A DNA stretch of 64,000 bases from Bradyrhizobium sp. BR 10289 (GTDB lineage: Bacteria > Pseudomonadota > Alphaproteobacteria > Rhizobiales > Xanthobacteraceae): positions 62,001 through 126,000 of the forward strand of contig NZ_JACOFR010000012.1 of NCBI RefSeq assembly GCF_019455385.1. The letters are read 5' to 3'. Shown here in pieces: positions 1 through 64,000 of the stretch. Made by a program: the position numbers and the translations under genes. A model generated the notes under the pieces. The model ran no database searches and had not been told where the DNA came from. It saw only the letters and a program-made list of their open reading frames with translations. How positions within the stretch are numbered: position 1 is the first letter of the stretch; the number at the start of each line of letters is the position of its first letter.

Positions 1-1112
1 ACGGCCGGCTCCTGGGCCGGAGCGGCGGCGACCGCATCGAGATTCGGCTTCGGCGGATTGACGTGTCCGGGGATCGTGCCCGGGGCCTTCGACATCGCCA
101 GCAACTGGAGCGTCGAGCCCTCGGCCTCTTCCGACAGGCCGGTCGAGCCTTCCGGAATCTTGGCGGCAAAGATCTTGTTCATGCCGCCGTCGATGCCGGT
201 GTTCATGCGCGCCATCGGCGTGCCCTTGGCGACGAGCTTGGCGTATTCGGCTTCGTCCTTCGCCTGCTTCTCGCGCACGGCGCTGGCGATGTCCTCGGGG
301 ATCACATAGGCCGGGCACTTGGCCGAGGCGTCGAACACCGGGTCGCGCTTGGCATCCGCCGACTTCGCCGCGTCGAAGACGTATCTCTTCTCGCAGAAAT
401 CGACCTTCGGCTCCTGCCGCGTCACCTCGAAATGATCATAGCCTTCCTTGATCATCTTCCAGAACGGCATGTTCGGGTTGTTCCGGTGTTTGGCCATGTT
501 CACCGGCGTCATCTTGAACGGATAGGCCTGCAGCTGGAACGCCTTCTGGCCGCCGAAGAAGGATTCGCGACCGAGCGAATAGATCTCCGCGATCTGCTCG
601 TCGGTCATGGCGTAGCAGCCGCGCGAAGAGCAATCGCCATGCACCATCAGCTGCGAGCCGGTGCGGCCGAGCGCCTTGTCGAAGGCGTTGGGGAAGCCGG
701 TGTTGAACGAGAGGTAATAGGCCGACTGCGGATTCATCTGGCTCGGATTGATCGAGTAGAATCCCTCCGGCGCCTGGCGGTCGCCTTCGCGCACCTTCGG
801 ACCCAGATCGCCCGACCAGCGGCAGATCGGATAGGTCTTGAGCAGCGCGAACTGGCCGCTGCGGGTCTGCTTCCAGACCTCGAGCTCGGCCTCCTGCTTG
901 AACAGGCGCACCAGGATCGGCGATTGCAGGTCCATGTCCTTCTCGGCCATGGCTGCGACCAGCTTCGGCGGCACCGGCTGGTTGGCCTTGGCGTTGGTCG
1001 CGAGCGACACCTGGTCGGTATCGCAGCCGGCCAGCAGGACACTGGCCGTCATCAGCGCAACCGAAGCCAAGAGCGCGCGAGCAAGCGAACGAGAAATCAA
1101 GATGGACCCCAC
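1..1112 (-). CDS. L,D-transpeptidase (YkuD/YafK-type) lipoprotein, partial
   Basis: The coding frame runs off the left edge, so the C-terminus is missing. The N-terminus is a lipoprotein signal with lipobox LLAGC (Cys at about residue 30), so it should be anchored in the envelope. The YkuD catalytic signature HGDCSSRGC lies near window positions 610-650, with His, Ser and the nucleophilic Cys present. The family forms 3-3 peptidoglycan cross-links or attaches proteins to peptidoglycan; YafK-type members may instead cut such links. I used GTG at 1110-1112; TTG at 1098-1100 is an equally possible start, because no clear ribosome-binding site separates them. The visible end is Pro/Ala-rich. Confidence 0.85.
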   Translation of the reverse strand, partial: MGSILISRSLARALLASVALMTASVLLAGCDTDQVSLATNAKANQPVPPKLVAAMAEKDMDLQSPILVRLFKQEAELEVWKQTRSGQFALLKTYPICRWSGDLGPKVREGDRQAPEGFYSINPSQMNPQSAYYLSFNTGFPNAFDKALGRTGSQLMVHGDCSSRGCYAMTDEQIAEIYSLGRESFFGGQKAFQLQAYPFKMTPVNMAKHRNNPNMPFWKMIKEGYDHFEVTRQEPKVDFCEKRYVFDAAKSADAKRDPVFDASAKCPAYVIPEDIASAVREKQAKDEAEYAKLVAKGTPMARMNTGIDGGMNKIFAAKIPEGSTGLSEEAEGSTLQLLAMSKAPGTIPGHVNPPKPNLDAVAAAPAQEPA

Positions 1113-1412
1113 ACCGTGCCGGGCAGAGAGCGCGAACCCCGATCCCGAAGCATGATCCGACCGGACATCCGGACCCGCCATGACGGGCTTTTTCGAGACC
1201 ACGCTTCAGCGCTTATGCCCTGAAGCCATTGATTAAAATTCTAACCTCTGGGTCATGTGGTCGCAACCCGAGCGGGGATCACGAGCCCGTTGGCCCAAAG
1301 CTGTGGTCAACAGAGACTTAAACTGGGCCGTAACTTGGACTTACCGCCCAAAACCCCACTGAGATCGCCGATTTGGGCAAAAAAAGGGTTAACGCGGGGT
1401 TACCGGGGAAGG

Positions 1413-1543
1413 TCTCGTGCCCCGGACGCGGCGCAGCGCGTAGCGGTGCGACGTCGAGCCGGGGCCCATGCCCAACGCGAATCCTGGAGTTTCTGGGTCC
1501 CGGCTCTGCGCTCCGCTTCGCTGCGCTGGTCCGGGACACGGGG
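1413..1543. repeat. Palindromic intergenic repeat, CCCGGACGCG family, copy 1
   Basis: The element starts GTGCCCCGGACGCG and ends GGTCCGGGACAC, with internal G/C-rich inverted segments. A related copy lies at 2699-2852. It fills most of the 442-bp gap between the L,D-transpeptidase gene and accA. No gene is seen in the rest of that gap, but TTAACGCGGGGTTAC near 1389-1403 is a near-match to a CtrA box. Confidence 0.7.
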
Positions 1544-1554
1544 AAAGTCGCGAA

Positions 1555-2517
1555 TCAGCCCAGTTTCCGGCCGATATCGAGGAATTTCTGCCGCCGCTGC
1601 CTGCGGATGGCCTCGCCGTCGAGGCCGCGGAGCTCGTCGAACGCCTTGGCGATGGCATCGCCGGTGGTGGCGATCATGGCGGCGGGGTCGCGGTGGGCGC
1701 CGCCGACCGGCTCCTTCAGGATCGCGTCGATCACCCCGAAGCGGAGCATGTCCTGGGCGGTGATCTTCATGTTGTTGGCGGCTTCCTGCGCCTTGGAGCC
1801 GTCGCGCCAGAGGATGGAGGAGGCGGCTTCCGGCGAGATCACGCTGTAGATCGCGTGCTCCAGCATCAACACCTTGTTTGCGGTGGTGATGGCAATGGCG
1901 CCGCCGGACATGCCCTCGCCGGTGATGATGGCAACGTTCGGCACGGTCAGCGCCATGCAGGCATCGGTCGAGCGCGCGATGGCTTCGGCTTGTCCCCGCT
2001 CCTCGGCGCCGATGCCGGGATAGGCGCCGGCGGAATCGGCCAGCGACAGCACCGGCAGGCCGAACCGCTCGGCCATCTCCATCAGCCGCACGCATTTGCG
2101 GTAACCCTCAGGCCGCGCCATGCCAAAATTGTGCTTGATGCGGCTCTCGGTGGAATCGCCCTTTTCCTGGCCCATCACGCAGATCGGCTCGCCACGGAAG
2201 CGGCCGAAGCCGGCCACCAGCGCCTCGTCCTCGCCGAACTTGCGGTCGCCGGCGAGCGGGGTGAATTCGGTGATCAGGCCCTTGATGAAATCGTTGAAAT
2301 GCGGCCGCTGCGGATGCCGCGCCACCAGCGTCTTCTGCCACGGCGTCAGGTTCAGATAGAGGTCGGCCAGCGCCTGCGCCGCCTTGTCCTCGATCCGGCC
2401 GATCTCATCGGTGATGTCGGTGCCGGAGGCCGCAAGCGTGCGCAATTCGTCGACCTTGGAGTCGAGCTCGGCGACGGGCTTTTCGAAGTCGAGATAGCTG
2501 CGCATCTGATCTGGCAT
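1555..2517 (-). CDS. accA: Acetyl-CoA carboxylase carboxyltransferase subunit alpha
   Basis: This 320-residue protein is the alpha half of the carboxyltransferase that moves the carboxyl group from biotin to acetyl-CoA, giving malonyl-CoA, the first committed step of fatty-acid synthesis. It acts in the cytoplasm with AccD. Family signatures are seen: WQKTLVARHPQRP, GAYPGIGAEERGQ and GEGMSGGAIAI (oxyanion-hole glycines), then SPEAASSILWRD. ATG 2517 matches the usual AccA length; upstream in-frame codons do not resemble AccA. It lies downstream of xerD on the same strand, separated by a repeat. Confidence 0.97.
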   Translation of the reverse strand: MPDQMRSYLDFEKPVAELDSKVDELRTLAASGTDITDEIGRIEDKAAQALADLYLNLTPWQKTLVARHPQRPHFNDFIKGLITEFTPLAGDRKFGEDEALVAGFGRFRGEPICVMGQEKGDSTESRIKHNFGMARPEGYRKCVRLMEMAERFGLPVLSLADSAGAYPGIGAEERGQAEAIARSTDACMALTVPNVAIITGEGMSGGAIAITTANKVLMLEHAIYSVISPEAASSILWRDGSKAQEAANNMKITAQDMLRFGVIDAILKEPVGGAHRDPAAMIATTGDAIAKAFDELRGLDGEAIRRQRRQKFLDIGRKLG

Positions 2518-2698
2518 CAACTCAATATAGGGGGACAGGGCGTGGGAAGCGAAGCAGGTTGGCTTCTGGACAAGAAGTGTAGCTTCTTCAAAGGGTTGAC
2601 TTGTGTGCTCCCGGGAGCGCCGCAAATCAAGGATAAGGCCACGGCTCTTTCTGCGGAGATGTGGCCGAAGTCAAGGCGGAGTTTGGCGTCCGGTCGGC

Positions 2699-2852
2699 GG
2701 TCTCGTGTCCCGGACGCGCTGCAGCGCTTCTTGGCGCTGCTGCGCAGAGCCGGGGCCCAGCGAGCGGCATGGGCCCCGGCTCTGCGTCGCACCGTACCCG
2801 GACGATGCTTCGCATCGCCGGGAACGCTGCGCCGCGTCCGGGGCACGAGACC
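2699..2852. repeat. Palindromic intergenic repeat, CCCGGACGCG family, copy 2
   Basis: The outer arms GGTCTCGTGTCCCGGACGCG and CGCGTCCGGGGCACGAGACC are near-perfect inverted repeats. Inner stems include GAGCCGGGGCCC/GGGCCCCGGCTC. It occupies the accA-xerD gap (2518-2863), in which no gene is seen. Confidence 0.75.
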
Positions 2853-2863
2853 TGTTTACTTCT

Positions 2864-3838
2864 TTACTTCTCCGCCAGGGGATGCAGGTCGCGCACCAGG
2901 CTTTTCAGCCGCTCCTCCACCACGTGGGTATAGATCTGCGTCGTCGAGATATCGGTGTGGCCGAGCAGCGTCTGCACGATGCGCAAGTCCGCGCCATTGT
3001 GCAGCAGATGGCTGGCGAAGGCGTGGCGCAGCACGTGCGGGGAGACCAGCCGGGCCTGCAAGCCCGAAGCGACCGCGAGCTCCTTCAAGTCGCGGGCAAA
3101 ATGTTGCCGCGTCAGGTGTCCGCTCTCGCCGAACGAGGGAAACAGCCATTTCGACGCAGCAAGGCTGTCTTTCTTCTTCTCGCCGTTCGCGGCTTCCGTC
3201 GCGGCAAGGTAATCCGCCATCGCCTGCCGCGAGGCCTCGTTCAGCGGTACCAGGCGCTCCTTGTTGCCCTTGCCGCGCACTACGATCATGCGGGCATCGC
3301 GCTTGGCCGCCGAGCGCGGCAGCGCCACCAGCTCGGAGACGCGCAGGCCCGTGGCGTAGAGCACTTCCAGCAGGCAATACAGCCGCAGCGCGCGCAGCCG
3401 TTTCGAGGGAGAGGCATCTTGCGCCTCGCTCAATTCCTTGGCGCGGCGGAGCATGCGGTCGACATCTGATATCGACAGCACCTTTGGCAGGCCGCGGCCG
3501 CGCTTGGGGCCGGACAGGATCGCGGCGGGATCGTCGCCGCGGATCCGCTCGCTCAGTAGGAAGCGGTAGAGATGCCGCATCGCCGACAGCCGCCGCGCGA
3601 CGCTGGTGGATTTGAAGCCGCGGCTGTCGAGATCGGCGAGATAATCGCGCAGCGTCTGCGTTTCCGCGTCCGCAAAGCTATGGCCGACCCGGCCGAGAAA
3701 CTCCGAGAAATCGGTGAGGTCGCGGCGATAGGCGTCGAGCGTGTTGGGGCCGGCGCCTTGTTCCGCCGCGAGCATGTCGAGGAACAGGCCGGTGAGCTTG
3801 GTGTCTGAGGGCTTGTTGGCAGCAGGTCTGGCAGGCAT
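2864..3838 (-). CDS. xerD: Site-specific tyrosine recombinase XerD
   Basis: A 324-residue tyrosine recombinase. With XerC it resolves chromosome dimers at dif near the division septum. The N-terminal SAM-like DNA-binding domain covers about residues 12-100 and the catalytic domain the rest. The full catalytic set is visible: Arg166 (ATGLRVSEL), Lys190, His268 and Arg271 (HVLRH), His294 (LLGHTDIS) and Tyr303. Length and the final VVEERLKSLVRDLHPLA are typical of XerD. Nothing nearby suggests a phage or integron role, so I read it as the housekeeping enzyme. Confidence 0.95.
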   Translation of the reverse strand: MPARPAANKPSDTKLTGLFLDMLAAEQGAGPNTLDAYRRDLTDFSEFLGRVGHSFADAETQTLRDYLADLDSRGFKSTSVARRLSAMRHLYRFLLSERIRGDDPAAILSGPKRGRGLPKVLSISDVDRMLRRAKELSEAQDASPSKRLRALRLYCLLEVLYATGLRVSELVALPRSAAKRDARMIVVRGKGNKERLVPLNEASRQAMADYLAATEAANGEKKKDSLAASKWLFPSFGESGHLTRQHFARDLKELAVASGLQARLVSPHVLRHAFASHLLHNGADLRIVQTLLGHTDISTTQIYTHVVEERLKSLVRDLHPLAEK

Positions 3839-3855
3839 GCCCGTCAGGCTAGCTC

Positions 3856-4002
3856 CTATTTCTTGAGAAATTTATCCGGCGGAATCGTCACCGTCATTTC
3901 CCGCGACTTCGGGCTGACGAAGTTCGCCAGCGCGAACACCACACCGTAGACGATGCCGGCGATCACGGCGACGACCGTCAGGAAGCGGAACAGGCTGGGC
4001 AT
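3856..4002 (-). CDS. Small single-pass membrane protein, 48 residues
   Basis: This short frame begins MPSLFRFLTVVAVIAGIVYG and ends IPPDKFLKK. It has one hydrophobic segment (about residues 5-28) followed by a short polar tail. It lies between xerD and the divergently transcribed aroK. I do not know its function. Its clean start, transmembrane-plus-charged-tail pattern and position make it more likely a real gene than chance. Confidence 0.6.
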   Translation of the reverse strand: MPSLFRFLTVVAVIAGIVYGVVFALANFVSPKSREMTVTIPPDKFLKK

Positions 4003-4149
4003 CGGGCAGGGTCTCGAGGCGTGGCAAATTAACCAATGAAATCATCCAACATGTTCGCCCTTTCGTGGCAAGAGTCCTCTGGCGAGGGCCCCTTGGGGGT
4101 CGTATAGGTGGCCCAGATGCCGCATTTGGCGGCAGATCGAGCGAGGGAT

Positions 4150-4776
4150 ATGTCCGACGCCGCGTCGCCAGCACAAGTGTCTCCTGAGGCCGACATCGTG
4201 TCGGCGCTCGGGGCGCGCTCGATCGTGCTCGTCGGCATGATGGGGGTGGGCAAATCCACCATCGGGCGCCGTATGGCTATCAGGCTCAAGCTGCCCTTCG
4301 TCGATGCCGACACCGAGATCGAGGCGGCGGCCGGCATGACCATACCGGAGATTTTCGAGCGTCACGGCGAGCAGCATTTTCGCGACGGCGAGGCCCGCGT
4401 CATCGCCCGTCTGCTCGACGGCGGCCCGGCGGTGCTGGCGACCGGCGGCGGCGCCTTCATGCGCGAGGAGACGCGCAATCGTATCGCGTCCAAGGCGGTC
4501 TCGATCTGGCTCCGGGCGGACCACGACGTCATCATGCGCCGCGTCCGCCGCCGCGCCGACCGCCCGCTGCTCCAGACCGCCGATCCCGAAGGAACCGTGA
4601 CGCGCCTGCTCACCGAGCGCGAGCCGATCTACGGCAAGGCCGACCTCACCATCGCCTCGCGCGACGTACCGCACGACAGAATTGTCGACGAATGCATCGA
4701 GACGCTGCACGCCCATCTCTGCGGCCAGGCCGCCGCATCCGAAACCCCTGCCGACGTCGCGAGTGCCGTCCAATGA
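4150..4776 (+). CDS. aroK: Shikimate kinase
   Basis: Phosphorylates shikimate with ATP in the pathway to chorismate and aromatic amino acids. Walker A is GMMGVGKST (residues 29-37), followed by the shikimate-binding DADTEIE segment and GGGAF. At 208 residues it is slightly long because of an extra N-terminal stretch. I chose ATG 4150, preceded by GCGAGGG, over an in-frame ATG at 4108. Its stop overlaps the aroB start (ATGA), so the two are translationally coupled. Confidence 0.95.
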   Translation: MSDAASPAQVSPEADIVSALGARSIVLVGMMGVGKSTIGRRMAIRLKLPFVDADTEIEAAAGMTIPEIFERHGEQHFRDGEARVIARLLDGGPAVLATGGGAFMREETRNRIASKAVSIWLRADHDVIMRRVRRRADRPLLQTADPEGTVTRLLTEREPIYGKADLTIASRDVPHDRIVDECIETLHAHLCGQAAASETPADVASAVQ

Positions 4777-5921
4777 CCGCGCCTTTGAAACATTCCGACC
4801 CCGTCAATGTCGACGTCGCGCTCGGCGACCGCGCCTATGACATCGTGATCGGCCGCGGCGTACTGGCTTCGCTCGGCGAACGCGTCGCGAACTTGCGTCC
4901 CGGCGTCCGCACCGCGATCGTGACGGATCGCACCGTCGCCAAATACTGGCTCGAGCCGACCGAGGCGACGCTCGCAGCGAGCGGCATCCCGACATCGCGC
5001 ATTATCGTCGAGGAAGGCGAGATCTCCAAGACCTATGCGGGCCTTGAAAAGGTCAGCGAGGCCCTGATCGCCGCAAAGATCGAGCGCAACGATCTCGTCA
5101 TCGCGCTCGGCGGCGGCGTGGTCGGCGATCTCGCCGGCTTTGCGGCGGCTATCCTGCGCCGCGGCGTCGATTTCGTGCAGGTGCCGACCTCGCTGCTGGC
5201 GCAGGTCGATTCCTCCGTTGGCGGCAAGACCGGCATCAACTCGCCGCAGGGCAAGAATCTGCTCGGCGCCTTCCACCAGCCGGTGCTCGTCATCGCCGAC
5301 ACCGCCGTGCTCGACACGCTGTCGCCGCGCCAGTTCCGCGCCGGCTACGCCGAGGTGGCCAAATATGGCGTGCTCGGCGACGAGGCCTTCTTCGCCTGGC
5401 TGGAGAAGAACCATTCCGATATCTTCAAGGGCGGCTCGGCCCGCGAGCACGCGATCGCAACCTCCTGCCGGGCCAAGGCCGGCGTGGTCTCGCGCGACGA
5501 GCGCGAGACCGGCGAGCGCGCGCTGCTCAATCTCGGCCACACCTTCGGCCACGCGCTGGAAGCCGCGACCGGCTTCTCCGATCGCCTGTTTCACGGCGAG
5601 GGCGTGTCGATCGGCATGACGCTGGCGGCGCAGTTTTCCGCGAAGCTCGGCATGATCGGCGAAGCCGATGCCACGCGCGTCGAGCGTCACCTGATCGAAG
5701 CCGGCCTGCCGACGCGCCTGCAGGACATCGCGGGCTTCGCGCAGGAAGGCCTTGCCGACGCCGACGCGCTGATGACGCTGATGGCACAGGACAAGAAGGT
5801 CAAGCGCGGCAAGCTCACCTTCATCCTGCTGGAGGCGGTGGGACGCGCCGTCATCGCAAAGGATGTCGAGCCGGCCCCGGTGCGCGATTTCCTGAAGGAC
5901 AAGCTCGCGCAGAAGGCTTGA
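4773..5921 (+). CDS. aroB: 3-dehydroquinate synthase
   Basis: A 382-residue NAD- and metal-dependent enzyme that cyclises DAHP to 3-dehydroquinate, step two of the shikimate pathway. Signatures include GGGVVGDLAGF (NAD site), TSLLAQVDSSVGGKTGIN and the metal-ligand motif NLGHTFGHALE. The ATG overlaps the aroK stop by four bases. The aroKB pair is followed 30 bp later by a CNNM-like gene on the same strand, so all three may share a transcript. Confidence 0.97.
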   Translation: MTAPLKHSDPVNVDVALGDRAYDIVIGRGVLASLGERVANLRPGVRTAIVTDRTVAKYWLEPTEATLAASGIPTSRIIVEEGEISKTYAGLEKVSEALIAAKIERNDLVIALGGGVVGDLAGFAAAILRRGVDFVQVPTSLLAQVDSSVGGKTGINSPQGKNLLGAFHQPVLVIADTAVLDTLSPRQFRAGYAEVAKYGVLGDEAFFAWLEKNHSDIFKGGSAREHAIATSCRAKAGVVSRDERETGERALLNLGHTFGHALEAATGFSDRLFHGEGVSIGMTLAAQFSAKLGMIGEADATRVERHLIEAGLPTRLQDIAGFAQEGLADADALMTLMAQDKKVKRGKLTFILLEAVGRAVIAKDVEPAPVRDFLKDKLAQKA

Positions 5922-5951
5922 TGCGCGGCTGAACGTTTTTTCGAGTGCTGC

Positions 5952-7256
5952 ATGGACTGGCTCGGCTTCACCATCGTCATTATCTGCCTGCTCGTCTCGG
6001 GCTTTTTCGCCGCGAGCGAGACCGCGCTGACGGGCGCCTCGCGCGCCAGCATGCTGCGGCTCTCCAAGCAGGGTAATCGCGACGCCGACGTCGTCTCGCA
6101 GCTGCTCGACATGCGCGAGCGCTTGATCGGCGCGCTGCTGCTCGGCAACAACATCGCCAACATCAGTGCATCCGCGCTTGCGACCGCCATCTTCACCGCC
6201 TGGTTCGGCGATGTCGGCGTGCTCTATGCCACCGGCGTGATGACCGCTTTGGTGGTGATCTTTGCCGAGGTGCTGCCGAAAACCATCGCGATCAACGCGC
6301 CGGATCGCATGGCGCTCGCGGTGGCGCGCCCGATGCGGCTGACCATGTATGTGCTGGGTCCGCTGCTGCGCGTCGTCGAGGTCATCGTGCGTCTGCTGAT
6401 GCGCGGCTTTGGCCTTGCCGGCGAGCACCAGGCGATCCTGTCGCCGACCGAACGCCTGCGTGGTGCGGTCGACCTGCTGCACCACGAGGGCAAGGTCGAG
6501 AAACAGGACCGCGACATGCTCGGCGGCCTCCTCGACCTGCGCGAACTCCAGGTCTCCGACGTCATGATCCATCGCACCGAGATGATGATGATCAATGCCG
6601 ACATGCCGCCGGACGATCTGGTGCGCGAGGTGCTGGCGACCGAATACACCCGCATTCCGCTCTGGCGCGAGAAGCCGGAGAACATCATCGGCGTGCTTCA
6701 CGCCAAGGATTTGTTGCGCGCGATCCGCGCCGCCGACGGCGACACCTCGCGCATCGACGTCTCCACCATCGCGCTGCCGCCCTGGTTCGTGCCGGAGATG
6801 CGGCCCCTCGCCGAGCAGCTCAAGGCGTTCCGCCGCCGCAAGACCCATTTCGCGCTCGTGGTCGACGAGTACGGCGAAGTCGAAGGTCTCGTGACGCTGG
6901 AAGACATTTTGGAAGAAATCGTCGGCGACATCTCCGACGAGCACGACGTTGTGGTCGCCGGCGTGCGCGCCCAGCCTGATGGGTCGGTCGTGGTCGACGG
7001 TTCGGTGCCGATCCGCGATCTCAACCGCGCCATGGACTGGCATCTGCCCGATGAAGAGGCAACCACGGTCGCCGGCCTCGTCATTCACGAGGCGCGCTCG
7101 ATCCCCGATCGCGGCCAGAGCTTTACGTTCCACGGCTTCCGCTTCCGCGTCCTCCGCCGCGAACGCAACCGCATCACCGCGCTCCGTATTTCGCCGGTGC
7201 CGCGGGATGCCGAGATGGAAGAGGCGAAGCCGAGACGGGCCGGCACGTCGTTTTAG
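5952..7256 (+). CDS. CNNM/CorC (HlyC) family membrane protein with CBS pair
   Basis: 434 residues: an N-terminal DUF21/CNNM transmembrane domain (about residues 1-180, starting WLGFTIVIICLLVSGFFAASETAL, read as hydrophobic then the conserved SE-T-A motif), a CBS-domain pair (about 200-330) and a C-terminal CorC_HlyC domain. The family is linked to magnesium or cobalt homeostasis; the old name hemolysin is misleading. Its place after aroKB looks like a shared transcript rather than a shared pathway. Confidence 0.9.
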   Translation: MDWLGFTIVIICLLVSGFFAASETALTGASRASMLRLSKQGNRDADVVSQLLDMRERLIGALLLGNNIANISASALATAIFTAWFGDVGVLYATGVMTALVVIFAEVLPKTIAINAPDRMALAVARPMRLTMYVLGPLLRVVEVIVRLLMRGFGLAGEHQAILSPTERLRGAVDLLHHEGKVEKQDRDMLGGLLDLRELQVSDVMIHRTEMMMINADMPPDDLVREVLATEYTRIPLWREKPENIIGVLHAKDLLRAIRAADGDTSRIDVSTIALPPWFVPEMRPLAEQLKAFRRRKTHFALVVDEYGEVEGLVTLEDILEEIVGDISDEHDVVVAGVRAQPDGSVVVDGSVPIRDLNRAMDWHLPDEEATTVAGLVIHEARSIPDRGQSFTFHGFRFRVLRRERNRITALRISPVPRDAEMEEAKPRRAGTSF

Positions 7257-7269
7257 CCGCCAACACCGG

Positions 7270-7384
7270 TGTCATCGCCCGCGAAAGCGGGCGATCCAGT
7301 ATCCCAGAGGCGAACGTTGGAGAGCTCGCTCTCACCACCCTCGCCGCGGCGTACTGGATGCCCCGCCTGCGCGGGGCATGACGG
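7270..7384. repeat. Palindromic intergenic repeat, GTCATCGCCCG family, copy 1
   Basis: The left half carries GTCATCGCCCGC, a GCGGGCGAT return arm and CCAGTA. The right half is TACTGGATGCCCCGC ending GGGGCATGAC. Related copies lie at 32338-32441 and 34055-34160. It sits between the convergent CNNM-like and bolA genes and could act as a two-way terminator or REP-type element. Confidence 0.75.
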
Positions 7385-7390
7385 CTGAGA

Positions 7391-7666
7391 TTAGCTCCCG
7401 CCTTCCCCCGGCACCTGCGCATGGATCGCCAGCGCGTGCACGCTGCCGGAGAGTTCCGCGGCCAGCGCCGCATTTATCATGCGGTGGCGGTCGACCCGGC
7501 TCTTCCCTTTGAAGGCCTGCGATACGATATACACACGGAAGTGCGTCTCGCCGCTCGGCCGATGGCCGGCATGGCCCTCATGCAAATGTGACTCGTCAAC
7601 GACTTGCAGGCTTTCCGGCGTGAAAGCTTCCTGCAACTTGTTGCTGATAGTGTCTCGCATAACCAT
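7391..7666 (-). CDS. BolA family protein
   Basis: A 91-residue BolA-type protein. The family works with monothiol glutaredoxins in iron-sulfur cluster handling and iron regulation, and some members bind DNA. The hallmark segment HFRVYIVSQAFKGKSRVDRHRMI is seen in part (GKSRVDRHR), with conserved histidines after it. It is transcribed divergently from the J-domain gene, sharing a gap of about 100 bp. ATG 7666 and the ATG two codons later are both possible starts; neither has a strong ribosome-binding site. Confidence 0.92.
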   Translation of the reverse strand: MVMRDTISNKLQEAFTPESLQVVDESHLHEGHAGHRPSGETHFRVYIVSQAFKGKSRVDRHRMINAALAAELSGSVHALAIHAQVPGEGGS

Positions 7667-7771
7667 GTTGTGCCATTCGGGTGCAGAGATCGCATCCGTT
7701 ATTTGCCGGGTTTGCCGCTAATTGCAATGTCAAGACTTGAAGGTTTTTGCATTGCGTAGTCAAAGTCAGCC

Positions 7772-8404
7772 ATGCCGATCGATTCATCAAAATTCTTCGA
7801 CTCCATTCGGGTGAAGCCGCGGGGCAAGCAGCCCGAGGTGAAGCCGCGCGACACCGTCGTGGGCTGCGAGTGGGCCGGGTGCCAGAACAAGGGCGCGCAC
7901 CGCGCGCCGAAGGGTCGCGAGAACCAGCGCGAGTACTGGCACTTCTGCCTCGACCACGTGCGCGAGTACAACCAGAACTACAATTTCTTCTCCGGCATGA
8001 ACGCCGACGCGGTCGCGCGCTACCAGAAGGATGCGCTGACCGGCCATCGTCCGACCTGGAAGATGGGCGCCAATGGCGGCAAGAAGGGGACGGAAGCCGA
8101 CATCGACATGGCGTCCGATCCGTTCAGCATGTTCTCCGAGATCAACGGCCGCGCCAGCTGGCGCAAGGGCCCGGAGGCCGAGCCCAAGGCCGAGACCCGC
8201 AAGGTCATGAACGCCGAGCGCAAGGCGCTCCAGGTCATGGGCTTGGGTCCGAATTCCACGCTCGCCGACGTCAAGAGCAAGTACAAGGCGCTGGTCAAGC
8301 AGCACCACCCCGACGCCAACGGCGGCGACCGCTCCACCGAGGACCGCCTGATCGAGATCATCAAGGCGTATAACTATCTGAAGACGGTGGTGCGGGAGGC
8401 CTGA
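7772..8404 (+). CDS. J-domain (DnaJ-like) protein
   Basis: 210 residues. The J domain is at the C-terminus (about 145-205) with the HPD motif in KQHHPDANGGD, so it should stimulate an Hsp70. The N-terminal half is specific to alphaproteobacteria and carries Cys/His residues (CEWAGCQNKG and HFCLDH) that may bind metal. From recall, this gene usually lies directly before cobS in Rhizobiales; here cobS is about 8 kb away, beyond an accessory block. Confidence 0.88.
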   Translation: MPIDSSKFFDSIRVKPRGKQPEVKPRDTVVGCEWAGCQNKGAHRAPKGRENQREYWHFCLDHVREYNQNYNFFSGMNADAVARYQKDALTGHRPTWKMGANGGKKGTEADIDMASDPFSMFSEINGRASWRKGPEAEPKAETRKVMNAERKALQVMGLGPNSTLADVKSKYKALVKQHHPDANGGDRSTEDRLIEIIKAYNYLKTVVREA

Positions 8405-8417
8405 GTCTCGCCACGTC

Positions 8418-8505
8418 GTAGCCCGGATGGAGCGCAAGCGTAATCCGGGGCTTTCTCACACAACGATAAGCTTTCCCGGATTGCGCTTCGCTCCATCCGG
8501 GCTAC
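8418..8505. repeat. Palindromic intergenic repeat, GTAGCCCGGATGGAGC family
   Basis: The arms GTAGCCCGGATGGAGCGCAA and CGCTCCATCCGGGCTAC, with inner CCGGATTGCG, form a long near-perfect hairpin between convergent genes. This family is widespread in proteobacteria. Only one copy is seen here. Confidence 0.8.
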
Positions 8506-8509
8506 TTCA

Positions 8510-9604
8510 TCACCTCTCCGGCATCGCCCCCACATATGACGAGCTCGGCCGGATCAGCCGCCCCGTGCGCTGCTGCTCGCGCGCATGCGCGGTCCAGCCT
8601 GCGCTACGCGCCACCGCGAAGATCGGCGTGAACGCCTGCCGCGGGATCGCCAGCGCATCGAGCAGGATGGCGGTGAAGAACTCGACATTGGTCTCCAGCG
8701 GCCGCTCCGGATTCTTCTTCCGCAGTGCGCTGCGGATATACGCCTCGACCTCGCCGGCAAACGGCAGATCGGTGCCGTTGGAGGCGAGCGCCTCGACCGC
8801 GGTCTTGAGCACGTCGGCGCGCGGATCGCGCACGCGATAGACGCGGTGGCCAAAACCCATCATCCGCTCGCCGCGCGCCAGCGCCGCATCGACCCACGGC
8901 TGGATGCGCTCGCGCGAGCCGATCGCATCGAGCATCTCCAGCACCGGCTCCGGCGCGCCGCCATGCAGCGGGCCGGTGAGCGCGCAATAACCCGCGGTCA
9001 CAGCGGCGAACAGATCGGCCTGCGTCGAGGCCACCACGCGCGCGGTGAAGGTCGAGGCGTTCATGCCGTGGTCGCTGGCGGTGACGAGATAGGCATCGAG
9101 CGCGGTCACCTCGCGCGCCGCCGGCGCACGCCCGTGCAGCATGCGCAGCGTGTCGGCAGCATGGCTGACGTCAGGATCGGGCGCGATCGGATCGAGCCCC
9201 TTGGCGCGCCGGACCAGCGCGCCCGCGATCACCGGGAACGCACCGACGATGGTCGCCTCGTGTTCGAGCCCGTGCTCGGCGCGAAGCCCGGCGACCGCCG
9301 CACGAAAGCCGTCGACGATGCCCATGCCGCGCGTCGCCGGCAAAAGCTCGTCCAGCCGCGCGTAGGCGCGCTCGCGCGCCACGCCCAGCTGCGAGCGCAC
9401 ATTGGCCTCGCTCAGCGTGGTCTTGCTGGCGCCGTTCCAGAGCCGGGCGGTCACGCCCTCGAAGCTCGAGTCGGCCGCGAGCCGGCCGACATGCTCGCCG
9501 GCGATGATCAATTCGCCGCGCTCGCCATCGACATGGCTCAGCACGGTCTCGGCCGCGGGAACGCCGTCCAGCCCGATCTGGCTTTTGGTGAGGTGGATGT
9601 TCAT
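8510..9604 (-). CDS. Citrate synthase/methylcitrate synthase family protein
   Basis: 364 residues with the citrate-synthase fold: His in GPLHGGA, His in MGFGHRVYRVRDPRA and NVEFFTAI at the third catalytic position (Glu where classical enzymes have Asp; I recall Glu in related short-type homologues). It probably condenses acetyl-CoA or another acyl-CoA with oxaloacetate. ATG 9604 has AAGGGAGA upstream. It is divergent from a second citrate-synthase-like gene that carries a DNA-binding domain, with only 81 bp between them, which suggests the neighbour controls it. It is unlikely to be the main TCA enzyme, which is usually about 430 residues. Confidence 0.88.
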   Translation of the reverse strand: MNIHLTKSQIGLDGVPAAETVLSHVDGERGELIIAGEHVGRLAADSSFEGVTARLWNGASKTTLSEANVRSQLGVARERAYARLDELLPATRGMGIVDGFRAAVAGLRAEHGLEHEATIVGAFPVIAGALVRRAKGLDPIAPDPDVSHAADTLRMLHGRAPAAREVTALDAYLVTASDHGMNASTFTARVVASTQADLFAAVTAGYCALTGPLHGGAPEPVLEMLDAIGSRERIQPWVDAALARGERMMGFGHRVYRVRDPRADVLKTAVEALASNGTDLPFAGEVEAYIRSALRKKNPERPLETNVEFFTAILLDALAIPRQAFTPIFAVARSAGWTAHAREQQRTGRLIRPSSSYVGAMPER

Positions 9605-9656
9605 GGCCCAATCTCCCTTTTGCACTGCACGGCGGGAAAATCGGACCTCTCGACAG

Positions 9657-9684
9657 ATTGATCAATCTTGATTACATAAATCAA
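9657..9684. promoter_or_regulatory. Candidate operator between two citrate-synthase-type genes
   Basis: Two adjacent dyads are visible: ATTGATCAAT at 9657-9666 and TTGATTacataAATCAA at 9668-9684 (6-bp arms, 5-bp spacer). The second ends one base before the ATG at 9686. The site lies 53-80 bp upstream of the other gene's start. The neighbouring HTH-citrate-synthase protein is the obvious candidate ligand, which is inference. Confidence 0.55.
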
Positions 9685-9685
9685 T

Positions 9686-10906
9686 ATGAAAAATTCCGAT
9701 GGGCTCTACCTGTCCGCCCGGGAGGCCGCCGCCGAGCTCGCGATTTCGCCGGCCACCCTCTACGCCTATGTCAGCCGTGGGCTGATCCGCTCCGAGCCGA
9801 CGCCGGACTCGCGCAAGAACCGCTACCGCGCCGAGGACGTCCGTGCCCTCAAGGAGCGCCGCGTGCCATCGCCCGAGCCGCGCGGCCTGCGCAGCTTCGA
9901 TGCCGATCTGCCCGTGATGGACACGGAGATCTCGACCATCACCGAGGACGGCGCGATCTACCGCGGCGTCAATTGCGTCGATCTCGCCGAGAACGACACG
10001 CTGGAGCACACGGCGACGCTGCTGTGGGATGTCTCCGAGGTCGATCCCTTTGACCCGGACAATCAGCCGGAAATCTCCGACGAGATGCGCGCCATTGCGG
10101 AGGCCGCGCGCCGGGCCGCACCGATCGACCGGGCCATCGCCGTACTCGCGCTTGCTTCCAGCGCGGACGCGCGCGCCTTCACCCGCGCGCCCGATGGCCG
10201 CGCCATGGTCGGCGGACGCATCGTCCGGCTGCTGGTTGCGACCATGCTCAACGCCGAGCCGTCGCCCGAGCCGCTGCATCAGCAGATCGCAAGAGCCTGG
10301 GCGCCCGACAACAAGCATGCCCCCGATCTCATTCGCCGCGCGCTCGTGCTGCTCGCCGACCACGAATTGAATGCCTCGACCTTCACCGCGCGCTGCGCCG
10401 CCTCGACCGGCCTCAACCTCTACGATTCCGTCATCGCCGGCCTCGCCGCGCTGAAGGGCCCAAAACACGGCGGCGCCGGCGTGCTGGCTTCGCAGCTCGT
10501 GAAAACGCTGATCGACCGCGACGTCGCGCCGATGGTGCGCGAGCGCGTCGCGCTCGGCGAACGCTTCGCCGGCTTCGGCCACGGCGTCTACAAGCGCGGC
10601 GATCCCCGTGCGCAATCGCTGCTGAATGCGCTCACTCGCGCCGGTGCGCCGCGCAAATTCACGCGCGAAGTGCCGGAAAGGATTATCGAGGCGACTGGCG
10701 AGCTGGTGAACATCGACTACGCGCTCGCCGTGCTCGTGCACGCGCTGCGCTTGCCGGCCGGCAGCGAGCTGGCGTTGTTCGCGATGGCGCGCAGCGTCGG
10801 CTGGATCGCGCATGCCAGCGAGCAATTGCAGTTCGGCAAGCTGATCAGGCCGCGGGCGAGGTATGTGGGGCCTGCGCCGGGGCGGAGGGCGGCGACGGCC
10901 ACCTAG
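9686..10906 (+). CDS. HTH-citrate synthase fusion protein, putative regulator
   Basis: 406 residues. Residues 8-60 form a MerR/excisionase-type helix-turn-helix ([20 protein letters not shown], then [14 protein letters not shown]). The rest is a citrate-synthase domain that keeps the catalytic positions: [17 protein letters not shown] and NIDYALA. The start fits the HTH domain but has no ribosome-binding site and abuts a dyad, so the message may be leaderless. I infer that it binds acyl-CoA or oxaloacetate-like ligands and controls the divergent citrate-synthase gene and itself. It could instead be an active enzyme with an accessory DNA-binding domain. Confidence 0.85.
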
Positions 10907-11802
10907 TCTCCGGCAATGGCTCCGCGCCGGGCGAAGTCGACGAACGCCTTGAACGCGGCGGTCGGGTTGCGCCGGCTCGGATAGTAGAGGCTCAACGGCG
11001 ACCGAATGGGCGTCCAATCCTCGAGCACGCGCACAAGGCGGCCTGCCTCGATGTCGTCTCGCACGTCGGATTCCATTGCCAGGGTGAGACCGACGGAAGC
11101 GAGGGCCGCGGTGCGCGCGAGGCTCACTTCGTCGAGGGTGATGGGACCCTCAACGTCGATATGGACCGATTGTCCGTCCTTCTCGAACGGCCAGCGGTAG
11201 ATTGCACCATCGGGAAGCCGGACGCGGAGACAGGCATGCTCGGCGAGATCCTGAGGGATGAGGGGCGTCCCGTGCGCTTTCAAATAGCTCGGTGTTCCCA
11301 CCACAACATTGCGCCGCGCGCCCCTCAATGGGAGTGCGATCATGTCGACCGGCACGAGATCTGAGCTACGGACGCCGAGGTCGAAGCCGCCCGCGACAAT
11401 GTCCACCAGGCGCCCCTCTGTGACGATGTCGATGTGAACCTGAGGGTGCGCTCGGAGAAACGGCAGGACAAGCCACGAGAAGATTTCCCGCGCCGCTGTC
11501 GGAAACGCATTGATGCGCAGGGTGCCCGAAGGCGTGGCTTGTTGAGAGCGCGCAACCTCCATCGCCTCATGAATGTCCTGCACGGCAGGAGCGACTTGTG
11601 CGACGAACCGCTGACCTGCCTCTGTCAAGGAGACGCTTCGCGTCGTCCGGTTGAAAAGCCGGACGCCGAGCGTGCGCTCCAGCTTTCCGACCGCGTTGCT
11701 GAGCGCGGTGGTTGAAACCCCGAGCTCAAGCGCAGCCGTGCGAAACTTGCCCCGGCGGGCGACCATGAGAACGGCATCCAATTCGTCCAAGCTGCTTGGC
11801 AA
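10903..11802 (-). CDS. LysR family transcriptional regulator (module A)
   Basis: 299 residues: an N-terminal winged HTH ([20 protein letters not shown], then [26 protein letters not shown]) and a LysR substrate-binding domain. It is divergent from an NTF2-like gene and an SDR gene, its likely targets. The start is uncertain: I used TTG 11800-11802, which fits normal LysR length. The frame stays open upstream to about 12105, but that part overlaps the divergent gene and looks non-coding. Near-direct repeats lie just upstream. Confidence 0.85.
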
Positions 11803-11803
11803 G

Positions 11804-11851
11804 ATTGTCCCGATTTTCGTGATGACGCATCCCGAATTGTCCTGATTATCG
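11804..11851. promoter_or_regulatory. Candidate LysR-box direct repeats
   Basis: ATTGTCCCGATTTTCG (11804-11819) and ATTGTCCTGATTATCG (11836-11851) match at 14 of 16 positions and repeat every 32 bp, about three helical turns. They lie between the LysR gene and the divergent NTF2-like gene, where an autoregulatory operator is expected. Confidence 0.4.
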
Positions 11852-11930
11852 CGCCAGATGTCCAACGCTATTTGGCTGGCAGGCGTTTGCAGCCACTCCC
11901 GGCTGCGACCGCAGCAAGCAGGACAAGACA

Positions 11931-12260
11931 ATGTCGCTCCAACTACCTCCCCCGATCGCAGCGTATGTAGCTGCGAACGCCTGCCTCGACACCGATGGCA
12001 TGCTGACACCCTTTGCCGCCGACGCCGTCCTTCTCGACAACGGCACCGTCTTTCAGGGACGCGCTGAGATCGGGCGTTTGCTTGAGGAAGCGGTAGTCGC
12101 GGCAAAGGCGATCTTCACGCCGGACACCGTCCGGCACGAAGACGGCCAGGTCGTCGTCGAAGGCCCCGGCCATGGTGACTTCAAGGGGAGCCCGATCCGC
12201 TTCACCTACCGCTTCACGCTGGAAGACGACGCCATCAAGGCGCTGGAGATCACGGCATGA
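11931..12260 (+). CDS. NTF2/SnoaL-like protein (module A)
   Basis: 109 residues of the cone-shaped NTF2-like fold used by SnoaL-type isomerases and many unknown proteins. The N-terminal helix ([20 protein letters not shown]), the [12 protein letters not shown] segment and the final beta strands ([12 protein letters not shown]) fit the family. Its stop overlaps the start of the SDR gene (ATGA), so the two are coupled and probably act on the same small molecule. Substrate unknown. Confidence 0.75.
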
Positions 12261-13045
12261 CCATCAAGGCTGATCCGACCGAGTTCGCGGGCAAGCGCGT
12301 GCTCATCAGCGGTGGCACCAAAGGTCTGGGCCGCGCCACCGTCGACCGCTTCCTCGCCGGCGGCGCCCGGGTGATCACCGCCGCCCGCGGAGCGATGGAG
12401 ACTGTCGACGGTGTCGAGTTCGTCCAGGCGGACCTGACAACTCCCGAGGGTGGGAAAGCACTGGCCAAGGCGGCGCTCGAGCGGATGGGCGGTGTAGACA
12501 TCCTGGCCCACGTCATCGGCGGGTCGTCCACGCCAGGCGGCGGTTTTGTCGCCCTGACGGACGAGCACTGGCTCTCCGAGCTGAACCTGAACCTGCTAGC
12601 CACCGTCCGGCTTGATCGTCTCCTGGTTCCGCAGATGATCGAGCGGGGCGCGGGCGCGGTGGTGCACGTCACCTCCATCCAGTCGGTCCTGCCTCTGCCC
12701 GAGGCGACCACGGCCTACGCCGCCGCCAAGGCCGCGCTTAGAACCTACAGCAAGTCGATCTCCAAGGAGCTGGGGCCGAAGGGCGTACGGGTCAACGTCG
12801 TCTCGCCCGGCTGGATCATGACCGAGTCCTCCGTCGACCTTTTGAAACGTCTGCAGGCCGCCAATGGCGGCACGATCGAGCAGGCGCGGCAACTCGTCCT
12901 CGACAGTCTGGGCGGGATTTCCATCGGGCGTGCGGCCGAACCTTATGAAGTCGCCGACGTCATCGCCTACCTGGCCTCGGATCGCGCCGCCTCGATCCAC
13001 GGCTCCGAGTTTGTCATCGACGGCGGCACTATTCCGACCGTCTGA
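12257..13045 (+). CDS. SDR family oxidoreductase (module A)
   Basis: 262 residues. Classical SDR with the nucleotide motif SGGTKGLGRA, catalytic Ser in VTSIQSVL and intact YxxxK (TAYAAAKAAL), then the PGWIMT motif. It should reduce or oxidise a carbonyl/alcohol with NAD(P). Translationally coupled to the NTF2-like gene and presumably controlled by the divergent LysR protein. The substrate cannot be read from sequence. Confidence 0.9.
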   Translation: MTIKADPTEFAGKRVLISGGTKGLGRATVDRFLAGGARVITAARGAMETVDGVEFVQADLTTPEGGKALAKAALERMGGVDILAHVIGGSSTPGGGFVALTDEHWLSELNLNLLATVRLDRLLVPQMIERGAGAVVHVTSIQSVLPLPEATTAYAAAKAALRTYSKSISKELGPKGVRVNVVSPGWIMTESSVDLLKRLQAANGGTIEQARQLVLDSLGGISIGRAAEPYEVADVIAYLASDRAASIHGSEFVIDGGTIPTV

Positions 13046-13246
13046 TCAAAGGGACTCGTCCACGCTTGGCCGAGCTGGCCTGGCGTGGACAAACGCATGC
13101 CATGGTCTGATTGTCTCAACCTCTACTCTTCAGCGTCAGCGCGACTGTCGACTCGTGGCCCTTGGCTGTCCTTCTGCTGCGCCCCGGCCAACCTTCGCAA
13201 GTGGGCCGACACGCGAGCTCATGCCGTCGCTAGGGCTTCGGCCGTC

Positions 13247-14200
13247 TCAGGGCTTCGATCTGGGAGTCTTGGCAAATATGTCGTCCCACGGCGGATCCGG
13301 GGGAAAAACCTCACCCAGGAACGCGACGAAGGCCTTCACGTTCGGATTGCCTCGACGGCTTTCCGGCCATAACGCGGTGATGTTGGTTCTGGGGACGACG
13401 AAATCCTGCAGGACGGGCACGAGCTCTTTGCGTCTGACATAAGGAGCTGCGACGAAAGTCGGGCTAATACCGATGCCCGCGCCCGACGCAATGATACTGG
13501 CCACAGCCTCACTGACATCGGTGGTGATGGCCGCGTCGGGCATGATCTCGACCAGGCGATCGCCGATCAGGAACGGCCAGCGGAATGCCTGGCCCGAACT
13601 CTGGAAGCGAAAGTTCACACAGTCATGGTTGACCAGTTCGTCGGGATGGACCGGCGTGCCGCGCCGGGCCAGATAGTCGGGGGAGGCGAAAGCGCAGATG
13701 CGGTGCGGCGCGAGCTGACGCGAGATCAGCCGGGAGTCGGCGAGATCGCCGACGCGGATCGCGACATCGATGCCCTCTTCGATCAGATCGACGTAGCGGT
13801 CGCCGATCCGCAACTCGATCATGAGCTTTGGATAGCGCTGTCGAAAGCGGGACAGGGCCGGCGAGAGAATATTCACCCCGATGGGTAGCGGTGCGGCGAT
13901 CCTCAGCGTGCCCGCAGGTTCGGAACGCGCCGCCGCCGCCGCTTGCTCGATTGCGTCCGCCTCGCGCAAAAGCCGCAGCGTCCGCTCGTGCAGGTCCCGC
14001 CCCTCCGGCGTCAGAGTGAGCGAGCGCGTCGTCCGGCTGAACAGGCGCAGCCCGAGATGCTGCTCCAGCCGTTGCACGCTCTTGCTGATCGCAGATGGCG
14101 AGACCCCAAGTGCACGCGCGGCGGCTGAGTAGCTGCCAAGGGAGCCGGACCGGGCAAACGCGATGAGACCGGTCAATCGATCAAGGGCGATTTGTGCCAT
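13247..14200 (-). CDS. LysR family transcriptional regulator (module B)
   Basis: 317 residues, CrgA-like LysR architecture: N-terminal HTH ([36 protein letters not shown]) and an effector domain with AAPLPIGV near its start. It is divergent from the SDR and NTF2-like genes of module B, its likely targets. The 111-bp gap between them shows no obvious dyad. The 200 bp on the other side (13046-13246) hold nothing I can identify. Confidence 0.9.
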
Positions 14201-14311
14201 GATGGCATAACAAAAGCGAAGATTGGCTCAATTTTCAAGTAAAACTCATCAGCCTAGGTTTCCATTCATCGGCGGCGCGTTGCGCGACCGCTCTTGAAAG
14301 GACCGACTCCC

Positions 14312-15046
14312 GTGACCGACCCAGCCCCTCAGACCCTTAGAGATCGCAACGTCGTCATTTTCGGCGGCACATCCGGCATCGGCCTGGCTGCCGCGCAGCA
14401 GGCCAAAGCGGCGGGCGCCGAAGTTATCGTTATTGGTTTCGACCCCGTCGGAGCCGAGCGAGTTGCCGCGGAGAACGGATTCGCCGGCTGGCGGGCTGCG
14501 GACGTGACCAAGCCCGAGACCATTGCCGTAGCCCTCGCCGACATCGCGCAAGTCGACCATCTCGTTCTGCTTGCGGGCAGCTTCGTCGCAGGCAAAGTGT
14601 TGGAGGCAGATGTCGCCTATCTGCGCCGCGCCTTCGATGAGCGAATCTGGGCGGCCGTGCATGTGTTGCGTAGCCTTGGGGACCGGCTCGCTGCCAACGG
14701 ATCCGTCACGTTCATTTCCGGAGCCTTGGCCGATCGACCCAACGCATATGGGACGTCCGTGCTCGCGGCCGCCTCCGCTGCAATGGAGGCCTTTGCCCGC
14801 GGCCTTGCCCTGGAGCTGGCACCACGCCGCGTGAATACCTTGTCGCCGGGGACGATCGACACCCCGCTCCTCGCACGTACGCTTGGCGAGGGCCGTGATG
14901 ACTACGTGGTGGCGCTCAAGGAAAAGCTTCCGCTGCACCGTGTCGGCACTGCGCAGGAAGCCGGGAATGCCGTGGTTTTCCTGATGAGCAACCAATTCAT
15001 GAATGGCGAGACGCTGCACGTCGATGGCGGCGCGCGTCTGGTCTGA
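14312..15046 (+). CDS. SDR-fold protein lacking the catalytic Tyr-Lys pair (module B)
   Basis: 244 residues. The Rossmann motif FGGTSGIGLAAA and the SPGTIDTPL segment place it in the SDR family, and the Ser strand (VTFISGAL) is present. Where YxxxK is expected the sequence reads SVLAAASAAMEA, so Tyr aligns with Leu and Lys with Ser. Similar non-canonical SDRs exist, so it may use another mechanism or only bind nucleotide. GTG 14312 is preferred, with AAAGGA nine bases upstream; TTG 14294 is in frame. Confidence 0.85.
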   Translation: MTDPAPQTLRDRNVVIFGGTSGIGLAAAQQAKAAGAEVIVIGFDPVGAERVAAENGFAGWRAADVTKPETIAVALADIAQVDHLVLLAGSFVAGKVLEADVAYLRRAFDERIWAAVHVLRSLGDRLAANGSVTFISGALADRPNAYGTSVLAAASAAMEAFARGLALELAPRRVNTLSPGTIDTPLLARTLGEGRDDYVVALKEKLPLHRVGTAQEAGNAVVFLMSNQFMNGETLHVDGGARLV

Positions 15047-15117
15047 CTGCCCCTGTGCCCGCGGCTTTGTTTCCGCAACGCTGTCCCCAACAAGATGAAA
15101 GTACGAAAGGCTGCGAG

Positions 15118-15498
15118 ATGACGACCGACAATATCGATTTCGACCATCTGCTGCGCTCTAATCTGGAGCGCGTCTTCAACGAGCGGGACGACGACAAACG
15201 TCGAATCGCGATCGCCGAGCTGTTCGTTGAGGGGCCCGTCATGTACGAGCCAACCAACGTCGTCAGGGGACGTGCAGAGATATCGCTCGTCGCCGGGAAT
15301 CTTTTGACGCAGTTTGGGCCCACGTTCCGCTTCGTGCCTGATGGCGTCGCCGTCGGTCATCATGGCCTGGCGCATCTGGCTTGGCAGGCGGGGCCCGAGG
15401 ACGGGCCGGTCGCGGTGACGGGGGTGGACGTGGCCGAAATTGAAGGCGGCAAGATCGCGCGGCTATGGGTGTTACTCAATGCGCCGAAGAGCAAATAG
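15118..15498 (+). CDS. NTF2/SnoaL-like protein (module B)
   Basis: 126 residues. The pattern LRSNLERVFNERDDDKRRIA, then ELFVEGPVMYEP and VVRGRAEI, is typical of SnoaL-like NTF2 folds; the C-terminal strands end in IARLWVLL. It follows the module B SDR by about 70 bp on the same strand. ATG 15118 follows GAAAGGCTGCGAG. Function unknown; it pairs with an SDR as in module A, in the opposite order. Confidence 0.78.
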   Translation: MTTDNIDFDHLLRSNLERVFNERDDDKRRIAIAELFVEGPVMYEPTNVVRGRAEISLVAGNLLTQFGPTFRFVPDGVAVGHHGLAHLAWQAGPEDGPVAVTGVDVAEIEGGKIARLWVLLNAPKSK

Positions 15499-15509
15499 CG
15501 TCGCCGCCT

Positions 15510-16169
15510 CTAAGCTCGCGGCTTCGCTTCCGCGACACCGCCGCCATTCCGCCGCCGATAGATCCACGCCGCCGCGCCGACCACGATTGCCACCGCGGTC
15601 ACCGTCAAGATCCACATATGCTTGAACAGGTGCCCGTGATGCGGCAGTCCGGCATATTCATGCAGGGCCGACACCGCCAGCACGCCGGGCAGCACATGGG
15701 CGGGGGCCCAGACCAGGATCGCCGGGATGTTCACCGCGTAGAATTTCGCGGGCGCCATCCCCAGCGCGCCGGCCGTCACCGGCACGAAGGCGCGGATCGG
15801 TGGCACGAAGCGGGCGAAGAACACCGCCCAGGTGCCGAAGCGGTGGAAGAACGCCTCGCTCTGCTCGACCACGCGCGGGTAATTGGTCAGCGGCCAAGTG
15901 TTGAGGATTTTGCGCTGCTGCCGGTGTCCGATCCAGTAGGCCGAGCCGTCGCCCAGCACGGCGCCGGTCGCGGCGGCCAGCAGCACCCATTGCAGCATCA
16001 ATTCGCCGCCCGGAACCAGTGCGCTCAGGGCCAGGATGATGGTCGAGCCGGGGATCACCGAGCCCACGACAGGCACGGCCTCCAGCAGTGCCGCCAGGAA
16101 CAGGGTCAGATAGGCCAGCCACGCATGGACTGAGACGAAGGAGATGAGGGGATCAAGGAAGGTTGTCAC
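15510..16169 (-). CDS. DedA family membrane protein
   Basis: 219 residues with several hydrophobic segments and the DedA/SNARE-associated signatures: E-x-VPVVGSVIPGS near the N-terminus, GDGSAYWIGH and FARFVPPIRAFVPVTAG. DedA proteins are inner-membrane proteins; several act as undecaprenyl-phosphate or phospholipid flippases. It converges with the module B NTF2-like gene, 11 bp away. Confidence 0.9.
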   Translation of the reverse strand: MTTFLDPLISFVSVHAWLAYLTLFLAALLEAVPVVGSVIPGSTIILALSALVPGGELMLQWVLLAAATGAVLGDGSAYWIGHRQQRKILNTWPLTNYPRVVEQSEAFFHRFGTWAVFFARFVPPIRAFVPVTAGALGMAPAKFYAVNIPAILVWAPAHVLPGVLAVSALHEYAGLPHHGHLFKHMWILTVTAVAIVVGAAAWIYRRRNGGGVAEAKPRA

Positions 16170-16474
16170 GACGTCTTTCGTGTCGGCGGCGGGCTGAGGG
16201 GTTCAGAAGGGGGCAGACCCTACATAAGTAAGGTTGGCCACGGAAAGTGCCATTCGCGTGGGCAGGGGGTTACCCCGCCCGAAATTCGGGCGTGATTCGC
16301 AAGGCAGCCCTCCAAAAACTGCGTTCCTGACCTATCTAAATGAAAAGACAACGGAACTTTGATTGAGGCGCGGGCTTCTGCCGGCACGTTGTCTCTGATA
16401 GGTTCGCAAGCGCACCCAGCCGCAGCCAACGTGCAATAACTGGTCTCGGGATCGCCCGGGGCCTCGGAGGATTG
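16170..16474. other. Gap upstream of cobS with a short palindrome
   Basis: No gene is seen in these 305 bp. A 15-base palindrome GCCCGAAATTCGGGC lies at 16276-16290, directly after a small GGGG/CCCC stem. I looked for a cobalamin riboswitch in front of cobS and did not find the conserved B12-box sequence. Confidence 0.4.
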
Positions 16475-17473
16475 ATGACGACCGCCGCCATGTCAAAAGT
16501 TGAGGAAGTTTCCGGTCTGCCCGACATGAAGGTGTCGGTCCGCCAGGTGTTCGGGATCGACAGCGATCTCGAAGTGCCGGCCTATTCCGCAGTCGATCCT
16601 CATGTGCCCGAAGTCGATTCCGACTATCGTTTCGACCGCGCCACCACGCTCGCCATTCTCGCCGGCTTCGCCCGCAACCGCCGCGTGATGGTCACCGGCT
16701 ATCACGGCACCGGCAAATCCACCCATATCGAGCAGGTCGCCGCCCGCCTGAACTGGCCCTGCGTGCGCGTCAACCTCGACAGCCACATCAGCCGTATCGA
16801 TCTCGTCGGCAAGGACTCCATCGTGGTCCGCGACGGCAAGCAGGTCACCGAATTCCGTGACGGCATCCTGCCCTGGGCGCTGCAGAACAACGTCGCACTG
16901 GTGTTCGACGAATACGACGCCGGCCGCCCGGACGTGATGTTCGTGATCCAGCGCGTGCTCGAAGTCTCGGGCCGCCTGACGCTGCTCGACCAGAACAAGG
17001 TGATCAAGCCGCACCCGGCGTTCCGCCTGTTTGCGACCGCGAATACGGTCGGCCTCGGCGACACCTCCGGCCTCTATCACGGCACGCAGCAGATCAACCA
17101 GGGCCAGATGGACCGCTGGTCGATCGTCACCACGCTGAACTATCTCAGCCACGACGAGGAAGTGGAGATCGTGCTGGCCAAGGCCAAGCACTATCGCACC
17201 CAGGAGGGCCGCGACATCGTCAACAAGATGGTGCGCCTTGCGGACCTGACCCGTAACGCCTTCGCCAACGGCGATCTGTCGACGGTGATGAGCCCGCGCA
17301 CGGTGATCACCTGGGCGGAAAACGCCGACATCTTCGGCGATATCGGCTTTGCGTTCCGCGTCACCTTCCTCAACAAGTGCGACGAGCTCGAGCGTCCCCT
17401 GGTCGCCGAGTTCTATCAGCGCTGCTTCAACGCGGAGCTGCCGGAATCGGCGGTCAACGTGGCGCTCAGCTGA
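16475..17473 (+). CDS. cobS: Aerobic cobaltochelatase subunit CobS
   Basis: 332-residue AAA+ ATPase subunit of the CobNST complex, which inserts cobalt into hydrogenobyrinate a,c-diamide in aerobic B12 synthesis. Walker A is GYHGTGKST (residues 75-83). Walker B lies in [13 protein letters not shown], followed by a sensor-1-like ATANT. GGAGG at 16466-16470 precedes ATG 16475; TTG 16472 is also in frame. cobT follows 53 bp later on the same strand; cobN is not in the window. Confidence 0.96.
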
Positions 17474-17487
17474 TCTCTTCGCGGCAT

Positions 17488-17513
17488 GTCGTCCCGGCCT
17501 TCGCCGGGACGAC
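17488..17513. repeat. Perfect hairpin between cobS and cobT
   Basis: GTCGTCCCGGC-CTTC-GCCGGGACGAC is a perfect 11-bp stem with a 4-base loop and no T-tract. It fills half of the 53-bp spacer, so it may stabilise the upstream message or attenuate cobT rather than end transcription. Confidence 0.6.
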
Positions 17514-17526
17514 GGATTAAGGCGAT

Positions 17527-19431
17527 ATGAGCACGTCATCCAATTCCAAATTCCGTAACACCAAGGAAGCGCCGACCGAGCCGTTCAAGCGCTCGGTCGC
17601 TTCCTGTCTGAAGGCGATCGCGAAATCGCCCGAGCTCGATGTGAGCTTCGCGGCCGAGCGCCCGGGCCTTGCGCCGGGTAAAGCTCGCTTGCCCGAGCCG
17701 GCGCGCAAGATGACAAAGCGCGACGCCGCCATCGTGCGCGGCCACGCCGATTCCATTGCGCTCAAGATCGCCTGTCACGACGCAAAACTGCATCGCAAGC
17801 TGATGCCGGGCAATCCGCAAGCGCGCGGCGTGTTCGAGGCGGTGGAGCAGGCGCGGGTCGAGGCGATCGGCGCGCGCCGCATGGCGGGCGTTGCCAAGAA
17901 CCTCACCGCGATGCTCGACGATCATTTCCATCGCGGCAAGTTCGACGAGATCACCGACCGCGCCGATGCGCCGCTGGCCGATGCGCTGGCGATGCTGGTG
18001 CGCGAGCGCCTCACTGGTTTGGCGCCGCCCGCGGCTGCGAAGAAGATGGTCGATCTCTGGCGTCCGATCCTCGAAGACAAGATCGGCAAGCGGCTCGACC
18101 GGCTCGACGGCGTGGTCGAGGACCAGACCAAGTTCGGCGATGCCGTGCATGACCTCCTGACCGCGCTCGAGCTCGGCGACGAGCGCAGCGCCGACAGTGA
18201 GGACAACGAAGATAACGACGAGAACCAGGACGGCGACAACGATCAGTCCGGTGCGGAAGGCTCGCCCGATTCCGATGCCGCGCAGGAGATGAGCGCCGAC
18301 CAGGCGCAAGCCTCGTCGGAAGAGATGAGCGACAGCGCGATGGAAAGCGCGCAGGCCTCGACGTCCGATACGTTCGACGACGGCGAGCTCGGCGACGACG
18401 AGACGCCGGGCGAGGCGACGCGTCCGAATTCGCACGGCAAGAACGAGCCGCGCGGGCCGGAATACCACGCCTTCGCGCCGAAATTCGACGAGGTGATCGC
18501 CGCCGAGGATCTCTGCGACCATGACGAGCTGGAGCGCCTGCGCGCCTATCTCGACAAGCAGCTCGCGCATCTGCAGGGCATCGTTGCGCGCCTCGCCAAC
18601 CGGCTGCAGCGCCGCCTGATGGCGCAGCAGAACCGCGCCTGGGAGTTCGATCTCGAAGAGGGGATCCTCGATCCCGCGCGGCTGTCGCGCGTCGTCACCG
18701 ATCCCTATCACCCGCTGTCCTTCATGCACGAGAAGGAGGCGACCTTCCGCGACACCGTCGTGACGCTGCTGCTCGACAATTCCGGCTCGATGCGCGGACG
18801 GCCGATCACCGTCGCCGCCACCTGCGCCGACATTCTCGCGCGCACGCTGGAGCGTTGCGGCGTCAAGGTCGAAATCCTCGGCTTCACCACGCGCGCCTGG
18901 AAGGGCGGGCAATCGCGCGAGGCGTGGCTGGCCGCCGGCAAGCCGGCCAATCCCGGCCGTCTCAACGATCTCCGTCACATCATCTACAAGTCCGCCGACG
19001 CTCCCTGGCGCCGTGCGCGAAAGAATCTCGGCCTGATGATGCGCGAGGGTCTGCTGAAAGAGAACATCGACGGCGAGGCGCTGGACTGGGCGCACAAGCG
19101 CCTGCTCGGCCGGCCCGAGCAGCGCAAGATCCTGATGATGATCTCGGACGGTGCGCCGGTCGACGATTCCACGCTGTCGGTCAATCCCGGCAATTATCTC
19201 GAGCGGCATCTGCGTCACATCATCGAGGAGATCGAGACCCGCTCGCCGGTCGAGCTGATCGCGATCGGCATCGGCCATGACGTGACGCGCTACTATCGCC
19301 GCGCCGTGACGATCGTGGACGCCGAAGAGCTCGGCGGCGCCATCACCGAGAAGCTCGCCGAACTCTTCAGCGAGACCAACACGGCGCCAACGCAAGCACC
19401 CGCTCGCCCGCGACGCAAATTGCATTCGTGA
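17527..19431 (+). CDS. cobT: Aerobic cobaltochelatase subunit CobT
   Basis: 634 residues, normal for CobT. An N-terminal CobT region is followed by a very acidic linker (about residues 217-310, rich in Asp, Glu and Asn) and a C-terminal von Willebrand A domain with the metal-ion site DNSGS at residues 417-421. CobT forms the second ring of the CobST chaperone that drives CobN. Its last codons overlap the next gene's start (GTGA). Confidence 0.96.
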
Positions 19432-20510
19432 GCACGCATCGATCCCGCCGCAGCTTTCTTGGCCACGCGGCGGCGGGATTCTCCACTCTCGCGCTCTCCC
19501 GCCTCGCGCACGCGCAAGCCACGACGACCGAGCCGCCGCCGCGGCCGGCGCAAATCGAGCACGCCGTCACCGCGCCGGTCAGCATCGAGGTGAATGCGCG
19601 GCCGATTCCGAATTTCGAGCCGCGGGACCGCGCGCGCGTGCGTTTCGGCTCACTGCAATATCGCAGCGGTCTCGTCCTGACCTCGCCGCATCGCGGCTTC
19701 GGCGGCCTGTCCGGCCTGCGCTTCCTCGACAACAAGGGCGAGCGTTTCCTCGCGCTGTCGGATCAAGGCACCTGGTTCACCGGCAACATCCGCTATGCCG
19801 GCGGCAAGATGGCCGGCCTCGACGACGTCGAGGCGGCGCCGATGCTCAATGCCGAGGGGCGGCCGATCACGGAGAAGCGCTACTGGTACGACACCGAGTC
19901 GCTCGCGCGCGACGGCAAGGTCGTCTATGTCGGGCTCGAGCGCGTCAACCAGATCATGCGCTTCGATCTCGCCAAGGGCGGCACGCAGGCGCGCGGCGAG
20001 GTGGTCCCGACGCCGCCGGCGATCCGCAAGCTGCCGTCCAACAAGGGGCTGGAGGCGATGGTCTTCGTGCCCAGGGACAAGGGCCAGCCGCTCGCCGGCA
20101 CGCTGATCGCGTTCTCCGAGCGCGGGCTGGACGCCGACGGCAACCTCACGGCCTTCCTGATCGGCGGCCCATCGCCCGGCCAGTTCAGCGTGCGCCGCAC
20201 CGAGAAATTCGACATCAGTGATGCCGTGCTGCTGCCCTCCGGCGAGCTGTTGATCCTCGAACGCAAATTCTCCTGGTTCACCGGCGTCAACATCCGCATC
20301 CGCGCCATCCCGCTGAAGTCAATCGCGCCGGGTGCGCTGGTCGACGGCCCCGAATTGTTCGCCGCCGATCTCGGCCACGAGATCGACAACATGGAAGGCA
20401 TCGACGCCCACGTCACGCCTGATGGCGAGACCGTGCTGACCATGGTGTCGGACGACAATTTCTCGTTCCTCCAGCGCACGCTGCTGCTGCAGTTCACGCT
20501 GGTGGAATAG
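19428..20510 (+). CDS. Tat-exported phytase-esterase-like protein
   Basis: 360 residues. A twin-arginine signal ([20 protein letters not shown], Ala-rich cleavage region) indicates folded export to the periplasm. The rest matches the esterase-like phytase (DUF4394/SdiA-regulated-like beta-propeller) pattern: [23 protein letters not shown] and NMEGIDAH. The GTG start overlaps the cobT stop, so it is coupled to the cobalamin genes. I recall this gene after cobT in other Rhizobiales. Substrate unknown. Confidence 0.8.
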
Positions 20511-20576
20511 AAGCTCGCCGGAATGGTTCTTGCAAAGATTGCTTGCGACAATTGCGTGCCCAGACCGGAGATGTCG

Positions 20577-21545
20577 ATGACCAGGTTCCTTCGCGTGTTG
20601 TGTCTTTGTGCCGGCGTCTGGATCGCCGCTGCGGCGCAAGTCCAGGCACAAGACTGGCCTGCGCGGCTGATCAAGGCGACCATTCCGTTCGGTCCGGGCA
20701 GCGCGGCGGACGTGGTGCCGCGGCTGGTGTTCGAGCGTCTCTCCGCCGAGCTCGGCCAGCCCATCGTGGTCGAGAACCGCGCCGGCGGCGGCGGAGTGGT
20801 CGGCTCGGCGGCGGTGGCGAAGGCCGATCCCGACGGTTACAGCCTGCTCGCCCAGTCGTCGGCGCTGTCCGTGGCGCCCTTGATCTTCCCCAATGCGAGC
20901 TTCGACCCCAGCCGCGATCTCGCCTCGGTGTTCATGATCGGATCCGGTGCCAACGTGATGATCGTGCCGAAGGAGCGGCCCTGGACAACCATCCAGGACT
21001 TCATCGCCGACGCCAAGGCAAAGCCCGGCTCGATCTCGTTCGGCTCGGTCGGCATCGGCAGCGCCGTGCACATCTCGAGCGAAAAATTCCGCTACGCCGC
21101 CGGCATCGAAGCCACGCATGTGCCTTATCGCGCCGGCCCGGAAGTGATCGCCGATATTCTCGGCGGGCGCATCGATCTGTATTTCTGTCCGCTGGCGACC
21201 GCGCTGCCGCTGATCCGCGAGGGCCAGGTCCGCGCGCTGGTGGTCTCGACGCCCAAGCGCGTCGCCGAGCTGCCCGACGTGCCGGCGGCGGGCGAGATCG
21301 GCTTGAAGGATGCCGACAGCGAGATCTGGTTCGGCGTGTTCGTGCCGGCGAAGACGCCGCGCGGGATCGTCGACAAGTTGCACGCGGCGGCCGAAAAAGT
21401 GCTGGCCACGCCGGCGATGCAGGCGAGCCTGGCCAAGCTCGGGCTCGAACCGAAGCCGATGAAGCCTGGCGAGATGGACGAGCTCGTCAAGCGCGAGCTC
21501 GTGGCCAATCAGGAGCTGATCAAGGCGGCTGGTATCAAGCCATAG
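20577..21545 (+). CDS. Bug/TctC-family tripartite tricarboxylate transporter binding protein
   Basis: 322-residue periplasmic solute-binding protein of the Bug family, with a signal peptide ending near AQVQAQDW. Family motifs: WPARLIKATIPFGPGSAADV, VVENRAGGGGVVGS and THVPYRAGPEVIADILGG. These proteins bind carboxylates and normally feed TctAB, but no membrane subunits are nearby, as is common for orphan Bug proteins. ATG 20577 has GGAG at good spacing; ATG 20571 is two codons earlier. Confidence 0.9.
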   Translation: MTRFLRVLCLCAGVWIAAAAQVQAQDWPARLIKATIPFGPGSAADVVPRLVFERLSAELGQPIVVENRAGGGGVVGSAAVAKADPDGYSLLAQSSALSVAPLIFPNASFDPSRDLASVFMIGSGANVMIVPKERPWTTIQDFIADAKAKPGSISFGSVGIGSAVHISSEKFRYAAGIEATHVPYRAGPEVIADILGGRIDLYFCPLATALPLIREGQVRALVVSTPKRVAELPDVPAAGEIGLKDADSEIWFGVFVPAKTPRGIVDKLHAAAEKVLATPAMQASLAKLGLEPKPMKPGEMDELVKRELVANQELIKAAGIKP

Positions 21546-21670
21546 GGGGCGCATCGCCAGCGCAATGCATGGCGCCGCCCGCTGCCATGCCTCTCGCGCA
21601 ACTCGTAATCCGTGCGTTCGCGACTACACTTCATGCAGTTGCTTCCATCCCTCGCATTCCGGATCCCCGC

Positions 21671-22783
21671 ATGAGCGCCCTGTTTTCCCCGATCACCCTG
21701 CGCGGCCTGACCTTGAAGAACCGCCTCGTGGTGTCGCCGATGTGCCAGTATTCGGCCGAGGACGGCGTGCCCACCGACTGGCACTTCACCCACATCAACA
21801 ATCTCAGCCTGTCGGGCGCGGCGATGTTCTGCATCGAGGCGACCCATGTCGAGGCGATCGGCCGCATCACGCCCGGCTGTCTCGGGCTCTACAGCGATGC
21901 CTCCGAAGCCGCGCTGAAGCAGATCCTCGCTTCCGTGCGCAAGCATTCCTCGACCGCGATCGCGATGCAGCTCGCCCATGCCGGCCGCAAGGCCAGTAGC
22001 GCGCGGCCCTGGGACGGCGGTCAACTGATTCCGGTCAGCGACGGGGGGTGGCAGACGGTGGCGCCGTCGGCCGTGCCGCACAAGGAGGGCGAGGCCGCGC
22101 CGCTCGCGTTGGATAGCAGCGGCCTGAAGCGCATCCGCGAGGCCTTCGTCGACAGCGCCAAGCGCGCCGAACGCATCGGCATCGACGCGATCGAGCTGCA
22201 CGGCGCGCACGGCTACCTCCTGCATCAGTTCCTGTCGCCGATCTCCAACAAGCGCACCGACGAATATGGCGGCTCGCTCGAGAACCGCATGCGCTTCCCG
22301 CTGGAAGTCTACGATGCGGTCCGCGCCGCGTTCCCGCACGACAAGCCGGTCGGCATGCGCGTGTCGTCGACCGACTGGGTCGAGGGCGGCTGGGATCTGG
22401 CGCAGACCATCGAATTCGCCAAGGCGTTGAAGGCGCGCGGCGTCGACTGGATCGATGCCTCCTCCGGCGGTGTCTCGCCGTTGCAGAAGATCACGCTCGG
22501 CCCCGGCTATCAGGTGCAGTTCGCAGACGCGATCAAGCGCGAGACCGGACTTCCGACGATTGCCGTCGGCCTGATCACGGAGCCGAAGCACGCCGAGGAG
22601 ATCGTCGCGTCCGGCAAGGCCGACATGGTCGCGCTCGCCCGCGGCATGCTCTACGACCCCCGCTGGGGCTGGCACGCCGCCGCGGAAGTCGGCGGCGAAG
22701 TCGAAGCCCCGCCGCAATACTGGCGCTCGCAGCCGTCCACGCAAAAGGCGCTGTTCGGGAAAACGACGTTCGGGGCGAGGTAG
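21671..22783 (+). CDS. Old Yellow Enzyme family NADH:flavin oxidoreductase
   Basis: 370 residues, YqjM-like class. FMN and substrate motifs are visible: SPMCQYSAEDG (with the class Cys), QLAHAGRKAS, ELHGAHGYLLHQFLSPISN and KRTDEYGGSLENR. It should reduce activated C=C bonds in enones or similar electrophiles with NAD(P)H. It lies 125 bp after the Bug-type gene on the same strand; a functional link is not evident. Confidence 0.93.
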   Translation: MSALFSPITLRGLTLKNRLVVSPMCQYSAEDGVPTDWHFTHINNLSLSGAAMFCIEATHVEAIGRITPGCLGLYSDASEAALKQILASVRKHSSTAIAMQLAHAGRKASSARPWDGGQLIPVSDGGWQTVAPSAVPHKEGEAAPLALDSSGLKRIREAFVDSAKRAERIGIDAIELHGAHGYLLHQFLSPISNKRTDEYGGSLENRMRFPLEVYDAVRAAFPHDKPVGMRVSSTDWVEGGWDLAQTIEFAKALKARGVDWIDASSGGVSPLQKITLGPGYQVQFADAIKRETGLPTIAVGLITEPKHAEEIVASGKADMVALARGMLYDPRWGWHAAAEVGGEVEAPPQYWRSQPSTQKALFGKTTFGAR

Positions 22784-22789
22784 GAGCTT

Positions 22790-22953
22790 CACCTCTCCCC
22801 GCTTGCGGGGAGAGGTCGAATTCGATCGCAGATCGAATTCGGGTGAGGGGGTACAGGTGCGGCCACAGTCTCAGGTGTGGAGAGAGGCCCCTCACCCCAA
22901 CCCTTTCAGCGCGAGCGAAGCTCGTCGCGGCCCCGTAAGAACGGGGAGAGGGA
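22790..22953. repeat. Intergenic repeat, CACCTCTCCCCGC family, copy 1
   Basis: Contains CTCTCCCCGCTTGCGGGGAGAG, a strong hairpin, then GAATTCGATCGCAGATCGAATTC, and a distal CCCCGTAAGAACGGGGAGAG stem. Related units lie at 23503-23688 and 55542-55664. It follows the Old Yellow Enzyme gene. Confidence 0.7.
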
Positions 22954-23052
22954 GTCGACTTCCCTCCTCACGCATCCGTAACTCCCCTTACCTTCCACCC
23001 GCCACAAAACCGGCCTAACCTCCGCTTGTTCAACGCCTCGCGGAGGCCGGCC

Positions 23053-23460
23053 ATGCGGTTTCGTGTTCGCAAGACTGCCCATGTGTTCGAGCGCCTGGGC
23101 CTCGCCATGGCGGGCGCCGCGTGCGGGCTGTTCGTCGGCGCCTATGTGGGATCGGCGATCGCCCCGCTCACCACGCAGGGTTTCCTGCTGCTGATGATGG
23201 GGCTCGGCATCGTCGGCTTCTATCTCGGCATCGACACGCCGCAGCTGCCGTTCGACGACGCCCACAGCACCATCGATGCCGCCGAATTGCTCAGCGCCGC
23301 CGGCACGCTCTGCGCGACGCTGACCGCGCTCGCCTCGGTCGCCGTCATCGTGCTCCGCCTCGAGCCGCATATCGGCATCGCCTGGCTCGTCCTGTTCGGC
23401 TGGATCGCCGGCGTCGCCATGCAGATCGTCGGCGGCGCCAAGGCCAGGATGCGGAAGTAG
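23053..23460 (+). CDS. Small four-helix membrane protein
   Basis: 135 residues with four hydrophobic segments (about residues 18-42, 46-66, 80-105 and 110-130). No enzymatic motif is visible. ATG 23053 is preceded by CGGAGG at 23041. It is flanked by repeat elements and not obviously in an operon. Function unknown. Confidence 0.7.
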   Translation: MRFRVRKTAHVFERLGLAMAGAACGLFVGAYVGSAIAPLTTQGFLLLMMGLGIVGFYLGIDTPQLPFDDAHSTIDAAELLSAAGTLCATLTALASVAVIVLRLEPHIGIAWLVLFGWIAGVAMQIVGGAKARMRK

Positions 23461-23502
23461 CAGTGATTGTTGATTAGCGAAGGTCGGACAGCGCGCTCGG
23501 TG

Positions 23503-23688
23503 CAACCTCTCCCGCTTGCGGGGGAGGTCGGCGCGCCCGGGCGATGCGAAGCATCGTCCCGCGCGCCGGGTGGGGGCTTTCTCCTCTGGGGGAGTCCCTC
23601 TGTGGAGATACCCTCTCCCCAACCATCCCCCGCATCCGCCTTCGCCCGAAGGCGGGCTTCTGCGCGACAAGCCCGGGGGAGGGAGCGC
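23503..23688. repeat. Composite intergenic repeat, CTCTCCCGC family, copy 2
   Basis: Begins with CCTCTCCCGCTTGCGGGGGAGG, then has CGATGCGAAGCATCG and GCCTTCGCCCGAAGGCGGGC stems, and ends in GGGGGAGGGAGCGC. It looks like several small palindromes in tandem. It lies between the membrane-protein gene and the convergent PilZ gene. Confidence 0.65.
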
Positions 23689-23712
23689 ACCACCCGTGTA
23701 GCGCTTAGCCCT

Positions 23713-23958
23713 CTAAAACACCACGCCCACCCGCGTGCCGCGCTTCCAGGCGATGCGGCAGCGCTTCTTGGTATTGACGTGCAGCAGCTCGAAGCGGTCG
23801 GGGATCTTCACCTGGCCGCCGAGATCGACGCAGGCCCCGCCCGGCGAATAGTCGATCAGCGTGCAGGGAATTACCGGCGCGCGCGGGTCGGTGATGATCT
23901 TGGCCTGGCGGGACACGAGGCCCGCGGGCTTCACGCGGGCATGTCGTCGCGGATGCAT
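23713..23958 (-). CDS. PilZ domain protein
   Basis: 81 residues, a single PilZ domain. The cyclic-di-GMP-binding signature is present: RRHAR (RxxxR) near the N-terminus and DYSPGG (D/N-x-S-x-x-G) about 25 residues later. It probably senses c-di-GMP and alters motility or surface traits through partners. ATG 23958 is supported by GGAGGAGA upstream; the longer in-frame start lies in a palindromic repeat and is unlikely. Confidence 0.85.
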   Translation of the reverse strand: MHPRRHARVKPAGLVSRQAKIITDPRAPVIPCTLIDYSPGGACVDLGGQVKIPDRFELLHVNTKKRCRIAWKRGTRVGVVF

Positions 23959-23983
23959 TGGCACTCTCCTCCAATTCCGCGAC

Positions 23984-24030
23984 GGCATGATCCGGAAAAG
24001 TGCGAAGCGGTTTTCCGAGCGGATCATGCC
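23984..24030. repeat. Palindromic element GGCATGATCCG...CGGATCATGCC
   Basis: Perfect 11-base outer arms enclose AAAAGTGCGAAGCGGTTTT, itself a partial hairpin. I recall closely similar elements scattered in Rhizobiales genomes. It is upstream of the PilZ gene. Confidence 0.65.
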
Positions 24031-24176
24031 AAACAAAAATCGCGCGGTGGGTGTTGGCGCGATGATGGAATGCAGATGATGCGATCCGGCTAAGCCGGGC
24101 GGAAGAATTTTAATGAAAAGTGGCGGCGAATGCGGAAAGCAGCGGTAGTGGGGTGCGCCGCCGCCACCTCAAACTC

Positions 24177-24294
24177 CGTCATTGCGAGGAGCTCTTGCGA
24201 CGACTTGTCCGCCGAAGCCTTTGGCGAAGGCGGAAGCAATCCAGGCTGCTTCCGCGGAGGGATTCTGGATTGCTTCGCTGCGCTAGCAATGACG
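24177..24294. repeat. Intergenic repeat, CGTCATTGCGAG family, copy 1
   Basis: The left end CGTCATTGCGAGGAGCTC and right end GCTTCGCTGCGCTAGCAATGACG are inverted, with CAATCCAG/CTGGATTG inside. A second copy is at 51452-51539. It lies upstream of the PilZ gene and downstream of the DUF2235 gene. Confidence 0.75.
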
Positions 24295-24315
24295 AGAGCA
24301 GAGACCGCGCCCCCA

Positions 24316-25644
24316 TCACCCCGTCACCCCCTCATCCGCCCCCACCACCGGCGGCACCGGCATCGGCACCGTCTGATACCGCGCCGGCAGGTTCACCGGC
24401 TTGTATCCCGGCTCCGCCGCCATCCGCTTCACCACGCTCTCATGCACAAAGGCGCCGTCGGGGATCAGGCGCGGCTCGCCGCAGGGGATGTAGAGGCCGA
24501 GAAACACCTTCCGCTCCGGCCATTCCCGGTACTTGGCGCTTTTCGGGATCACCTCCAGCACGCGCCAGGCCGCATTCATCGAATTGTGCAGCTCGCCGAC
24601 CTCGCCGGTGTATGCCGGCGGCACGTATTTGAACGGCGAGTTCTTGCGCTGGATGCCCCAGGCGAGCTGGTTCACGGTGCGCTTGTTGAACCTCACGCCG
24701 GCCTTCTCGGCCTCCTCGATCATCCAGATCAGCGGATATTTCGATTCCCCGCTCTCGGCCTCCGGATAGCCGCCGCCGACGTCGCAATGCACGCCGGCGA
24801 ACCACACCTGCATGATGTCCTGCGGTACCTTCTTCTCGTCGGGCACGTAGCGGTGGCTCCAGAAGTCCTGCGGCTCGGAGTATCTGTTGAGGCGGAACAT
24901 GCGCCGCCGCTCGTCGATCGCGATCGCCTGCCGGAAGATGGCGACGCTGGGGTTGCGCCGCGTGAAGGCGAGCTCCTCCAGGCTGAACACGAAGAAGAAA
25001 TTGTCGCGCCGCGGCACGATCACGCTCGCCACCGTGTCCCACACGCCGATGAAGTGGATGGTCACCCAGCGCGTCGAGGTGATGCGCGCGAACTGCGCGG
25101 CGAGGTCGAACTTGCCTTGCGGCAGCGGCCCCTGCTCGTCCACCGCGACATCCCTGAGGTCGTCGATGTCGTTGCCGCGCCCGGTGCCGGAATATTGCTT
25201 GTAGGCGACCATGCCGGAGCCTGCGAGGTTCGCCTGCTCCGGCGAGATCAGGCCGATCTTGTGAATCAGCCCCGCCAGCACCCGCACCGTGTAGGCCCCG
25301 CGCGAAAACCCGAACAGGAAGATCCTGTCGCCGGGCGCATAATGCTCGACCAGGAAGCAATAGGCCGAGAGCACGTTGTCATCGAGCCCGTAGCCGGTGG
25401 CGAGCCCCAGCACCAGATTGACGTCGGCCTTGATGCGGTGCCACGTCGTCGGCTCCGTCACCGTGCCGACGCCGGGATCGTAGAACACCATCTGCCGCGG
25501 CTGTGTCCTGTCGGTCTTGCGCAGGCAGCGATACAGCTTCAGGACGTTGGAGATGTTTTCCGAGATCTCGTTGCCGGTGCCGTCACAGCAGATGACGAGG
25601 TTTTTGGGTTCGGGTCTGTGCTCGGTATTGTGCGCCTGCTCCAC
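24316..25644 (-). CDS. DUF2235 alpha/beta hydrolase (Tle1-like)
   Basis: 442 residues. Starts with the DUF2235 hallmark LVICCDGTGNEISENISNV. The nucleophile elbow GFSRGAYTVR carries the predicted catalytic Ser, and WFAGVHCDVGGGY the predicted acid. The family includes the T6SS phospholipase Tle1, but stand-alone members are common and no T6SS gene or signal peptide is seen here. Base composition matches the chromosome, not the adjacent low-GC island. Confidence 0.88.
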   Translation of the reverse strand: MEQAHNTEHRPEPKNLVICCDGTGNEISENISNVLKLYRCLRKTDRTQPRQMVFYDPGVGTVTEPTTWHRIKADVNLVLGLATGYGLDDNVLSAYCFLVEHYAPGDRIFLFGFSRGAYTVRVLAGLIHKIGLISPEQANLAGSGMVAYKQYSGTGRGNDIDDLRDVAVDEQGPLPQGKFDLAAQFARITSTRWVTIHFIGVWDTVASVIVPRRDNFFFVFSLEELAFTRRNPSVAIFRQAIAIDERRRMFRLNRYSEPQDFWSHRYVPDEKKVPQDIMQVWFAGVHCDVGGGYPEAESGESKYPLIWMIEEAEKAGVRFNKRTVNQLAWGIQRKNSPFKYVPPAYTGEVGELHNSMNAAWRVLEVIPKSAKYREWPERKVFLGLYIPCGEPRLIPDGAFVHESVVKRMAAEPGYKPVNLPARYQTVPMPVPPVVGADEGVTG

Positions 25645-25727
25645 GGTATGCCCCTCCGGGTGATGCTACCAAGGCGAGTATAGCGGAGAAGCGAAGCGCA
25701 ACCTAAAAATAGATGAGCTTAGGGCGC

Positions 25728-26513
25728 CTATGTCAGTAGCATTTTCTCACTTCGCGGATACCATTGCTTAATAGCGATCCACGGAGAGGTCGATGTGCCC
25801 TCCTCAGCCGCTTGCAATGAACTCCGTAGGACTGCTGCGATTCGTTGCCTCGACGTGCTTAGCCATCTACCGATATGGGCAATTTCCGTTTCCTCGTATT
25901 TTTTAGGCCAAGCTTCCTGAAAGAGTTCTCCTAGGATGTAGTCAAGACAATCTCCAGGAGTTACTAAGAGGCTTGGCAAGCGGGGAACGTCGAGCGATGG
26001 CCACGCTTGCATCTCCTCTTCTTTGTAAACAGCTTTGATCGGTGCCTTCCAATCAATCTGCGAATGGAAATGACAGCCTGGCGAATCGTGGCTGCCCATC
26101 TCAAATGTCCATGTGAGTGGGTTGACCACGCCATTCAGCCTATCTGAAGTATCGTGCAAAGTGATCTTTGTTGAGCACAGGCCAACAATAGCAAACTCAT
26201 CGCGCTTTCTGGCGACCTTCTTGACCTCCCAAATAAAAGATAGGCATGCCTGCGCGGCAAGGCCCCCCTTGTTGCCTCGCTGATATGAGTTAGTTGCTAT
26301 TGTCCTTATTGGCCTGTCTTGAGGCACGCTCCAAATGATTTGCCCTTCGTTTTGTCCGTCCTTGATGGCGCGAAGATCGTCGCATGCCTGCGCGACGATC
26401 GATTCAGCGTCTGGTTCGAAATAGCTTCCGCCTAAGCGAACGATGCCTTCCAATTGTTCGCATACGGCCTCGAAAGATAGATGAGGAGCTACGTAGTCAC
26501 TTCTGGTCATCAC
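25728..26513 (-). CDS. Orphan protein, last gene of the five-gene island
   Basis: 261 residues. I do not recognise a family. No transmembrane segment or signal is visible, so it is probably cytoplasmic. It has several Trp, Cys and His residues (for example SPGCHFHSQIDW) and a stretch KKVARKRDEFAIVGL that may be a core strand. Its start overlaps the end of the receiver-domain gene by 17 bases, so translation is coupled. As the last and least conserved-looking gene of a putative defence cassette, it is a candidate effector or specificity factor; that is inference from position only. Confidence 0.75.
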   Translation of the reverse strand: MMTRSDYVAPHLSFEAVCEQLEGIVRLGGSYFEPDAESIVAQACDDLRAIKDGQNEGQIIWSVPQDRPIRTIATNSYQRGNKGGLAAQACLSFIWEVKKVARKRDEFAIVGLCSTKITLHDTSDRLNGVVNPLTWTFEMGSHDSPGCHFHSQIDWKAPIKAVYKEEEMQAWPSLDVPRLPSLLVTPGDCLDYILGELFQEAWPKKYEETEIAHIGRWLSTSRQRIAAVLRSSLQAAEEGTSTSPWIAIKQWYPRSEKMLLT

Positions 26514-27708
26514 GCGTTGCCGTCAAAAATGATTGTACTCGATCAATGTCACGTTCGAGAACGTAGCGACGTAGGCGAGGGCTCTTGGCAACTTTGCTCA
26601 GAGCAATCCAGGGGGGTGCAAGCTCGAGAGGCCATTCCTCCGGCTCCAAGCGGACTGCTTCATCTACGTCAACGATTTCGTTTGTGAGGCGAAATTCCTC
26701 ATCGACAGTACGTACGGGAGTGGCAACGTTTAACATTGGTACGGCTTTGCCGTGCATCTGATCAAAATAACTTCGCAGGCGATCGATACTATGCGGTACT
26801 CCGCCAGTTATCTGTCTCAATTTCGCGACCACGCCCGCGCGCCACCAGCGAGCTCCAAGGAAGTTAGATAACAAGCCACGATAGAGAGAATCACTGAATA
26901 GGTCTGCAAGAAAGCCTTTTGATTCGAGAGCGTTGACGCCCCACTCTGGTTGAAGTCTGCAAAGTAATGAGACTTCCACAGAGTCGAGAAGAAAAGAAGG
27001 GTAAGGCAGAGCAATATGAAGCATCCACCGCAGCAAAGATATTCCGTCTCTGTTGGCAAGGCTCTGAAGTGGTGGCCTGTTCTCAAAGATCTGTCGTTCC
27101 GCAGTAGCTGCCCAATCCGATTTGCGATCCAAATCCAGCAATTCGGTAATTGCCTTTAAGGCATCCTCGCGTTCTAAAGCCTCCCCCCACGGCTTTTGAG
27201 ACACAGCATCAACGCCGTCCGCCAGCTCCTGCAAAACTCGAAGGTCTATCTGACTTGTCGGACGAGCTCTCGGATTTTTAGACATGGCCCATTCGCCACG
27301 TACCTTTCTCGCTATAACGTGCTCCCGTCCCCGTGCGGGTACACCATCGCCCAACAAGTCTAACTCGCCGGAATAGAGCACGAACGCGGTGGTTTTGGGT
27401 TCCACATCAATAGCGGTTGCATCGACACCGCTTTCCAATTGACTTGCGCGCTCTGTGAGAATCGAAGTGAGAATTTCTTTCAGGGCAAGTCCATCTTGAG
27501 GATATAGAGCACTAGGAAATTCATCATCAACTCTGTGCTCCGCCAACTTCAAGTCAACGATTACAACTGAACAATCGCGAATCTTTGCGATTAGGTCATC
27601 CATTTGGTCGTCTAAGTTACCGGCAAATTGGAATACGCTGACATTATTTCGCCCTAGTGCTTCCGCCACCGCTGGATCAGGTTCGTCGTCAATATAGACA
27701 AATCTCAT
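26497..27708 (-). CDS. Receiver-domain protein with long unknown C-terminus
   Basis: 403 residues. The N-terminus reads as a CheY-like receiver: acidic pair Asp7-Asp8 (VYIDDEPD), phospho-acceptor candidate Asp52 (VVIVDLKL), a Ser at the Thr/Ser position (FVLYSGE) and a Lys in HVIARKVRG. An insertion lies between the acceptor and Ser strands. The remaining 250 or so residues match no output domain I know; there is no HTH. It sits 11 bp after the histidine-kinase gene, so the two probably form a phosphorelay. Base composition is lower in G+C than the flanks. Confidence 0.8.
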   Translation of the reverse strand: MRFVYIDDEPDPAVAEALGRNNVSVFQFAGNLDDQMDDLIAKIRDCSVVIVDLKLAEHRVDDEFPSALYPQDGLALKEILTSILTERASQLESGVDATAIDVEPKTTAFVLYSGELDLLGDGVPARGREHVIARKVRGEWAMSKNPRARPTSQIDLRVLQELADGVDAVSQKPWGEALEREDALKAITELLDLDRKSDWAATAERQIFENRPPLQSLANRDGISLLRWMLHIALPYPSFLLDSVEVSLLCRLQPEWGVNALESKGFLADLFSDSLYRGLLSNFLGARWWRAGVVAKLRQITGGVPHSIDRLRSYFDQMHGKAVPMLNVATPVRTVDEEFRLTNEIVDVDEAVRLEPEEWPLELAPPWIALSKVAKSPRLRRYVLERDIDRVQSFLTATRDDQK

Positions 27709-27719
27709 TTGCTTCTCGT

Positions 27720-28829
27720 CTATCGAGGAAATGCGACTTCAATCGCAGTGGCGTAGCCGTTCGACGGGCGAACGAATTCGATCGAAGCTCCATATTCATC
27801 AAGTAAGCTGCGGGTGATGGTTAGGCCCAGCCCCATCCCCTGTCCCAGAGTGGCATCGACATCCGTCGTCGTACTTTGAAATGGTTCGAACCAACGCTCA
27901 GCAGCTTTGAGGTCGACAGCAGTCCCCGTATTTTCTATTATAACCTTGAGTTGTTTGTCACTAGATTTCCCGCGCACGCGAATCTTGCCCCCTTTGCCGG
28001 CGAATTTGACGGCATTCGAGAGCAAATTTGTGAAGAGGGCGACCACTTCGGCTGGAAACATGGGCGGCGATTTCAGATCCTCGCCCAATTCCACCGACAA
28101 GCCAATTTGACGGTCTTCGATCGACCGCTCGAGCAGCCGCTTTGCCGCATCGAACCGGTCTGCCAATATTTGCCGCGACCGTCTTCGGCGAGACTCGAGC
28201 CCAGCAATGTCTGTAAGGAAAAATGCTTGCCGTTCCAGGCTGGCATGGAGATCACGCATATTCTTTCGCAAAGGAGCCAAGCGTCGTCGCACTTGGTCTG
28301 TCAAATCCAACTCGAAGATTTTGTCCATTGCGGCCAAAATGGCCGCAGAGATCGATACGAGTCCATTTATTTCGTGGCTAAAAGCAACTTGCTGAGCGCC
28401 AATTGACGCTAAGACGCGAAAAATCGCTTGTTCAGTCCCCATTTCACGCGAAATCGCTTCAATGGACTGAGCCAGAGGCTCGATGGTTGTGCTGATGACC
28501 TCGGATGCTTTCACGACGTCGCCGCGGGCGATCGCTGCTCTAGCATCTCGTGCAGCCTCTACGACCTTGTTGGAGTCGTTCCTCATGGTCAGGACGGTTG
28601 CAGGAGTTTCAATGTCCTCTTCCGCTGCTCTCCGCTGCTGACGGGTAAGTCCGATGCGAGCTCGCTTGAGTTCAATAGAAGCCGAAACGCGAACGCGTGT
28701 CAGCAGATCAACTCCGATACGAACATACTTCGATAGGAAATCTAGCTGCGGCCCGGGTGCGAACCCCTCTCGATTAACGAGCATTTCAAGCTGTGGGGCC
28801 TCTTCTCGGTTCAGCGCGATAGCCCCCAA
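27720..28829 (-). CDS. Soluble histidine kinase of the five-gene island
   Basis: 369 residues with no transmembrane segment. A helical N-terminus is followed by an H-box candidate at His152 (AFSHEINGLVSIS), then an HATPase domain with N-box NLLSNAVKFAGK, a degenerate G1 (ENTGTAV) and G2 GQGMGLGLTI. It should autophosphorylate and pass phosphate to the adjacent receiver protein. Its first codons overlap the end of the GHKL ATPase gene by 19 bases. A cytoplasmic input suggests it senses an internal cue, perhaps through its ATPase or methylase neighbours. Confidence 0.85.
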   Translation of the reverse strand: MGAIALNREEAPQLEMLVNREGFAPGPQLDFLSKYVRIGVDLLTRVRVSASIELKRARIGLTRQQRRAAEEDIETPATVLTMRNDSNKVVEAARDARAAIARGDVVKASEVISTTIEPLAQSIEAISREMGTEQAIFRVLASIGAQQVAFSHEINGLVSISAAILAAMDKIFELDLTDQVRRRLAPLRKNMRDLHASLERQAFFLTDIAGLESRRRRSRQILADRFDAAKRLLERSIEDRQIGLSVELGEDLKSPPMFPAEVVALFTNLLSNAVKFAGKGGKIRVRGKSSDKQLKVIIENTGTAVDLKAAERWFEPFQSTTTDVDATLGQGMGLGLTITRSLLDEYGASIEFVRPSNGYATAIEVAFPR

Positions 28830-30013
28830 TAGGCAGAATTCCTCTGCATCTTAGTTTCTTCTTCAGAGTCGGCAGAACGTGGAATATCCCCGGCCAGCCC
28901 TTTCAGATTGCGAAGCAGGTCTCTTGCCCGGCTGGTAGTGTCATCATCTAGACCGAGCCAATCGTTCTTTGCTTCGCCATAGGGCAAAACTCTAAACCCG
29001 TTCATGTAGACCCGGACACCAGCAATCGATCCATCCCATGACCGATTGAGCAAGTTATAGATCCGGCCCCGAAAGGGGATCGGATTTTGAGCGCGCTTCA
29101 CTTTGATAACGGCTCGCTCGACCTGCGCTTTCGGATACTTGCGTTGAAATTTCTGCGACGGTGCCATTGTGTAAGTAACTTGGCCGCGCTTGGGTTCGCT
29201 TAGGATTTCCAGAACCCACTGTGCCGCTGCCGCATCTGACACACCCGGAGGTTCCACGATGTCGAATGCACCGAGCATATCGATACGGAACGGTTCCTCA
29301 CTATTGGAGGCGGCTGGTTGGCTGAACAAGCTCTTTAGGAGCAATGGACGAGCTACGAATGTCTCGGGAATCTGGCCAGTAAACACCTGCGGTGGGCGAA
29401 AGGTGAGGGCCCTTCTTTGGAATTTCTCGATGTCCTTTTTGGTCCATGATTTCCGGAGACGGCGCAAGGTAAGAGTTGTTCCAGCCAGTCGAAACCCGTT
29501 TGCTGGTATCGTTTCGACCCTAACGGCGCCGGACTTCGGAATATCATCAAACGTTCGGCAACGATCGATTTTGTCCCAATCGATCGTTGCACGTATACCG
29601 GTGGGCTGCGAGATCAAGCGGCCTTGGACGTCGAGTTTGCCAGACCAAGGCCATGATTCGACTTCTAGTCGCTTGGCAAGTTTTCGTGCTGCCAATCTCC
29701 CAACGCCTTTTTCGCCCGTATAGATGCGCCGGTAGATTTTGCTCCTTCTGTCGCCGGTAGTCTTCTCTCTACCCGCGACAGTTAGGAACCCGTGATTGAA
29801 TTGCTCCCCGTTCATTCCGACGCCGTCGTCGGCGATGGTTATCAATGAATTCTCAGGCTTTCCCAGCGATCGGCCTGCTATAGAAACGACCCGAGAATCA
29901 GCATCATAGGAATTCTTAACGAGCTCTGTTAGAGCTGTGGCATCCTCGCCGACGAGAAGCTCTCCCAACTCGCGAAATAGCTGTGTGTCTACCGTAAATG
30001 TAGCTCGTGCCAT
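28811..30013 (-). CDS. GHKL (MORC/MutL/Hsp90-like) ATPase
   Basis: 400 residues. The N-terminal ATPase has the three Bergerat motifs: ELVKNSYDAD (Asn34, magnesium), IADDGVGM (62-67) and GEKGVGRLAARKLA (100-113). The rest is unlike classical Hsp90 or MutL and may contain an S5-like transducer domain. Iyer, Abhiman and Aravind described MutL-related ATPases in restriction-modification-type operons as forerunners of eukaryotic MORC proteins; position next to a DNA methylase fits that group. It could act as an ATP-gated DNA clamp; this is inference. Confidence 0.85.
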   Translation of the reverse strand: MARATFTVDTQLFRELGELLVGEDATALTELVKNSYDADSRVVSIAGRSLGKPENSLITIADDGVGMNGEQFNHGFLTVAGREKTTGDRRSKIYRRIYTGEKGVGRLAARKLAKRLEVESWPWSGKLDVQGRLISQPTGIRATIDWDKIDRCRTFDDIPKSGAVRVETIPANGFRLAGTTLTLRRLRKSWTKKDIEKFQRRALTFRPPQVFTGQIPETFVARPLLLKSLFSQPAASNSEEPFRIDMLGAFDIVEPPGVSDAAAAQWVLEILSEPKRGQVTYTMAPSQKFQRKYPKAQVERAVIKVKRAQNPIPFRGRIYNLLNRSWDGSIAGVRVYMNGFRVLPYGEAKNDWLGLDDDTTSRARDLLRNLKGLAGDIPRSADSEEETKMQRNSAYWGLSR

Positions 30014-30034
30014 AGGAGCTCAGCTTTCACTTGC

Positions 30035-31645
30035 TCATACAGAAGTATGATTTGAGACGCTCGTTCGGATTCGTCGGCTGTATTCGATGCTGCGGCGCAG
30101 AGCAGTAGTCACAGATTCCGGATCGGTCCGAATTGAAGGAAAGAGGAGTGTGCGATCTGCAATGTCTCTAGCGGCAGCCTCGTCTCCTGCTCGAAGGTTG
30201 GCGTCTGCCTCGGAAAATGCGGAGCGAATAATCTCCGGCGCAGGGCTGAATTTCGGTAGGAGAATCCTTCGTGCGCCGGCTGGCTCGAGCTTAAGTAGGC
30301 CGCCCCCATATGCGCGTCCTTCCATTTCGGCGGAGGCCTGAGCGAGGGACGTGAGCAAAGCAAGCGCGACTCGTTGTTTCCCAACGAGGTCCTTCCGGTT
30401 CTTAAATGTGACTAGGTGGAAGGTATTCGTGGCTGTAATTTGGGGTGAAAGGAGAGCGAGTCTTGGCGCGCGATGATTCATATACGTAAGGATTGCGTCT
30501 GCAAAAATCGGCTCTGGTCTGAACCAGTCAGGTCTTTTTTTAAACCAGAGGGTTTCCTCCCGAATCTTCTGGGGTATCGATTCAAGGTATTTGCGAACAG
30601 AGCTGTTTTTTCGGCCCAGCTTGCTTGGCGAAAGAAGCCAGACCCGTTTGTTGGTTGCAGCCTGGATGGTATGTTCCGCCATTCCGAATTTTAACCCGGT
30701 GATCTGCGCGCTCCGAGCAGCAATTGGGATCAGGGTGTCCTTGGAGAGGCGGTGCTTGGCTCTCATACTTTCGTCGATGACAAAGTACTTGTTGGCTCCG
30801 GTTACTACTCCGATCTGGAGTTGAGCCAGTTCGTCAAATCGAACAACATCGGCGGTGTGCAGAATCCTTGCAAAATCTTCCGTGGGTGAGCTGTTTGTTA
30901 GATGTGCATCGTCGACGAGTTTAGGGAGGGTCTCTTCAGTCAACGCAACTGTCTGAGCCCAAGAGCCGGGACAAGACGAGCCAAAACAATCGGCGAGAAC
31001 CAAAATCCCCTTCTCCTCGGCTCCGTCCTCGGCGAAAGCTCGGAACGCCAAACGAATGACTTTGACTTTTTCGAAGTTGCGCCGCAGGGCATCGCGAACA
31101 GGTCTTGCGTAGTCGGCAAACAAGAATGATGCTGGAAGCACGAAGGCCATCCGTCCGCCTTTACGCAGGAAGGTGAGGGCGTGCATGACGAACAAGCAGG
31201 ATAGGTCAGAGTTCTTCGGCAGACCAAGCTGCTCACATCGGGCTTTGAAGAGATCATCCTTGTTGCGGTGATGCCGTATGAAGGGAGGGTTGGCGATAAT
31301 ACAATGAAATTTGCGCTCAGGAGAGGGCGGCGATACGGCGAGAAAATCAGACGTGATCAGTTCTGATTGGAGAGAAGTCGATAAGGCGCTGCGCAGGAGT
31401 GCGCTTGCCTTTCGATCGATGTCGTATCCTACGACTTGATCAGGGTTGGTCGTGGCGCCGAGCTCGGAGAGCCTTAACAGCGCGGCCACTACGAGCGAAC
31501 CTCCCCCAAAACTTGGTTCCAACACGCGGGAGCCGGAGGTGCGGATTGCCCAATTCGCCAAGACGGAAGCAATGCTGCCTGAGGTGTAATAGGCGCCGAT
31601 ATTGCGCCTCGTGGTCAGATCGTGGGGATTGAGTATTTGAAGCAT
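30035..31645 (-). CDS. N6-adenine-type DNA methyltransferase
   Basis: 536 residues. AdoMet motif X lies in GAYYTSGSIASVL, motif I is VLEPSFGGGSL (41-51) and the catalytic motif IV is NPPF at 119-122, the N6-adenine type. The C-terminal half is probably a target-recognition region, as in Eco57I/type I-like enzymes; no nuclease motif is seen in it. I chose ATG 31645, with GGAAG five bases upstream, over GTG 31666, which would sit on a candidate -10 box. First gene of a five-gene operon. Confidence 0.88.
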   Translation of the reverse strand: MLQILNPHDLTTRRNIGAYYTSGSIASVLANWAIRTSGSRVLEPSFGGGSLVVAALLRLSELGATTNPDQVVGYDIDRKASALLRSALSTSLQSELITSDFLAVSPPSPERKFHCIIANPPFIRHHRNKDDLFKARCEQLGLPKNSDLSCLFVMHALTFLRKGGRMAFVLPASFLFADYARPVRDALRRNFEKVKVIRLAFRAFAEDGAEEKGILVLADCFGSSCPGSWAQTVALTEETLPKLVDDAHLTNSSPTEDFARILHTADVVRFDELAQLQIGVVTGANKYFVIDESMRAKHRLSKDTLIPIAARSAQITGLKFGMAEHTIQAATNKRVWLLSPSKLGRKNSSVRKYLESIPQKIREETLWFKKRPDWFRPEPIFADAILTYMNHRAPRLALLSPQITATNTFHLVTFKNRKDLVGKQRVALALLTSLAQASAEMEGRAYGGGLLKLEPAGARRILLPKFSPAPEIIRSAFSEADANLRAGDEAAARDIADRTLLFPSIRTDPESVTTALRRSIEYSRRIRTSVSNHTSV

Positions 31646-31666
31646 GCTACTTCCAGCGGAGTCCAC

Positions 31667-31672
31667 CTTATA
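31667..31672 (-). promoter_or_regulatory. Candidate -10 element for the five-gene island operon
   Basis: On the minus strand TATAAG lies 22 bases before ATG 31645, which would give a short leader containing the GGAAG ribosome-binding site. I do not see a convincing -35 partner, so the call is weak. Confidence 0.3.
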
Positions 31673-31765
31673 AGTGACACATGCCGGGAAAGGGTTCCTT
31701 AACGAGCCTGAGCAACCACGGTGAGCTTACGGTGGCGTTTCCAATAAGACGAGCGATTTGAATAC

Positions 31766-31794
31766 AAAAACGGCCGGATCTTCCGATCCGGCCG
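31766..31794 (-). terminator. Rho-independent terminator of rpmB
   Basis: Read on the minus strand, CGGCCGGATC-GGAA-GATCCGGCCG is a perfect 10-bp stem with a 4-base loop followed by TTTTT. It is placed correctly to end rpmB transcription and separates it from the five-gene island. Confidence 0.88.
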
Positions 31795-31863
31795 CAACGC
31801 AAACTCTACTCGGCTAAGCCTACGCCACGCGACGCAACCTAGCCCCCGCCCGATTCGAAAATC

Positions 31864-32169
31864 TTAGCTGGCCTTCTTGGCCGGCGCGTCGCCGACCTTC
31901 TTCTGGATGGCGCGCTTCAGCTCGAGGGCGCGCGGCGACAGGGCGTCGGAATTGGCCTTGAGCAGGAAGGCGTCGAGGCCGCCATTGTGGTCGACGCTCT
32001 TCACCGCGTTGGTCGAGACGCGCAGGCGCACGTTGCGCTCCAGGGCTTCCGACTGGAACGTCACGTTGACGAGGTTCGGCAGGAAGCGGCGCTTGGTCTT
32101 GATGTTGGAGTGGCTGACCTTGTGGCCGACGAGGGGGCCCTTGGCCGTCAGTTCGCAGCGGCGAGACAT
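31864..32169 (-). CDS. rpmB: 50S ribosomal protein L28
   Basis: 101 residues. N-terminus [22 protein letters not shown] is typical of L28 (shown in part: [16 protein letters not shown]), followed by [12 protein letters not shown] and [23 protein letters not shown] 32169 is the conserved start. It has its own terminator at 31766-31794. Confidence 0.97.
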
Positions 32170-32643
32170 GGCATAATCCTTCGCTCTAAAACCCCCAATG
32201 AGTTGCGGCCGCCATTCGGGGCGCCACGGGGGCAAATTCTGTGTCCTTGCAGGGAGCGGGCGGACGTATAGGGGGGAAGGGGCGGGACGTCAAGGTTTTG
32301 GGCGGGGTTTCATGCGCGCGTCATGCCCCACACCAGGTGTCATCGCCCGGCTTGACCGGGCGATCCAGTACGCCGAGGCGGTGCGGCTGACCAGAGGGGC
32401 CGCGGCGTACTGGATGCCCCGGTCAAGCCGGGGCATGACAGCGGAATGGGTGGGGGCGAGGTGCGCGCCCCTGGCTACCCTCGATCACCAAAACGGCAAT
32501 GTTTGTCGCGCCTTACCATCACATAAAGGGCGTATTCACCGCCGAAATACAGGTGGAGTTCCCGGCAAAGCATGCCCGGACACATTGTCTGCCGCGGGTT
32601 TTGGCTTAAGTAACAACCGTTCGCGCCCCGATTGGACTGTTTC
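32170..32643. other. Intergenic region upstream of rpmB and the DUF3108 gene
   Basis: No gene is seen. It should hold divergent promoters for rpmB and the DUF3108 gene. It contains the palindromic repeat at 32338-32441; I see no other clear structure. Confidence 0.5.
32338..32441. repeat. Palindromic intergenic repeat, GTCATCGCCCG family, copy 2
   Basis: GTCATCGCCCGGCTTGACCG...CCAGTACGCCG and GCGTACTGGATGCCCCGGTC...GGGGCATGACA are the two halves. It is nearly identical to the copy at 34055-34160. Confidence 0.8.
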
Positions 32644-33504
32644 GTGCTCACACGCCCTCAAATTTGGCCCCGGCTGAACGCCGGCCGGCTGGCCTTCGTG
32701 GTCCTTTGCGGGCTCGCCTTGGCGTGGGGCGCAAGACCGGCGGCGGCGCAGGGCAAGCTCGAGGCGCAGTATGAAGCTTCGCTGGCCGGCATTCCCGTCG
32801 GCAAGGGCGCCTGGAACATCGACATCGGCGATGACGTGTTCGCGGCCGCGGCCAGTGGCGGCACAACGGGGCTTTTAAAATCCTTCGCGGGCGGGTCCGG
32901 CACCGGCGCCTCGCAGGGCCGCGTCGTCAACGGCGCGCTGGTGGCGACCGGCTACCAGGCCTCCACCACCACCTCGAAGAAGACCGAAGAGATCCACATC
33001 ACCCTCGACAAGGGCAATGTGAAGGAATTCGGCATCGTGCCGGAGCCGCCGGTCGACCCTGATCGCATCGTCGTCACCGACGCGCATCGCCGCGGCGTGT
33101 GGGATCCGATGACGGCCTCGCTGCTCCGCGTGCCCGGCAGTGGCGATCCCGTCACGCCCGAGGCCTGCCACAACGCCGCGCCCGTGTTCGACGGCCGCAT
33201 GCGCTACGACCTCAAGCTCGATTTCAAGCGCATGGAGACAGTGAAGGCGGAGAAGGGGTACAAAGGCCCGGTCGTGGTCTGCGCACTCTATTTCGTGCCC
33301 GTCGCCGGCTACATCCCCGACCGCCCCGTGATCAAATACCTCGCCGCCCAGCGCAACATCGAGATCGCGTTCGCGCCGGTGGCCGGCACGCGCATCCTGG
33401 TCCCGTTCTGGCTGAAGGTTCCGACCCCACTGGGGCCTGCGATGCTGGAAGCGACCAGCTTCATCACCTCGGCCCAGCCCCCGCGCGTGGCGAAGACGCA
33501 GTAG
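32644..33504 (+). CDS. DUF3108 periplasmic protein
   Basis: 286 residues with an N-terminal signal peptide ending near AAAQGK. The DUF3108 pattern is visible: YEASLAGIPVGKGAWNIDI near the start, VKEFGIVPEPP, DPMTASL and CHNAAPVFDGRMRYDLKLDF. Function of the family is unknown; it is predicted periplasmic or outer-membrane associated. I recall it between rpmB and the Suv3-like helicase gene in other Rhizobiales. GTG 32644 and TTG 32632 are both possible starts. Confidence 0.85.
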   Translation: MLTRPQIWPRLNAGRLAFVVLCGLALAWGARPAAAQGKLEAQYEASLAGIPVGKGAWNIDIGDDVFAAAASGGTTGLLKSFAGGSGTGASQGRVVNGALVATGYQASTTTSKKTEEIHITLDKGNVKEFGIVPEPPVDPDRIVVTDAHRRGVWDPMTASLLRVPGSGDPVTPEACHNAAPVFDGRMRYDLKLDFKRMETVKAEKGYKGPVVVCALYFVPVAGYIPDRPVIKYLAAQRNIEIAFAPVAGTRILVPFWLKVPTPLGPAMLEATSFITSAQPPRVAKTQ

Positions 33505-33532
33505 GGCTGTTTCCGCATCGCCTTCTCTGCAA

Positions 33533-33694
33533 CCGTCAGCCTGAGGTGGCCGCCTCTTCGGCAGCCCTCGAAGGGCGACGGCCCGGCTGTTCCCTCGGGG
33601 ATACCAGCATTTGCCGCCCGATCCGGGCCGTCCATCCTTCGAGGCTCCCGGCACGATGCTGTCGCATCGCGCCACTCGCACCTCAGGATGACGG
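33533..33694. repeat. Intergenic repeat, CCTGAGGTG...TCAGGATGACGG family, copy 1
   Basis: Left part CTGAGGTGGCCGCCTCTTCG, then CTCGAAGGGCGACGGCCCGG; right part CATCCTTCGAGGCTCCCG and CACCTCAGGATGACGG. The halves are inverted copies of each other. A second copy is at 54519-54671. Confidence 0.75.
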
Positions 33695-34054
33695 TGCAAG
33701 TGATTTCAATGACTTGCCTACTGTGCATGGGGTTGTTTCGAAATTTCGTCTTGAGCGCCCCCGATCCGGGAATCCATTTGACTCCTCCCCGATTCTGATT
33801 CGACTCGACGCCGTCCCCAACTTAAGGCTTTCCGTCACCAAATCGCCGCTTGTGCGGCCGCGCAAAACTCCATCTAGTCGCACCGAACAAGAGTCCCGCG
33901 ACATGTTGCGTGAACGGAACAGGACTCACCAGGGAGTCAGCGATTCGGCCGCGATTCGTTCCGGAGTCGTTCCGAAGCTTAAGGCCAACGGGAAAAGCGT
34001 CGCAAAGTGAGACAGTTGCGCGGGATCTTTGGAGAGGGCGCTCCTACAAACTCA

Positions 34055-34160
34055 GTGTCATCGCCCCGCTTGACCGGGCGATCCAGTACGCCGCGGCGGC
34101 TGGGGTTGAGCGGACAGGCCGCTGCGTACTGGATGCCCCGGTCAAGCCGGGGCATGACGG
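34055..34160. repeat. Palindromic intergenic repeat, GTCATCGCCCG family, copy 3
   Basis: The halves GTGTCATCGCCCCGCTTGAC...CCAGTACGCCG and GCGTACTGGATGCCCCGGTC...GGGGCATGACGG match the copy at 32338-32441. It lies about 110 bp upstream of the helicase gene. Confidence 0.8.
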
Positions 34161-34273
34161 CGGTGTGCTTGGCTGGCGCACGGCGTTCGGAGACATAGCC
34201 GACACATCGCAGCCCCCCTCGCGCCCCTGTCAGCACTGACATTCGCCCAAATCGGCACTACCTAATCACCCAG

Positions 34274-37200
34274 ATGCCCTTCTCCTCCTCCCCCTTCGCT
34301 TCCGAGCGGCTTCCCGGCGCCGGCGTCACTGCGGTGCTCGGGCCGACCAACACCGGCAAGACCCATCTCGCCATCGAGCGGATGCTCGCGCATCCCTCCG
34401 GCATGATCGGCCTGCCGCTGCGCCTGCTCGCGCGCGAGGTCTACAACAAGATCACTGCCCGGGTCGGCAGCGAGGCCGTCGCGCTGGTGACGGGCGAAGA
34501 GAAGATCAAGCCGCGAAATCCGCGCTACTGGGTCTCCACCGTCGAGGCGATGCCGCGCGACCTCGACCTGTCGTTCCTCGCCGTCGACGAGGTCCAGATC
34601 GCCTCCGATCTCGAACGCGGCCACGTCTTCACCGACCGCATCCTCAACCGCCGCGGCCGCGACGAGACGCTGCTGCTCGGCGCTGCGACCATGCGGCCCA
34701 TCATCGAGCGGCTGTTGCCCGGCGTGTCCATGATCACGCGGCCGCGCTTGTCGCAGCTGGAATTCGCCGGCGACCGCAAGATCACCCGCCAGCCGCGGCG
34801 CACCGCCATCGTCGCCTTCTCCGCCGACGAGGTCTACGCCATCGCCGAGCTGATCAAGCGCCAGCATGGCGGCGCCGCCGTGGTGCTGGGCTCGCTCTCG
34901 CCGCGCACGCGCAATGCGCAGGTGGAGATGTTCCAGAACGGCGATGTCGACTATCTCGTCGCGACCGACGCCGTCGGCATGGGCCTCAATCTCGACGTCG
35001 ACCACGTCGCCTTCGCCTCTGACCGCAAGTTCGACGGCTACCAGTTCCGCAGGCTCACCCCGGCCGAATTCGCGCAGATCGCCGGCCGCGCCGGCCGTGC
35101 CACCCGCAACGGCACCTTCGGCACCACGGGCCGCTGCGCGCCGTTCGAGCCCGAGCTCGTCAACGCGCTGCAGAACCACACCTTCGACAATGTTAAGATG
35201 CTGCAATGGCGCAATGCGAAGCTGGATTTCTCCTCGCTCGGCGCGCTCCAGGTGTCGCTGAACCAGTCGCCCGGCCATGAGGCGCTGACGCGCGCGCCTG
35301 TCGCCGAGGACATGCGCGTGCTCGACCACGCCGCCCGCGATGGCGAGGTGCGCGATATCGCGCATGGCAAGGAGGCCGTCGAGCGGCTCTGGGAGGCCTG
35401 CCAGGTCCCCGACTACCGGAAACTGTCGCCGGCCGCCCATGCCGAGCTCGTGACGACGCTGTACGGCTTCCTGATGCAGAAGGGCTGCATCCCCGATTCC
35501 TGGTTCGCGGCCCAGGTCGACCAGGCCGACCGCATCGATGGCGACATTGACACGCTGTCGGCCCGGATCGCGCAGATCCGTACCTGGACCTTCGTCGCCA
35601 ACCGCCCGGACTGGCTGAAAGGCCCCGAACGCTGGCAGGGGATTACGCGGGAGGTCGAAAATAAATTATCGGATGCGCTCCATGAACGCTTGACTGAGCG
35701 TTTCGTTGATCGCCGGACCAGTGTATTGATGCGCCGCCTGCGGGAGAACACGAGCTTGAATACGGAAATCGGCAAGACCGGCGAAGTCATCGTCGAAGGC
35801 CATGTCATCGGCCGCCTCGACGGCTTCACCTTTGCACCGGATGCGGCGGAAGCCGGCTCCGATGCGAAAGCCTTGCAGGCTGCCGCGCAAGCGGTGCTCG
35901 CCGGCGAGATCAACACGCGCGCCGAAAAACTGGGCAATGCGCCGGACGATCAGTTCGTGCTGACGTCCGAAGGCATCATCCGCTGGACCGGCGATGCCGT
36001 GGCGCGACTGACCGCCGCAGAGGAGGCGCTGCATCCGCGCATCCGCATCATCTCCGATGAGCGCCTCACCGGCGCCCCCCGCGAGAAGGTGCAGGCCCGG
36101 CTCGACCTCTGGCTCAAGACGCATATCGAAAAGCTGCTCGGGCCGATGTTCGAGCTGTCGAAGGCCGAGGACGTCACGGGCATCGCCCGCGGCATCGCCT
36201 ATCAGCTGGTCGAGGCGCTCGGAGTGCTCGAGCGCCCGAAGATCGCCAATGAGCTGAAGGATCTCGATCAGCCCTCGCGCGCGACGCTGCGCAAGTACGG
36301 CGTCCGCTTCGGCGCCTATCACATCTATTTCCCCGGCCTGCTCAAGCCCGCCGCGCGTGCACTCGCCGCGCTGCTCTGGGCGCTGAAGCAGGACAATGTC
36401 GATCTGTCCTCGCTCTCGGGCGCGCAGCATCTGGCCTCCTCGGGGCGCACCTCATTCCCGGTCGACAAGGCGCTGCCGCGCGATGCCTATCGCGTGCTCG
36501 GCTACAAGCAGGCCGGCGAGCGCGCCGTGCGCGTCGACATCCTGGAGCGCCTTGCCGACCTGATCCGCCCGGCGCTGGCCTGGCGCGACAATTCGCCCGG
36601 CGAAAAGCCCGCCGGCGCATTCGACGGCCGCAGCTTCGTGGTGACGCAGGCGATGACCTCGCTCACGGGCTCCGCCGGCGAGGATTTTGCGTCCGTGCTG
36701 CGCGCACTCGGCTATCGCATGGAGAAGCGCCCGCCGCTGCCGGTGAAGCCCGCGGCGCCTGCTGCCGCTGAAGCGGCTGCTGAAGCTCCCACCGAGACGC
36801 CTGCGGCCGAAGAGGCCGCGGCCTCCGCAGAGACTGCGACCGAAGCCGCCGCAGAGCCGGTCACCGTCGAAGACGCGCCCGCGATGGAGCAGCACGACGA
36901 GCCCGCGCAGGAAGAGCCTGTGCAGGAAGCGTCGCCTGAAGCCCCCGTCACGCCGGAAGATGCCCCCGGCATCGCGCCGCCCGCTGAAGAAGCTGCCGCG
37001 CCCGCTGACGCTGCTGCCGAGACCGCTCCCGCCGAGACCGCCGCAACGGAAGCCGCCGCATCGCCCGACGCTGCTGCGCCGGTCGAAGCCGCTGCGGCTG
37101 CGCCCGCCGAGCCCGAGTTGGTCGAAGTCTGGCGTCCTGGCGGCCGTCACGAGGATCGCAAGCCGCGCCACGAGCGCCACCGTCACCAGCGTCACAACAA

Positions 37201-37657
37201 CCAGCGCCCGCAGGCCGGTGCTGAGGCTGGCAGCGCGCCCGCCGAGGGCGAAGCTGCCGAAGGCGCGAAGCCGGGTGAGCGTCATCGCCACGGTGGTCAT
37301 CGCCGCGATGGCGGACGTGATGGCGGCCGAGGCTTTCGCAAGCCGCGCGAAGGCGGCGAGGGCAGTGAGCGTCGCGACGACCGCAATCGCAGCTTCCAAG
37401 GTAGAGAGCAAGGCAAGGACCGCGACAAGGATCGCGATCGCAACCGCGACAACAAGAAGTTCGGCGGTGATCGCGACAAGGGCCGCGACAATCGCGGCCG
37501 CGACCGCGACAAGAGCCGCGATCGTCAGGGTGGCCCCTCGCTCCGCCCCTACGCCTCGAGCGCGAACTCGCGCGAGCGCGATCGGCCCGCCGATCCCAAC
37601 TCGCCCTTCGCAAAGCTCGCCGCGCTGAAGGAGCAGCTCGCCGGTCGCAAGGAGTAA
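34274..37657 (+). CDS. Suv3-like DExH RNA helicase with long disordered tail
   Basis: 1127 residues. The helicase core is N-terminal: Walker A LGPTNTGKTH (about 21-30), DEVQ in LAVDEVQIASD, motif III-like LLGAATM and motif VI-like QIAGRAGRATRNG. This matches the Suv3-type helicase of mitochondria and alphaproteobacteria. After about residue 820 comes an Ala/Glu/Pro-rich acidic segment, then an Arg/Asp/Lys/Gly-rich tail with many RD and KD repeats, suited to RNA binding or condensation. Its last codons contain the AAGGAG that serves the next gene (S4 protein). Confidence 0.9.
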   Translation: MPFSSSPFASERLPGAGVTAVLGPTNTGKTHLAIERMLAHPSGMIGLPLRLLAREVYNKITARVGSEAVALVTGEEKIKPRNPRYWVSTVEAMPRDLDLSFLAVDEVQIASDLERGHVFTDRILNRRGRDETLLLGAATMRPIIERLLPGVSMITRPRLSQLEFAGDRKITRQPRRTAIVAFSADEVYAIAELIKRQHGGAAVVLGSLSPRTRNAQVEMFQNGDVDYLVATDAVGMGLNLDVDHVAFASDRKFDGYQFRRLTPAEFAQIAGRAGRATRNGTFGTTGRCAPFEPELVNALQNHTFDNVKMLQWRNAKLDFSSLGALQVSLNQSPGHEALTRAPVAEDMRVLDHAARDGEVRDIAHGKEAVERLWEACQVPDYRKLSPAAHAELVTTLYGFLMQKGCIPDSWFAAQVDQADRIDGDIDTLSARIAQIRTWTFVANRPDWLKGPERWQGITREVENKLSDALHERLTERFVDRRTSVLMRRLRENTSLNTEIGKTGEVIVEGHVIGRLDGFTFAPDAAEAGSDAKALQAAAQAVLAGEINTRAEKLGNAPDDQFVLTSEGIIRWTGDAVARLTAAEEALHPRIRIISDERLTGAPREKVQARLDLWLKTHIEKLLGPMFELSKAEDVTGIARGIAYQLVEALGVLERPKIANELKDLDQPSRATLRKYGVRFGAYHIYFPGLLKPAARALAALLWALKQDNVDLSSLSGAQHLASSGRTSFPVDKALPRDAYRVLGYKQAGERAVRVDILERLADLIRPALAWRDNSPGEKPAGAFDGRSFVVTQAMTSLTGSAGEDFASVLRALGYRMEKRPPLPVKPAAPAAAEAAAEAPTETPAAEEAAASAETATEAAAEPVTVEDAPAMEQHDEPAQEEPVQEASPEAPVTPEDAPGIAPPAEEAAAPADAAAETAPAETAATEAAASPDAAAPVEAAAAAPAEPELVEVWRPGGRHEDRKPRHERHRHQRHNNQRPQAGAEAGSAPAEGEAAEGAKPGERHRHGGHRRDGGRDGGRGFRKPREGGEGSERRDDRNRSFQGREQGKDRDKDRDRNRDNKKFGGDRDKGRDNRGRDRDKSRDRQGGPSLRPYASSANSRERDRPADPNSPFAKLAALKEQLAGRKE

Positions 37658-37661
37658 TCCA

Positions 37662-37937
37662 ACGACGGAGCGGCAGCGCATCGACAAATGGCTGTGGCAC
37701 GCGCGGGTCGTGAAGGCGCGCACCTCTGCCGCGGAGCTTGTCGAGTCCGGGCACGTTCGCGTCAACGGCGCGCGCGAAAAGTCGCCGGGCCATGCGATCA
37801 AGCTCGGCGACGTCATCACCGTCGCGCTCGATCGCACCGTGCGCGTGCTGAAAGTCATCGGCTTCAACGAGCGCCGCGGCGATGCAGCCTCGGCGCGCGT
37901 GCTCTACGAGGAGCTGAATGAAGCAAATCGCAATTAA
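37662..37937 (+). CDS. S4-domain RNA-binding protein, likely ACG start
   Basis: 91 residues, Hsp15-like S4 protein: RIDKWLWHARVVKARTSAAE, then GHVRVNGAREKSPGHAIKLGD. Hsp15 relatives bind stalled 50S subunits or other structured RNA. No ATG, GTG or TTG precedes the S4 core in frame; the first such codon (GTG 37710) would remove helix 1. An ACG at 37662-37664 lies seven bases after AAGGAG (37649-37654) and gives the expected N-terminus TERQRIDKW. A sequencing error (ATG read as ACG) is the main alternative. Confidence 0.78.
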   Translation, partial: TTERQRIDKWLWHARVVKARTSAAELVESGHVRVNGAREKSPGHAIKLGDVITVALDRTVRVLKVIGFNERRGDAASARVLYEELNEANRN

Positions 37938-38069
37938 TTGCGCTTTGAATTCATTTCTTGGTCGATCAATCACACAAAGCCGTCATGATCGGGGCTTCCC
38001 GACCTTGCAGCGCAGGTCCATCCGCGCTAGGCAAGCCGCGACTTTTAAAAGAGCTTTTCGGAGCGTTGG

Positions 38070-38408
38070 ATGACTTACGTCGTCACTGAAAACTGCATCA
38101 AGTGCAAGTACACCGACTGCGTCGAGGTCTGCCCGGTCGACTGTTTCTACGAGGGCGACAACATGCTCGTCATCCATCCTGACGAGTGCATCGATTGCGG
38201 CGTGTGCGAGCCGGAATGCCCCGCCGACGCCATCAAGCCGGATACCGAGCCGGGCCTCGAAAAGTGGCTCCAGGTCAACGCCGACTACGCCAAGAGCTGG
38301 CCGAACATCACCCAGAAGAAAGAATCACCCCCCGACGCGAAGGAATTCGACGGTCAGGAAGGCAAGTTCGAGAAATATTTCTCCCCGAATCCCGGCTCAG
38401 GTGACTAA
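38070..38408 (+). CDS. fdxA: Seven-iron ferredoxin FdxA
   Basis: 112 residues. Cluster ligands are visible: the first set in [17 protein letters not shown] and the second in [15 protein letters not shown], giving one [3Fe-4S] and one [4Fe-4S] cluster. The long C-terminal tail ([19 protein letters not shown]) is typical of FdxA. An electron carrier in the cytoplasm. GGAG precedes ATG 38070. It sits between the S4 gene and carD, in an order I recall as conserved. Confidence 0.95.
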
Positions 38409-38477
38409 ATTCCGGCGCAAACTTAACCCTAATACCTTCGTCGGCGCGGAAAACCAGCCCTTACGACCCCTAAATCA

Positions 38478-38505
38478 TTGATTTTTGCGGGAAATGTGCT
38501 ATATT
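38478..38505 (+). promoter_or_regulatory. Candidate housekeeping promoter for carD
   Basis: TTGATT (38478-38483) and TATATT (38500-38505) are separated by 16 bp, a good match to a sigma-70-type promoter. Transcription would begin near 38512, which rules out the in-frame ATG at 38485 as the carD start. Confidence 0.5.
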
Positions 38506-38754
38506 GGGCACATTAAGCCGAACCCCCGTCAGCCCAGTTGGCCCCGTTGGGTTCCCGTGAAACCAAATGTCGAACAGGGGCGTGGCAGTTTCCGCGCGCA
38601 GGCTGTGTCACAGAAAACGCGTAAAAAGAGTACTTCAGCGAGGGCTTCCCATAAGGAGGCCAAAAAAGTCGCCGCGGCCAGCCGTAGCGCATCCAAGGGT
38701 CGGACCGCGACGAAGGCGCCGGCTGCAAAGTCCTCGAAGAACAAAAGAAGCGCA

Positions 38755-39549
38755 ATGCCTAACAAGACTGCCAAACCGGCCGCGAAAGCGACCGTTGCCA
38801 AGCCTGCTGCCGCCAAAGCTCCTGCTGCCAAGCCCGCCGCGCCGAAGGCCCCCGTTGCTGCTGCTCCTGCCAAGGCTCCTGTCGCTGCCGCCAAGCCCGC
38901 TGTGAAGCCGGCGGCTGCTGCGCCGAAGGTCGAGGAAAAGAAGGTCGTGACCCAGCGTCAGGGCTTCAAGGCCAACGAATTCGTCGTCTATCCCGCTCAC
39001 GGCGTCGGCCAGATCCTGGCCATCGAAGAGCAGGAGATCGCCGGTGCGAAGCTCGAACTGTTCGTCATCAACTTCATCAAGGACAAGATGACGCTGCGCG
39101 TGCCGACCGCCAAGGTCGCCAATGTCGGCATGCGCAAGCTGTCCGAGCCCGCCCTCGTCAAGAAGGCGCTCGAGACGCTGAAGGGCCGCGCTCGCGTCAA
39201 GCGCACCATGTGGTCGCGCCGCGCCCAGGAATACGAAGCGAAGATCAATTCGGGCGACATCGTCGCGATCGCGGAAGTCGTGCGCGACCTCTATCGCTCG
39301 GAGTCGCAGCCGGAGCAGTCCTACTCTGAACGCCAGCTCTATGAAGCGGCGCTCGATCGTCTCTCCCGCGAGATCGCGGTGGTGCAGCACTCGACCGAGA
39401 CCGAAGCGGTCAAGGAAATCGAGGCCCAGCTCGCCAAGAGCCCGCGCCGCAACGCCAAGGCGGAAGCCGCCGAGGGCGAGGCTGATGCCGAGGGCGATAC
39501 CGACGATACCGATGGCGACGACACCACGGTCGCCGACGAGGCCGCGTAA
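38755..39549 (+). CDS. CarD/CdnL family transcriptional regulator
   Basis: 264 residues. CarD proteins bind RNA polymerase beta and stabilise promoter open complexes. A Lys/Ala/Pro-rich N-terminus (to about residue 63) is followed by the CarD core: KANEFVVYPAHGVGQI, LELFVINFIKDKMTLRVP and RARVKRTMWSRRAQEYEAKI. The tail is acidic. ATG 38755 is the start used, but about 50 upstream in-frame codons back to GTG 38605 are also Lys/Ala/Ser-rich and look coding, so the protein may be 314 residues. It ends before a strong terminator. Confidence 0.93.
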   Translation: MPNKTAKPAAKATVAKPAAAKAPAAKPAAPKAPVAAAPAKAPVAAAKPAVKPAAAAPKVEEKKVVTQRQGFKANEFVVYPAHGVGQILAIEEQEIAGAKLELFVINFIKDKMTLRVPTAKVANVGMRKLSEPALVKKALETLKGRARVKRTMWSRRAQEYEAKINSGDIVAIAEVVRDLYRSESQPEQSYSERQLYEAALDRLSREIAVVQHSTETEAVKEIEAQLAKSPRRNAKAEAAEGEADAEGDTDDTDGDDTTVADEAA

Positions 39550-39580
39550 GCGCCTCTCGCATCGATTGCAACAGATCAGA

Positions 39581-39606
39581 AGCCCGGCCGTTCGGCCGGG
39601 CTTTTT
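39581..39606 (+). terminator. Rho-independent terminator of carD
   Basis: AGCCCGGCCG-TT-CGGCCGGGCT is a perfect 10-bp stem followed by TTTT, 31 bases after the carD stop. Confidence 0.9.
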
Positions 39607-39698
39607 CATGCGGGGTCGCGATTTGTGATCGAGTGAACCGGGAGCGGGTTTGCGGGCACTGATGGAGACCGGTGCGCAGACCAGGTAGCTTCGCAGAC

Positions 39699-40373
39699 AT
39701 GGCAGCTTTCACAGATATGGCCAGGTCGATCTCCCGCGTCCTTCAGTCTTCCCTTCTTCTGTGTTGCATAGCGGCTCCTGGCGCCTCGGCCGAACGTATC
39801 GTGTTCAAATACGAAAACGCCGCCGATCTGCGCGGCCTCGTCAATGTGCTGACGGCCTTCCGCGCCGCGTGCCTCGCCGAGCCCGTGACGTCGGGCCTGC
39901 CGGCCCGGCTGGTCCCCGATGGCTACCGGATCGTCACCCGTGCCGTCCACATGTGGGGCAAGGAGGACGGATCGTTTCCGGATACCGCCATCCTGTCGAA
40001 GACCGGCGATGAGGACGGCGATGTCGCCGGGGGCTATCCCATCATCGACTTCATGCTTCCGAGCGCAAAGCTTCCCGACGGTGCATGCAGCATCAGCTGG
40101 AAGCGGCGCTGGACCCAGGATTATCCCGACGGCGCCAGTCGCCTGAGCCTCGACATGGCCGCGTCCCTTCCGGCGCGCGTGTCCTACTATCTCGATGCGA
40201 CGCTGCTCTCGAAGCCGAACGACATCTTCGCCATCGCCGACAGTTACAGCGACCTGACGAATTGGCGGACGGCGTGCAGGGGCGATATGCTCTGTCGCTT
40301 CGACGTCAATGCGCGCTTCGATCAGCAGGGTGTTGACGTCACGATCACGTCTTGGGGCGAGATGAAGAAGTAG
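39699..40373 (+). CDS. Predicted secreted protein of unknown function
   Basis: 224 residues. A signal peptide (QSSLLLCCIAAPGASAER) is visible; the mature part has several Cys residues and strand-rich patterns (PIIDFMLPSAKLPDGACSI, VDVTITSWGEM). I do not recognise the family. Starts at ATG 39699, ATG 39717 or GTG 39672 are possible. It lies alone after the carD terminator. Confidence 0.65.
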   Translation: MAAFTDMARSISRVLQSSLLLCCIAAPGASAERIVFKYENAADLRGLVNVLTAFRAACLAEPVTSGLPARLVPDGYRIVTRAVHMWGKEDGSFPDTAILSKTGDEDGDVAGGYPIIDFMLPSAKLPDGACSISWKRRWTQDYPDGASRLSLDMAASLPARVSYYLDATLLSKPNDIFAIADSYSDLTNWRTACRGDMLCRFDVNARFDQQGVDVTITSWGEMKK

Positions 40374-40482
40374 GCCAGCTCGCTCGGATGAGCGAAGCAA
40401 TACCGGGAGCGGTCCACCCGCCGATGCGGAGGTCCCAATGCCGCCTTGCTGATCCGAGCTACTGAACGTGCCGCGCGGCGGC

Positions 40483-41016
40483 CTACTTCACCGGCCGCTT
40501 CTCGAGCTTCCGCGCCAGCGTGCGCCGGTGCATGCCGAGCCGCCGCGCCGCTTCCGAGATGTTGAAATCGGTCTCGATCAGCGTCTGGTGGATGCGTTCC
40601 CATTCCAGCGTCTTGATCGAGGTCGGTCGTGCGTCGAGCGCGACGTCGGCGTTGCCTTCGGCCTTGTGGAAGGCGGCCTCGATGTCATCGGTGTTCGACG
40701 GCTTTGCGAGGTAGTGGCAGGCGCCCAGCTTGATCGCTTCGACGGCGGTGGAGATGCTGGCAAAGCCGGTCAGCACCACGATCAGCATGTCTTCGTCGTG
40801 GGTGTGCAGCAGCTCGACGCAGGCGAGCCCCGAGGCGCCGCCGAGCTTGAGGTCGACCACGGCATGGCCGAAGGAGCGCTCCTCCAGCACCTTCCGCACC
40901 TCCTCGATCGAGGCGGCGAGCACGACCTCGTAGCCACGGCGCTCGAACGAGCGTTTCAGCGTGCGCGCAAAACCCTCGTCGTCCTCGACGACGATGAGCG
41001 AACGGTCAGGCGTCAA
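40483..41016 (-). CDS. regR: Redox response regulator RegR (ActR/PrrA/RegA family)
   Basis: 177 residues. Receiver domain with acidic pair (VVEDDEGF), phospho-acceptor Asp55 (AVVDLKLGG) and LTGFASISTAVEAIKLGA; then a proline-containing linker and a Fis-type HTH (ISEAARRLGMHRRTLARKL). This family switches genes for respiration, nitrogen and carbon fixation with redox state. It starts at TTG 41016 and overlaps regS by 11 bases. Confidence 0.93.
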   Translation of the reverse strand: MTPDRSLIVVEDDEGFARTLKRSFERRGYEVVLAASIEEVRKVLEERSFGHAVVDLKLGGASGLACVELLHTHDEDMLIVVLTGFASISTAVEAIKLGACHYLAKPSNTDDIEAAFHKAEGNADVALDARPTSIKTLEWERIHQTLIETDFNISEAARRLGMHRRTLARKLEKRPVK

Positions 41017-42403
41017 AGCTGCCTCCGATCGCGAGCGTTGCGAGCGGCAGCGTCAGGCGCACCGTGGCGCCGCGCTTCCTGTGGTTCTCGGCCGTGACGC
41101 TGCCCCCGAGCTTGCGCACGACGTTGACCACCAGGAACAGGCCGAGCCCGCCGCCGGCGCGGCCCTTGCTCGACTGATAGGGTTTTCCGAGCTGTGTCAG
41201 CATCTCCGGCGCAAAGCCCGGGCCGCGGTCGCTGATGGACAGCACGAGATTGTCGCCCTCGCGTTCGGCCAGAAGCTCGACCCAGTCGCGCGAGACCTCA
41301 TAGGCGTTGTCGAGCACGTTGAAGATGACCTGCTTCAGCGCGATGTCGGAGACGATCGCGACGTCCTCGCCAAAGGTGTTGACGAAGTAGAGCGTGCGCG
41401 CCGAGCGGGCGTTGCGCCATTCGTCGACCAGGTCTGTGACGAAGGCCGTCACCGTCGTCGGCGAGGAACCTTCGCCGCGCGCTTCGCCTGCCGACACCAG
41501 GATTCCCGTCACGATCGATTTGCAGCGTTGCAGCGAGGTCTCCATCTCCGACAGATCCTCGGCAAGCTCCTGGTCGGCCGCAAGATCCGGCATGCGGCGC
41601 CAGTCGCTGAGGATCACCGAGAGCGAGGCCAGCGGCGTGCCGAGCTCATGGGCGGCACCGGAGGCGAGCAGGCCCATGCGGACGATGTGGTCCTGCTCGG
41701 CGGCATGCTGGCGCAGTGCTGCGAGGTGCGCATCGCGTTCGCGCAAATTCCTGTTGATGCGGGTGACGAACACGACCAGCAGCACGGCGTTGAGGGCGAA
41801 GCCGAGCAGCATGCCGGCGACGGTGAGCGTATAGGTCTCGCTGAGCGGATTCGGCGGCAGGTCGAGCGGCCGATAGGCCAGCGTCAGCCAGACGAAGCAT
41901 GCGCAGGTCAGCGCCACCAGCGACCAGGTCGAGCGGGCGTCGAGCAGCACGGCCGCCAGCGTGACCTGGAGCAGGAACAGCGAGGTGAAGGGATTGGTGG
42001 CGCCGCCGCTGAGGTAGAGCTGCGCGGTCAGCGCGGCGACATCGAGCATCAGGGCGACCAGCAGCTCATTGCTCGAGACGGCGGCGCGATGGCGCACCCA
42101 GACCAGGCTCGAGACGTTGAGCAGCACCAGCGCGCCGATCACGGCGCCCATCCGCTCCAGCGGCAGCGGGATGCCGAGCCAGAAATGCACGCCGCCGATG
42201 GTCACGATCTGGCCGACCACGGCGGTCCAGCGCAGCTGGATCAACAGCGCCATGTTCTTGCGGTTGGTCTCGTCGTCCGTCGGCGCAGCGCCGATCAGCT
42301 CGCTGCGCGCGTCCGCCTGCGATTGCAGCGTGACGGCCAGCTCGCCGAGCGGTCGGGGCGGCGTTCTTCCGTCGTCAGGCCTGTTCGACGATCGTTCCAG
42401 CAT
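41006..42403 (-). CDS. regS: Redox sensor histidine kinase RegS (RegB/PrrB family)
   Basis: 465 residues. Six transmembrane segments lie in about 55-215, with the quinone-binding redox box GGATNPF at 133-139. The H-box is SGAAHELGTPLASL with His252, and Cys294 (QRCK) corresponds to the redox-active Cys known in RegB. A C-terminal ATPase has N and G boxes. It should report quinone-pool redox state and phosphorylate RegR. ATG 42403 lies inside the end of the SURF1 gene (29-base overlap), so it is coupled to the cyo cluster. Confidence 0.94.
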   Translation of the reverse strand: MLERSSNRPDDGRTPPRPLGELAVTLQSQADARSELIGAAPTDDETNRKNMALLIQLRWTAVVGQIVTIGGVHFWLGIPLPLERMGAVIGALVLLNVSSLVWVRHRAAVSSNELLVALMLDVAALTAQLYLSGGATNPFTSLFLLQVTLAAVLLDARSTWSLVALTCACFVWLTLAYRPLDLPPNPLSETYTLTVAGMLLGFALNAVLLVVFVTRINRNLRERDAHLAALRQHAAEQDHIVRMGLLASGAAHELGTPLASLSVILSDWRRMPDLAADQELAEDLSEMETSLQRCKSIVTGILVSAGEARGEGSSPTTVTAFVTDLVDEWRNARSARTLYFVNTFGEDVAIVSDIALKQVIFNVLDNAYEVSRDWVELLAEREGDNLVLSISDRGPGFAPEMLTQLGKPYQSSKGRAGGGLGLFLVVNVVRKLGGSVTAENHRKRGATVRLTLPLATLAIGGSFDA

Positions 42404-43214
42404 CTGATCCCGTCCTGCGGGCGGCATCGCCGGCCGGTTCGTGGACGAAGCGCTTGCGGCGGAACAGCCCGCCGCCGAATGTGACGAAAAGCCTGCCGGC
42501 CAGCATGAAAGCCAGGGCAAACCACGTCAGCGCGTAAATCAGGTGGTTATTGGGAAAGCGGATCACGGTCAATCCGCCGATGGGACCGCCGGCGCTTTGT
42601 GATCCGGCGTCCGCATCGACGAAAAACGGCGCGACAAGGTCGAGGCCGCGCGCTGCGGCGATCGCAGCGACATCGCGCGAGTACCAGCGGTTGTGCTGGG
42701 GGACGTTGTTGCGAAGGAACCCGCCCTTCGGCTCGGTGATGCGCAAAAGGCCTGATATCTCGACCTTGCCGTCGGGATTACCGCCCTGGCGCGTCGATGC
42801 GTCGCGCCGCTCGGACGGCACGAAGCCGCGGTTGATCAGGACCTGCGTGCCGTCGTCGCGCTGAAGTGGCGTCAGCACCCAATAGCCGGGGCCTTCCTCG
42901 GTGACGGCCTGAACCAGCGTCTCGCGGTCATGCAGGAAGCGCCCGCTGACGGTGACGTGCCTGTATTCGTCATTCGCGGCAGAGACCGCGGCCCATGAAG
43001 CGGGCGAGGGGATCGGCTGGGCTGGCGCATGGACGCGCTGCTCGACGCGATCGATCAGCGCCAGCTTCCAGGTCCGGCGCTCGACCTGCCAGATTCCGAG
43101 CGCCATCAGAACAGCAAAGGCGGTAAGCGAGAGGACCGTGAGCCACAGGCGTGGGCGCGGAGCCGTGCGGCTCGGGTCCTTTGCCTCGCTTGTCACGGTC
43201 CGGATATCGCTCAC
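42375..43214 (-). CDS. SURF1 family oxidase assembly protein
   Basis: 279 residues with the SURF1 topology: one transmembrane helix near residues 20-40, a periplasmic domain and a second helix near 235-255. Motifs: LGIWQVERRTWKLALI, GRFLHDRE, GYWVLTPL and the C-terminal NNHLIYALTWFALA. SURF1 proteins help assemble heme-copper oxidases. GTG 43214 overlaps the cyoD stop (GTGA); its 3' end overlaps regS. Confidence 0.93.
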   Translation of the reverse strand: MSDIRTVTSEAKDPSRTAPRPRLWLTVLSLTAFAVLMALGIWQVERRTWKLALIDRVEQRVHAPAQPIPSPASWAAVSAANDEYRHVTVSGRFLHDRETLVQAVTEEGPGYWVLTPLQRDDGTQVLINRGFVPSERRDASTRQGGNPDGKVEISGLLRITEPKGGFLRNNVPQHNRWYSRDVAAIAAARGLDLVAPFFVDADAGSQSAGGPIGGLTVIRFPNNHLIYALTWFALAFMLAGRLFVTFGGGLFRRKRFVHEPAGDAARRTGSDAGTIVEQA

Positions 43215-43591
43215 TTCATTCCCGTCATCTCGTGCATCGGCATCATGTTGCTGTTGAGGTGGTTCATCACCCACAGCGAACCGGACAGCGCGATCACCAC
43301 CATGACGATGGTGAAGATCAGCGCCATCATGGTCCAGCCGTTCTCGGACTTGGGACTCATGTGCAGGAAGTAGATCATGTGCACCACGATCTGCACGACC
43401 GCGAAGGCCATGATGACGAGCGCGGTGATCTGCTTGCTCGGCAGTGCGCCGCCCATCACCAGCCAGAACGGGATCGCGGTGAGCACGACCGAGAGCACGA
43501 AGCCGAGCATGTAGCCCGAGAACGTGCTGTGGGCGTGGCCGTCGTCGTGGTGATGGTCGCCCGCGTGCGCGGCGTGGGTATCGGTGTTCAT
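43211..43591 (-). CDS. cyoD: Cytochrome o ubiquinol oxidase subunit IV
   Basis: 126 residues. A His/Asp-rich N-terminus (HAAHAGDHHHDDGHAHS) is followed by three transmembrane helices and the family motif HMIYFLHM. An accessory membrane subunit of the bo3-type oxidase. The ATG overlaps the cyoC stop (ATGA); it ends overlapping the SURF1 start. Confidence 0.93.
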   Translation of the reverse strand: MNTDTHAAHAGDHHHDDGHAHSTFSGYMLGFVLSVVLTAIPFWLVMGGALPSKQITALVIMAFAVVQIVVHMIYFLHMSPKSENGWTMMALIFTIVMVVIALSGSLWVMNHLNSNMMPMHEMTGMK

Positions 43592-44217
43592 CGCAGAACT
43601 CCCAGGAGATAGACGAAGGTGAAGACACCGATCCAGACCACGTCGAGGAAATGCCAGAACATCGACAGGCACATCAGGCGGCGGCGGTTGGCTTCGATCA
43701 GGCCGAACTTGCCGACCTGCACCATCAGTGTCACCAGCCAGATCAGGCCGCAGGAGACGTGCAGGCCGTGGGTGCCGACCAGGGTGAAGAAGGCCGACAG
43801 GAAGGCGCTGCGCTGGGGCGTCGCGCCCTCATGGATCATGTGGGCGAACTCGGTGAGCTCGATGCTGATGAAGGCGAGACCGAACAGGCCGGTGATCGCC
43901 AGCCACATCTGCGTCTGTCCGACCTTGTTCTGCTGCATCGTCAGCATCGCAAAACCGTAGGTGATCGAGGACAGCAGCAGCATCGAGGTGTTCACCGCGA
44001 CGAGGTCGAGGTCGAACAGATCCTTTGGCGCGGGCCCTGCGGCGTAGTTGGCGCCGAGCACGCCGAAGGCGGCGAACAGCATCGCGAAGATGAGGCAGTC
44101 GCTCATCAGGTAGATCCAGAAGCCGAGCGAGGTGCTGTAGCCTTCCGGATGCGGATGTTCGTCGGCGACGTAGAAGACCGGCTCGCCGGTCGTCGAGGGA
44201 TTGACAGCGACAGTCAT
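43588..44217 (-). CDS. cyoC: Cytochrome o ubiquinol oxidase subunit III
   Basis: 209 residues with five hydrophobic helices. Family signs: LGFWIYLMSDCLIFAMLFAA, LTEFAHMIHEGATPQRSAFLS and GTHGLHVSCGLIWL. Start ATG 44217 directly follows the cyoB stop (44218), so the genes are coupled. Confidence 0.96.
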   Translation of the reverse strand: MTVAVNPSTTGEPVFYVADEHPHPEGYSTSLGFWIYLMSDCLIFAMLFAAFGVLGANYAAGPAPKDLFDLDLVAVNTSMLLLSSITYGFAMLTMQQNKVGQTQMWLAITGLFGLAFISIELTEFAHMIHEGATPQRSAFLSAFFTLVGTHGLHVSCGLIWLVTLMVQVGKFGLIEANRRRLMCLSMFWHFLDVVWIGVFTFVYLLGVLR

Positions 44218-46215
44218 TTACTTGGCTCCGGCGAGCAGTTTGGTGCGCGCGTCCTCGGTCCGGATAACGTCTTCAGCCGGAATGTCGAAGTCGCGGTGAT
44301 AGTTGAAGGTGTGGCCGATCCCGACGACGAGCATCGCGATGAAGCTCGCAGCCGCCAGCCACCAGATGTACCAGATCAGGCCGAAACCCATCGCGGTCGC
44401 GAAGCCCGCGAGAATGACACCGGTGCCGGTGCTGCTGGGCATGTGGATCGGCTTGAACCCGGTGAGCGGACGCTGGTAGCCGCGCTTCTTCATGTCCCAC
44501 CACGCGTCATTGTCGTGCACGACGGGGGTGAAGGCGAAGTTGTAGTCCGGCGGCGGCGAGGACGTCGCCCATTCCAGCGTGCGCGCGTTCCAGGGATCGC
44601 CCGTGACGTCCTTGAGCTGCTCGCGCTTGAGCAGGCTGACCGCGAACTGCATCAGCATGGACAGGATGCCGATGAAGACGAAGAGGGCACCGATCGCGGC
44701 GATGATGAACCAGATCTGCAGGGACGGATCGTCGAACACGCGCAGGCGGCGGGTCACGCCCATCAGGCCGAGCACATAGAGCGGCATGAAGGCGAGGTAG
44801 AAGCCGACCACCCAGAACCAGAACGACATCTTGCCCCAGAACACATCGAGCTTGAAGCCGAATGCCTTCGGGAACCAGTAGTTGATGCCGGCGAACGCGC
44901 CGAACACCACGCCGCCGATGATCACGTTATGGAAGTGCGCGATCAGGAACAGGCTGTTGTGCAGCACGAAGTCGGCCGGCGGCACTGCGAGCAGCACGCC
45001 GGTCATGCCGCCGATCACGAAGGTCAGCATGAAGGCGATCGTCCACATCATCGGCAGCTCGTAGCGGATGCGGCCGCGATACATCGTGAACAGCCAGTTG
45101 AACATCTTCGCGCCCGTCGGGATCGAGATGATCATCGTGGTGATGCCGAAGAACGAGTTGACGCTGGCGCCCGAGCCCATCGTGAAGAAGTGGTGCAGCC
45201 AGACCAGGTACGACAGGATGGTGATGACCACCGTGGCATAGACCATCGAGGTGTAGCCGAACAGGCGCTTGCCGGAGAAGGTCGAGGTGACTTCCGAGAA
45301 GATGCCGAAGGCCGGGAGAACCAGGATGTAGACTTCGGGGTGGCCCCAGATCCAGATCAGGTTCACGTACATCATCGGGCTGCCGCCGAAATCGTTCGTG
45401 AAGAAGTTGGTGCCGACGTAGCGGTCGAGCGAAAGCAGCGCGAGCACGACGGTCAAGACGGGGAACGAGGCGACGATCAGGATGTTGGTGCAGAGCGAGG
45501 TCCAGGTGAACACCGGCATCCTCATCATGGTCATGCCGGGGCAGCGCAGCTTGACGATGGTGCAGATCAGGTTGATGCCGGACAGGGTCGTTCCGACGCC
45601 TGCGACCTGCAGCGCCCAGATGTAATAGTCGACGCCGACATCGGGACTGTAGCCGATGTTCGAGAGCGGCGGATAGGCCAGCCAGCCGGTGCGGGCGAAT
45701 TCGCCGATGAACAGCGAAGCCATCACCAGCACCGCGCCGCCGACCGTCATCCAGAAGCTGAAATTGTTCAGGAAGGGAAAAGACACGTCGCGGGCGCCGA
45801 TCTGCAGCGGCACGACGTAGTTCATCAGGCCGGTGACCAGCGGCATCGCCACGAAGAAGATCATGATCACGCCGTGGGCGGTGAAGACCTGGTCGTAGTG
45901 ATGGGCGTTGAGATAGCCTTCGGAGCCGCCAAAGGCGAGCATCTGCTGGCCGCGCATCATCAGCGCGTCCGCGAAGCCACGCAGCAGCATCACGATGCCG
46001 AGGATCATGTACATGATGCCGATGCGCTTGTGGTCCACCGTGGTGAACCATTCACGCCAGAGGTAGCCCCAGAGGCGGAAATAGGTGAGGCCCGCGAGCA
46101 GCGTGGCGCCGCCGAGCGCCACCACCACGAAGGTGCCGACGACGATCGGCTCGTGCAGGGGCAGCGACTCGAAGTCGAGCCGGCCGAAGATGAGCTTGAG
46201 AAGATCAGGAGACAT
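44218..46215 (-). CDS. cyoB: Cytochrome o ubiquinol oxidase subunit I
   Basis: 665 residues, the catalytic heme-copper subunit. Metal-site and channel motifs: [17 protein letters not shown] (copper-B His and the Tyr link), [10 protein letters not shown] (two His) and [12 protein letters not shown] (heme His ligands). It reduces oxygen with electrons from quinol and pumps protons. It follows cyoA by 26 bp. Confidence 0.98.
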
Positions 46216-46241
46216 TGCGGGATCTCTTTAGGAGTCTGACT

Positions 46242-47402
46242 TCAGGAATCGGACTTGGGACGCTGTCCCAGGAAGAAGGACGAGGACTTCAGCGGCGTGA
46301 AGGTCGGCCGCTTCAGGCCGGCGCCGAGAAGCGGCGCGGTGTCGACGGGTGCCGTGATCGAGGCGGTGGTCTTGCCCTGCGGTGCATCGGGCGTGCAGGT
46401 GCCGGCAACGAAGGTCGGCTCCGGCCCGAGCACGGTGCCGCGGCGGGCGTACTTGTCGTAGGAGAGCGGCAGGGTGTTGTTCGCGCCCTCATGACCGCGA
46501 CCCCCCTTGGCGTCGATCGCCATCATCTCGCTCTGGCACATCTTGCCGGTCTCGACGCACATGTTGAGGATCAGGCGGTAGAGATCGGAATCGATCGTGC
46601 CCCAGCGGCGAACCGGCTCGTTCTGGCTGGGCTTTTCGAGCTGGAGATATTCGGCGCGGCCGAGCGAGCCGCCGGTGGACTTGGCCTGCGCGATCCAGGC
46701 GTCAAAGCCCTTGTCGTCGAGGCCCTGGAAGTTGAAGTGCATGCCGGAGAACCCGGCGCCGCTGTAGTTCGCCGAGAAGCCCTTGTAGATGCCGGGATGG
46801 TTCACCACCGCGTGGAGCTTCGTCTCCATGCCCGGCATCGCGTAGATCTGGCCGGCAAGCGCGGGGATGTAGAACGAGTTCATCACCGAGGAGGCGGTGA
46901 TGCGGAAGTTGATCGGACGATCGACCGGCGCTGCCAGATCGTTGACCGTGGCGATGCCGTAATCCGGATAGATGAAGAGCCACTTCCAGTCGAGCGCGAC
47001 GACGTCGACCTCGAGCGGGGCCTTGGAATGGTCCAGGGCCTGCTCGGCCTTGATGCGGCCAAGCGTGCGATAGGGGTCGAGCAGATGTGTGCCCATCCAG
47101 GTCAGCGCGCCCAGGCAAATGATGATCAGCAGCGGCGCCGACCAGATCACCAGCTCGAGCTTGGTCGAGTGATCCCATTCCGGCTCGTAGCGGGCCGAGG
47201 TGTTGGACTGGCGGTAGCGCCAGGCGAACACCACCGTCAGCGCCATCACGGGGAGGACGATCAGGAGCATCAGGACGGTGGAGATGATGACGAGGTCGCG
47301 CTGTTGCGCCGCGATATCGCCGGCGGGTGCCAGCACGACATAGTTGCAGCCGCTGAGCGCAACTGCCAGGGGTAGCAGCGCCAGGATCTTGAGACGGGAC
47401 AC
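46242..47402 (-). CDS. cyoA: Cytochrome o ubiquinol oxidase subunit II
   Basis: 386 residues. Lipoprotein signal with lipobox VALSGC, two transmembrane helices and a cupredoxin-fold periplasmic domain. The CuA ligands are absent (NYSGAGFSGMHFNF in that place), which marks a quinol rather than cytochrome-c oxidase. I chose GTG 47402 (AAGG eight bases upstream); a longer TTG start at 47489 would put a perfect palindrome inside the gene. Confidence 0.95.
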   Translation of the reverse strand: MSRLKILALLPLAVALSGCNYVVLAPAGDIAAQQRDLVIISTVLMLLIVLPVMALTVVFAWRYRQSNTSARYEPEWDHSTKLELVIWSAPLLIIICLGALTWMGTHLLDPYRTLGRIKAEQALDHSKAPLEVDVVALDWKWLFIYPDYGIATVNDLAAPVDRPINFRITASSVMNSFYIPALAGQIYAMPGMETKLHAVVNHPGIYKGFSANYSGAGFSGMHFNFQGLDDKGFDAWIAQAKSTGGSLGRAEYLQLEKPSQNEPVRRWGTIDSDLYRLILNMCVETGKMCQSEMMAIDAKGGRGHEGANNTLPLSYDKYARRGTVLGPEPTFVAGTCTPDAPQGKTTASITAPVDTAPLLGAGLKRPTFTPLKSSSFFLGQRPKSDS

Positions 47403-47471
47403 GGGCCGAGCCTTATGAGAATGAGTTTCCTTTGCGGGGGCAACGGGTAGCTGCGGCGCAGCAATCCGGAC

Positions 47472-47490
47472 ATTGGACAATTTGTCCAAT
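47472..47490. promoter_or_regulatory. Perfect 19-bp palindrome in the cyoA promoter region
   Basis: ATTGGACAATTTGTCCAAT: 9-bp arms around one central base. It lies 70 bp upstream of the cyoA GTG and about 95 bp upstream of the divergent MFS gene, so a dimeric regulator there could control both. I cannot assign it to a known regulator. Confidence 0.6.
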
Positions 47491-47585
47491 GTTGCACTGC
47501 GGAATGTTGCGCCAGACAGGGCCGGATTGCCCGGCCCTCCGCCGGGCGGTCGGCTTTGGTTTACAAGACGTTAAGGGCGCAACGC

Positions 47586-48914
47586 ATGGCGACGGCACAG
47601 ACCCCCGCAATGGCAGACCTCCACTCGGGCGAGCACGGCCATGATCAGGCCAGCCCCGGCGAAATCGCCATCGGCGTCATCATCGGCCGTACCTCGGAAT
47701 TCTTCGACTTTTTCGTCTACGCGATCGCCTCGGTGATCGTGTTCCCGCGCCTGGTGTTCCCGTTCACCAGCGAGCTCACCGGCACCCTCTATTCCTTCAT
47801 GATCTTCGCGCTGGCCTTCATGGCCCGGCCGATCGGAACCGTCATTTTCATGACGGTCGATCGGGAATACGGCAAGACGGCCAAGCTGGTCTCGGCGCTG
47901 TTCCTGCTCGGCACCGCTACGGTGGCGCTGGCGTTCCTGCCCGGCTATTCCGAGATCGGCAGCGCCGCGATCTGGCTCCTGGCGCTGGCGCGTATTGCGC
48001 AGGGTCTGGCCTGGGGCGGCGCGTGGGACGGCATGGCCTCGCTGTTGGCGCTGAACGCGCCGGCCTCGCAGCGCGGCTGGTACGCGATGGTGCCGCAGCT
48101 CGGCGCTCCGCTCGGGCTGATCGTGGCAAGCGCGCTGTTCGCCTATTTCGCCGGTAACCTCTCGGCCGACGATTTCTTCGACTGGGGCTGGCGCTACCCG
48201 TTCTTCGTGGCGTTCGCCATCAACGTCGTGGCGCTGTTCGCCCGGCTGCGCATGGTGACGACGGAGGAATATGCCACGCTGTTCGAGACCCGCGAATTGC
48301 AGCCGGCGCGCATCTCCGAGACCGTCGCGCGCGAAGGCCAGAACATCATGCTGGGCGCGTTCGCGCCGCTGGCAAGCTTCGCGCTGTTCCACATGGTCAC
48401 CGTGTTTCCGCTGTCCTGGGTGTTCCTGTTCACCCGCGAGAGCCCGGTGCGCTTCCTCGTCATCGAGATCGTCGCCGCCGTGTTCGGCGTCGCCGCGATC
48501 GTGGCCTCCGGCATCATCGCCGACCGCGTCGGCCGCAAGTCGCTGCTGATGGGATCGGCCATCGCGATCGCGATCTACAGCGGTTTTGCTCCGCAGCTGC
48601 TTGACGCCGGCGCGTTCGGCGAGACCATCTACATGGTGATCGGTTTCATCCTGCTCGGCCTCTCGTTCGGCCAGTCCTCGGGCGCGATCGCCTCGAACTT
48701 CCGGCAGGCCTATCGCTATACGGCTTCGGCTTTGACCTCCGACATGGCCTGGCTGTTCGGCGCGGGCTTTGCGCCGCTAGTCGCGCTGCTGCTCGCGACC
48801 AATCTCGGCGTCATCGCGTCGGGTGCCTATCTGCTCTCCGGCGCGTTCTGGACCCTGCTCGCGCTCTGGCTCAGTGGCCAGCGGGAAGCCGGCGACATGG
48901 ACGCGGGCGGTTAG
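47586..48914 (+). CDS. MFS transporter, metabolite:H+ symporter (MHS) type
   Basis: 442 residues, 12 predicted helices. The MHS signature GRTSEFFDFFVYAIASVI and the MFS loop (DREYGKTAKL, IADRVGRKSL) are present. Probably imports an organic acid or similar solute with protons. ATG 47586 is preferred over TTG/GTG 30 bases earlier. It is divergent from the cyo operon across the 19-bp palindrome. Confidence 0.9.
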   Translation: MATAQTPAMADLHSGEHGHDQASPGEIAIGVIIGRTSEFFDFFVYAIASVIVFPRLVFPFTSELTGTLYSFMIFALAFMARPIGTVIFMTVDREYGKTAKLVSALFLLGTATVALAFLPGYSEIGSAAIWLLALARIAQGLAWGGAWDGMASLLALNAPASQRGWYAMVPQLGAPLGLIVASALFAYFAGNLSADDFFDWGWRYPFFVAFAINVVALFARLRMVTTEEYATLFETRELQPARISETVAREGQNIMLGAFAPLASFALFHMVTVFPLSWVFLFTRESPVRFLVIEIVAAVFGVAAIVASGIIADRVGRKSLLMGSAIAIAIYSGFAPQLLDAGAFGETIYMVIGFILLGLSFGQSSGAIASNFRQAYRYTASALTSDMAWLFGAGFAPLVALLLATNLGVIASGAYLLSGAFWTLLALWLSGQREAGDMDAGG

Positions 48915-48942
48915 GCTCGATCAGTCGCCGCATCGCAGGTGT

Positions 48943-49035
48943 CGTAGGGTGGGCAAAGGCGCAACGCGCCGTGCCCACCGCCTCTCTCGATCGCAAAAGA
49001 TGCGTGGGCACGCTTCGCTTTGCCCACCCTACGGC
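48943..49035. repeat. Intergenic repeat, GTAGGGTGGGCAAAG family, copy 1
   Basis: GTAGGGTGGGCAAAGGCGCA and CGCTTTGCCCACCCTACGGC are inverted ends; inner GCCGTGCCCACC/GCGTGGGCACGC. A second copy is at 61424-61516. It sits between convergent genes. Confidence 0.8.
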
Positions 49036-49078
49036 ACTTGTCCGGGACGACAGCGAAGTTTACTGGGCTGCGGCAGCC

Positions 49079-50578
49079 TCAATCCGCCACGATCTTCACG
49101 CGATCCCGCACCTTCACCTGCGCGGTGCGGTCGAGGCCGTTCAGCACGCGAAAGCGTTCGGCGGGATGATCGACGCCGGCCATGCGGTGCGAGAGCGATT
49201 CCACGGTGTCGCCGGGCTGCACGGTGATGACCTTGATGCGGAGCGGCCGCGCGGCCTGGATCTCGTCGAGCGTCAGGCGGCGGAACGAGTTGACGGTCTC
49301 GCGCGCATTGCGCTCGCTCTCGGTCGACTTCTGCCGGGCGGCGAAGATGAAGCGATAGACGTCGCTGCCGAAGCGCAGCGCATAGACCTTGAACTGCCAC
49401 TGGTCGCCCTTGGCGGTGGCGGACGCGGCCGGAAAGCCGTTGATGGTGATGTCCTCGGTCGAGGCCTTCTCGACTCCCTCCATCCAGCCGGAATTGAGGT
49501 AGTCGCCGAGCGACTGCTCGGCCGGCACGCGCACGACGTCGAAGCGCATCGCCTGCGAACCGCCGTCGCGCACGCCGATCACCGCCTGCGCGGTGTTGTC
49601 GAGCGTGAAATTATCTGGCGCCTGGAAGGTGAAGCCGAGCTTCGGATGCAGGAATCGGCGGCCGCGGACAAAACCTTCGCTGGGGTCTTCCCCGTAGACG
49701 AGGTTGTCGATCGCGGCGAGATAGCTCTCGCGGTCGCGCTCGGCACCTTCGGGGGCCGCATATTGCCGAGCGATGTTTTGCGCGTTCTGCACGCGCTCGG
49801 GCGTTGCCGGATGCGACGAGGTGAAATCCTGCGCGCGCGGATCGAGCGAGCTCTTGCCGGCTTTCAGCTCGGCATTGCGCTCCATCGCCGAGAGGAAGCG
49901 CGCCGCACCATAGGGATCGAAATGCGCCTTGGCGGAGATGCCGACGCCGATGCCGTCAGCCTCGAACTCCTGGTTGCGCGAAAAACTCGCCATGGTGAGC
50001 TTGGTCTTGGCGAGCGCCAGCGCGGTGAGGTCAGGATCGTTGCTCATGTCGGTGACGACACGGGTGACGATCGCGGCCTGGCGCGCCTGGTCCTCGCGCA
50101 TCGCGGCGTGCTTGGACAGCACATGCGCCATCTCGTGGCTCAGCACGGAGGACAATTCCGAGGTGTCGCTGGCGAGCGCCAGCAATCCGCGGGTGACATA
50201 GAGCTGGCCGTTCGGCAGCGCGAAGGCGTTCACCGCGCCGGAATTGAGGATGGTGACCTTGTAGCCCTGGTCGGGGCGGTCGGAGGCGGCAACCAGCCGG
50301 TCGACAGTCTTGCTGACCAGCGATTCGAGGCGGGGGTCGTCGTAGGTGCCGCCATAGCTCGCCAGGATGCGCTCGTGCTCCTTCTCGGTGGCGGGGGTCT
50401 GCGCGACGGCCGGCTTGGGCTTCGGCAGCGCGACGGTCGGCGGAACGGCCGCGGTCTGGAACCGGTTCATGTCGCCGCAGCCGGCCAGCAGCCCGCCCAG
50501 CAACAGGCATAGCGCAGCCGGCGCAGCCCGAAGGCGGCGGCCTTCTCCCGTCCAGTGCTGTTCTAGCACCCCATTCAC
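49079..50578 (-). CDS. M48-family metalloprotease lipoprotein with LysM-like end
   Basis: 499 residues. Lipobox LLAGC (Cys34), then an M48 peptidase domain with zinc motif HEMAH (His148, Glu149, His152) and the third ligand in NQEFEADGIG. The C-terminal part ends in a LysM-like segment (ITVQPGDTVESLSHRMAG), suggesting peptidoglycan contact. BepA/LoiP-like proteins of this type handle outer-membrane protein quality. Coded against a nuclease-like gene upstream. Confidence 0.92.
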   Translation of the reverse strand: MNGVLEQHWTGEGRRLRAAPAALCLLLGGLLAGCGDMNRFQTAAVPPTVALPKPKPAVAQTPATEKEHERILASYGGTYDDPRLESLVSKTVDRLVAASDRPDQGYKVTILNSGAVNAFALPNGQLYVTRGLLALASDTSELSSVLSHEMAHVLSKHAAMREDQARQAAIVTRVVTDMSNDPDLTALALAKTKLTMASFSRNQEFEADGIGVGISAKAHFDPYGAARFLSAMERNAELKAGKSSLDPRAQDFTSSHPATPERVQNAQNIARQYAAPEGAERDRESYLAAIDNLVYGEDPSEGFVRGRRFLHPKLGFTFQAPDNFTLDNTAQAVIGVRDGGSQAMRFDVVRVPAEQSLGDYLNSGWMEGVEKASTEDITINGFPAASATAKGDQWQFKVYALRFGSDVYRFIFAARQKSTESERNARETVNSFRRLTLDEIQAARPLRIKVITVQPGDTVESLSHRMAGVDHPAERFRVLNGLDRTAQVKVRDRVKIVAD

Positions 50579-50605
50579 GTCGCTTAACCTGTGCCCGGCC
50601 CCATT

Positions 50606-51376
50606 TTAGGGCCTTACCCCTGTCGGCTCGTTTGCGCCCAGCAACTCGACCTGTCCCACGAGGCGCACATCGATCCGCGGCCCCGTACTCCCCTCGACCC
50701 AGCCCCGAACTCGAATACGCCGACTTTCCAAGGACTTAAGGGCCATCCCGGCGCTTTCGAACGCCGCTTGCGCGCGCTTTGAAATAGTCACGGCAAAGCC
50801 GCGTGTCCAGTTCCGGCCGAAGTTGAGGTAGGTCATTGCCCCAGCTTGCCGGACCGACAGGACTTTGCCCTCGACCACCATAAAGCGCCCGATCCCCGCC
50901 AAAATATCGTCCGGACTTTCCGCGTTTTTTATGGCCGACGGGTCAGCCCAGTTGCCCTTTTTTTGGCGCCGCGCCACGGCCTCCGCCGCCATCAGGGCTG
51001 CCGCGCAGTCCTTGTCGGTGATTTCGGCGGAGACCCGGGCATCACCTTGGGCGAGCAGCACGGCCTGCACCGAGGTTTCGCCTTCGCCGATGAACAGCAG
51101 GGCGCCCTGGCGACCATAGCGATCGGGCGTGTCGTCGGTGCCGCGCAGGATGACGTCGCGGCCGACGAGCAGCGAGGTCAACGCCTGCTTCGTCGTTGAC
51201 GTTGTCTCGATGCCGGTGAGGCGCACCTCGCGCCCGTCGTCGAGACGTACGCTGCGTGCATCGACGATTGCGGCAACGCGGCCCTCGCCTTGGGACTCGA
51301 ATTGGCACGGTGTCGCGAGCGCGGCGTGACTCGCGACGAGAAGAAATGCGGCGATGAGGGGAAGCAGTCGCGTCAC
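50606..51376 (-). CDS. Thermonuclease-like (SNase-fold) secreted protein
   Basis: 256 residues. A signal peptide (LLPLIAAFLLVASHAALA) is followed by an SNase-like OB fold: GEGRVAAIVDARSVRLDDGREVRLTG and DRYGRQGALLF (the Arg near RYGR is typical). The usual catalytic Asp/Glu set is not clearly complete, so nuclease activity is unproven. GTG 51376 is used; TTG 51406 is an alternative. It precedes the M48 gene on the same strand, 27 bp away, so they may be cotranscribed. Confidence 0.75.
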   Translation of the reverse strand: MTRLLPLIAAFLLVASHAALATPCQFESQGEGRVAAIVDARSVRLDDGREVRLTGIETTSTTKQALTSLLVGRDVILRGTDDTPDRYGRQGALLFIGEGETSVQAVLLAQGDARVSAEITDKDCAAALMAAEAVARRQKKGNWADPSAIKNAESPDDILAGIGRFMVVEGKVLSVRQAGAMTYLNFGRNWTRGFAVTISKRAQAAFESAGMALKSLESRRIRVRGWVEGSTGPRIDVRLVGQVELLGANEPTGVRP

Positions 51377-51451
51377 GTGACCCGGACAGGTTGCATTACG
51401 CAGCAACTATACCTCATGCGTAGTGGGTCGCGAATAAGTTTCGTCATACTC

Positions 51452-51539
51452 CGTCATTGCGAGCAGCCCTTGCGACGAAGCAATCCAGAATCTTTCCGCG
51501 GATGCATTCTGGACTGCTTCGCTGCGCTCGCAATGACGA
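51452..51539. repeat. Intergenic repeat, CGTCATTGCGAG family, copy 2
   Basis: CGTCATTGCGAGCAGCCC and GCTTCGCTGCGCTCGCAATG, with CAATCCAGAAT/ATTCTGGACTG inside, form a long inverted repeat. It lies in the divergent gap (51377-51710) between the SNase-like gene and the ABC binding-protein gene; nothing else is recognised there. Confidence 0.8.
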
Positions 51540-51710
51540 CGCGGAAGGTCTTTCGTCTTCTCACCATTCCGCTTTGCGGAAAACATGCGCGGCAATCGTA
51601 TGTCTGTCACGCACCCACGCTTGCTGCGCTCTCGCGCATGCGGCATGATTGCGGCAACACCAATAACCAAGCCGCCATCAGAGACAGGCGATCGAGGGAG
51701 GTTTTTTTCG

Positions 51711-52919
51711 ATGAAGCACATCTTGTCGGGTATCTTTGCCGCAGCGTTTGCCCTGAGTGCGAGTGCCGCCGCGCAGGCCCAGGACAAGCCGCCGCTGAAG
51801 ATCGGCGGCATCCTCGACATGTCGAGCCTTTATGCCGACATCACCGGCCCCGGCAGCGAGACCGCGGCGAAGATGGCCGTGGAAGACTTTGGCGGCGAGG
51901 TGCTGGGACGCAAGATCCAGGTGCTCGCGGCCGACCATCAGAACAAGGCGGACCTCTCCGCCAACATCGCCCGCGACATGCTCGACAATCAGGGCGTCGA
52001 AATGATCTACGACGTCGCGGCCTCCGCCACCGCGCTTGCCGCCGGCGAGATCGCAAAAGCACGTAACAAGATCATCATGTTCAACGGCCCGGGCTCGATC
52101 CGCCTCACCAACGAAGCGTGCGGTCCCTATACCATCCATTACGTGTTCGACACCTTCGGCCAGGCCAACGTCACCGGCCTCGCCGCCGTGAAGTCGGGCC
52201 TCGACACTTGGTTCTTCCTCACCGCCGATTACGCTTTTGGCCAGGATCTGGAGAAGGACACCAGCGCCGTCGTCACCAGGACCGGCGGCAAGGTGCTCGG
52301 CAGTGTGCGCCATCCGCTCAACACGTCGGATTTCTCGTCGTTCCTGCTTCAGGCCCAGGCGTCGAAAGCCAAGGTGATCGGGCTTGCCAATGCCGGCGGC
52401 GACACCGTCAACGCCATCAAGCAGGCGGCCGAGTTCGGCATCACCAAGGGCGGCCAGAAAGTCTCGCCGCTGCTCGCCTTCGTCTCCGACATCGACTCGA
52501 TCGGGCTGGAGACCGCGCAGGGCCTGCTGCTCGCCGAAGCGTTCTACTGGGACCTCAACGACGATACGCGCGCGTGGTCGAAGCGCTTCATGGAGCGTAC
52601 CAAGCGCGCACCGACCTCGGCGCAGGCCGGCGTCTATTCCTCGGTCACGCATTACCTCAAAGCGGTGAAGGCGGCCGGCACGACGGATGCGGCCGCGGTA
52701 ATCAAGGTGATGAAGGAGACGCCGATCAACGATTTCTTCGCCAAGAACGGCAAGATCCGTGAGGACGGCCGCATGATCCATGACATGTACCTGTTCGAGG
52801 TCAAGAAGCCGTCGGAATCCAAAGGCCGCTGGGACGATTACAAGCTGCTGGCCACCGTGCCCGGTAGCGAGGCGTTCCAGTCGCTCGAGCAGTCGCGCTG
52901 CCCGCTTGTCAAGAAGTGA
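51711..52919 (+). CDS. ABC transporter substrate-binding protein (LivK-type)
   Basis: 402 residues. Signal peptide MKHILSGIFAAAFALSASAA ending AQAQD, then a type I periplasmic-binding fold: LKIGGILDMSSLYADITGPG, AADHQNKADLSANIARDML and FFLTADYAFGQDLEKD. Related proteins bind branched-chain amino acids or aromatic acids. GGGAGG precedes ATG 51711. No permease genes follow; an enoyl-CoA hydratase does, so the ligand may be an aromatic or acyl compound degraded via CoA esters. Confidence 0.9.
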   Translation: MKHILSGIFAAAFALSASAAAQAQDKPPLKIGGILDMSSLYADITGPGSETAAKMAVEDFGGEVLGRKIQVLAADHQNKADLSANIARDMLDNQGVEMIYDVAASATALAAGEIAKARNKIIMFNGPGSIRLTNEACGPYTIHYVFDTFGQANVTGLAAVKSGLDTWFFLTADYAFGQDLEKDTSAVVTRTGGKVLGSVRHPLNTSDFSSFLLQAQASKAKVIGLANAGGDTVNAIKQAAEFGITKGGQKVSPLLAFVSDIDSIGLETAQGLLLAEAFYWDLNDDTRAWSKRFMERTKRAPTSAQAGVYSSVTHYLKAVKAAGTTDAAAVIKVMKETPINDFFAKNGKIREDGRMIHDMYLFEVKKPSESKGRWDDYKLLATVPGSEAFQSLEQSRCPLVKK

Positions 52920-52964
52920 CGGCGTGGTCCTAGCCCGATCAAACAACAACAAGGGAGACGTCCC

Positions 52965-53753
52965 ATGAACGACATGGTCCTGCAAAAGCTCGAAGGCGGG
53001 CTGCTAACCATCACGATGAACCGCCCGGAACGTAAGAACGCGCTCAATCCGGAGATGGTGGCCGGCCTCGTCGAGGCGGCGCGGCGCGCGGCCGACGATC
53101 CCGAGGTTCGCGCGGTGCTGTTCAAGGGTGCCGGCGGCTCGTTCTGCGTCGGTGGCGACGTCAAGTCGATGGCGGCCGGCCGCGCGCCGCTGCCGTTCGA
53201 GGTGAAGATGGCGAACCTGCGCCGCGGCATGGAGGTCTCACGCATCCTGCACCAGATGCCGAAGCCCGTGGTGGCGCAGCTCGACGGCGCCGCGGCCGGC
53301 GCCGGCCTGTCGATGGCGCTGTCGTGCGATCTGCGCGTCGCCTCGGAATCCTGCAAGATCACCACCGCCTTCGCAAAGGTCGGCTTCTCCGGCGACTACG
53401 GCGGCACCTATTTCCTCACCCAGTTGCTCGGCAGCGCGCGGGCCCGCGAGCTTTATCTGATGTCGCCGGTGCTGACAGCCAGGGAAGCGCATGCGATCGG
53501 CATGGTGACCAAGGTCGTGCCAGATGCCGAGATCGATGCGGCTGCGCACGAGCTTGCGCTGTCGCTGGCGCAGGGGCCGTCGATCGCGCTCGGCTTCATC
53601 AAGCGCAACATCAACAATGCCGAGCATCTGCCGCTGGAGGATTGCTTCGACGGCGAAGCGATCCACCACACCCGCTGCAGCGACACCGAGGATCACAAGG
53701 AGGCCGCAAAAGCCTTCGTCGAGAAGCGCAAGCCCGCCTTCAAGGGGGCGTGA
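52965..53753 (+). CDS. Enoyl-CoA hydratase/isomerase
   Basis: 262 residues of the crotonase fold: NRPERKNALNPEMV, the oxyanion loop SFCVGGDVKSMA and QLDGAAAGAGLSMALSCDLRVAS. It should act on an enoyl-CoA in beta-oxidation or ring degradation. A good ribosome-binding site precedes ATG 52965; the VOC gene starts two bases after its stop, so they are coupled. Confidence 0.93.
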   Translation: MNDMVLQKLEGGLLTITMNRPERKNALNPEMVAGLVEAARRAADDPEVRAVLFKGAGGSFCVGGDVKSMAAGRAPLPFEVKMANLRRGMEVSRILHQMPKPVVAQLDGAAAGAGLSMALSCDLRVASESCKITTAFAKVGFSGDYGGTYFLTQLLGSARARELYLMSPVLTAREAHAIGMVTKVVPDAEIDAAAHELALSLAQGPSIALGFIKRNINNAEHLPLEDCFDGEAIHHTRCSDTEDHKEAAKAFVEKRKPAFKGA

Positions 53754-53755
53754 CG

Positions 53756-54502
53756 ATGGCGCCCTATCTGCGGCTGCGGCAGATCTGTCTGGTCGCGCCG
53801 CAGCTGGCGCCCGTCATCTCCGACATTGCCGAGATCATGGGCCTTTCCGTCTGCTACCGCGACGGCAATGTCGCCAAATACGGCCTGGAGAACGCGCTGC
53901 TGCCGGTCGACACGATCCTGCTCGAGGTGGTGGCGCCGTTCAAGGACGGCACCACGGCCGGCCGTTTCATCGAGAAGACCGGCGGCCGCGGCGGCTATAT
54001 GGCGATTTTCTGCTGCGATGATCCCGACGCGCGCGGCCGTCATGCCAATGCCATGGGCGTGCGCACCGCCAATGTCATCGACCACGCGCCCTATCATGGC
54101 ATCCAGCTCCACCCGCGCGACTGCCGCGCCGCCTTCATCGAGTTCAACCACACCGAAGGCAGCGATGATATTTTGGGTCCGTATCCGCCTGCCGGCCCGG
54201 ATTGGCAAAACTTCATCCGCAAGGACGTGACGCAGGCGCTGACGGGTGTGGAGATGCAGAGCCCGGATCCGCAAGGGCTGGCGGAGCATTGGGGCAAGAT
54301 CATCGGTGTTGCGGCTGATGGGCCTGAGTTGAAGCTGCCCAATGCCACCTTCCGCTTTGTGCGGGGCGCCAGCGAGATCATGAGCGCGCTGGAGTTTCGG
54401 GTGACGGATGCCGCGAGCGTGCTGCATGCCGCGAAGGCGAAGGGGCTCGCGGTGGCTGGCAACGAGTTCTTGCTGGGCGGCGTGACGTTCCGCGTCAGTT
54501 GA
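53756..54502 (+). CDS. VOC-superfamily (glyoxalase-like) protein
   Basis: 248 residues. Two VOC-type halves: LRLRQICLVAPQLAPVISDI at the start, then ILLEVVAPFKDGTTAGRFI, and a second repeat with MQSPDPQGLAEHWGKIIG. Family members are dioxygenases, isomerases or lyases with a metal site, but the metal ligands here are not certain. Coupled to the enoyl-CoA hydratase gene. Confidence 0.78.
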   Translation: MAPYLRLRQICLVAPQLAPVISDIAEIMGLSVCYRDGNVAKYGLENALLPVDTILLEVVAPFKDGTTAGRFIEKTGGRGGYMAIFCCDDPDARGRHANAMGVRTANVIDHAPYHGIQLHPRDCRAAFIEFNHTEGSDDILGPYPPAGPDWQNFIRKDVTQALTGVEMQSPDPQGLAEHWGKIIGVAADGPELKLPNATFRFVRGASEIMSALEFRVTDAASVLHAAKAKGLAVAGNEFLLGGVTFRVS

Positions 54503-54518
54503 TTGGTGACCAGTAATC

Positions 54519-54671
54519 CGTCACCCTGAGGTGCTCGCCTCTTCGGCGAGCCTCGAAGGGCGACGGCCCGGCTCTTTCCGCAATGAGCGCGCCGAAAGAG
54601 CTCGGCCGTTCATCCTTCGAGGCTCCCGATGCGGCGCTCCGCGCCGCATCGCTCACGCCTCAGGATGACGG
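54519..54671. repeat. Intergenic repeat, CCTGAGGTG...TCAGGATGACGG family, copy 2
   Basis: GTCACCCTGAGGTGCTCGCC, CTCGAAGGGCGACGGCCCGG and the inverted CATCCTTCGAGGCTCCCG, CCTCAGGATGACGG. Same family as 33533-33694. It lies between convergent genes. Confidence 0.8.
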
Positions 54672-54692
54672 GGTGAGAGTGTGCAGCGCCGG

Positions 54693-55511
54693 TTATCTTC
54701 CCTTAAAATTCGCCACGCGCCGCTCCTCCGTGGCCTTCACGCCTTCCTTGAAGTCTTCCGTCGCGCGCAGGCGGGTCTGCTCGGCCAGTTCATGATTGGT
54801 CGCGGCCATCACGCGGTCGGCGAGGCCGGCGCGCATCGTGGCGCGGGTGGAGAGCAGGCCGAGTGGCGAGCATTCGGCGATTTCACCGGCAAGCTTCATG
54901 GCGGCCGCCTTCACCTGATCCTGCGGCACCAGCTCATTGGCGAGGCCCCATTTGTAGGCTTCTTCGCCGGTGACGCGGCGGCTGGTGTAGAACATCAGCT
55001 CGGCGTTGTTCTTGCCGATCAGCTCGGGCAGCGTCGTCGTCAGGCCGAAGCCGGGATGGAAGCCCAGCTTGGTGAAGTTCGCGGAGAAGCGGGCTTCCGG
55101 ACAGGTGACGCGGAAGTCTGCTGACACCGCGAGACCGAGGCCGCCGCCGATGGCGGCGCCCTGCACGGCGGCGACGATTGGCTTCTTGGCGCGGAAGATG
55201 CGCACGGCCTGGATGTAGAGGTGGTTGATCGGGCCGAGATTGTCGGCGGGATCGCCCTTGGCTTTTTTCTCTGCCTCTTGCGCTTCCTGCGCCTGTCGGG
55301 CCGGATCGCCGAAATTCGCGCCGGCGCAGAACGCCTTGCCCTGCGCCGAGAGAACCGAGGCGCGGATCTCGATGTCGCGGTCGAATTCGTCGAGCGCGTC
55401 CGCGATCTGGTTGATCAGCGAGATGTCGAAGAAGTTCAGCGGCGGCCTGCGGATCTCGATGGTGCCGACGTGCCCGACCTTTTCGACGCCGATGTCTTTG
55501 TATTTGGTCAT
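54693..55511 (-). CDS. Enoyl-CoA hydratase/isomerase family protein
   Basis: 272 residues, crotonase fold: IEIRRPPLNFFDISLINQIA, SAQGKAFCAGANFGDP and VQGAAIGGGLGLAVSADFRV. The insertion of a charged helix (QAQEAQEAEKKAKGD) after the oxyanion loop is unusual. GGAGG supports ATG 55511. It is on the strand of the two acyl-CoA dehydrogenase genes downstream of them, suggesting a shared pathway. Confidence 0.92.
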   Translation of the reverse strand: MTKYKDIGVEKVGHVGTIEIRRPPLNFFDISLINQIADALDEFDRDIEIRASVLSAQGKAFCAGANFGDPARQAQEAQEAEKKAKGDPADNLGPINHLYIQAVRIFRAKKPIVAAVQGAAIGGGLGLAVSADFRVTCPEARFSANFTKLGFHPGFGLTTTLPELIGKNNAELMFYTSRRVTGEEAYKWGLANELVPQDQVKAAAMKLAGEIAECSPLGLLSTRATMRAGLADRVMAATNHELAEQTRLRATEDFKEGVKATEERRVANFKGR

Positions 55512-55541
55512 TCTTGCCTCCAATGCGTCAGTAGCGAAGAA

Positions 55542-55664
55542 CCACCTCTCCCATAGGGAGAGGTCGGCGCGTAGCGCCGGGTGAGGGGGTTCGGTCCCTC
55601 GGTAGAGCGCGGCCCCTCACCCGATTTGCTGACGCAAATCGACCTCTCCCGATGGGAGAGGTGG
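55542..55664. repeat. Intergenic repeat, CACCTCTCCC family, copy 3
   Basis: CACCTCTCCCATAGGGAGAG and CTCTCCCGATGGGAGAGGTG are strong hairpins at the two ends, with TTGCTGACGCAAAT between them. It separates the enoyl-CoA hydratase gene from the acyl-CoA dehydrogenase gene. Confidence 0.8.
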
Positions 55665-55698
55665 TCGGAGCAAGCGGCGATAGCATCGCTCATCAGCG

Positions 55699-56859
55699 TT
55701 AGCGCAGGCCCAAGCCGCGCGCGATGATGCCGCGCAGCACCTCGGTGGTGCCGCCCTGGATGGTGAGTTTCGGGGCGGTCTTGATGGCGAAGTCGAGCTG
55801 CCGCTCCAGCGTCTCGCGGTTGGTCGCGGTCTCCTCGACGAAAGCCGCGAGATCGCGGACGCGGTGCGGAAGCTGCTGCTCCCAGACCGTTCCGATGTCC
55901 TTGACGATGGAGGCCTCCACCACCGGCTCCTTGCCGGCCTGCAGCATGCCGGCGACCGAGACCGACATGCGGCGCATGGTGTGGAGCTGCGCGACGAGAC
56001 GGCCAATTCCTTCGGCGCTGCGCGTGTCCGGATTGGGACCGACCGCGCGGACCAGCTCGGTCAGCACGTAATAGGTCTCGAGGAAACGCTCCGGACCCGA
56101 GCGCTCATAGGCGAGCTCGCTCGTCGCCTGCTTCCAGGCGCCGTCGACCTCGCCGAGCACGTGATCGTCAGGGATAAAGTGGTCGGTGAAGACGACCTCG
56201 TTGAACTCGTACTGGCCGGTGATCTGGCCGATCGGGTTCACCTTGATGCCCGGCTGCTTCATCTTGACCAGGAACTGGGTCAGGCCGTGACGGCGGTTCT
56301 CCTTGGTCGGCGGCGAGGTCCGGAAGATCGCGATCATGTAGTCGGCGATGTGCGCCGACGAGGTCCAGATTTTTGTGCCGTTGATGAGATAGCCGCCGTC
56401 GGTCTTGGTCGCGCGCGTCTTCGCCGCGAACAGGTCGGAGCCGGAGTTCGGCTCGCTCATGCCGATGGCAAAGCAGATCTCGCCGCGGCAGATGCGCGGC
56501 AGGATGTCCATCTTGATGTGCTCGGGCGCGTACTTCAGCAGCACCGGCCCGCTTTGGCGGTCGGCGACGAAGAAGCGCCGCGTTGGCGCATTGGCGACGC
56601 GCATCTCCTCGGTGACGACGTAGCGTTCGAGGAAGGAGCGCTCCTGGCCGCCGTATTTCTTCGGCCAGGTCATGCCGAGCCAGCCCTTGGCGCCGACCCG
56701 CCGCGAAAATTCCGGCGCGTCGGTGTCTTCGCGGTTGGGCTTGTGCGGATCGAAGGTGCCGGCGGCGATTTCCTCGGCGAGGAAGGCGCGCACTTCCTTG
56801 CGCAACTGCTCGCACTTTTCGGGCAGGCGGATCGGGTCGAAACGGAGGGCAGCAGTCAT
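55699..56859 (-). CDS. Acyl-CoA dehydrogenase (larger subunit of a pair)
   Basis: 386 residues: N-terminal helical domain, middle strand domain with FAIGMSEPNSGSDLFA and the flavin-facing WTSSAHIADY, and C-terminal helices ending VQGGTTEVLRGIIARGLGL-like (GGTTEVLRGI). It oxidises an acyl-CoA to the enoyl-CoA with FAD. The gene directly upstream codes for a second, shorter acyl-CoA dehydrogenase; such pairs often form alpha2-beta2 enzymes for bulky acyl-CoAs. Confidence 0.94.
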   Translation of the reverse strand: MTAALRFDPIRLPEKCEQLRKEVRAFLAEEIAAGTFDPHKPNREDTDAPEFSRRVGAKGWLGMTWPKKYGGQERSFLERYVVTEEMRVANAPTRRFFVADRQSGPVLLKYAPEHIKMDILPRICRGEICFAIGMSEPNSGSDLFAAKTRATKTDGGYLINGTKIWTSSAHIADYMIAIFRTSPPTKENRRHGLTQFLVKMKQPGIKVNPIGQITGQYEFNEVVFTDHFIPDDHVLGEVDGAWKQATSELAYERSGPERFLETYYVLTELVRAVGPNPDTRSAEGIGRLVAQLHTMRRMSVSVAGMLQAGKEPVVEASIVKDIGTVWEQQLPHRVRDLAAFVEETATNRETLERQLDFAIKTAPKLTIQGGTTEVLRGIIARGLGLR

Positions 56860-56875
56860 CGGTCTCGTCTCCTGA

Positions 56876-57940
56876 TCAGCGCGACGCCACGAGCGGCCAC
56901 AATTCGTCGGCGCCTCTGGTGGCCACCAGCTTGCCGAGCTCGACGGCCCAATGGCTCTCCGAGCCGAAATCGTCGCGCCAAGCCAGCGCCCGCAGCGAAT
57001 AGCGGTGCAGGATGTGCTCGATGGTGAAGCCGATCGCGCCGTGCACCTGATGTGCAATGCCGCCGCCCTTTTCGGCTGCTTCAGCGCAGCGGATTTTTGC
57101 GGAGGCGGCTTCGAGATAGACCTCGTCGTCGAACGATTTTGCGTTCGCGATGGCATCGGCGGCCGACGTCGCGGCGGCGAGCGCCGCGGCGGATTCGCCG
57201 GCGAGGCGCGCGAGATTATGCTGCACGGCCTGGAATTTCGAGATCTTCTTCTCGAAGGCGACGCGCTCGTTCGAATAGCGAACGGAGATATCAAGCATGG
57301 ATTCCATTGCGCCCGCGATCTGGAGGCTGCGCGCGACGCCGCCCATCAGCATCATGTGGGTCTGCTCAAAGCCATCGGGTGCGGGTTTGATGCTGACGGG
57401 CTGGACCTTGTCGAGTGTCACGGTGTCGCTGTGGTCGTAGCCGACATTGAGACCGGATTCGATGCGGCCCTTGCCCGCATCGACCAGCGCGATGACCGCG
57501 CCGTCCTTGCCATGCGCCAGCACCGCAAAATGCTTCGCTGCCTTCGCAAAGGGTACGCCGCGGCAGCGGCCGGAGAGCGCGCCGTCGGCATCGAGCGTGA
57601 TGCGGTCCCTTGGCGATGCCGGCAGCACCGTCATCTCGCCTTCGGGCGAGGCGATTTTCGCCTGCGCCAGCAGCCAGCCGGCCAGCATGGTCTCGGCCAG
57701 GGGAACCGCGACCGCAAAACGGCCTGCGGCGTTGAGAAGCGCAAAGCCATCGGCGAGGCTCGCGCCCGAGCCACCGAGATCGTCGGGCACCCACGACAAG
57801 GGCAAGCCGGCCTCGCTCAGCGCCTGCCACAGCGGCGCCCGCCAGGTATCCTTCTTGTCGTTGTTGATGGTTTGCGGATCGGCGAGATCGGCGAAGATTT
57901 TTTCCGCGGTCTCGACGACGATATTGTCACTCTCCGCCAC
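56876..57940 (-). CDS. Acyl-CoA dehydrogenase (smaller subunit of a pair)
   Basis: 354 residues. Helical N-domain with WVPDDLGGSGASLADGFAL, a reduced middle domain, and C-terminal helices with ISKFQAVQHNLARLAGES and HQVHGAIGFTIEHILHRYS. It lacks some substrate-pocket features of its partner, as is usual for beta subunits of heteromeric acyl-CoA dehydrogenases. GTG 57940 has GGGAG upstream. It ends 16 bp before the larger gene's start. Confidence 0.88.
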   Translation of the reverse strand: MAESDNIVVETAEKIFADLADPQTINNDKKDTWRAPLWQALSEAGLPLSWVPDDLGGSGASLADGFALLNAAGRFAVAVPLAETMLAGWLLAQAKIASPEGEMTVLPASPRDRITLDADGALSGRCRGVPFAKAAKHFAVLAHGKDGAVIALVDAGKGRIESGLNVGYDHSDTVTLDKVQPVSIKPAPDGFEQTHMMLMGGVARSLQIAGAMESMLDISVRYSNERVAFEKKISKFQAVQHNLARLAGESAAALAAATSAADAIANAKSFDDEVYLEAASAKIRCAEAAEKGGGIAHQVHGAIGFTIEHILHRYSLRALAWRDDFGSESHWAVELGKLVATRGADELWPLVASR

Positions 57941-58186
57941 AGCGCTCCCCGTGTTTTGCCATTGGCGCGTCCCGCCCGACGGGCCGGCGCGCAGGCTCTT
58001 CTTGCGCCCGATGATCGGAAAAAGCCATGGCCCTGACAAGCGTTGATCGCAGGCCCATCTGCGGCTTCGGCATGGAGGTAAGAACTGTTCTGGACTAATT
58101 CCGCTTAGCGGAGTTTGCTCGATTTGCAGGGCGCGGCAAACTCGCTAAACAGAGCGCCAGCAACTACACAGGGGAAGGAAGTCCGG
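57941..58186. promoter_or_regulatory. Divergent promoter region of the acyl-CoA dehydrogenase and SDR genes
   Basis: 246 bp with no gene. Should hold divergent promoters. The segment GGGGAAGGAA near 58171 is the SDR ribosome-binding site. No clear operator dyad is seen. Confidence 0.35.
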
Positions 58187-58972
58187 ATGGCCAAAGACAG
58201 TCTGAACGCAATCGTGACGGGGTCCGCATCCGGACTTGGCGCTGCGACCGCCGAGATTCTCGCAAGGAGCGGGGCGCGGCTCGTCATCAACTATTCGTCG
58301 AGCCAGAAGGAAGCCGAGGCCACGGCCGAATTGTGCCGCAAGGCCGGCGCGGCCGAGGTGCTGGTCGCGCAGGGCGACGTCTCGAAGGATGAGGATTGCC
58401 GCAGGATCGTCGCGGCCGCCAGCGGCTGGGGCCGGCTGGACATCCTCGTCAACAATGCCGGCACCACCAAGCATGTGGCTCATGCCGATCTCGACGGCTT
58501 GTCGGCGGAGGATTTCCAGCGGCTCTACGGCGTCAACACCATAGGCCCGTTCCAGATGGTGCGCGCCGCGCGCAGCCTGCTCGAGGCCGGGTCGAAGGCG
58601 TCGGGGCGGCCGTCCGCCGTGGTCAACATCTCCTCGGTTGCCGGCATCAGCGGCGTCGGCTCCTCGATCGCCTATGCCGCAAGCAAGGGCGCGCTCAACA
58701 CCATGACCTTGTCGCTGTCGCGCGCGCTGGCACCGCTGATCCGCGTCAACACGGTGTGCCCCGGCTATATCGACACGCCCTGGTTCACCAAGGGCCGCGG
58801 TGAGGCCGGTGCCAAGCAGGTGCGCGACAGTGTGGTGGCGAAGGTGCCGCTCAAGGTCGCGTCATCCGCCGACGACATCGCGCAGCTGGTCTGCTTCCTG
58901 GCGATGCCGGCCTCCAGCAACATGACCGGCGAGGTCGTGCGCATGGATGCGGGGATGCATTTGATTACGTGA
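58187..58972 (+). CDS. SDR family oxidoreductase
   Basis: 261 residues. Nucleotide motif TGSASGLGAATAE, NNAGT, catalytic Ser in NISSVAGI and YAASK (Tyr, Lys intact), then CPGYIDTPW. Probably the 3-hydroxyacyl-CoA or alcohol dehydrogenase of the neighbouring acyl-CoA pathway. GGGGAAGGAA precedes ATG 58187. Confidence 0.92.
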   Translation: MAKDSLNAIVTGSASGLGAATAEILARSGARLVINYSSSQKEAEATAELCRKAGAAEVLVAQGDVSKDEDCRRIVAAASGWGRLDILVNNAGTTKHVAHADLDGLSAEDFQRLYGVNTIGPFQMVRAARSLLEAGSKASGRPSAVVNISSVAGISGVGSSIAYAASKGALNTMTLSLSRALAPLIRVNTVCPGYIDTPWFTKGRGEAGAKQVRDSVVAKVPLKVASSADDIAQLVCFLAMPASSNMTGEVVRMDAGMHLIT

Positions 58973-58990
58973 TTGATGGCGCGCTCTCTC

Positions 58991-59078
58991 CACGTCATGG
59001 CCGGGCTTGACCCGGCCATCCACGTGATGCTGCGCGGATCGAAAGACGTGGATGCCCGGGTCAAGCCCGGGCATGACG
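58991..59078. repeat. Palindromic intergenic repeat, CACGTCATGGCCGGG family
   Basis: CACGTCATGGCCGGGCTTGA and TCAAGCCCGGGCATGACG are inverted ends around ATCCACGTGATG/GACGTGGAT. It is related in layout to the GTCATCGCCCG family but differs in sequence. Between convergent genes. Confidence 0.8.
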
Positions 59079-59117
59079 ATTTGGAGATGGCGTGCCGTCT
59101 CTCGGCGCCTCGAGCCG

Positions 59118-59390
59118 CTACCCCTTGATGACGCCGCTCGCGACCAGCCGGTGCCAGATGAACAGCACCACGACGGCGCCGACCGTGGCCATGATGAAGC
59201 CGGCGCCCTGGTCGGGGCTGTAGTGGCCGATCGCCTGGCCCACGAAGGTCGCGAGAAACGCACCGGCAATGCCGAGGATGGTGGTGAGGATGAAGCCGCT
59301 CGGGTTGTTCGGCCCCGGTGCGAGCCAGCGCGCGATGAGGCCGGCGACGAAGCCGACGATGATGATCCACAACAGGCCGCCGAAACTCAT
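59118..59390 (-). CDS. GlsB/YeaQ/YmgE family membrane protein
   Basis: 90 residues with three hydrophobic segments. Family features: GFVAGLIARWLAPGPNNPSG, then GIAGAFLATFVG. Often called transglycosylase-associated, with no proven activity; commonly stress-induced. GGGGAG precedes ATG 59390. Confidence 0.88.
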   Translation of the reverse strand: MSFGGLLWIIIVGFVAGLIARWLAPGPNNPSGFILTTILGIAGAFLATFVGQAIGHYSPDQGAGFIMATVGAVVVLFIWHRLVASGVIKG

Positions 59391-59432
59391 GACTGTGCTC
59401 CCCTTGCCTTCAACATGTAGATCCAAACTCGA

Positions 59433-60005
59433 TTAAATGCGGCCCGACAGTTCGTTCTCGGTCGGCAGCCGTCCATCCGGCGTCAGATGATCGACCACCT
59501 GCGGCAGATATTGGCTGAGGCCGGAGAGCAGCTCCTCGCGCGACAGGCCGCTCTGGGCGGACAGGCTGTCGATCTGGTCGGCGCCGAGCGCCCTCGCGAG
59601 ATCTCCCGGCGCGATCGGCTTGTTCTCGCCCTTGCCGACCCAGGAATTCGCGGCCTCGCCGTGGCCGCTCTGCTGAAGCTGGTTGAGGAGATCGCCGAGC
59701 CCGCCGCTGAGCACGGTGCCGGCCGCGCCACCCGCGAGCAGGCCGCCGAGGCCGCCCTTGAGCAGGCCTCCGAGACCGCCAAGGCCGCCGCCGTCCGCGG
59801 TGTTGACCGGCGGAGGGGCCGGCGTTGGCGACGGTTGCGGCGCCGTGCCGGACTGGTTCGCCGTCATATGCTTGAATGCCTTCCAGGCGAGGAGGCCGAG
59901 CAGCGCCATGGTCATCGGCGACATGCCGCCGGAAGAGGGTTGCTCGCCCGTGCGCGATCCGTGCGGGCCGTTCTGCATGCCGTTGAGGACGTCGAGTAGA
60001 CCCAT
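59433..60005 (-). CDS. YidB-like (DUF937) protein
   Basis: 190 residues. MGLLDVLNGM start, a Gly-rich middle (repeated GGLGGLL), and a C-terminal YidB-type segment: GDLARALGADQIDSLSAQSG and LPQVVDHLTPDGRLPTENEL. Function unknown. It is upstream of the GlsB-like gene on the same strand (42 bp), so they are probably cotranscribed. Confidence 0.85.
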   Translation of the reverse strand: MGLLDVLNGMQNGPHGSRTGEQPSSGGMSPMTMALLGLLAWKAFKHMTANQSGTAPQPSPTPAPPPVNTADGGGLGGLGGLLKGGLGGLLAGGAAGTVLSGGLGDLLNQLQQSGHGEAANSWVGKGENKPIAPGDLARALGADQIDSLSAQSGLSREELLSGLSQYLPQVVDHLTPDGRLPTENELSGRI

Positions 60006-60166
60006 GGTGCTCTCCTTTGGCGTCTCGTTCGGCGAGCGCTCGCCGCTGACTGCCCCCGGGGCGAAAACATATGGGGCACCCATGACCGTTACAAGTCGGA
60101 TGCGCGGCGATTGGTTGCCGGCCTCGCCTCTGCTATCGAAGACCGGTCACGCAGGGAGTAGGGTCA

Positions 60167-61174
60167 GTGGTTGCGGATCGAGCGATCGTGGTGGCGGGCG
60201 CAGGCGCTATCGGCTGTTTCGTCGGCGGCATGCTGGCGGCGTCAAGCCGCCGCGTTGCGTTGCTGGTGCGGCCCCGGGTCAAAACCGAGATCGAGCGCTT
60301 CGGCTTGCGGCTGACTGATTTCGACGGTTCCGAGAAGAGGCTCGGCGCGGGGCAGCTCGCTCTCTCGGAGGATCCCGCGATCTTCCATAGCGCCGGCATC
60401 GTGCTGGTGACGGTCAAAAGCGCCGACACGGCAGATGTCGCGGACCAGATCGCACAGCACGCACCGCAGGATGCCGTCATCGTCTCCTTGCAGAACGGTG
60501 TCGGCAATGTCGCCGTCCTGCGCGAGCGTCTCGGAGGGCGCCGCGTGCTCGCCGGCATGGTGCCGTTCAACGTGGTCGCGATGGGCGAGGGGCGGTTTCA
60601 CCGCTCGAGCTCGGGCGACATCCATATCGGAGAGGACGCCGAGAACACGGCCGGTACGCTCTCGGTGCCCGGCCTCAACGTGCGTGCGAGCGGTGACATC
60701 ACCGGCGTGCAATGGGGCAAGCTGATCATCAATCTGAACAATGCGCTCAGTGCATTGTCCGACAGGCCGCTCGCCGCGCAATTGGCGAACCGCGACTGGC
60801 GAAGACTGTTCGCCGACCAGATGGCCGAAGGCGTCGCGGCGATGACGGCCGCGGGCATCACGCCGGTCTCGCCAATGCCGATCCCGGTGCGGTGGATACC
60901 GACCCTGCTGCGGCTGCCCGATGCCATCTTCAACGCGATTCTGGGACGGACAATGAAGATCGATCCCGAGGCGCGTTCCTCGATGTGGCAGGACCTGAAG
61001 CAGGGCCGCAAGACCGAGATCGACTATCTGCAAGGCGCGGTGATCGCACTTGCCGAGCAGAACAATGTCGCCGTGCCCCTGATGCGCCGCATTGTTGCGC
61101 TGATCAAGGAGGCGGAAGCTGCGGGCAACGGCCCGCCCGGGCTGACGCCGCAGCAGATCCGCGGAGCTGCGTGA
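60167..61174 (+). CDS. 2-dehydropantoate 2-reductase family protein
   Basis: 335 residues. N-terminal NADPH-binding GAGAIGCFVGG, NGVGN motif, and a C-terminal helical domain with KLIINLNNALSAL and DLKQGRKTEIDYLQGAVI (catalytic Lys and substrate Ser/Asn regions). Reduces ketopantoate in pantothenate and CoA synthesis, or a similar 2-keto acid. Start GTG 60167. A small secreted-protein gene follows on the same strand. Confidence 0.9.
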   Translation: MVADRAIVVAGAGAIGCFVGGMLAASSRRVALLVRPRVKTEIERFGLRLTDFDGSEKRLGAGQLALSEDPAIFHSAGIVLVTVKSADTADVADQIAQHAPQDAVIVSLQNGVGNVAVLRERLGGRRVLAGMVPFNVVAMGEGRFHRSSSGDIHIGEDAENTAGTLSVPGLNVRASGDITGVQWGKLIINLNNALSALSDRPLAAQLANRDWRRLFADQMAEGVAAMTAAGITPVSPMPIPVRWIPTLLRLPDAIFNAILGRTMKIDPEARSSMWQDLKQGRKTEIDYLQGAVIALAEQNNVAVPLMRRIVALIKEAEAAGNGPPGLTPQQIRGAA

Positions 61175-61192
61175 GGTTGAGGGAGACGCGCG

Positions 61193-61405
61193 ATGAAGCG
61201 TTGCTGGATGATCGGTCTCGCGCTGGCTCTTTGCGGCGCTTCGACGCTCGCTCACGCAAGGCCGCCGACGGTGATGAACTCGCCCGGATATGACAGGCGA
61301 TTGCAGGAGAGCCGGTCGCAGCTCGGCAGTTCATCGACGGTAACAGCGCCCGCGGATGCGCCGGTTGTCAAACCGAAGCGCAGCAAGAAGAAGCCGCCGA
61401 ATTGA
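61193..61405 (+). CDS. Small secreted Lys/Pro-rich protein
   Basis: 70 residues. Signal peptide (MIGLALALCGASTLAHA), then a Ser-rich stretch and a basic end PKRSKKKPPN. ATG 61193 follows GAGGGAGACGCGCG. Function unknown. It starts 18 bp after the PanE-like gene and may share its transcript. Confidence 0.6.
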   Translation: MKRCWMIGLALALCGASTLAHARPPTVMNSPGYDRRLQESRSQLGSSSTVTAPADAPVVKPKRSKKKPPN

Positions 61406-61423
61406 AGCCACACCCGCCGCTCC

Positions 61424-61516
61424 TGTAGGGTGGGCAAAGCGAAGCGTGCCCACGAGCTTTTCCGATCGCACTCAGATCGTGGGCACGGCGCAAGAGCCGC
61501 CTTTGCCCACCCTACT
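61424..61516. repeat. Intergenic repeat, GTAGGGTGGGCAAAG family, copy 2
   Basis: GTAGGGTGGGCAAAGCGAAG and CTTTGCCCACCCTACTGC are inverted, with GCCCACGA/TCGTGGGC inside. Same family as 48943-49035. Between convergent genes. Confidence 0.8.
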
Positions 61517-61544
61517 GCAGCTGCGCTCGCAATGACGGCTGTAG

Positions 61545-62165
61545 CTAGCCCTTCTTCGCCGGCTTGGTCGGCGCCGGATTGAACAGCTTTTTCAGGTCGT
61601 TCAAGCTTTCCGACAGCCGCGGCCATTCGCAGGAGAATGAACCCTTCGCGCAGGGAGCGCCCTTCGGCCGCTGGCCGACGGTCTGCTGCACCTTTGGCCG
61701 TTCGACCGGCACCGGCACACGCGCGACCTCGGTGCGCAGCGCGACCTGCTGAAGCTGTTGCGCCTGTTGTTCCTGCTGCTCGCGCTGCTGACGCATCGCG
61801 GCTTGTGCTGCTTCATTGCTGCGGCGCTGATTGGCGAGATAGGCGGTATAGGCTTCGTCGATCTTCTTCTGCTCCTCCGGCGTCGGGTTGGGGCCGGCGA
61901 TGTCGAAAGTGCGGTCCTGGAGGAAGTCGTAATAGGAATAGCCGCCGCCGGCCTTGCGGCGGCCGGCGAACTTGGCGTTGCAATCGGCGAGCGCGGATGT
62001 CTTCTCGGCCTTGGTCGAGGCCTTCTCGGCGGCGTCGGCGCATTCCTCGAAATCAACCGGCGCGCGCTTCCACCATTGCGCCTGAGCATGCGACTGCGTC
62101 AGCAGAAAAAATCCTGCTGCGGCAACGAGGAGCGCCGCACGACGCGATGCAACCACAATCGACAT
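61545..62165 (-). CDS. Predicted periplasmic protein with Gln-rich coiled coil
   Basis: 206 residues. Signal peptide (AALLVAAAGFFLLTQSHAQA), a Cys-containing N-part (ECADAAEKAS, ALADCNAKF), a Gln-rich coiled-coil stretch (AMRQQREQQEQQAQQLQQ) and a Cys pair near the end (CAKGSFSCEW). Family not recognised. It is divergent from the alpha/beta hydrolase gene across a 209-bp gap that holds no gene. Confidence 0.68.
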   Translation of the reverse strand: MSIVVASRRAALLVAAAGFFLLTQSHAQAQWWKRAPVDFEECADAAEKASTKAEKTSALADCNAKFAGRRKAGGGYSYYDFLQDRTFDIAGPNPTPEEQKKIDEAYTAYLANQRRSNEAAQAAMRQQREQQEQQAQQLQQVALRTEVARVPVPVERPKVQQTVGQRPKGAPCAKGSFSCEWPRLSESLNDLKKLFNPAPTKPAKKG

Positions 62166-62374
62166 TCTACGAGAGCATTCCCCAGAAAACTCAACCCGAA
62201 CTGAGTCGAGCCGGATTTTTGCCCCTTTATCGCCGGCTTGTCACCCGTGGAACCCGGGAATTTCATGACTGTAATGCTGACATTTTTCGCTTGACGTGGC
62301 ACGGCAGTCACAGCCGCGCGGCACGTGATGCGCTTAGAATTTTACGGGTTCGATTTCGAGGGGAACTAATCGTC

Positions 62375-63403
62375 ATGAGAGCGCTGGCCTGTCTTGCCGC
62401 CGTGGCTTTGGGGCTGATGTGTGGCCACGCCTTCGCGGCGGACGAAGATGCGCCCAACCGCAAGCCGGTGAAGGCGATCGGCGATGCCAGGCTTTCGGTC
62501 GCCGGCCGCGGCATGCTGCCGCTTTACCTCTCCCGCGACTGGTCACTGCCGCAGCCCGCGACCTCGCGCGCGATCATCGTGCTGCATGGACGCCTGCGCA
62601 ACGCCGACGAATATTACATCTCGGCCAACAACGCCCAGGCCGCGGCCGGCGATGACGGCAAGAGCGCGCTGATGATCGTGCCGCAGTTTCTCGCCGAGAT
62701 CGACATCGAGGCGCATAAGCTGCCGCCGGACATGCTGCGCTGGTCGTTGGAGGGATGGGAGGGCGGCGATGCCGCGCTCGCGCCCAATCCGGTCTCCTCC
62801 TTCGAGGCGCTCGATGCAATTCTCGCAAAGCTCGCCGACCGGCGCATCTTCCCGAACCTGAAGCAGGTCGTGGTCGCCGGCCATTCCGGCGGCGGTCAGG
62901 TCGTGCAGCGCTACGCCATCGCCGGCAAGGGCGAGGCAGCCCTGCTGCGCCAGCACATCGAGATCCGCTACGTCGTCGCCAATCCCTCGTCCTATGCCTA
63001 TTTCAGCGCCGAGCGGCCCTTCCCGAAGATTGCCGCATCATGTCCCGGTTACGACAATTGGAAATACGGCATGGGCGAGCGTCCGCCCTATCTCGCGGAT
63101 GCGACACCTGCCGCGCTGGAGCAGCGCTATGTCGAGCGCGAGGTGATCTATCTGCTCGGCACGCTCGACACCAATCCGAAACATCCGGCATTGGACAAGA
63201 GCTGCATGGCCGAGGCACAAGGGCCATATCGTTACGCCAGGGGCCACGCTTATGTCGATGCGATGGCCAAGCGCGACAACGGCACGCCCAACCACCGGGT
63301 CTGGGACGTCGCCGGTGTCGGCCATGACGGCGATAAGATGCTGACCTCGAAATGTGGGCTTGCGGCCCTGTTCGATAGTCCGGGCTGCGGAGCCGAGCGT
63401 TGA
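62375..63403 (+). CDS. Secreted alpha/beta hydrolase
   Basis: 342 residues. Signal peptide (ALACLAAVALGLMCGHAFA), then an alpha/beta fold: IIVLHGRLRNADEYY, nucleophile elbow VAGHSGGGQV (Ser) and a C-terminal GVGHDGDKM (His). Probably an esterase or lipase in the periplasm. ATG 62375 follows CGAGGGGAAC. Confidence 0.85.
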   Translation: MRALACLAAVALGLMCGHAFAADEDAPNRKPVKAIGDARLSVAGRGMLPLYLSRDWSLPQPATSRAIIVLHGRLRNADEYYISANNAQAAAGDDGKSALMIVPQFLAEIDIEAHKLPPDMLRWSLEGWEGGDAALAPNPVSSFEALDAILAKLADRRIFPNLKQVVVAGHSGGGQVVQRYAIAGKGEAALLRQHIEIRYVVANPSSYAYFSAERPFPKIAASCPGYDNWKYGMGERPPYLADATPAALEQRYVEREVIYLLGTLDTNPKHPALDKSCMAEAQGPYRYARGHAYVDAMAKRDNGTPNHRVWDVAGVGHDGDKMLTSKCGLAALFDSPGCGAER

Positions 63404-63508
63404 TATCTTGAAGCCGGATGTCTTGAAGGCCCGGCTCCGGCTGTTACACTTCGTGCCGTGAGCGCTTCGTTCCGGGGCGCCGCCAAGAAGACGAAGTGGA
63501 AACGCCTG

Positions 63509-64000
63509 ATGCTGCTGCCCCTGTCCGATGTGCCGCGCTGGTATGCGGAGCGCAAACCGAAAGGCACGATCGCCGTCCAGCATGGGCAGGATACCCTGAC
63601 ATGGGACGCGCTCGAACGCGGCGCCAACCGGCGGGCGCGGGCGTTCGCGGCCAAGGGCGTCAAGCCCGGTGATTTCGTCGCGATCGGCCTGCCGAACGGC
63701 AACGCCTTCTTCGAGACGACCTTCGCTGTGTGGAAGTGCGGCGCGACGCCAACCTCGCTGTCATGGCGGCTGCCGCGCGGCGAGGCCGCCGCGGTGCTCG
63801 ACATCTTGAAGCCTGCGCTCGTGGTCGGCGGCGAGGCCGACTGGAATGCGCCGAACCGATTGCCTGCCGATTTCGTGCCGGAAGGTTTTTCGGATGAGCC
63901 GCTCGATCCGCCGGTCGCGCGCTACTGGAAGGCGATGACCTCAGGCGGCTCGACCGGCCGTCCGAAAGTGATTCTCGATCATCATCCGGCGGTGACCGAC
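63509..64000 (+). CDS. AMP-dependent acyl-CoA synthetase/ligase, partial
   Basis: The frame runs off the right edge. The ANL-superfamily start LPLSDVPRWYAERKPKGTIA, GDFVAIGLPNGNAFFETTFA and the P-loop-like TSGGSTGRPKVIL are visible, so it activates a carboxylic acid to its acyl-CoA via an adenylate. ATG 63509 is used; GTG 63458 is in frame 17 codons earlier. It fits the acyl-CoA catabolic neighbourhood. Confidence 0.9.
   Translation, partial: MLLPLSDVPRWYAERKPKGTIAVQHGQDTLTWDALERGANRRARAFAAKGVKPGDFVAIGLPNGNAFFETTFAVWKCGATPTSLSWRLPRGEAAAVLDILKPALVVGGEADWNAPNRLPADFVPEGFSDEPLDPPVARYWKAMTSGGSTGRPKVILDHHPAVTD

Follow-up and report, generated by a model that had tools for sequence, protein, structure and literature searches.

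Several kinds of bacterial transcription factor, among them MocR/PdxR, ROK, PutA and BirA, combine a helix-turn-helix (HTH) with an enzyme fold able to bind a pathway metabolite, and a protein joining an HTH to a citrate-synthase (CS) fold would work likewise. Among the matches listed from the open-licence PMC literature, we found no CS-fold member of these enzyme-fold transcription factors and no paper on a DNA-binding CS fusion or on an HTH-CS protein as a regulator. MerR and HTH_17 regulators include BldC-like and excisionase-like HTHs, and target promoters of the MerR family hold the operator in a 19-20-bp spacer. According to excerpts of the published work on Caulobacter crescentus, CitB is a functional CS, 37% identical to Bacillus subtilis CitA and able to complement a gltA mutant of E. 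coli, whereas the CS-like CitC does not complement it (PMC7083601). By locus number, the two genes (CCNA_03757/03758) are adjacent and place a functional CS beside a CS-like protein, as in the locus described here. CitC may be a studied orthologue of the HTH-CS regulator; if so, an active CitB next to a non-complementing CitC is what one would expect of an enzyme accompanied by a regulator without enzyme activity. The excerpts do not treat CitC as a DNA-binding regulator, and neither helix-turn-helix nor MerR occurs in the main text (PMC7083601). In Xanthomonas citri, excerpts describe the repressor PrpR, which is encoded upstream of prpB and binds the palindrome GTTGCAA-N2-TTGCAAC in the prpB promoter, and which the authors compare with Salmonella PrpR (PMC12153269). 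As far as these excerpts go, the upstream-encoded repressor and the palindrome in a prpB promoter are shared with the system proposed below, but the binding site differs, and identity of the two proteins was rejected on this difference in motif.

The window, by which we mean the whole 64,000-nucleotide stretch of Bradyrhizobium sp. BR 10289 DNA that was analysed, contains a protein in which, as a sequence-only reading had claimed, an HTH is fused to a CS domain with its catalytic residues kept. Also in agreement with that reading, the fusion faces a CS gene, of the NF009005/PRK12350 type, across a divergent intergenic gap of 81 bp (9605-9685; Table 1). Judged from sequence, the fusion is probably a dedicated local one-component repressor of itself and its neighbour, with a CS fold that binds oxaloacetate or a tricarboxylate. 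That regulator and CS form a pair linked by an operator is well supported, and as far as operator and pairing are concerned, the case for a regulatory role is strong.

Table 1 Features of the HTH-CS locus (positions in the window)
Feature	Position	Strand	Basis or remark
Divergent citrate synthase, NF009005/PRK12350, 364 aa	8510-9604	-	435.8 bits, cutoff 332; ATG at 9604
Shine-Dalgarno GGAG of CS gene, 8 nt before ATG	9613-9616	-	sequence
Predicted -10 of CS promoter, GATTTT, 17-bp spacer	9637-9642	-	class alignment
Putative -35 of regulator's own promoter, TCGACA	9650-9655	+	by inspection
Palindrome ATTGATCAAT named in the sequence-only reading	9657-9666		sequence
Whole conserved operator TTGATCAATCTTGATTacataAATCAAT	9658-9685		gap alignment
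Predicted -35 of CS promoter, TTGATC, inside operator	9660-9665	-	class alignment
Operator core CAATCTTGAT-N7-ATCAA	9663-9684	+	recurs in distant relatives
Dyad TTGATT-N5-AATCAA (TTGATT-acata-AATCAA)	9668-9684		one base before regulator ATG
Putative -10 of regulator's own promoter, TACATA, 17-bp spacer	9673-9678	+	inference
HTH-citrate-synthase fusion, proposed regulator, 406 aa	9686-10906	+	ATG at 9686
HTH_17 (MerR-like) domain, residues 8-59	9707-9862	+	29.1 bits, cutoff 27
Citrate-synthase domain Citrate_synt, residues 74-390	9905-10855	+	212 bits, active-site residues retained

The fusion reaches the gathering score of HTH_17, as MerR/HTH_17 regulators do, but stays below the cutoff of the classical MerR model (21.8 bits, cutoff 28.2) and would use a CS domain as its effector domain instead. 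Among 32 related proteins, profile matches at E<=0.001 were obtained with HTH_17 in 31, MerR_1 in 26 and MerR in 24. The TLYAYVSRG motif of the HTH is nearly invariant across relatives, which in the 80 named loci is partly a product of selection since these were picked with peptide patterns including TLYA[YN]VSRG; a separate set of 25 regulators was chosen without this pattern. An AlphaFold model of the fusion (32 sequences; pLDDT 90.7) consists of an HTH and a CS fold with a low-confidence linker at residues 60-76. Its best Foldseek matches were CS and PrpC chains, as befits a member of the CS fold. No HTH-CS chain was found among the PDB sequence and Foldseek matches listed, and the HTH alone matched no PDB sequence.

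The CS domain carries H226, H261, H299, R308, D344, R369 and R388, which we take, following the CS numbering, to have the catalytic and oxaloacetate-related roles. In 80 regulators (the window protein and 79 named loci from the best 80 of 557 relatives, the incomplete L213 being left out), H226, H261, R308, R369 and R388 were retained throughout and H299 and D344 in 79 each, so that the catalytic His-His-Asp set is present. The separate set of 25 regulators showed one replacement of H226 by Gln (L045) and one of H299 by Asn (L047). With its catalytic and oxaloacetate-binding residues kept, the fusion could be a trigger enzyme, i.e. also an active (methyl)citrate synthase whose DNA binding is controlled by catalysis or by bound substrate. 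We consider this quite improbable. Position 303 is Pro in 53 of the 80 regulators (best 80 of 557) versus a basic residue in 43/44 partner CS proteins, which weakly suggests an altered CoA contact, PrpC proteins having Thr there in 11/11; in addition, CitC, the possible orthologue from Caulobacter, fails to complement the E. coli gltA mutant in the excerpts cited (PMC7083601). The complete active site would also suit a diverged CS in which the N-terminal HTH is incidental and regulates nothing, a reading that has very little chance of being right given the HTH_17 matches in 31 of the 32 relatives scanned, the linkage to an operator and the separate clade of the regulators. Moreover, the fusion obtained at best 164.9 of the 332 bits required for the nearest CS subfamily, and it reached the curated cutoff of none of the 22 NCBIfam CS models listed.

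In a tree of 30 rows, the regulator CS domains formed one clade (100/100), separate from the partner CS, PrpC and the genome's other CS proteins; two further CS-like matches lie on other contigs of the same genome (C22, C11). The two divergent proteins had been called paralogous, which holds in the deep sense only, and a recent duplication of the partner CS as the origin of the regulator was rejected because the two clades are separate. At the position of the catalytic Asp of CS, all 44 partner CS proteins have Glu, as does B. subtilis CitA (2c6x), the best PDB sequence match, whose fold is common to both proteins. The canonical Asp is kept by the regulator (D344), and speaking of an enzyme turned regulator therefore needs care. 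With respect to CitA-related citrate synthases, the partner is the enzyme and the CS domain of the regulator belongs to a clade of its own.

Both dyads named in the sequence-only reading were found in the 81-bp gap. The first, ATTGATCAAT, is nested in a perfect 14-bp palindrome, AGATTGATCAATCT (9655-9668), and its left TTGAT is kept in Bradyrhizobium and in the prpB class, not in every relative. The second, said to touch the start codon, is indeed next to it and ends one base short of the ATG. In 99 distinct orthologous gaps (72-100% protein identity, identical gaps removed beforehand), the mean major-base frequency was 0.95 for the operator (9657-9685) compared to 0.58 for the CS-side gap (9605-9648), and 9649-9656 was conserved as well (0.93). 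The expected conservation of the dyads was thus borne out, but the unit that is widely conserved is CAATnTTGAT-N7-ATCAA (9663-9684) rather than the two dyads as named. Since common descent makes the Bradyrhizobium gaps dependent on one another, distance provides the stronger test.

This test covered 80 named loci, the best 80 of 557 relatives, which extend from Bradyrhizobium, the nearest named relatives (up to 96% identity), to Pseudoxanthomonas and Paraburkholderia. The pattern CAATnTTGA[AT]-N7-nTCAA was present within -120 to +45 of the start in 62 of these loci and had no match on either strand of the remaining 803,468 bp of flank. Allowing N6 or N7 between CAATnTTGAT and ATCAA, 65 loci matched with 0, 73 with <=1 and 74 with <=2 mismatches, with off-target matches of 2, 2 and 11, respectively. 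Genomes assigned to other phyla are included in the 73 loci, and such loci assigned to Acidobacteriota, Chloroflexota and Actinomycetota as have a site carry it in the N6 form. Three of the 80 loci had degenerate sites only (L220, L226, L228). Perfect sites outside the counted stretch were seen in L245 (-128) and in L263 and L270 (about -1030), and these are probably real operators since they lie upstream of the same gene clusters. In L263 and L270 (Chloroflexota), the operator is located ~1 kb upstream on the divergent-CS side, with space for another gene before the regulator.

The TTGAT/ATCAA half-sites resemble those of the FNR family, and the operator might thus be owned by another factor, e.g. 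of the FixK/FNR type, with the HTH-CS protein unrelated to the site. The FixK/FNR box is TTGAT-N4-ATCAA, however, and was rejected as a match since the arms here are N7 apart (N6 in some relatives). Ownership by another factor is highly improbable also in view of the single exact site in the own genome, the agreement of site and full regulator in 60/60 genomes and the retention of the site beside differing target genes. The 7.76-Mb genome has one exact core site, that of the window, and five others at 2 mismatches; a genome-wide regulon was rejected on this count of core sites.

The fusion was detected in 128 of 146 same-genus genomes and, rather than being split in relatives, was matched from residue 1 in 126 of them, the two exceptions being a partial match (G014) and a frame-disrupted copy (G077). 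Wider samples, which share genomes, contained it in 15/149 (family), 33/199 (order) and 48/398 (phylum) genomes at search cut-offs of 1e-60 for genus and family and 1e-40 for order and phylum. In 60 same-genus genomes, the site (<=1 mismatch) was found in 50, all with the full regulator, and was absent from the other ten, namely nine genomes without the regulator and G014. The partner CS is also missing in 16 of the 18 genus genomes that lack the regulator. In the remaining two (G074, G089), the partner CS is kept and cut by a contig end, as in G014, so assembly breaks may explain these three genomes. The regulator-CS pair and the operator are gained or lost together, and a conserved operator at the putative own promoter that co-occurs with the gene is one of the features expected of an autoregulated local transcription factor. 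A second site in a different context was present in three same-genus genomes (G017, G019, G057); these extra operator-like sites were set aside, since the intergenic sequences around them resemble one another but not the HTH-CS gap and no target was recognised beside them. The operator-like matches L288:2535, L289:2372 and L290:439, from three same-genus genomes in similar intergenic sequence, read TCAATCTTGATT followed by GCAAT and apparently belong to an unrelated repeat.

The operator stays beside neighbours that differ from locus to locus, most of them belonging to citrate or methylcitrate chemistry. Divergent genes were identified by divergent-ORF extraction and Pfam/NCBIfam, greedy longest-ORF annotation being unreliable in GC-rich loci. 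Among 53 such genes (L214-L273; best 80 of 557), Pfam assigned 23 to CS, 15 to CoA-transferase III and 12 to the isocitrate-lyase/PEP-mutase family, with one isopropylmalate dehydrogenase (LeuB-like), one HMGL-like protein and one CitMHS; NF009005 was matched by 23 of the 53 and methylisocitrate-lyase models by 12. A second CS-like gene follows in 11 of 12 prpB loci, and the three that were scanned are 2-methylcitrate synthases (NF009006, above cutoff). In the 20 loci outside the HMM scan (L194-L213), the neighbour was a CS by tblastn in 20/20. Short contigs or unclear ORFs kept L218, L226, L228, L249, L262, L263 and L270 out of the scan, with a CS match upstream in L218, L249, L263 and L270. 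The CoA-transferase III proteins facing the fusion (L221, L227, L237, L272 and similar) are mostly 460-490 aa long, with the Pfam match starting at residue 206 or 216 in two scanned singly, and are found in Burkholderiales, Pseudomonas and some alphaproteobacteria; their substrate may be a tricarboxylate. Bradyrhizobium sp. NAS80.1 carries a second, distant HTH-CS paralogue (L268:980-3697) that faces a CitMHS citrate transporter and has an operator-like site with one mismatch.

A strict promoter scan detected no sigma-70 site in 9560-9760, and a strict terminator scan likewise found none. On the target strand, the operator commonly starts with TTGATC, TTGACG or TTGACA, with a mean of 4.0-4.6 of 6 matches to a -35 element. 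At exactly 17 bp from it, an A2/T6 -10 hexamer occurred in 0.99 of 109 Bradyrhizobium-type and 1.00 of 17 prp loci and, as a partial signal, in 0.69 of 16 CoA-transferase and 0.47 of 51 remaining loci, classes that were assigned by hand (some members by eye, the fourth being a remainder of mostly CS neighbours) with identical sequences and loci of <60 upstream bases left out. Other spacings were mostly near 0, except in the prp (0.71 at 9 bp, 0.29 at 19 bp), CoA-transferase (0.50 at 12, 0.25 at 16, 0.19 at 10 bp) and remaining loci (0.20 at 18, 0.18 at 11, 0.16 at 16 bp). The -10 elements of the CS promoters are weak, reading GACCTT in 67/109 Bradyrhizobium-type loci. The predicted target spacer of 17 bp is not the 19-20-bp spacer of MerR-type promoters.

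In the mechanism that we propose, the HTH would bind the operator at 9658-9685, and the CS fold would act as effector domain; it is probably a dimer, as CS enzymes are, and would present two HTHs to the half-sites. The bound protein would cover the -35 of the divergent CS gene together with the spacer and -10 of its own promoter, in which case both genes are most likely repressed. The affinity for DNA might then shift when the retained pocket holds oxaloacetate, citrate or 2-methylcitrate, with the ligand relieving repression. Many divergently arranged one-component regulators repress themselves and activate the divergent gene, and the main alternative to repression of both genes is that the same regulator and operator do so here, from a site overlapping and upstream of the target's -35. 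The operator core would lie at about -33 to -54 of a predicted CS transcript start near 9630, the position of a class II activator, and the weak -10 elements together with the overlap of operator and -35 would also fit such an activator. The fair -35 within the operator and the optimal 17-bp spacer argue instead that the promoter needs no activator, and activation of the target is in our judgement unlikely.

The regulator message had been said to have no ribosome-binding site. In line with this, an SD-like 4-mer (GGAG, GAGG, AGGA, AAGG or GGTG) was present in the 20 nt before the regulator ATG in 0/99 distinct gaps, compared to 98/99 before the CS start. In the window, translation cannot begin farther upstream because of an in-frame TAA at 9677-9679, and 74/99 orthologous gaps have an in-frame stop at this place. 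With a transcript start expected at about 9685-9686, approximately at the ATG, the regulator mRNA would be leaderless. Such mRNAs are known in the genus, as excerpts of a transcription start map of strain USDA 110 report 192 starts exactly at start codons (PMC4842269).

Bacteria seem to use the HTH-CS fusion widely as a gene switch, which probably senses a citrate-cycle compound and controls its neighbour, mostly a gene of citrate or methylcitrate metabolism. As a proposed regulator, the protein would belong to the enzyme-fold transcription factors. A broader proposal, which we regard as doubtful, is that an ancient family, spread over Proteobacteria and genomes assigned to Acidobacteriota, Chloroflexota, Gemmatimonadota and Actinomycetota, senses through a complete and possibly catalytic CS active site, such that an operator grammar common to the family would let occupancy or turnover of oxaloacetate and acyl-CoA switch CS, the methylcitrate cycle, citrate uptake or a CoA-transferase. 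For a common family in which the searched family models see an HTH and a CS domain only, the analysis puts forward a function, an operator and a set of targets. If the reading is true, the CS fold joins the enzyme folds used as transcriptional sensors, which could account for an extra CS-like gene without gltA-complementing activity in some bacteria. The operator grammar would then allow target prediction in hundreds of genomes, and a direct oxaloacetate or citrate sensor would be useful for metabolic engineering.

Between the partner CS gene and a DnaJ-domain gene (7772-8404), 8418-8505 is occupied by a perfect inverted repeat, GTAGCCCGGATGGAGCG, whose 17-nt arms are separated by 54 nt; it looks like a REP-type intergenic element, and these two arms are the only copies in the window.
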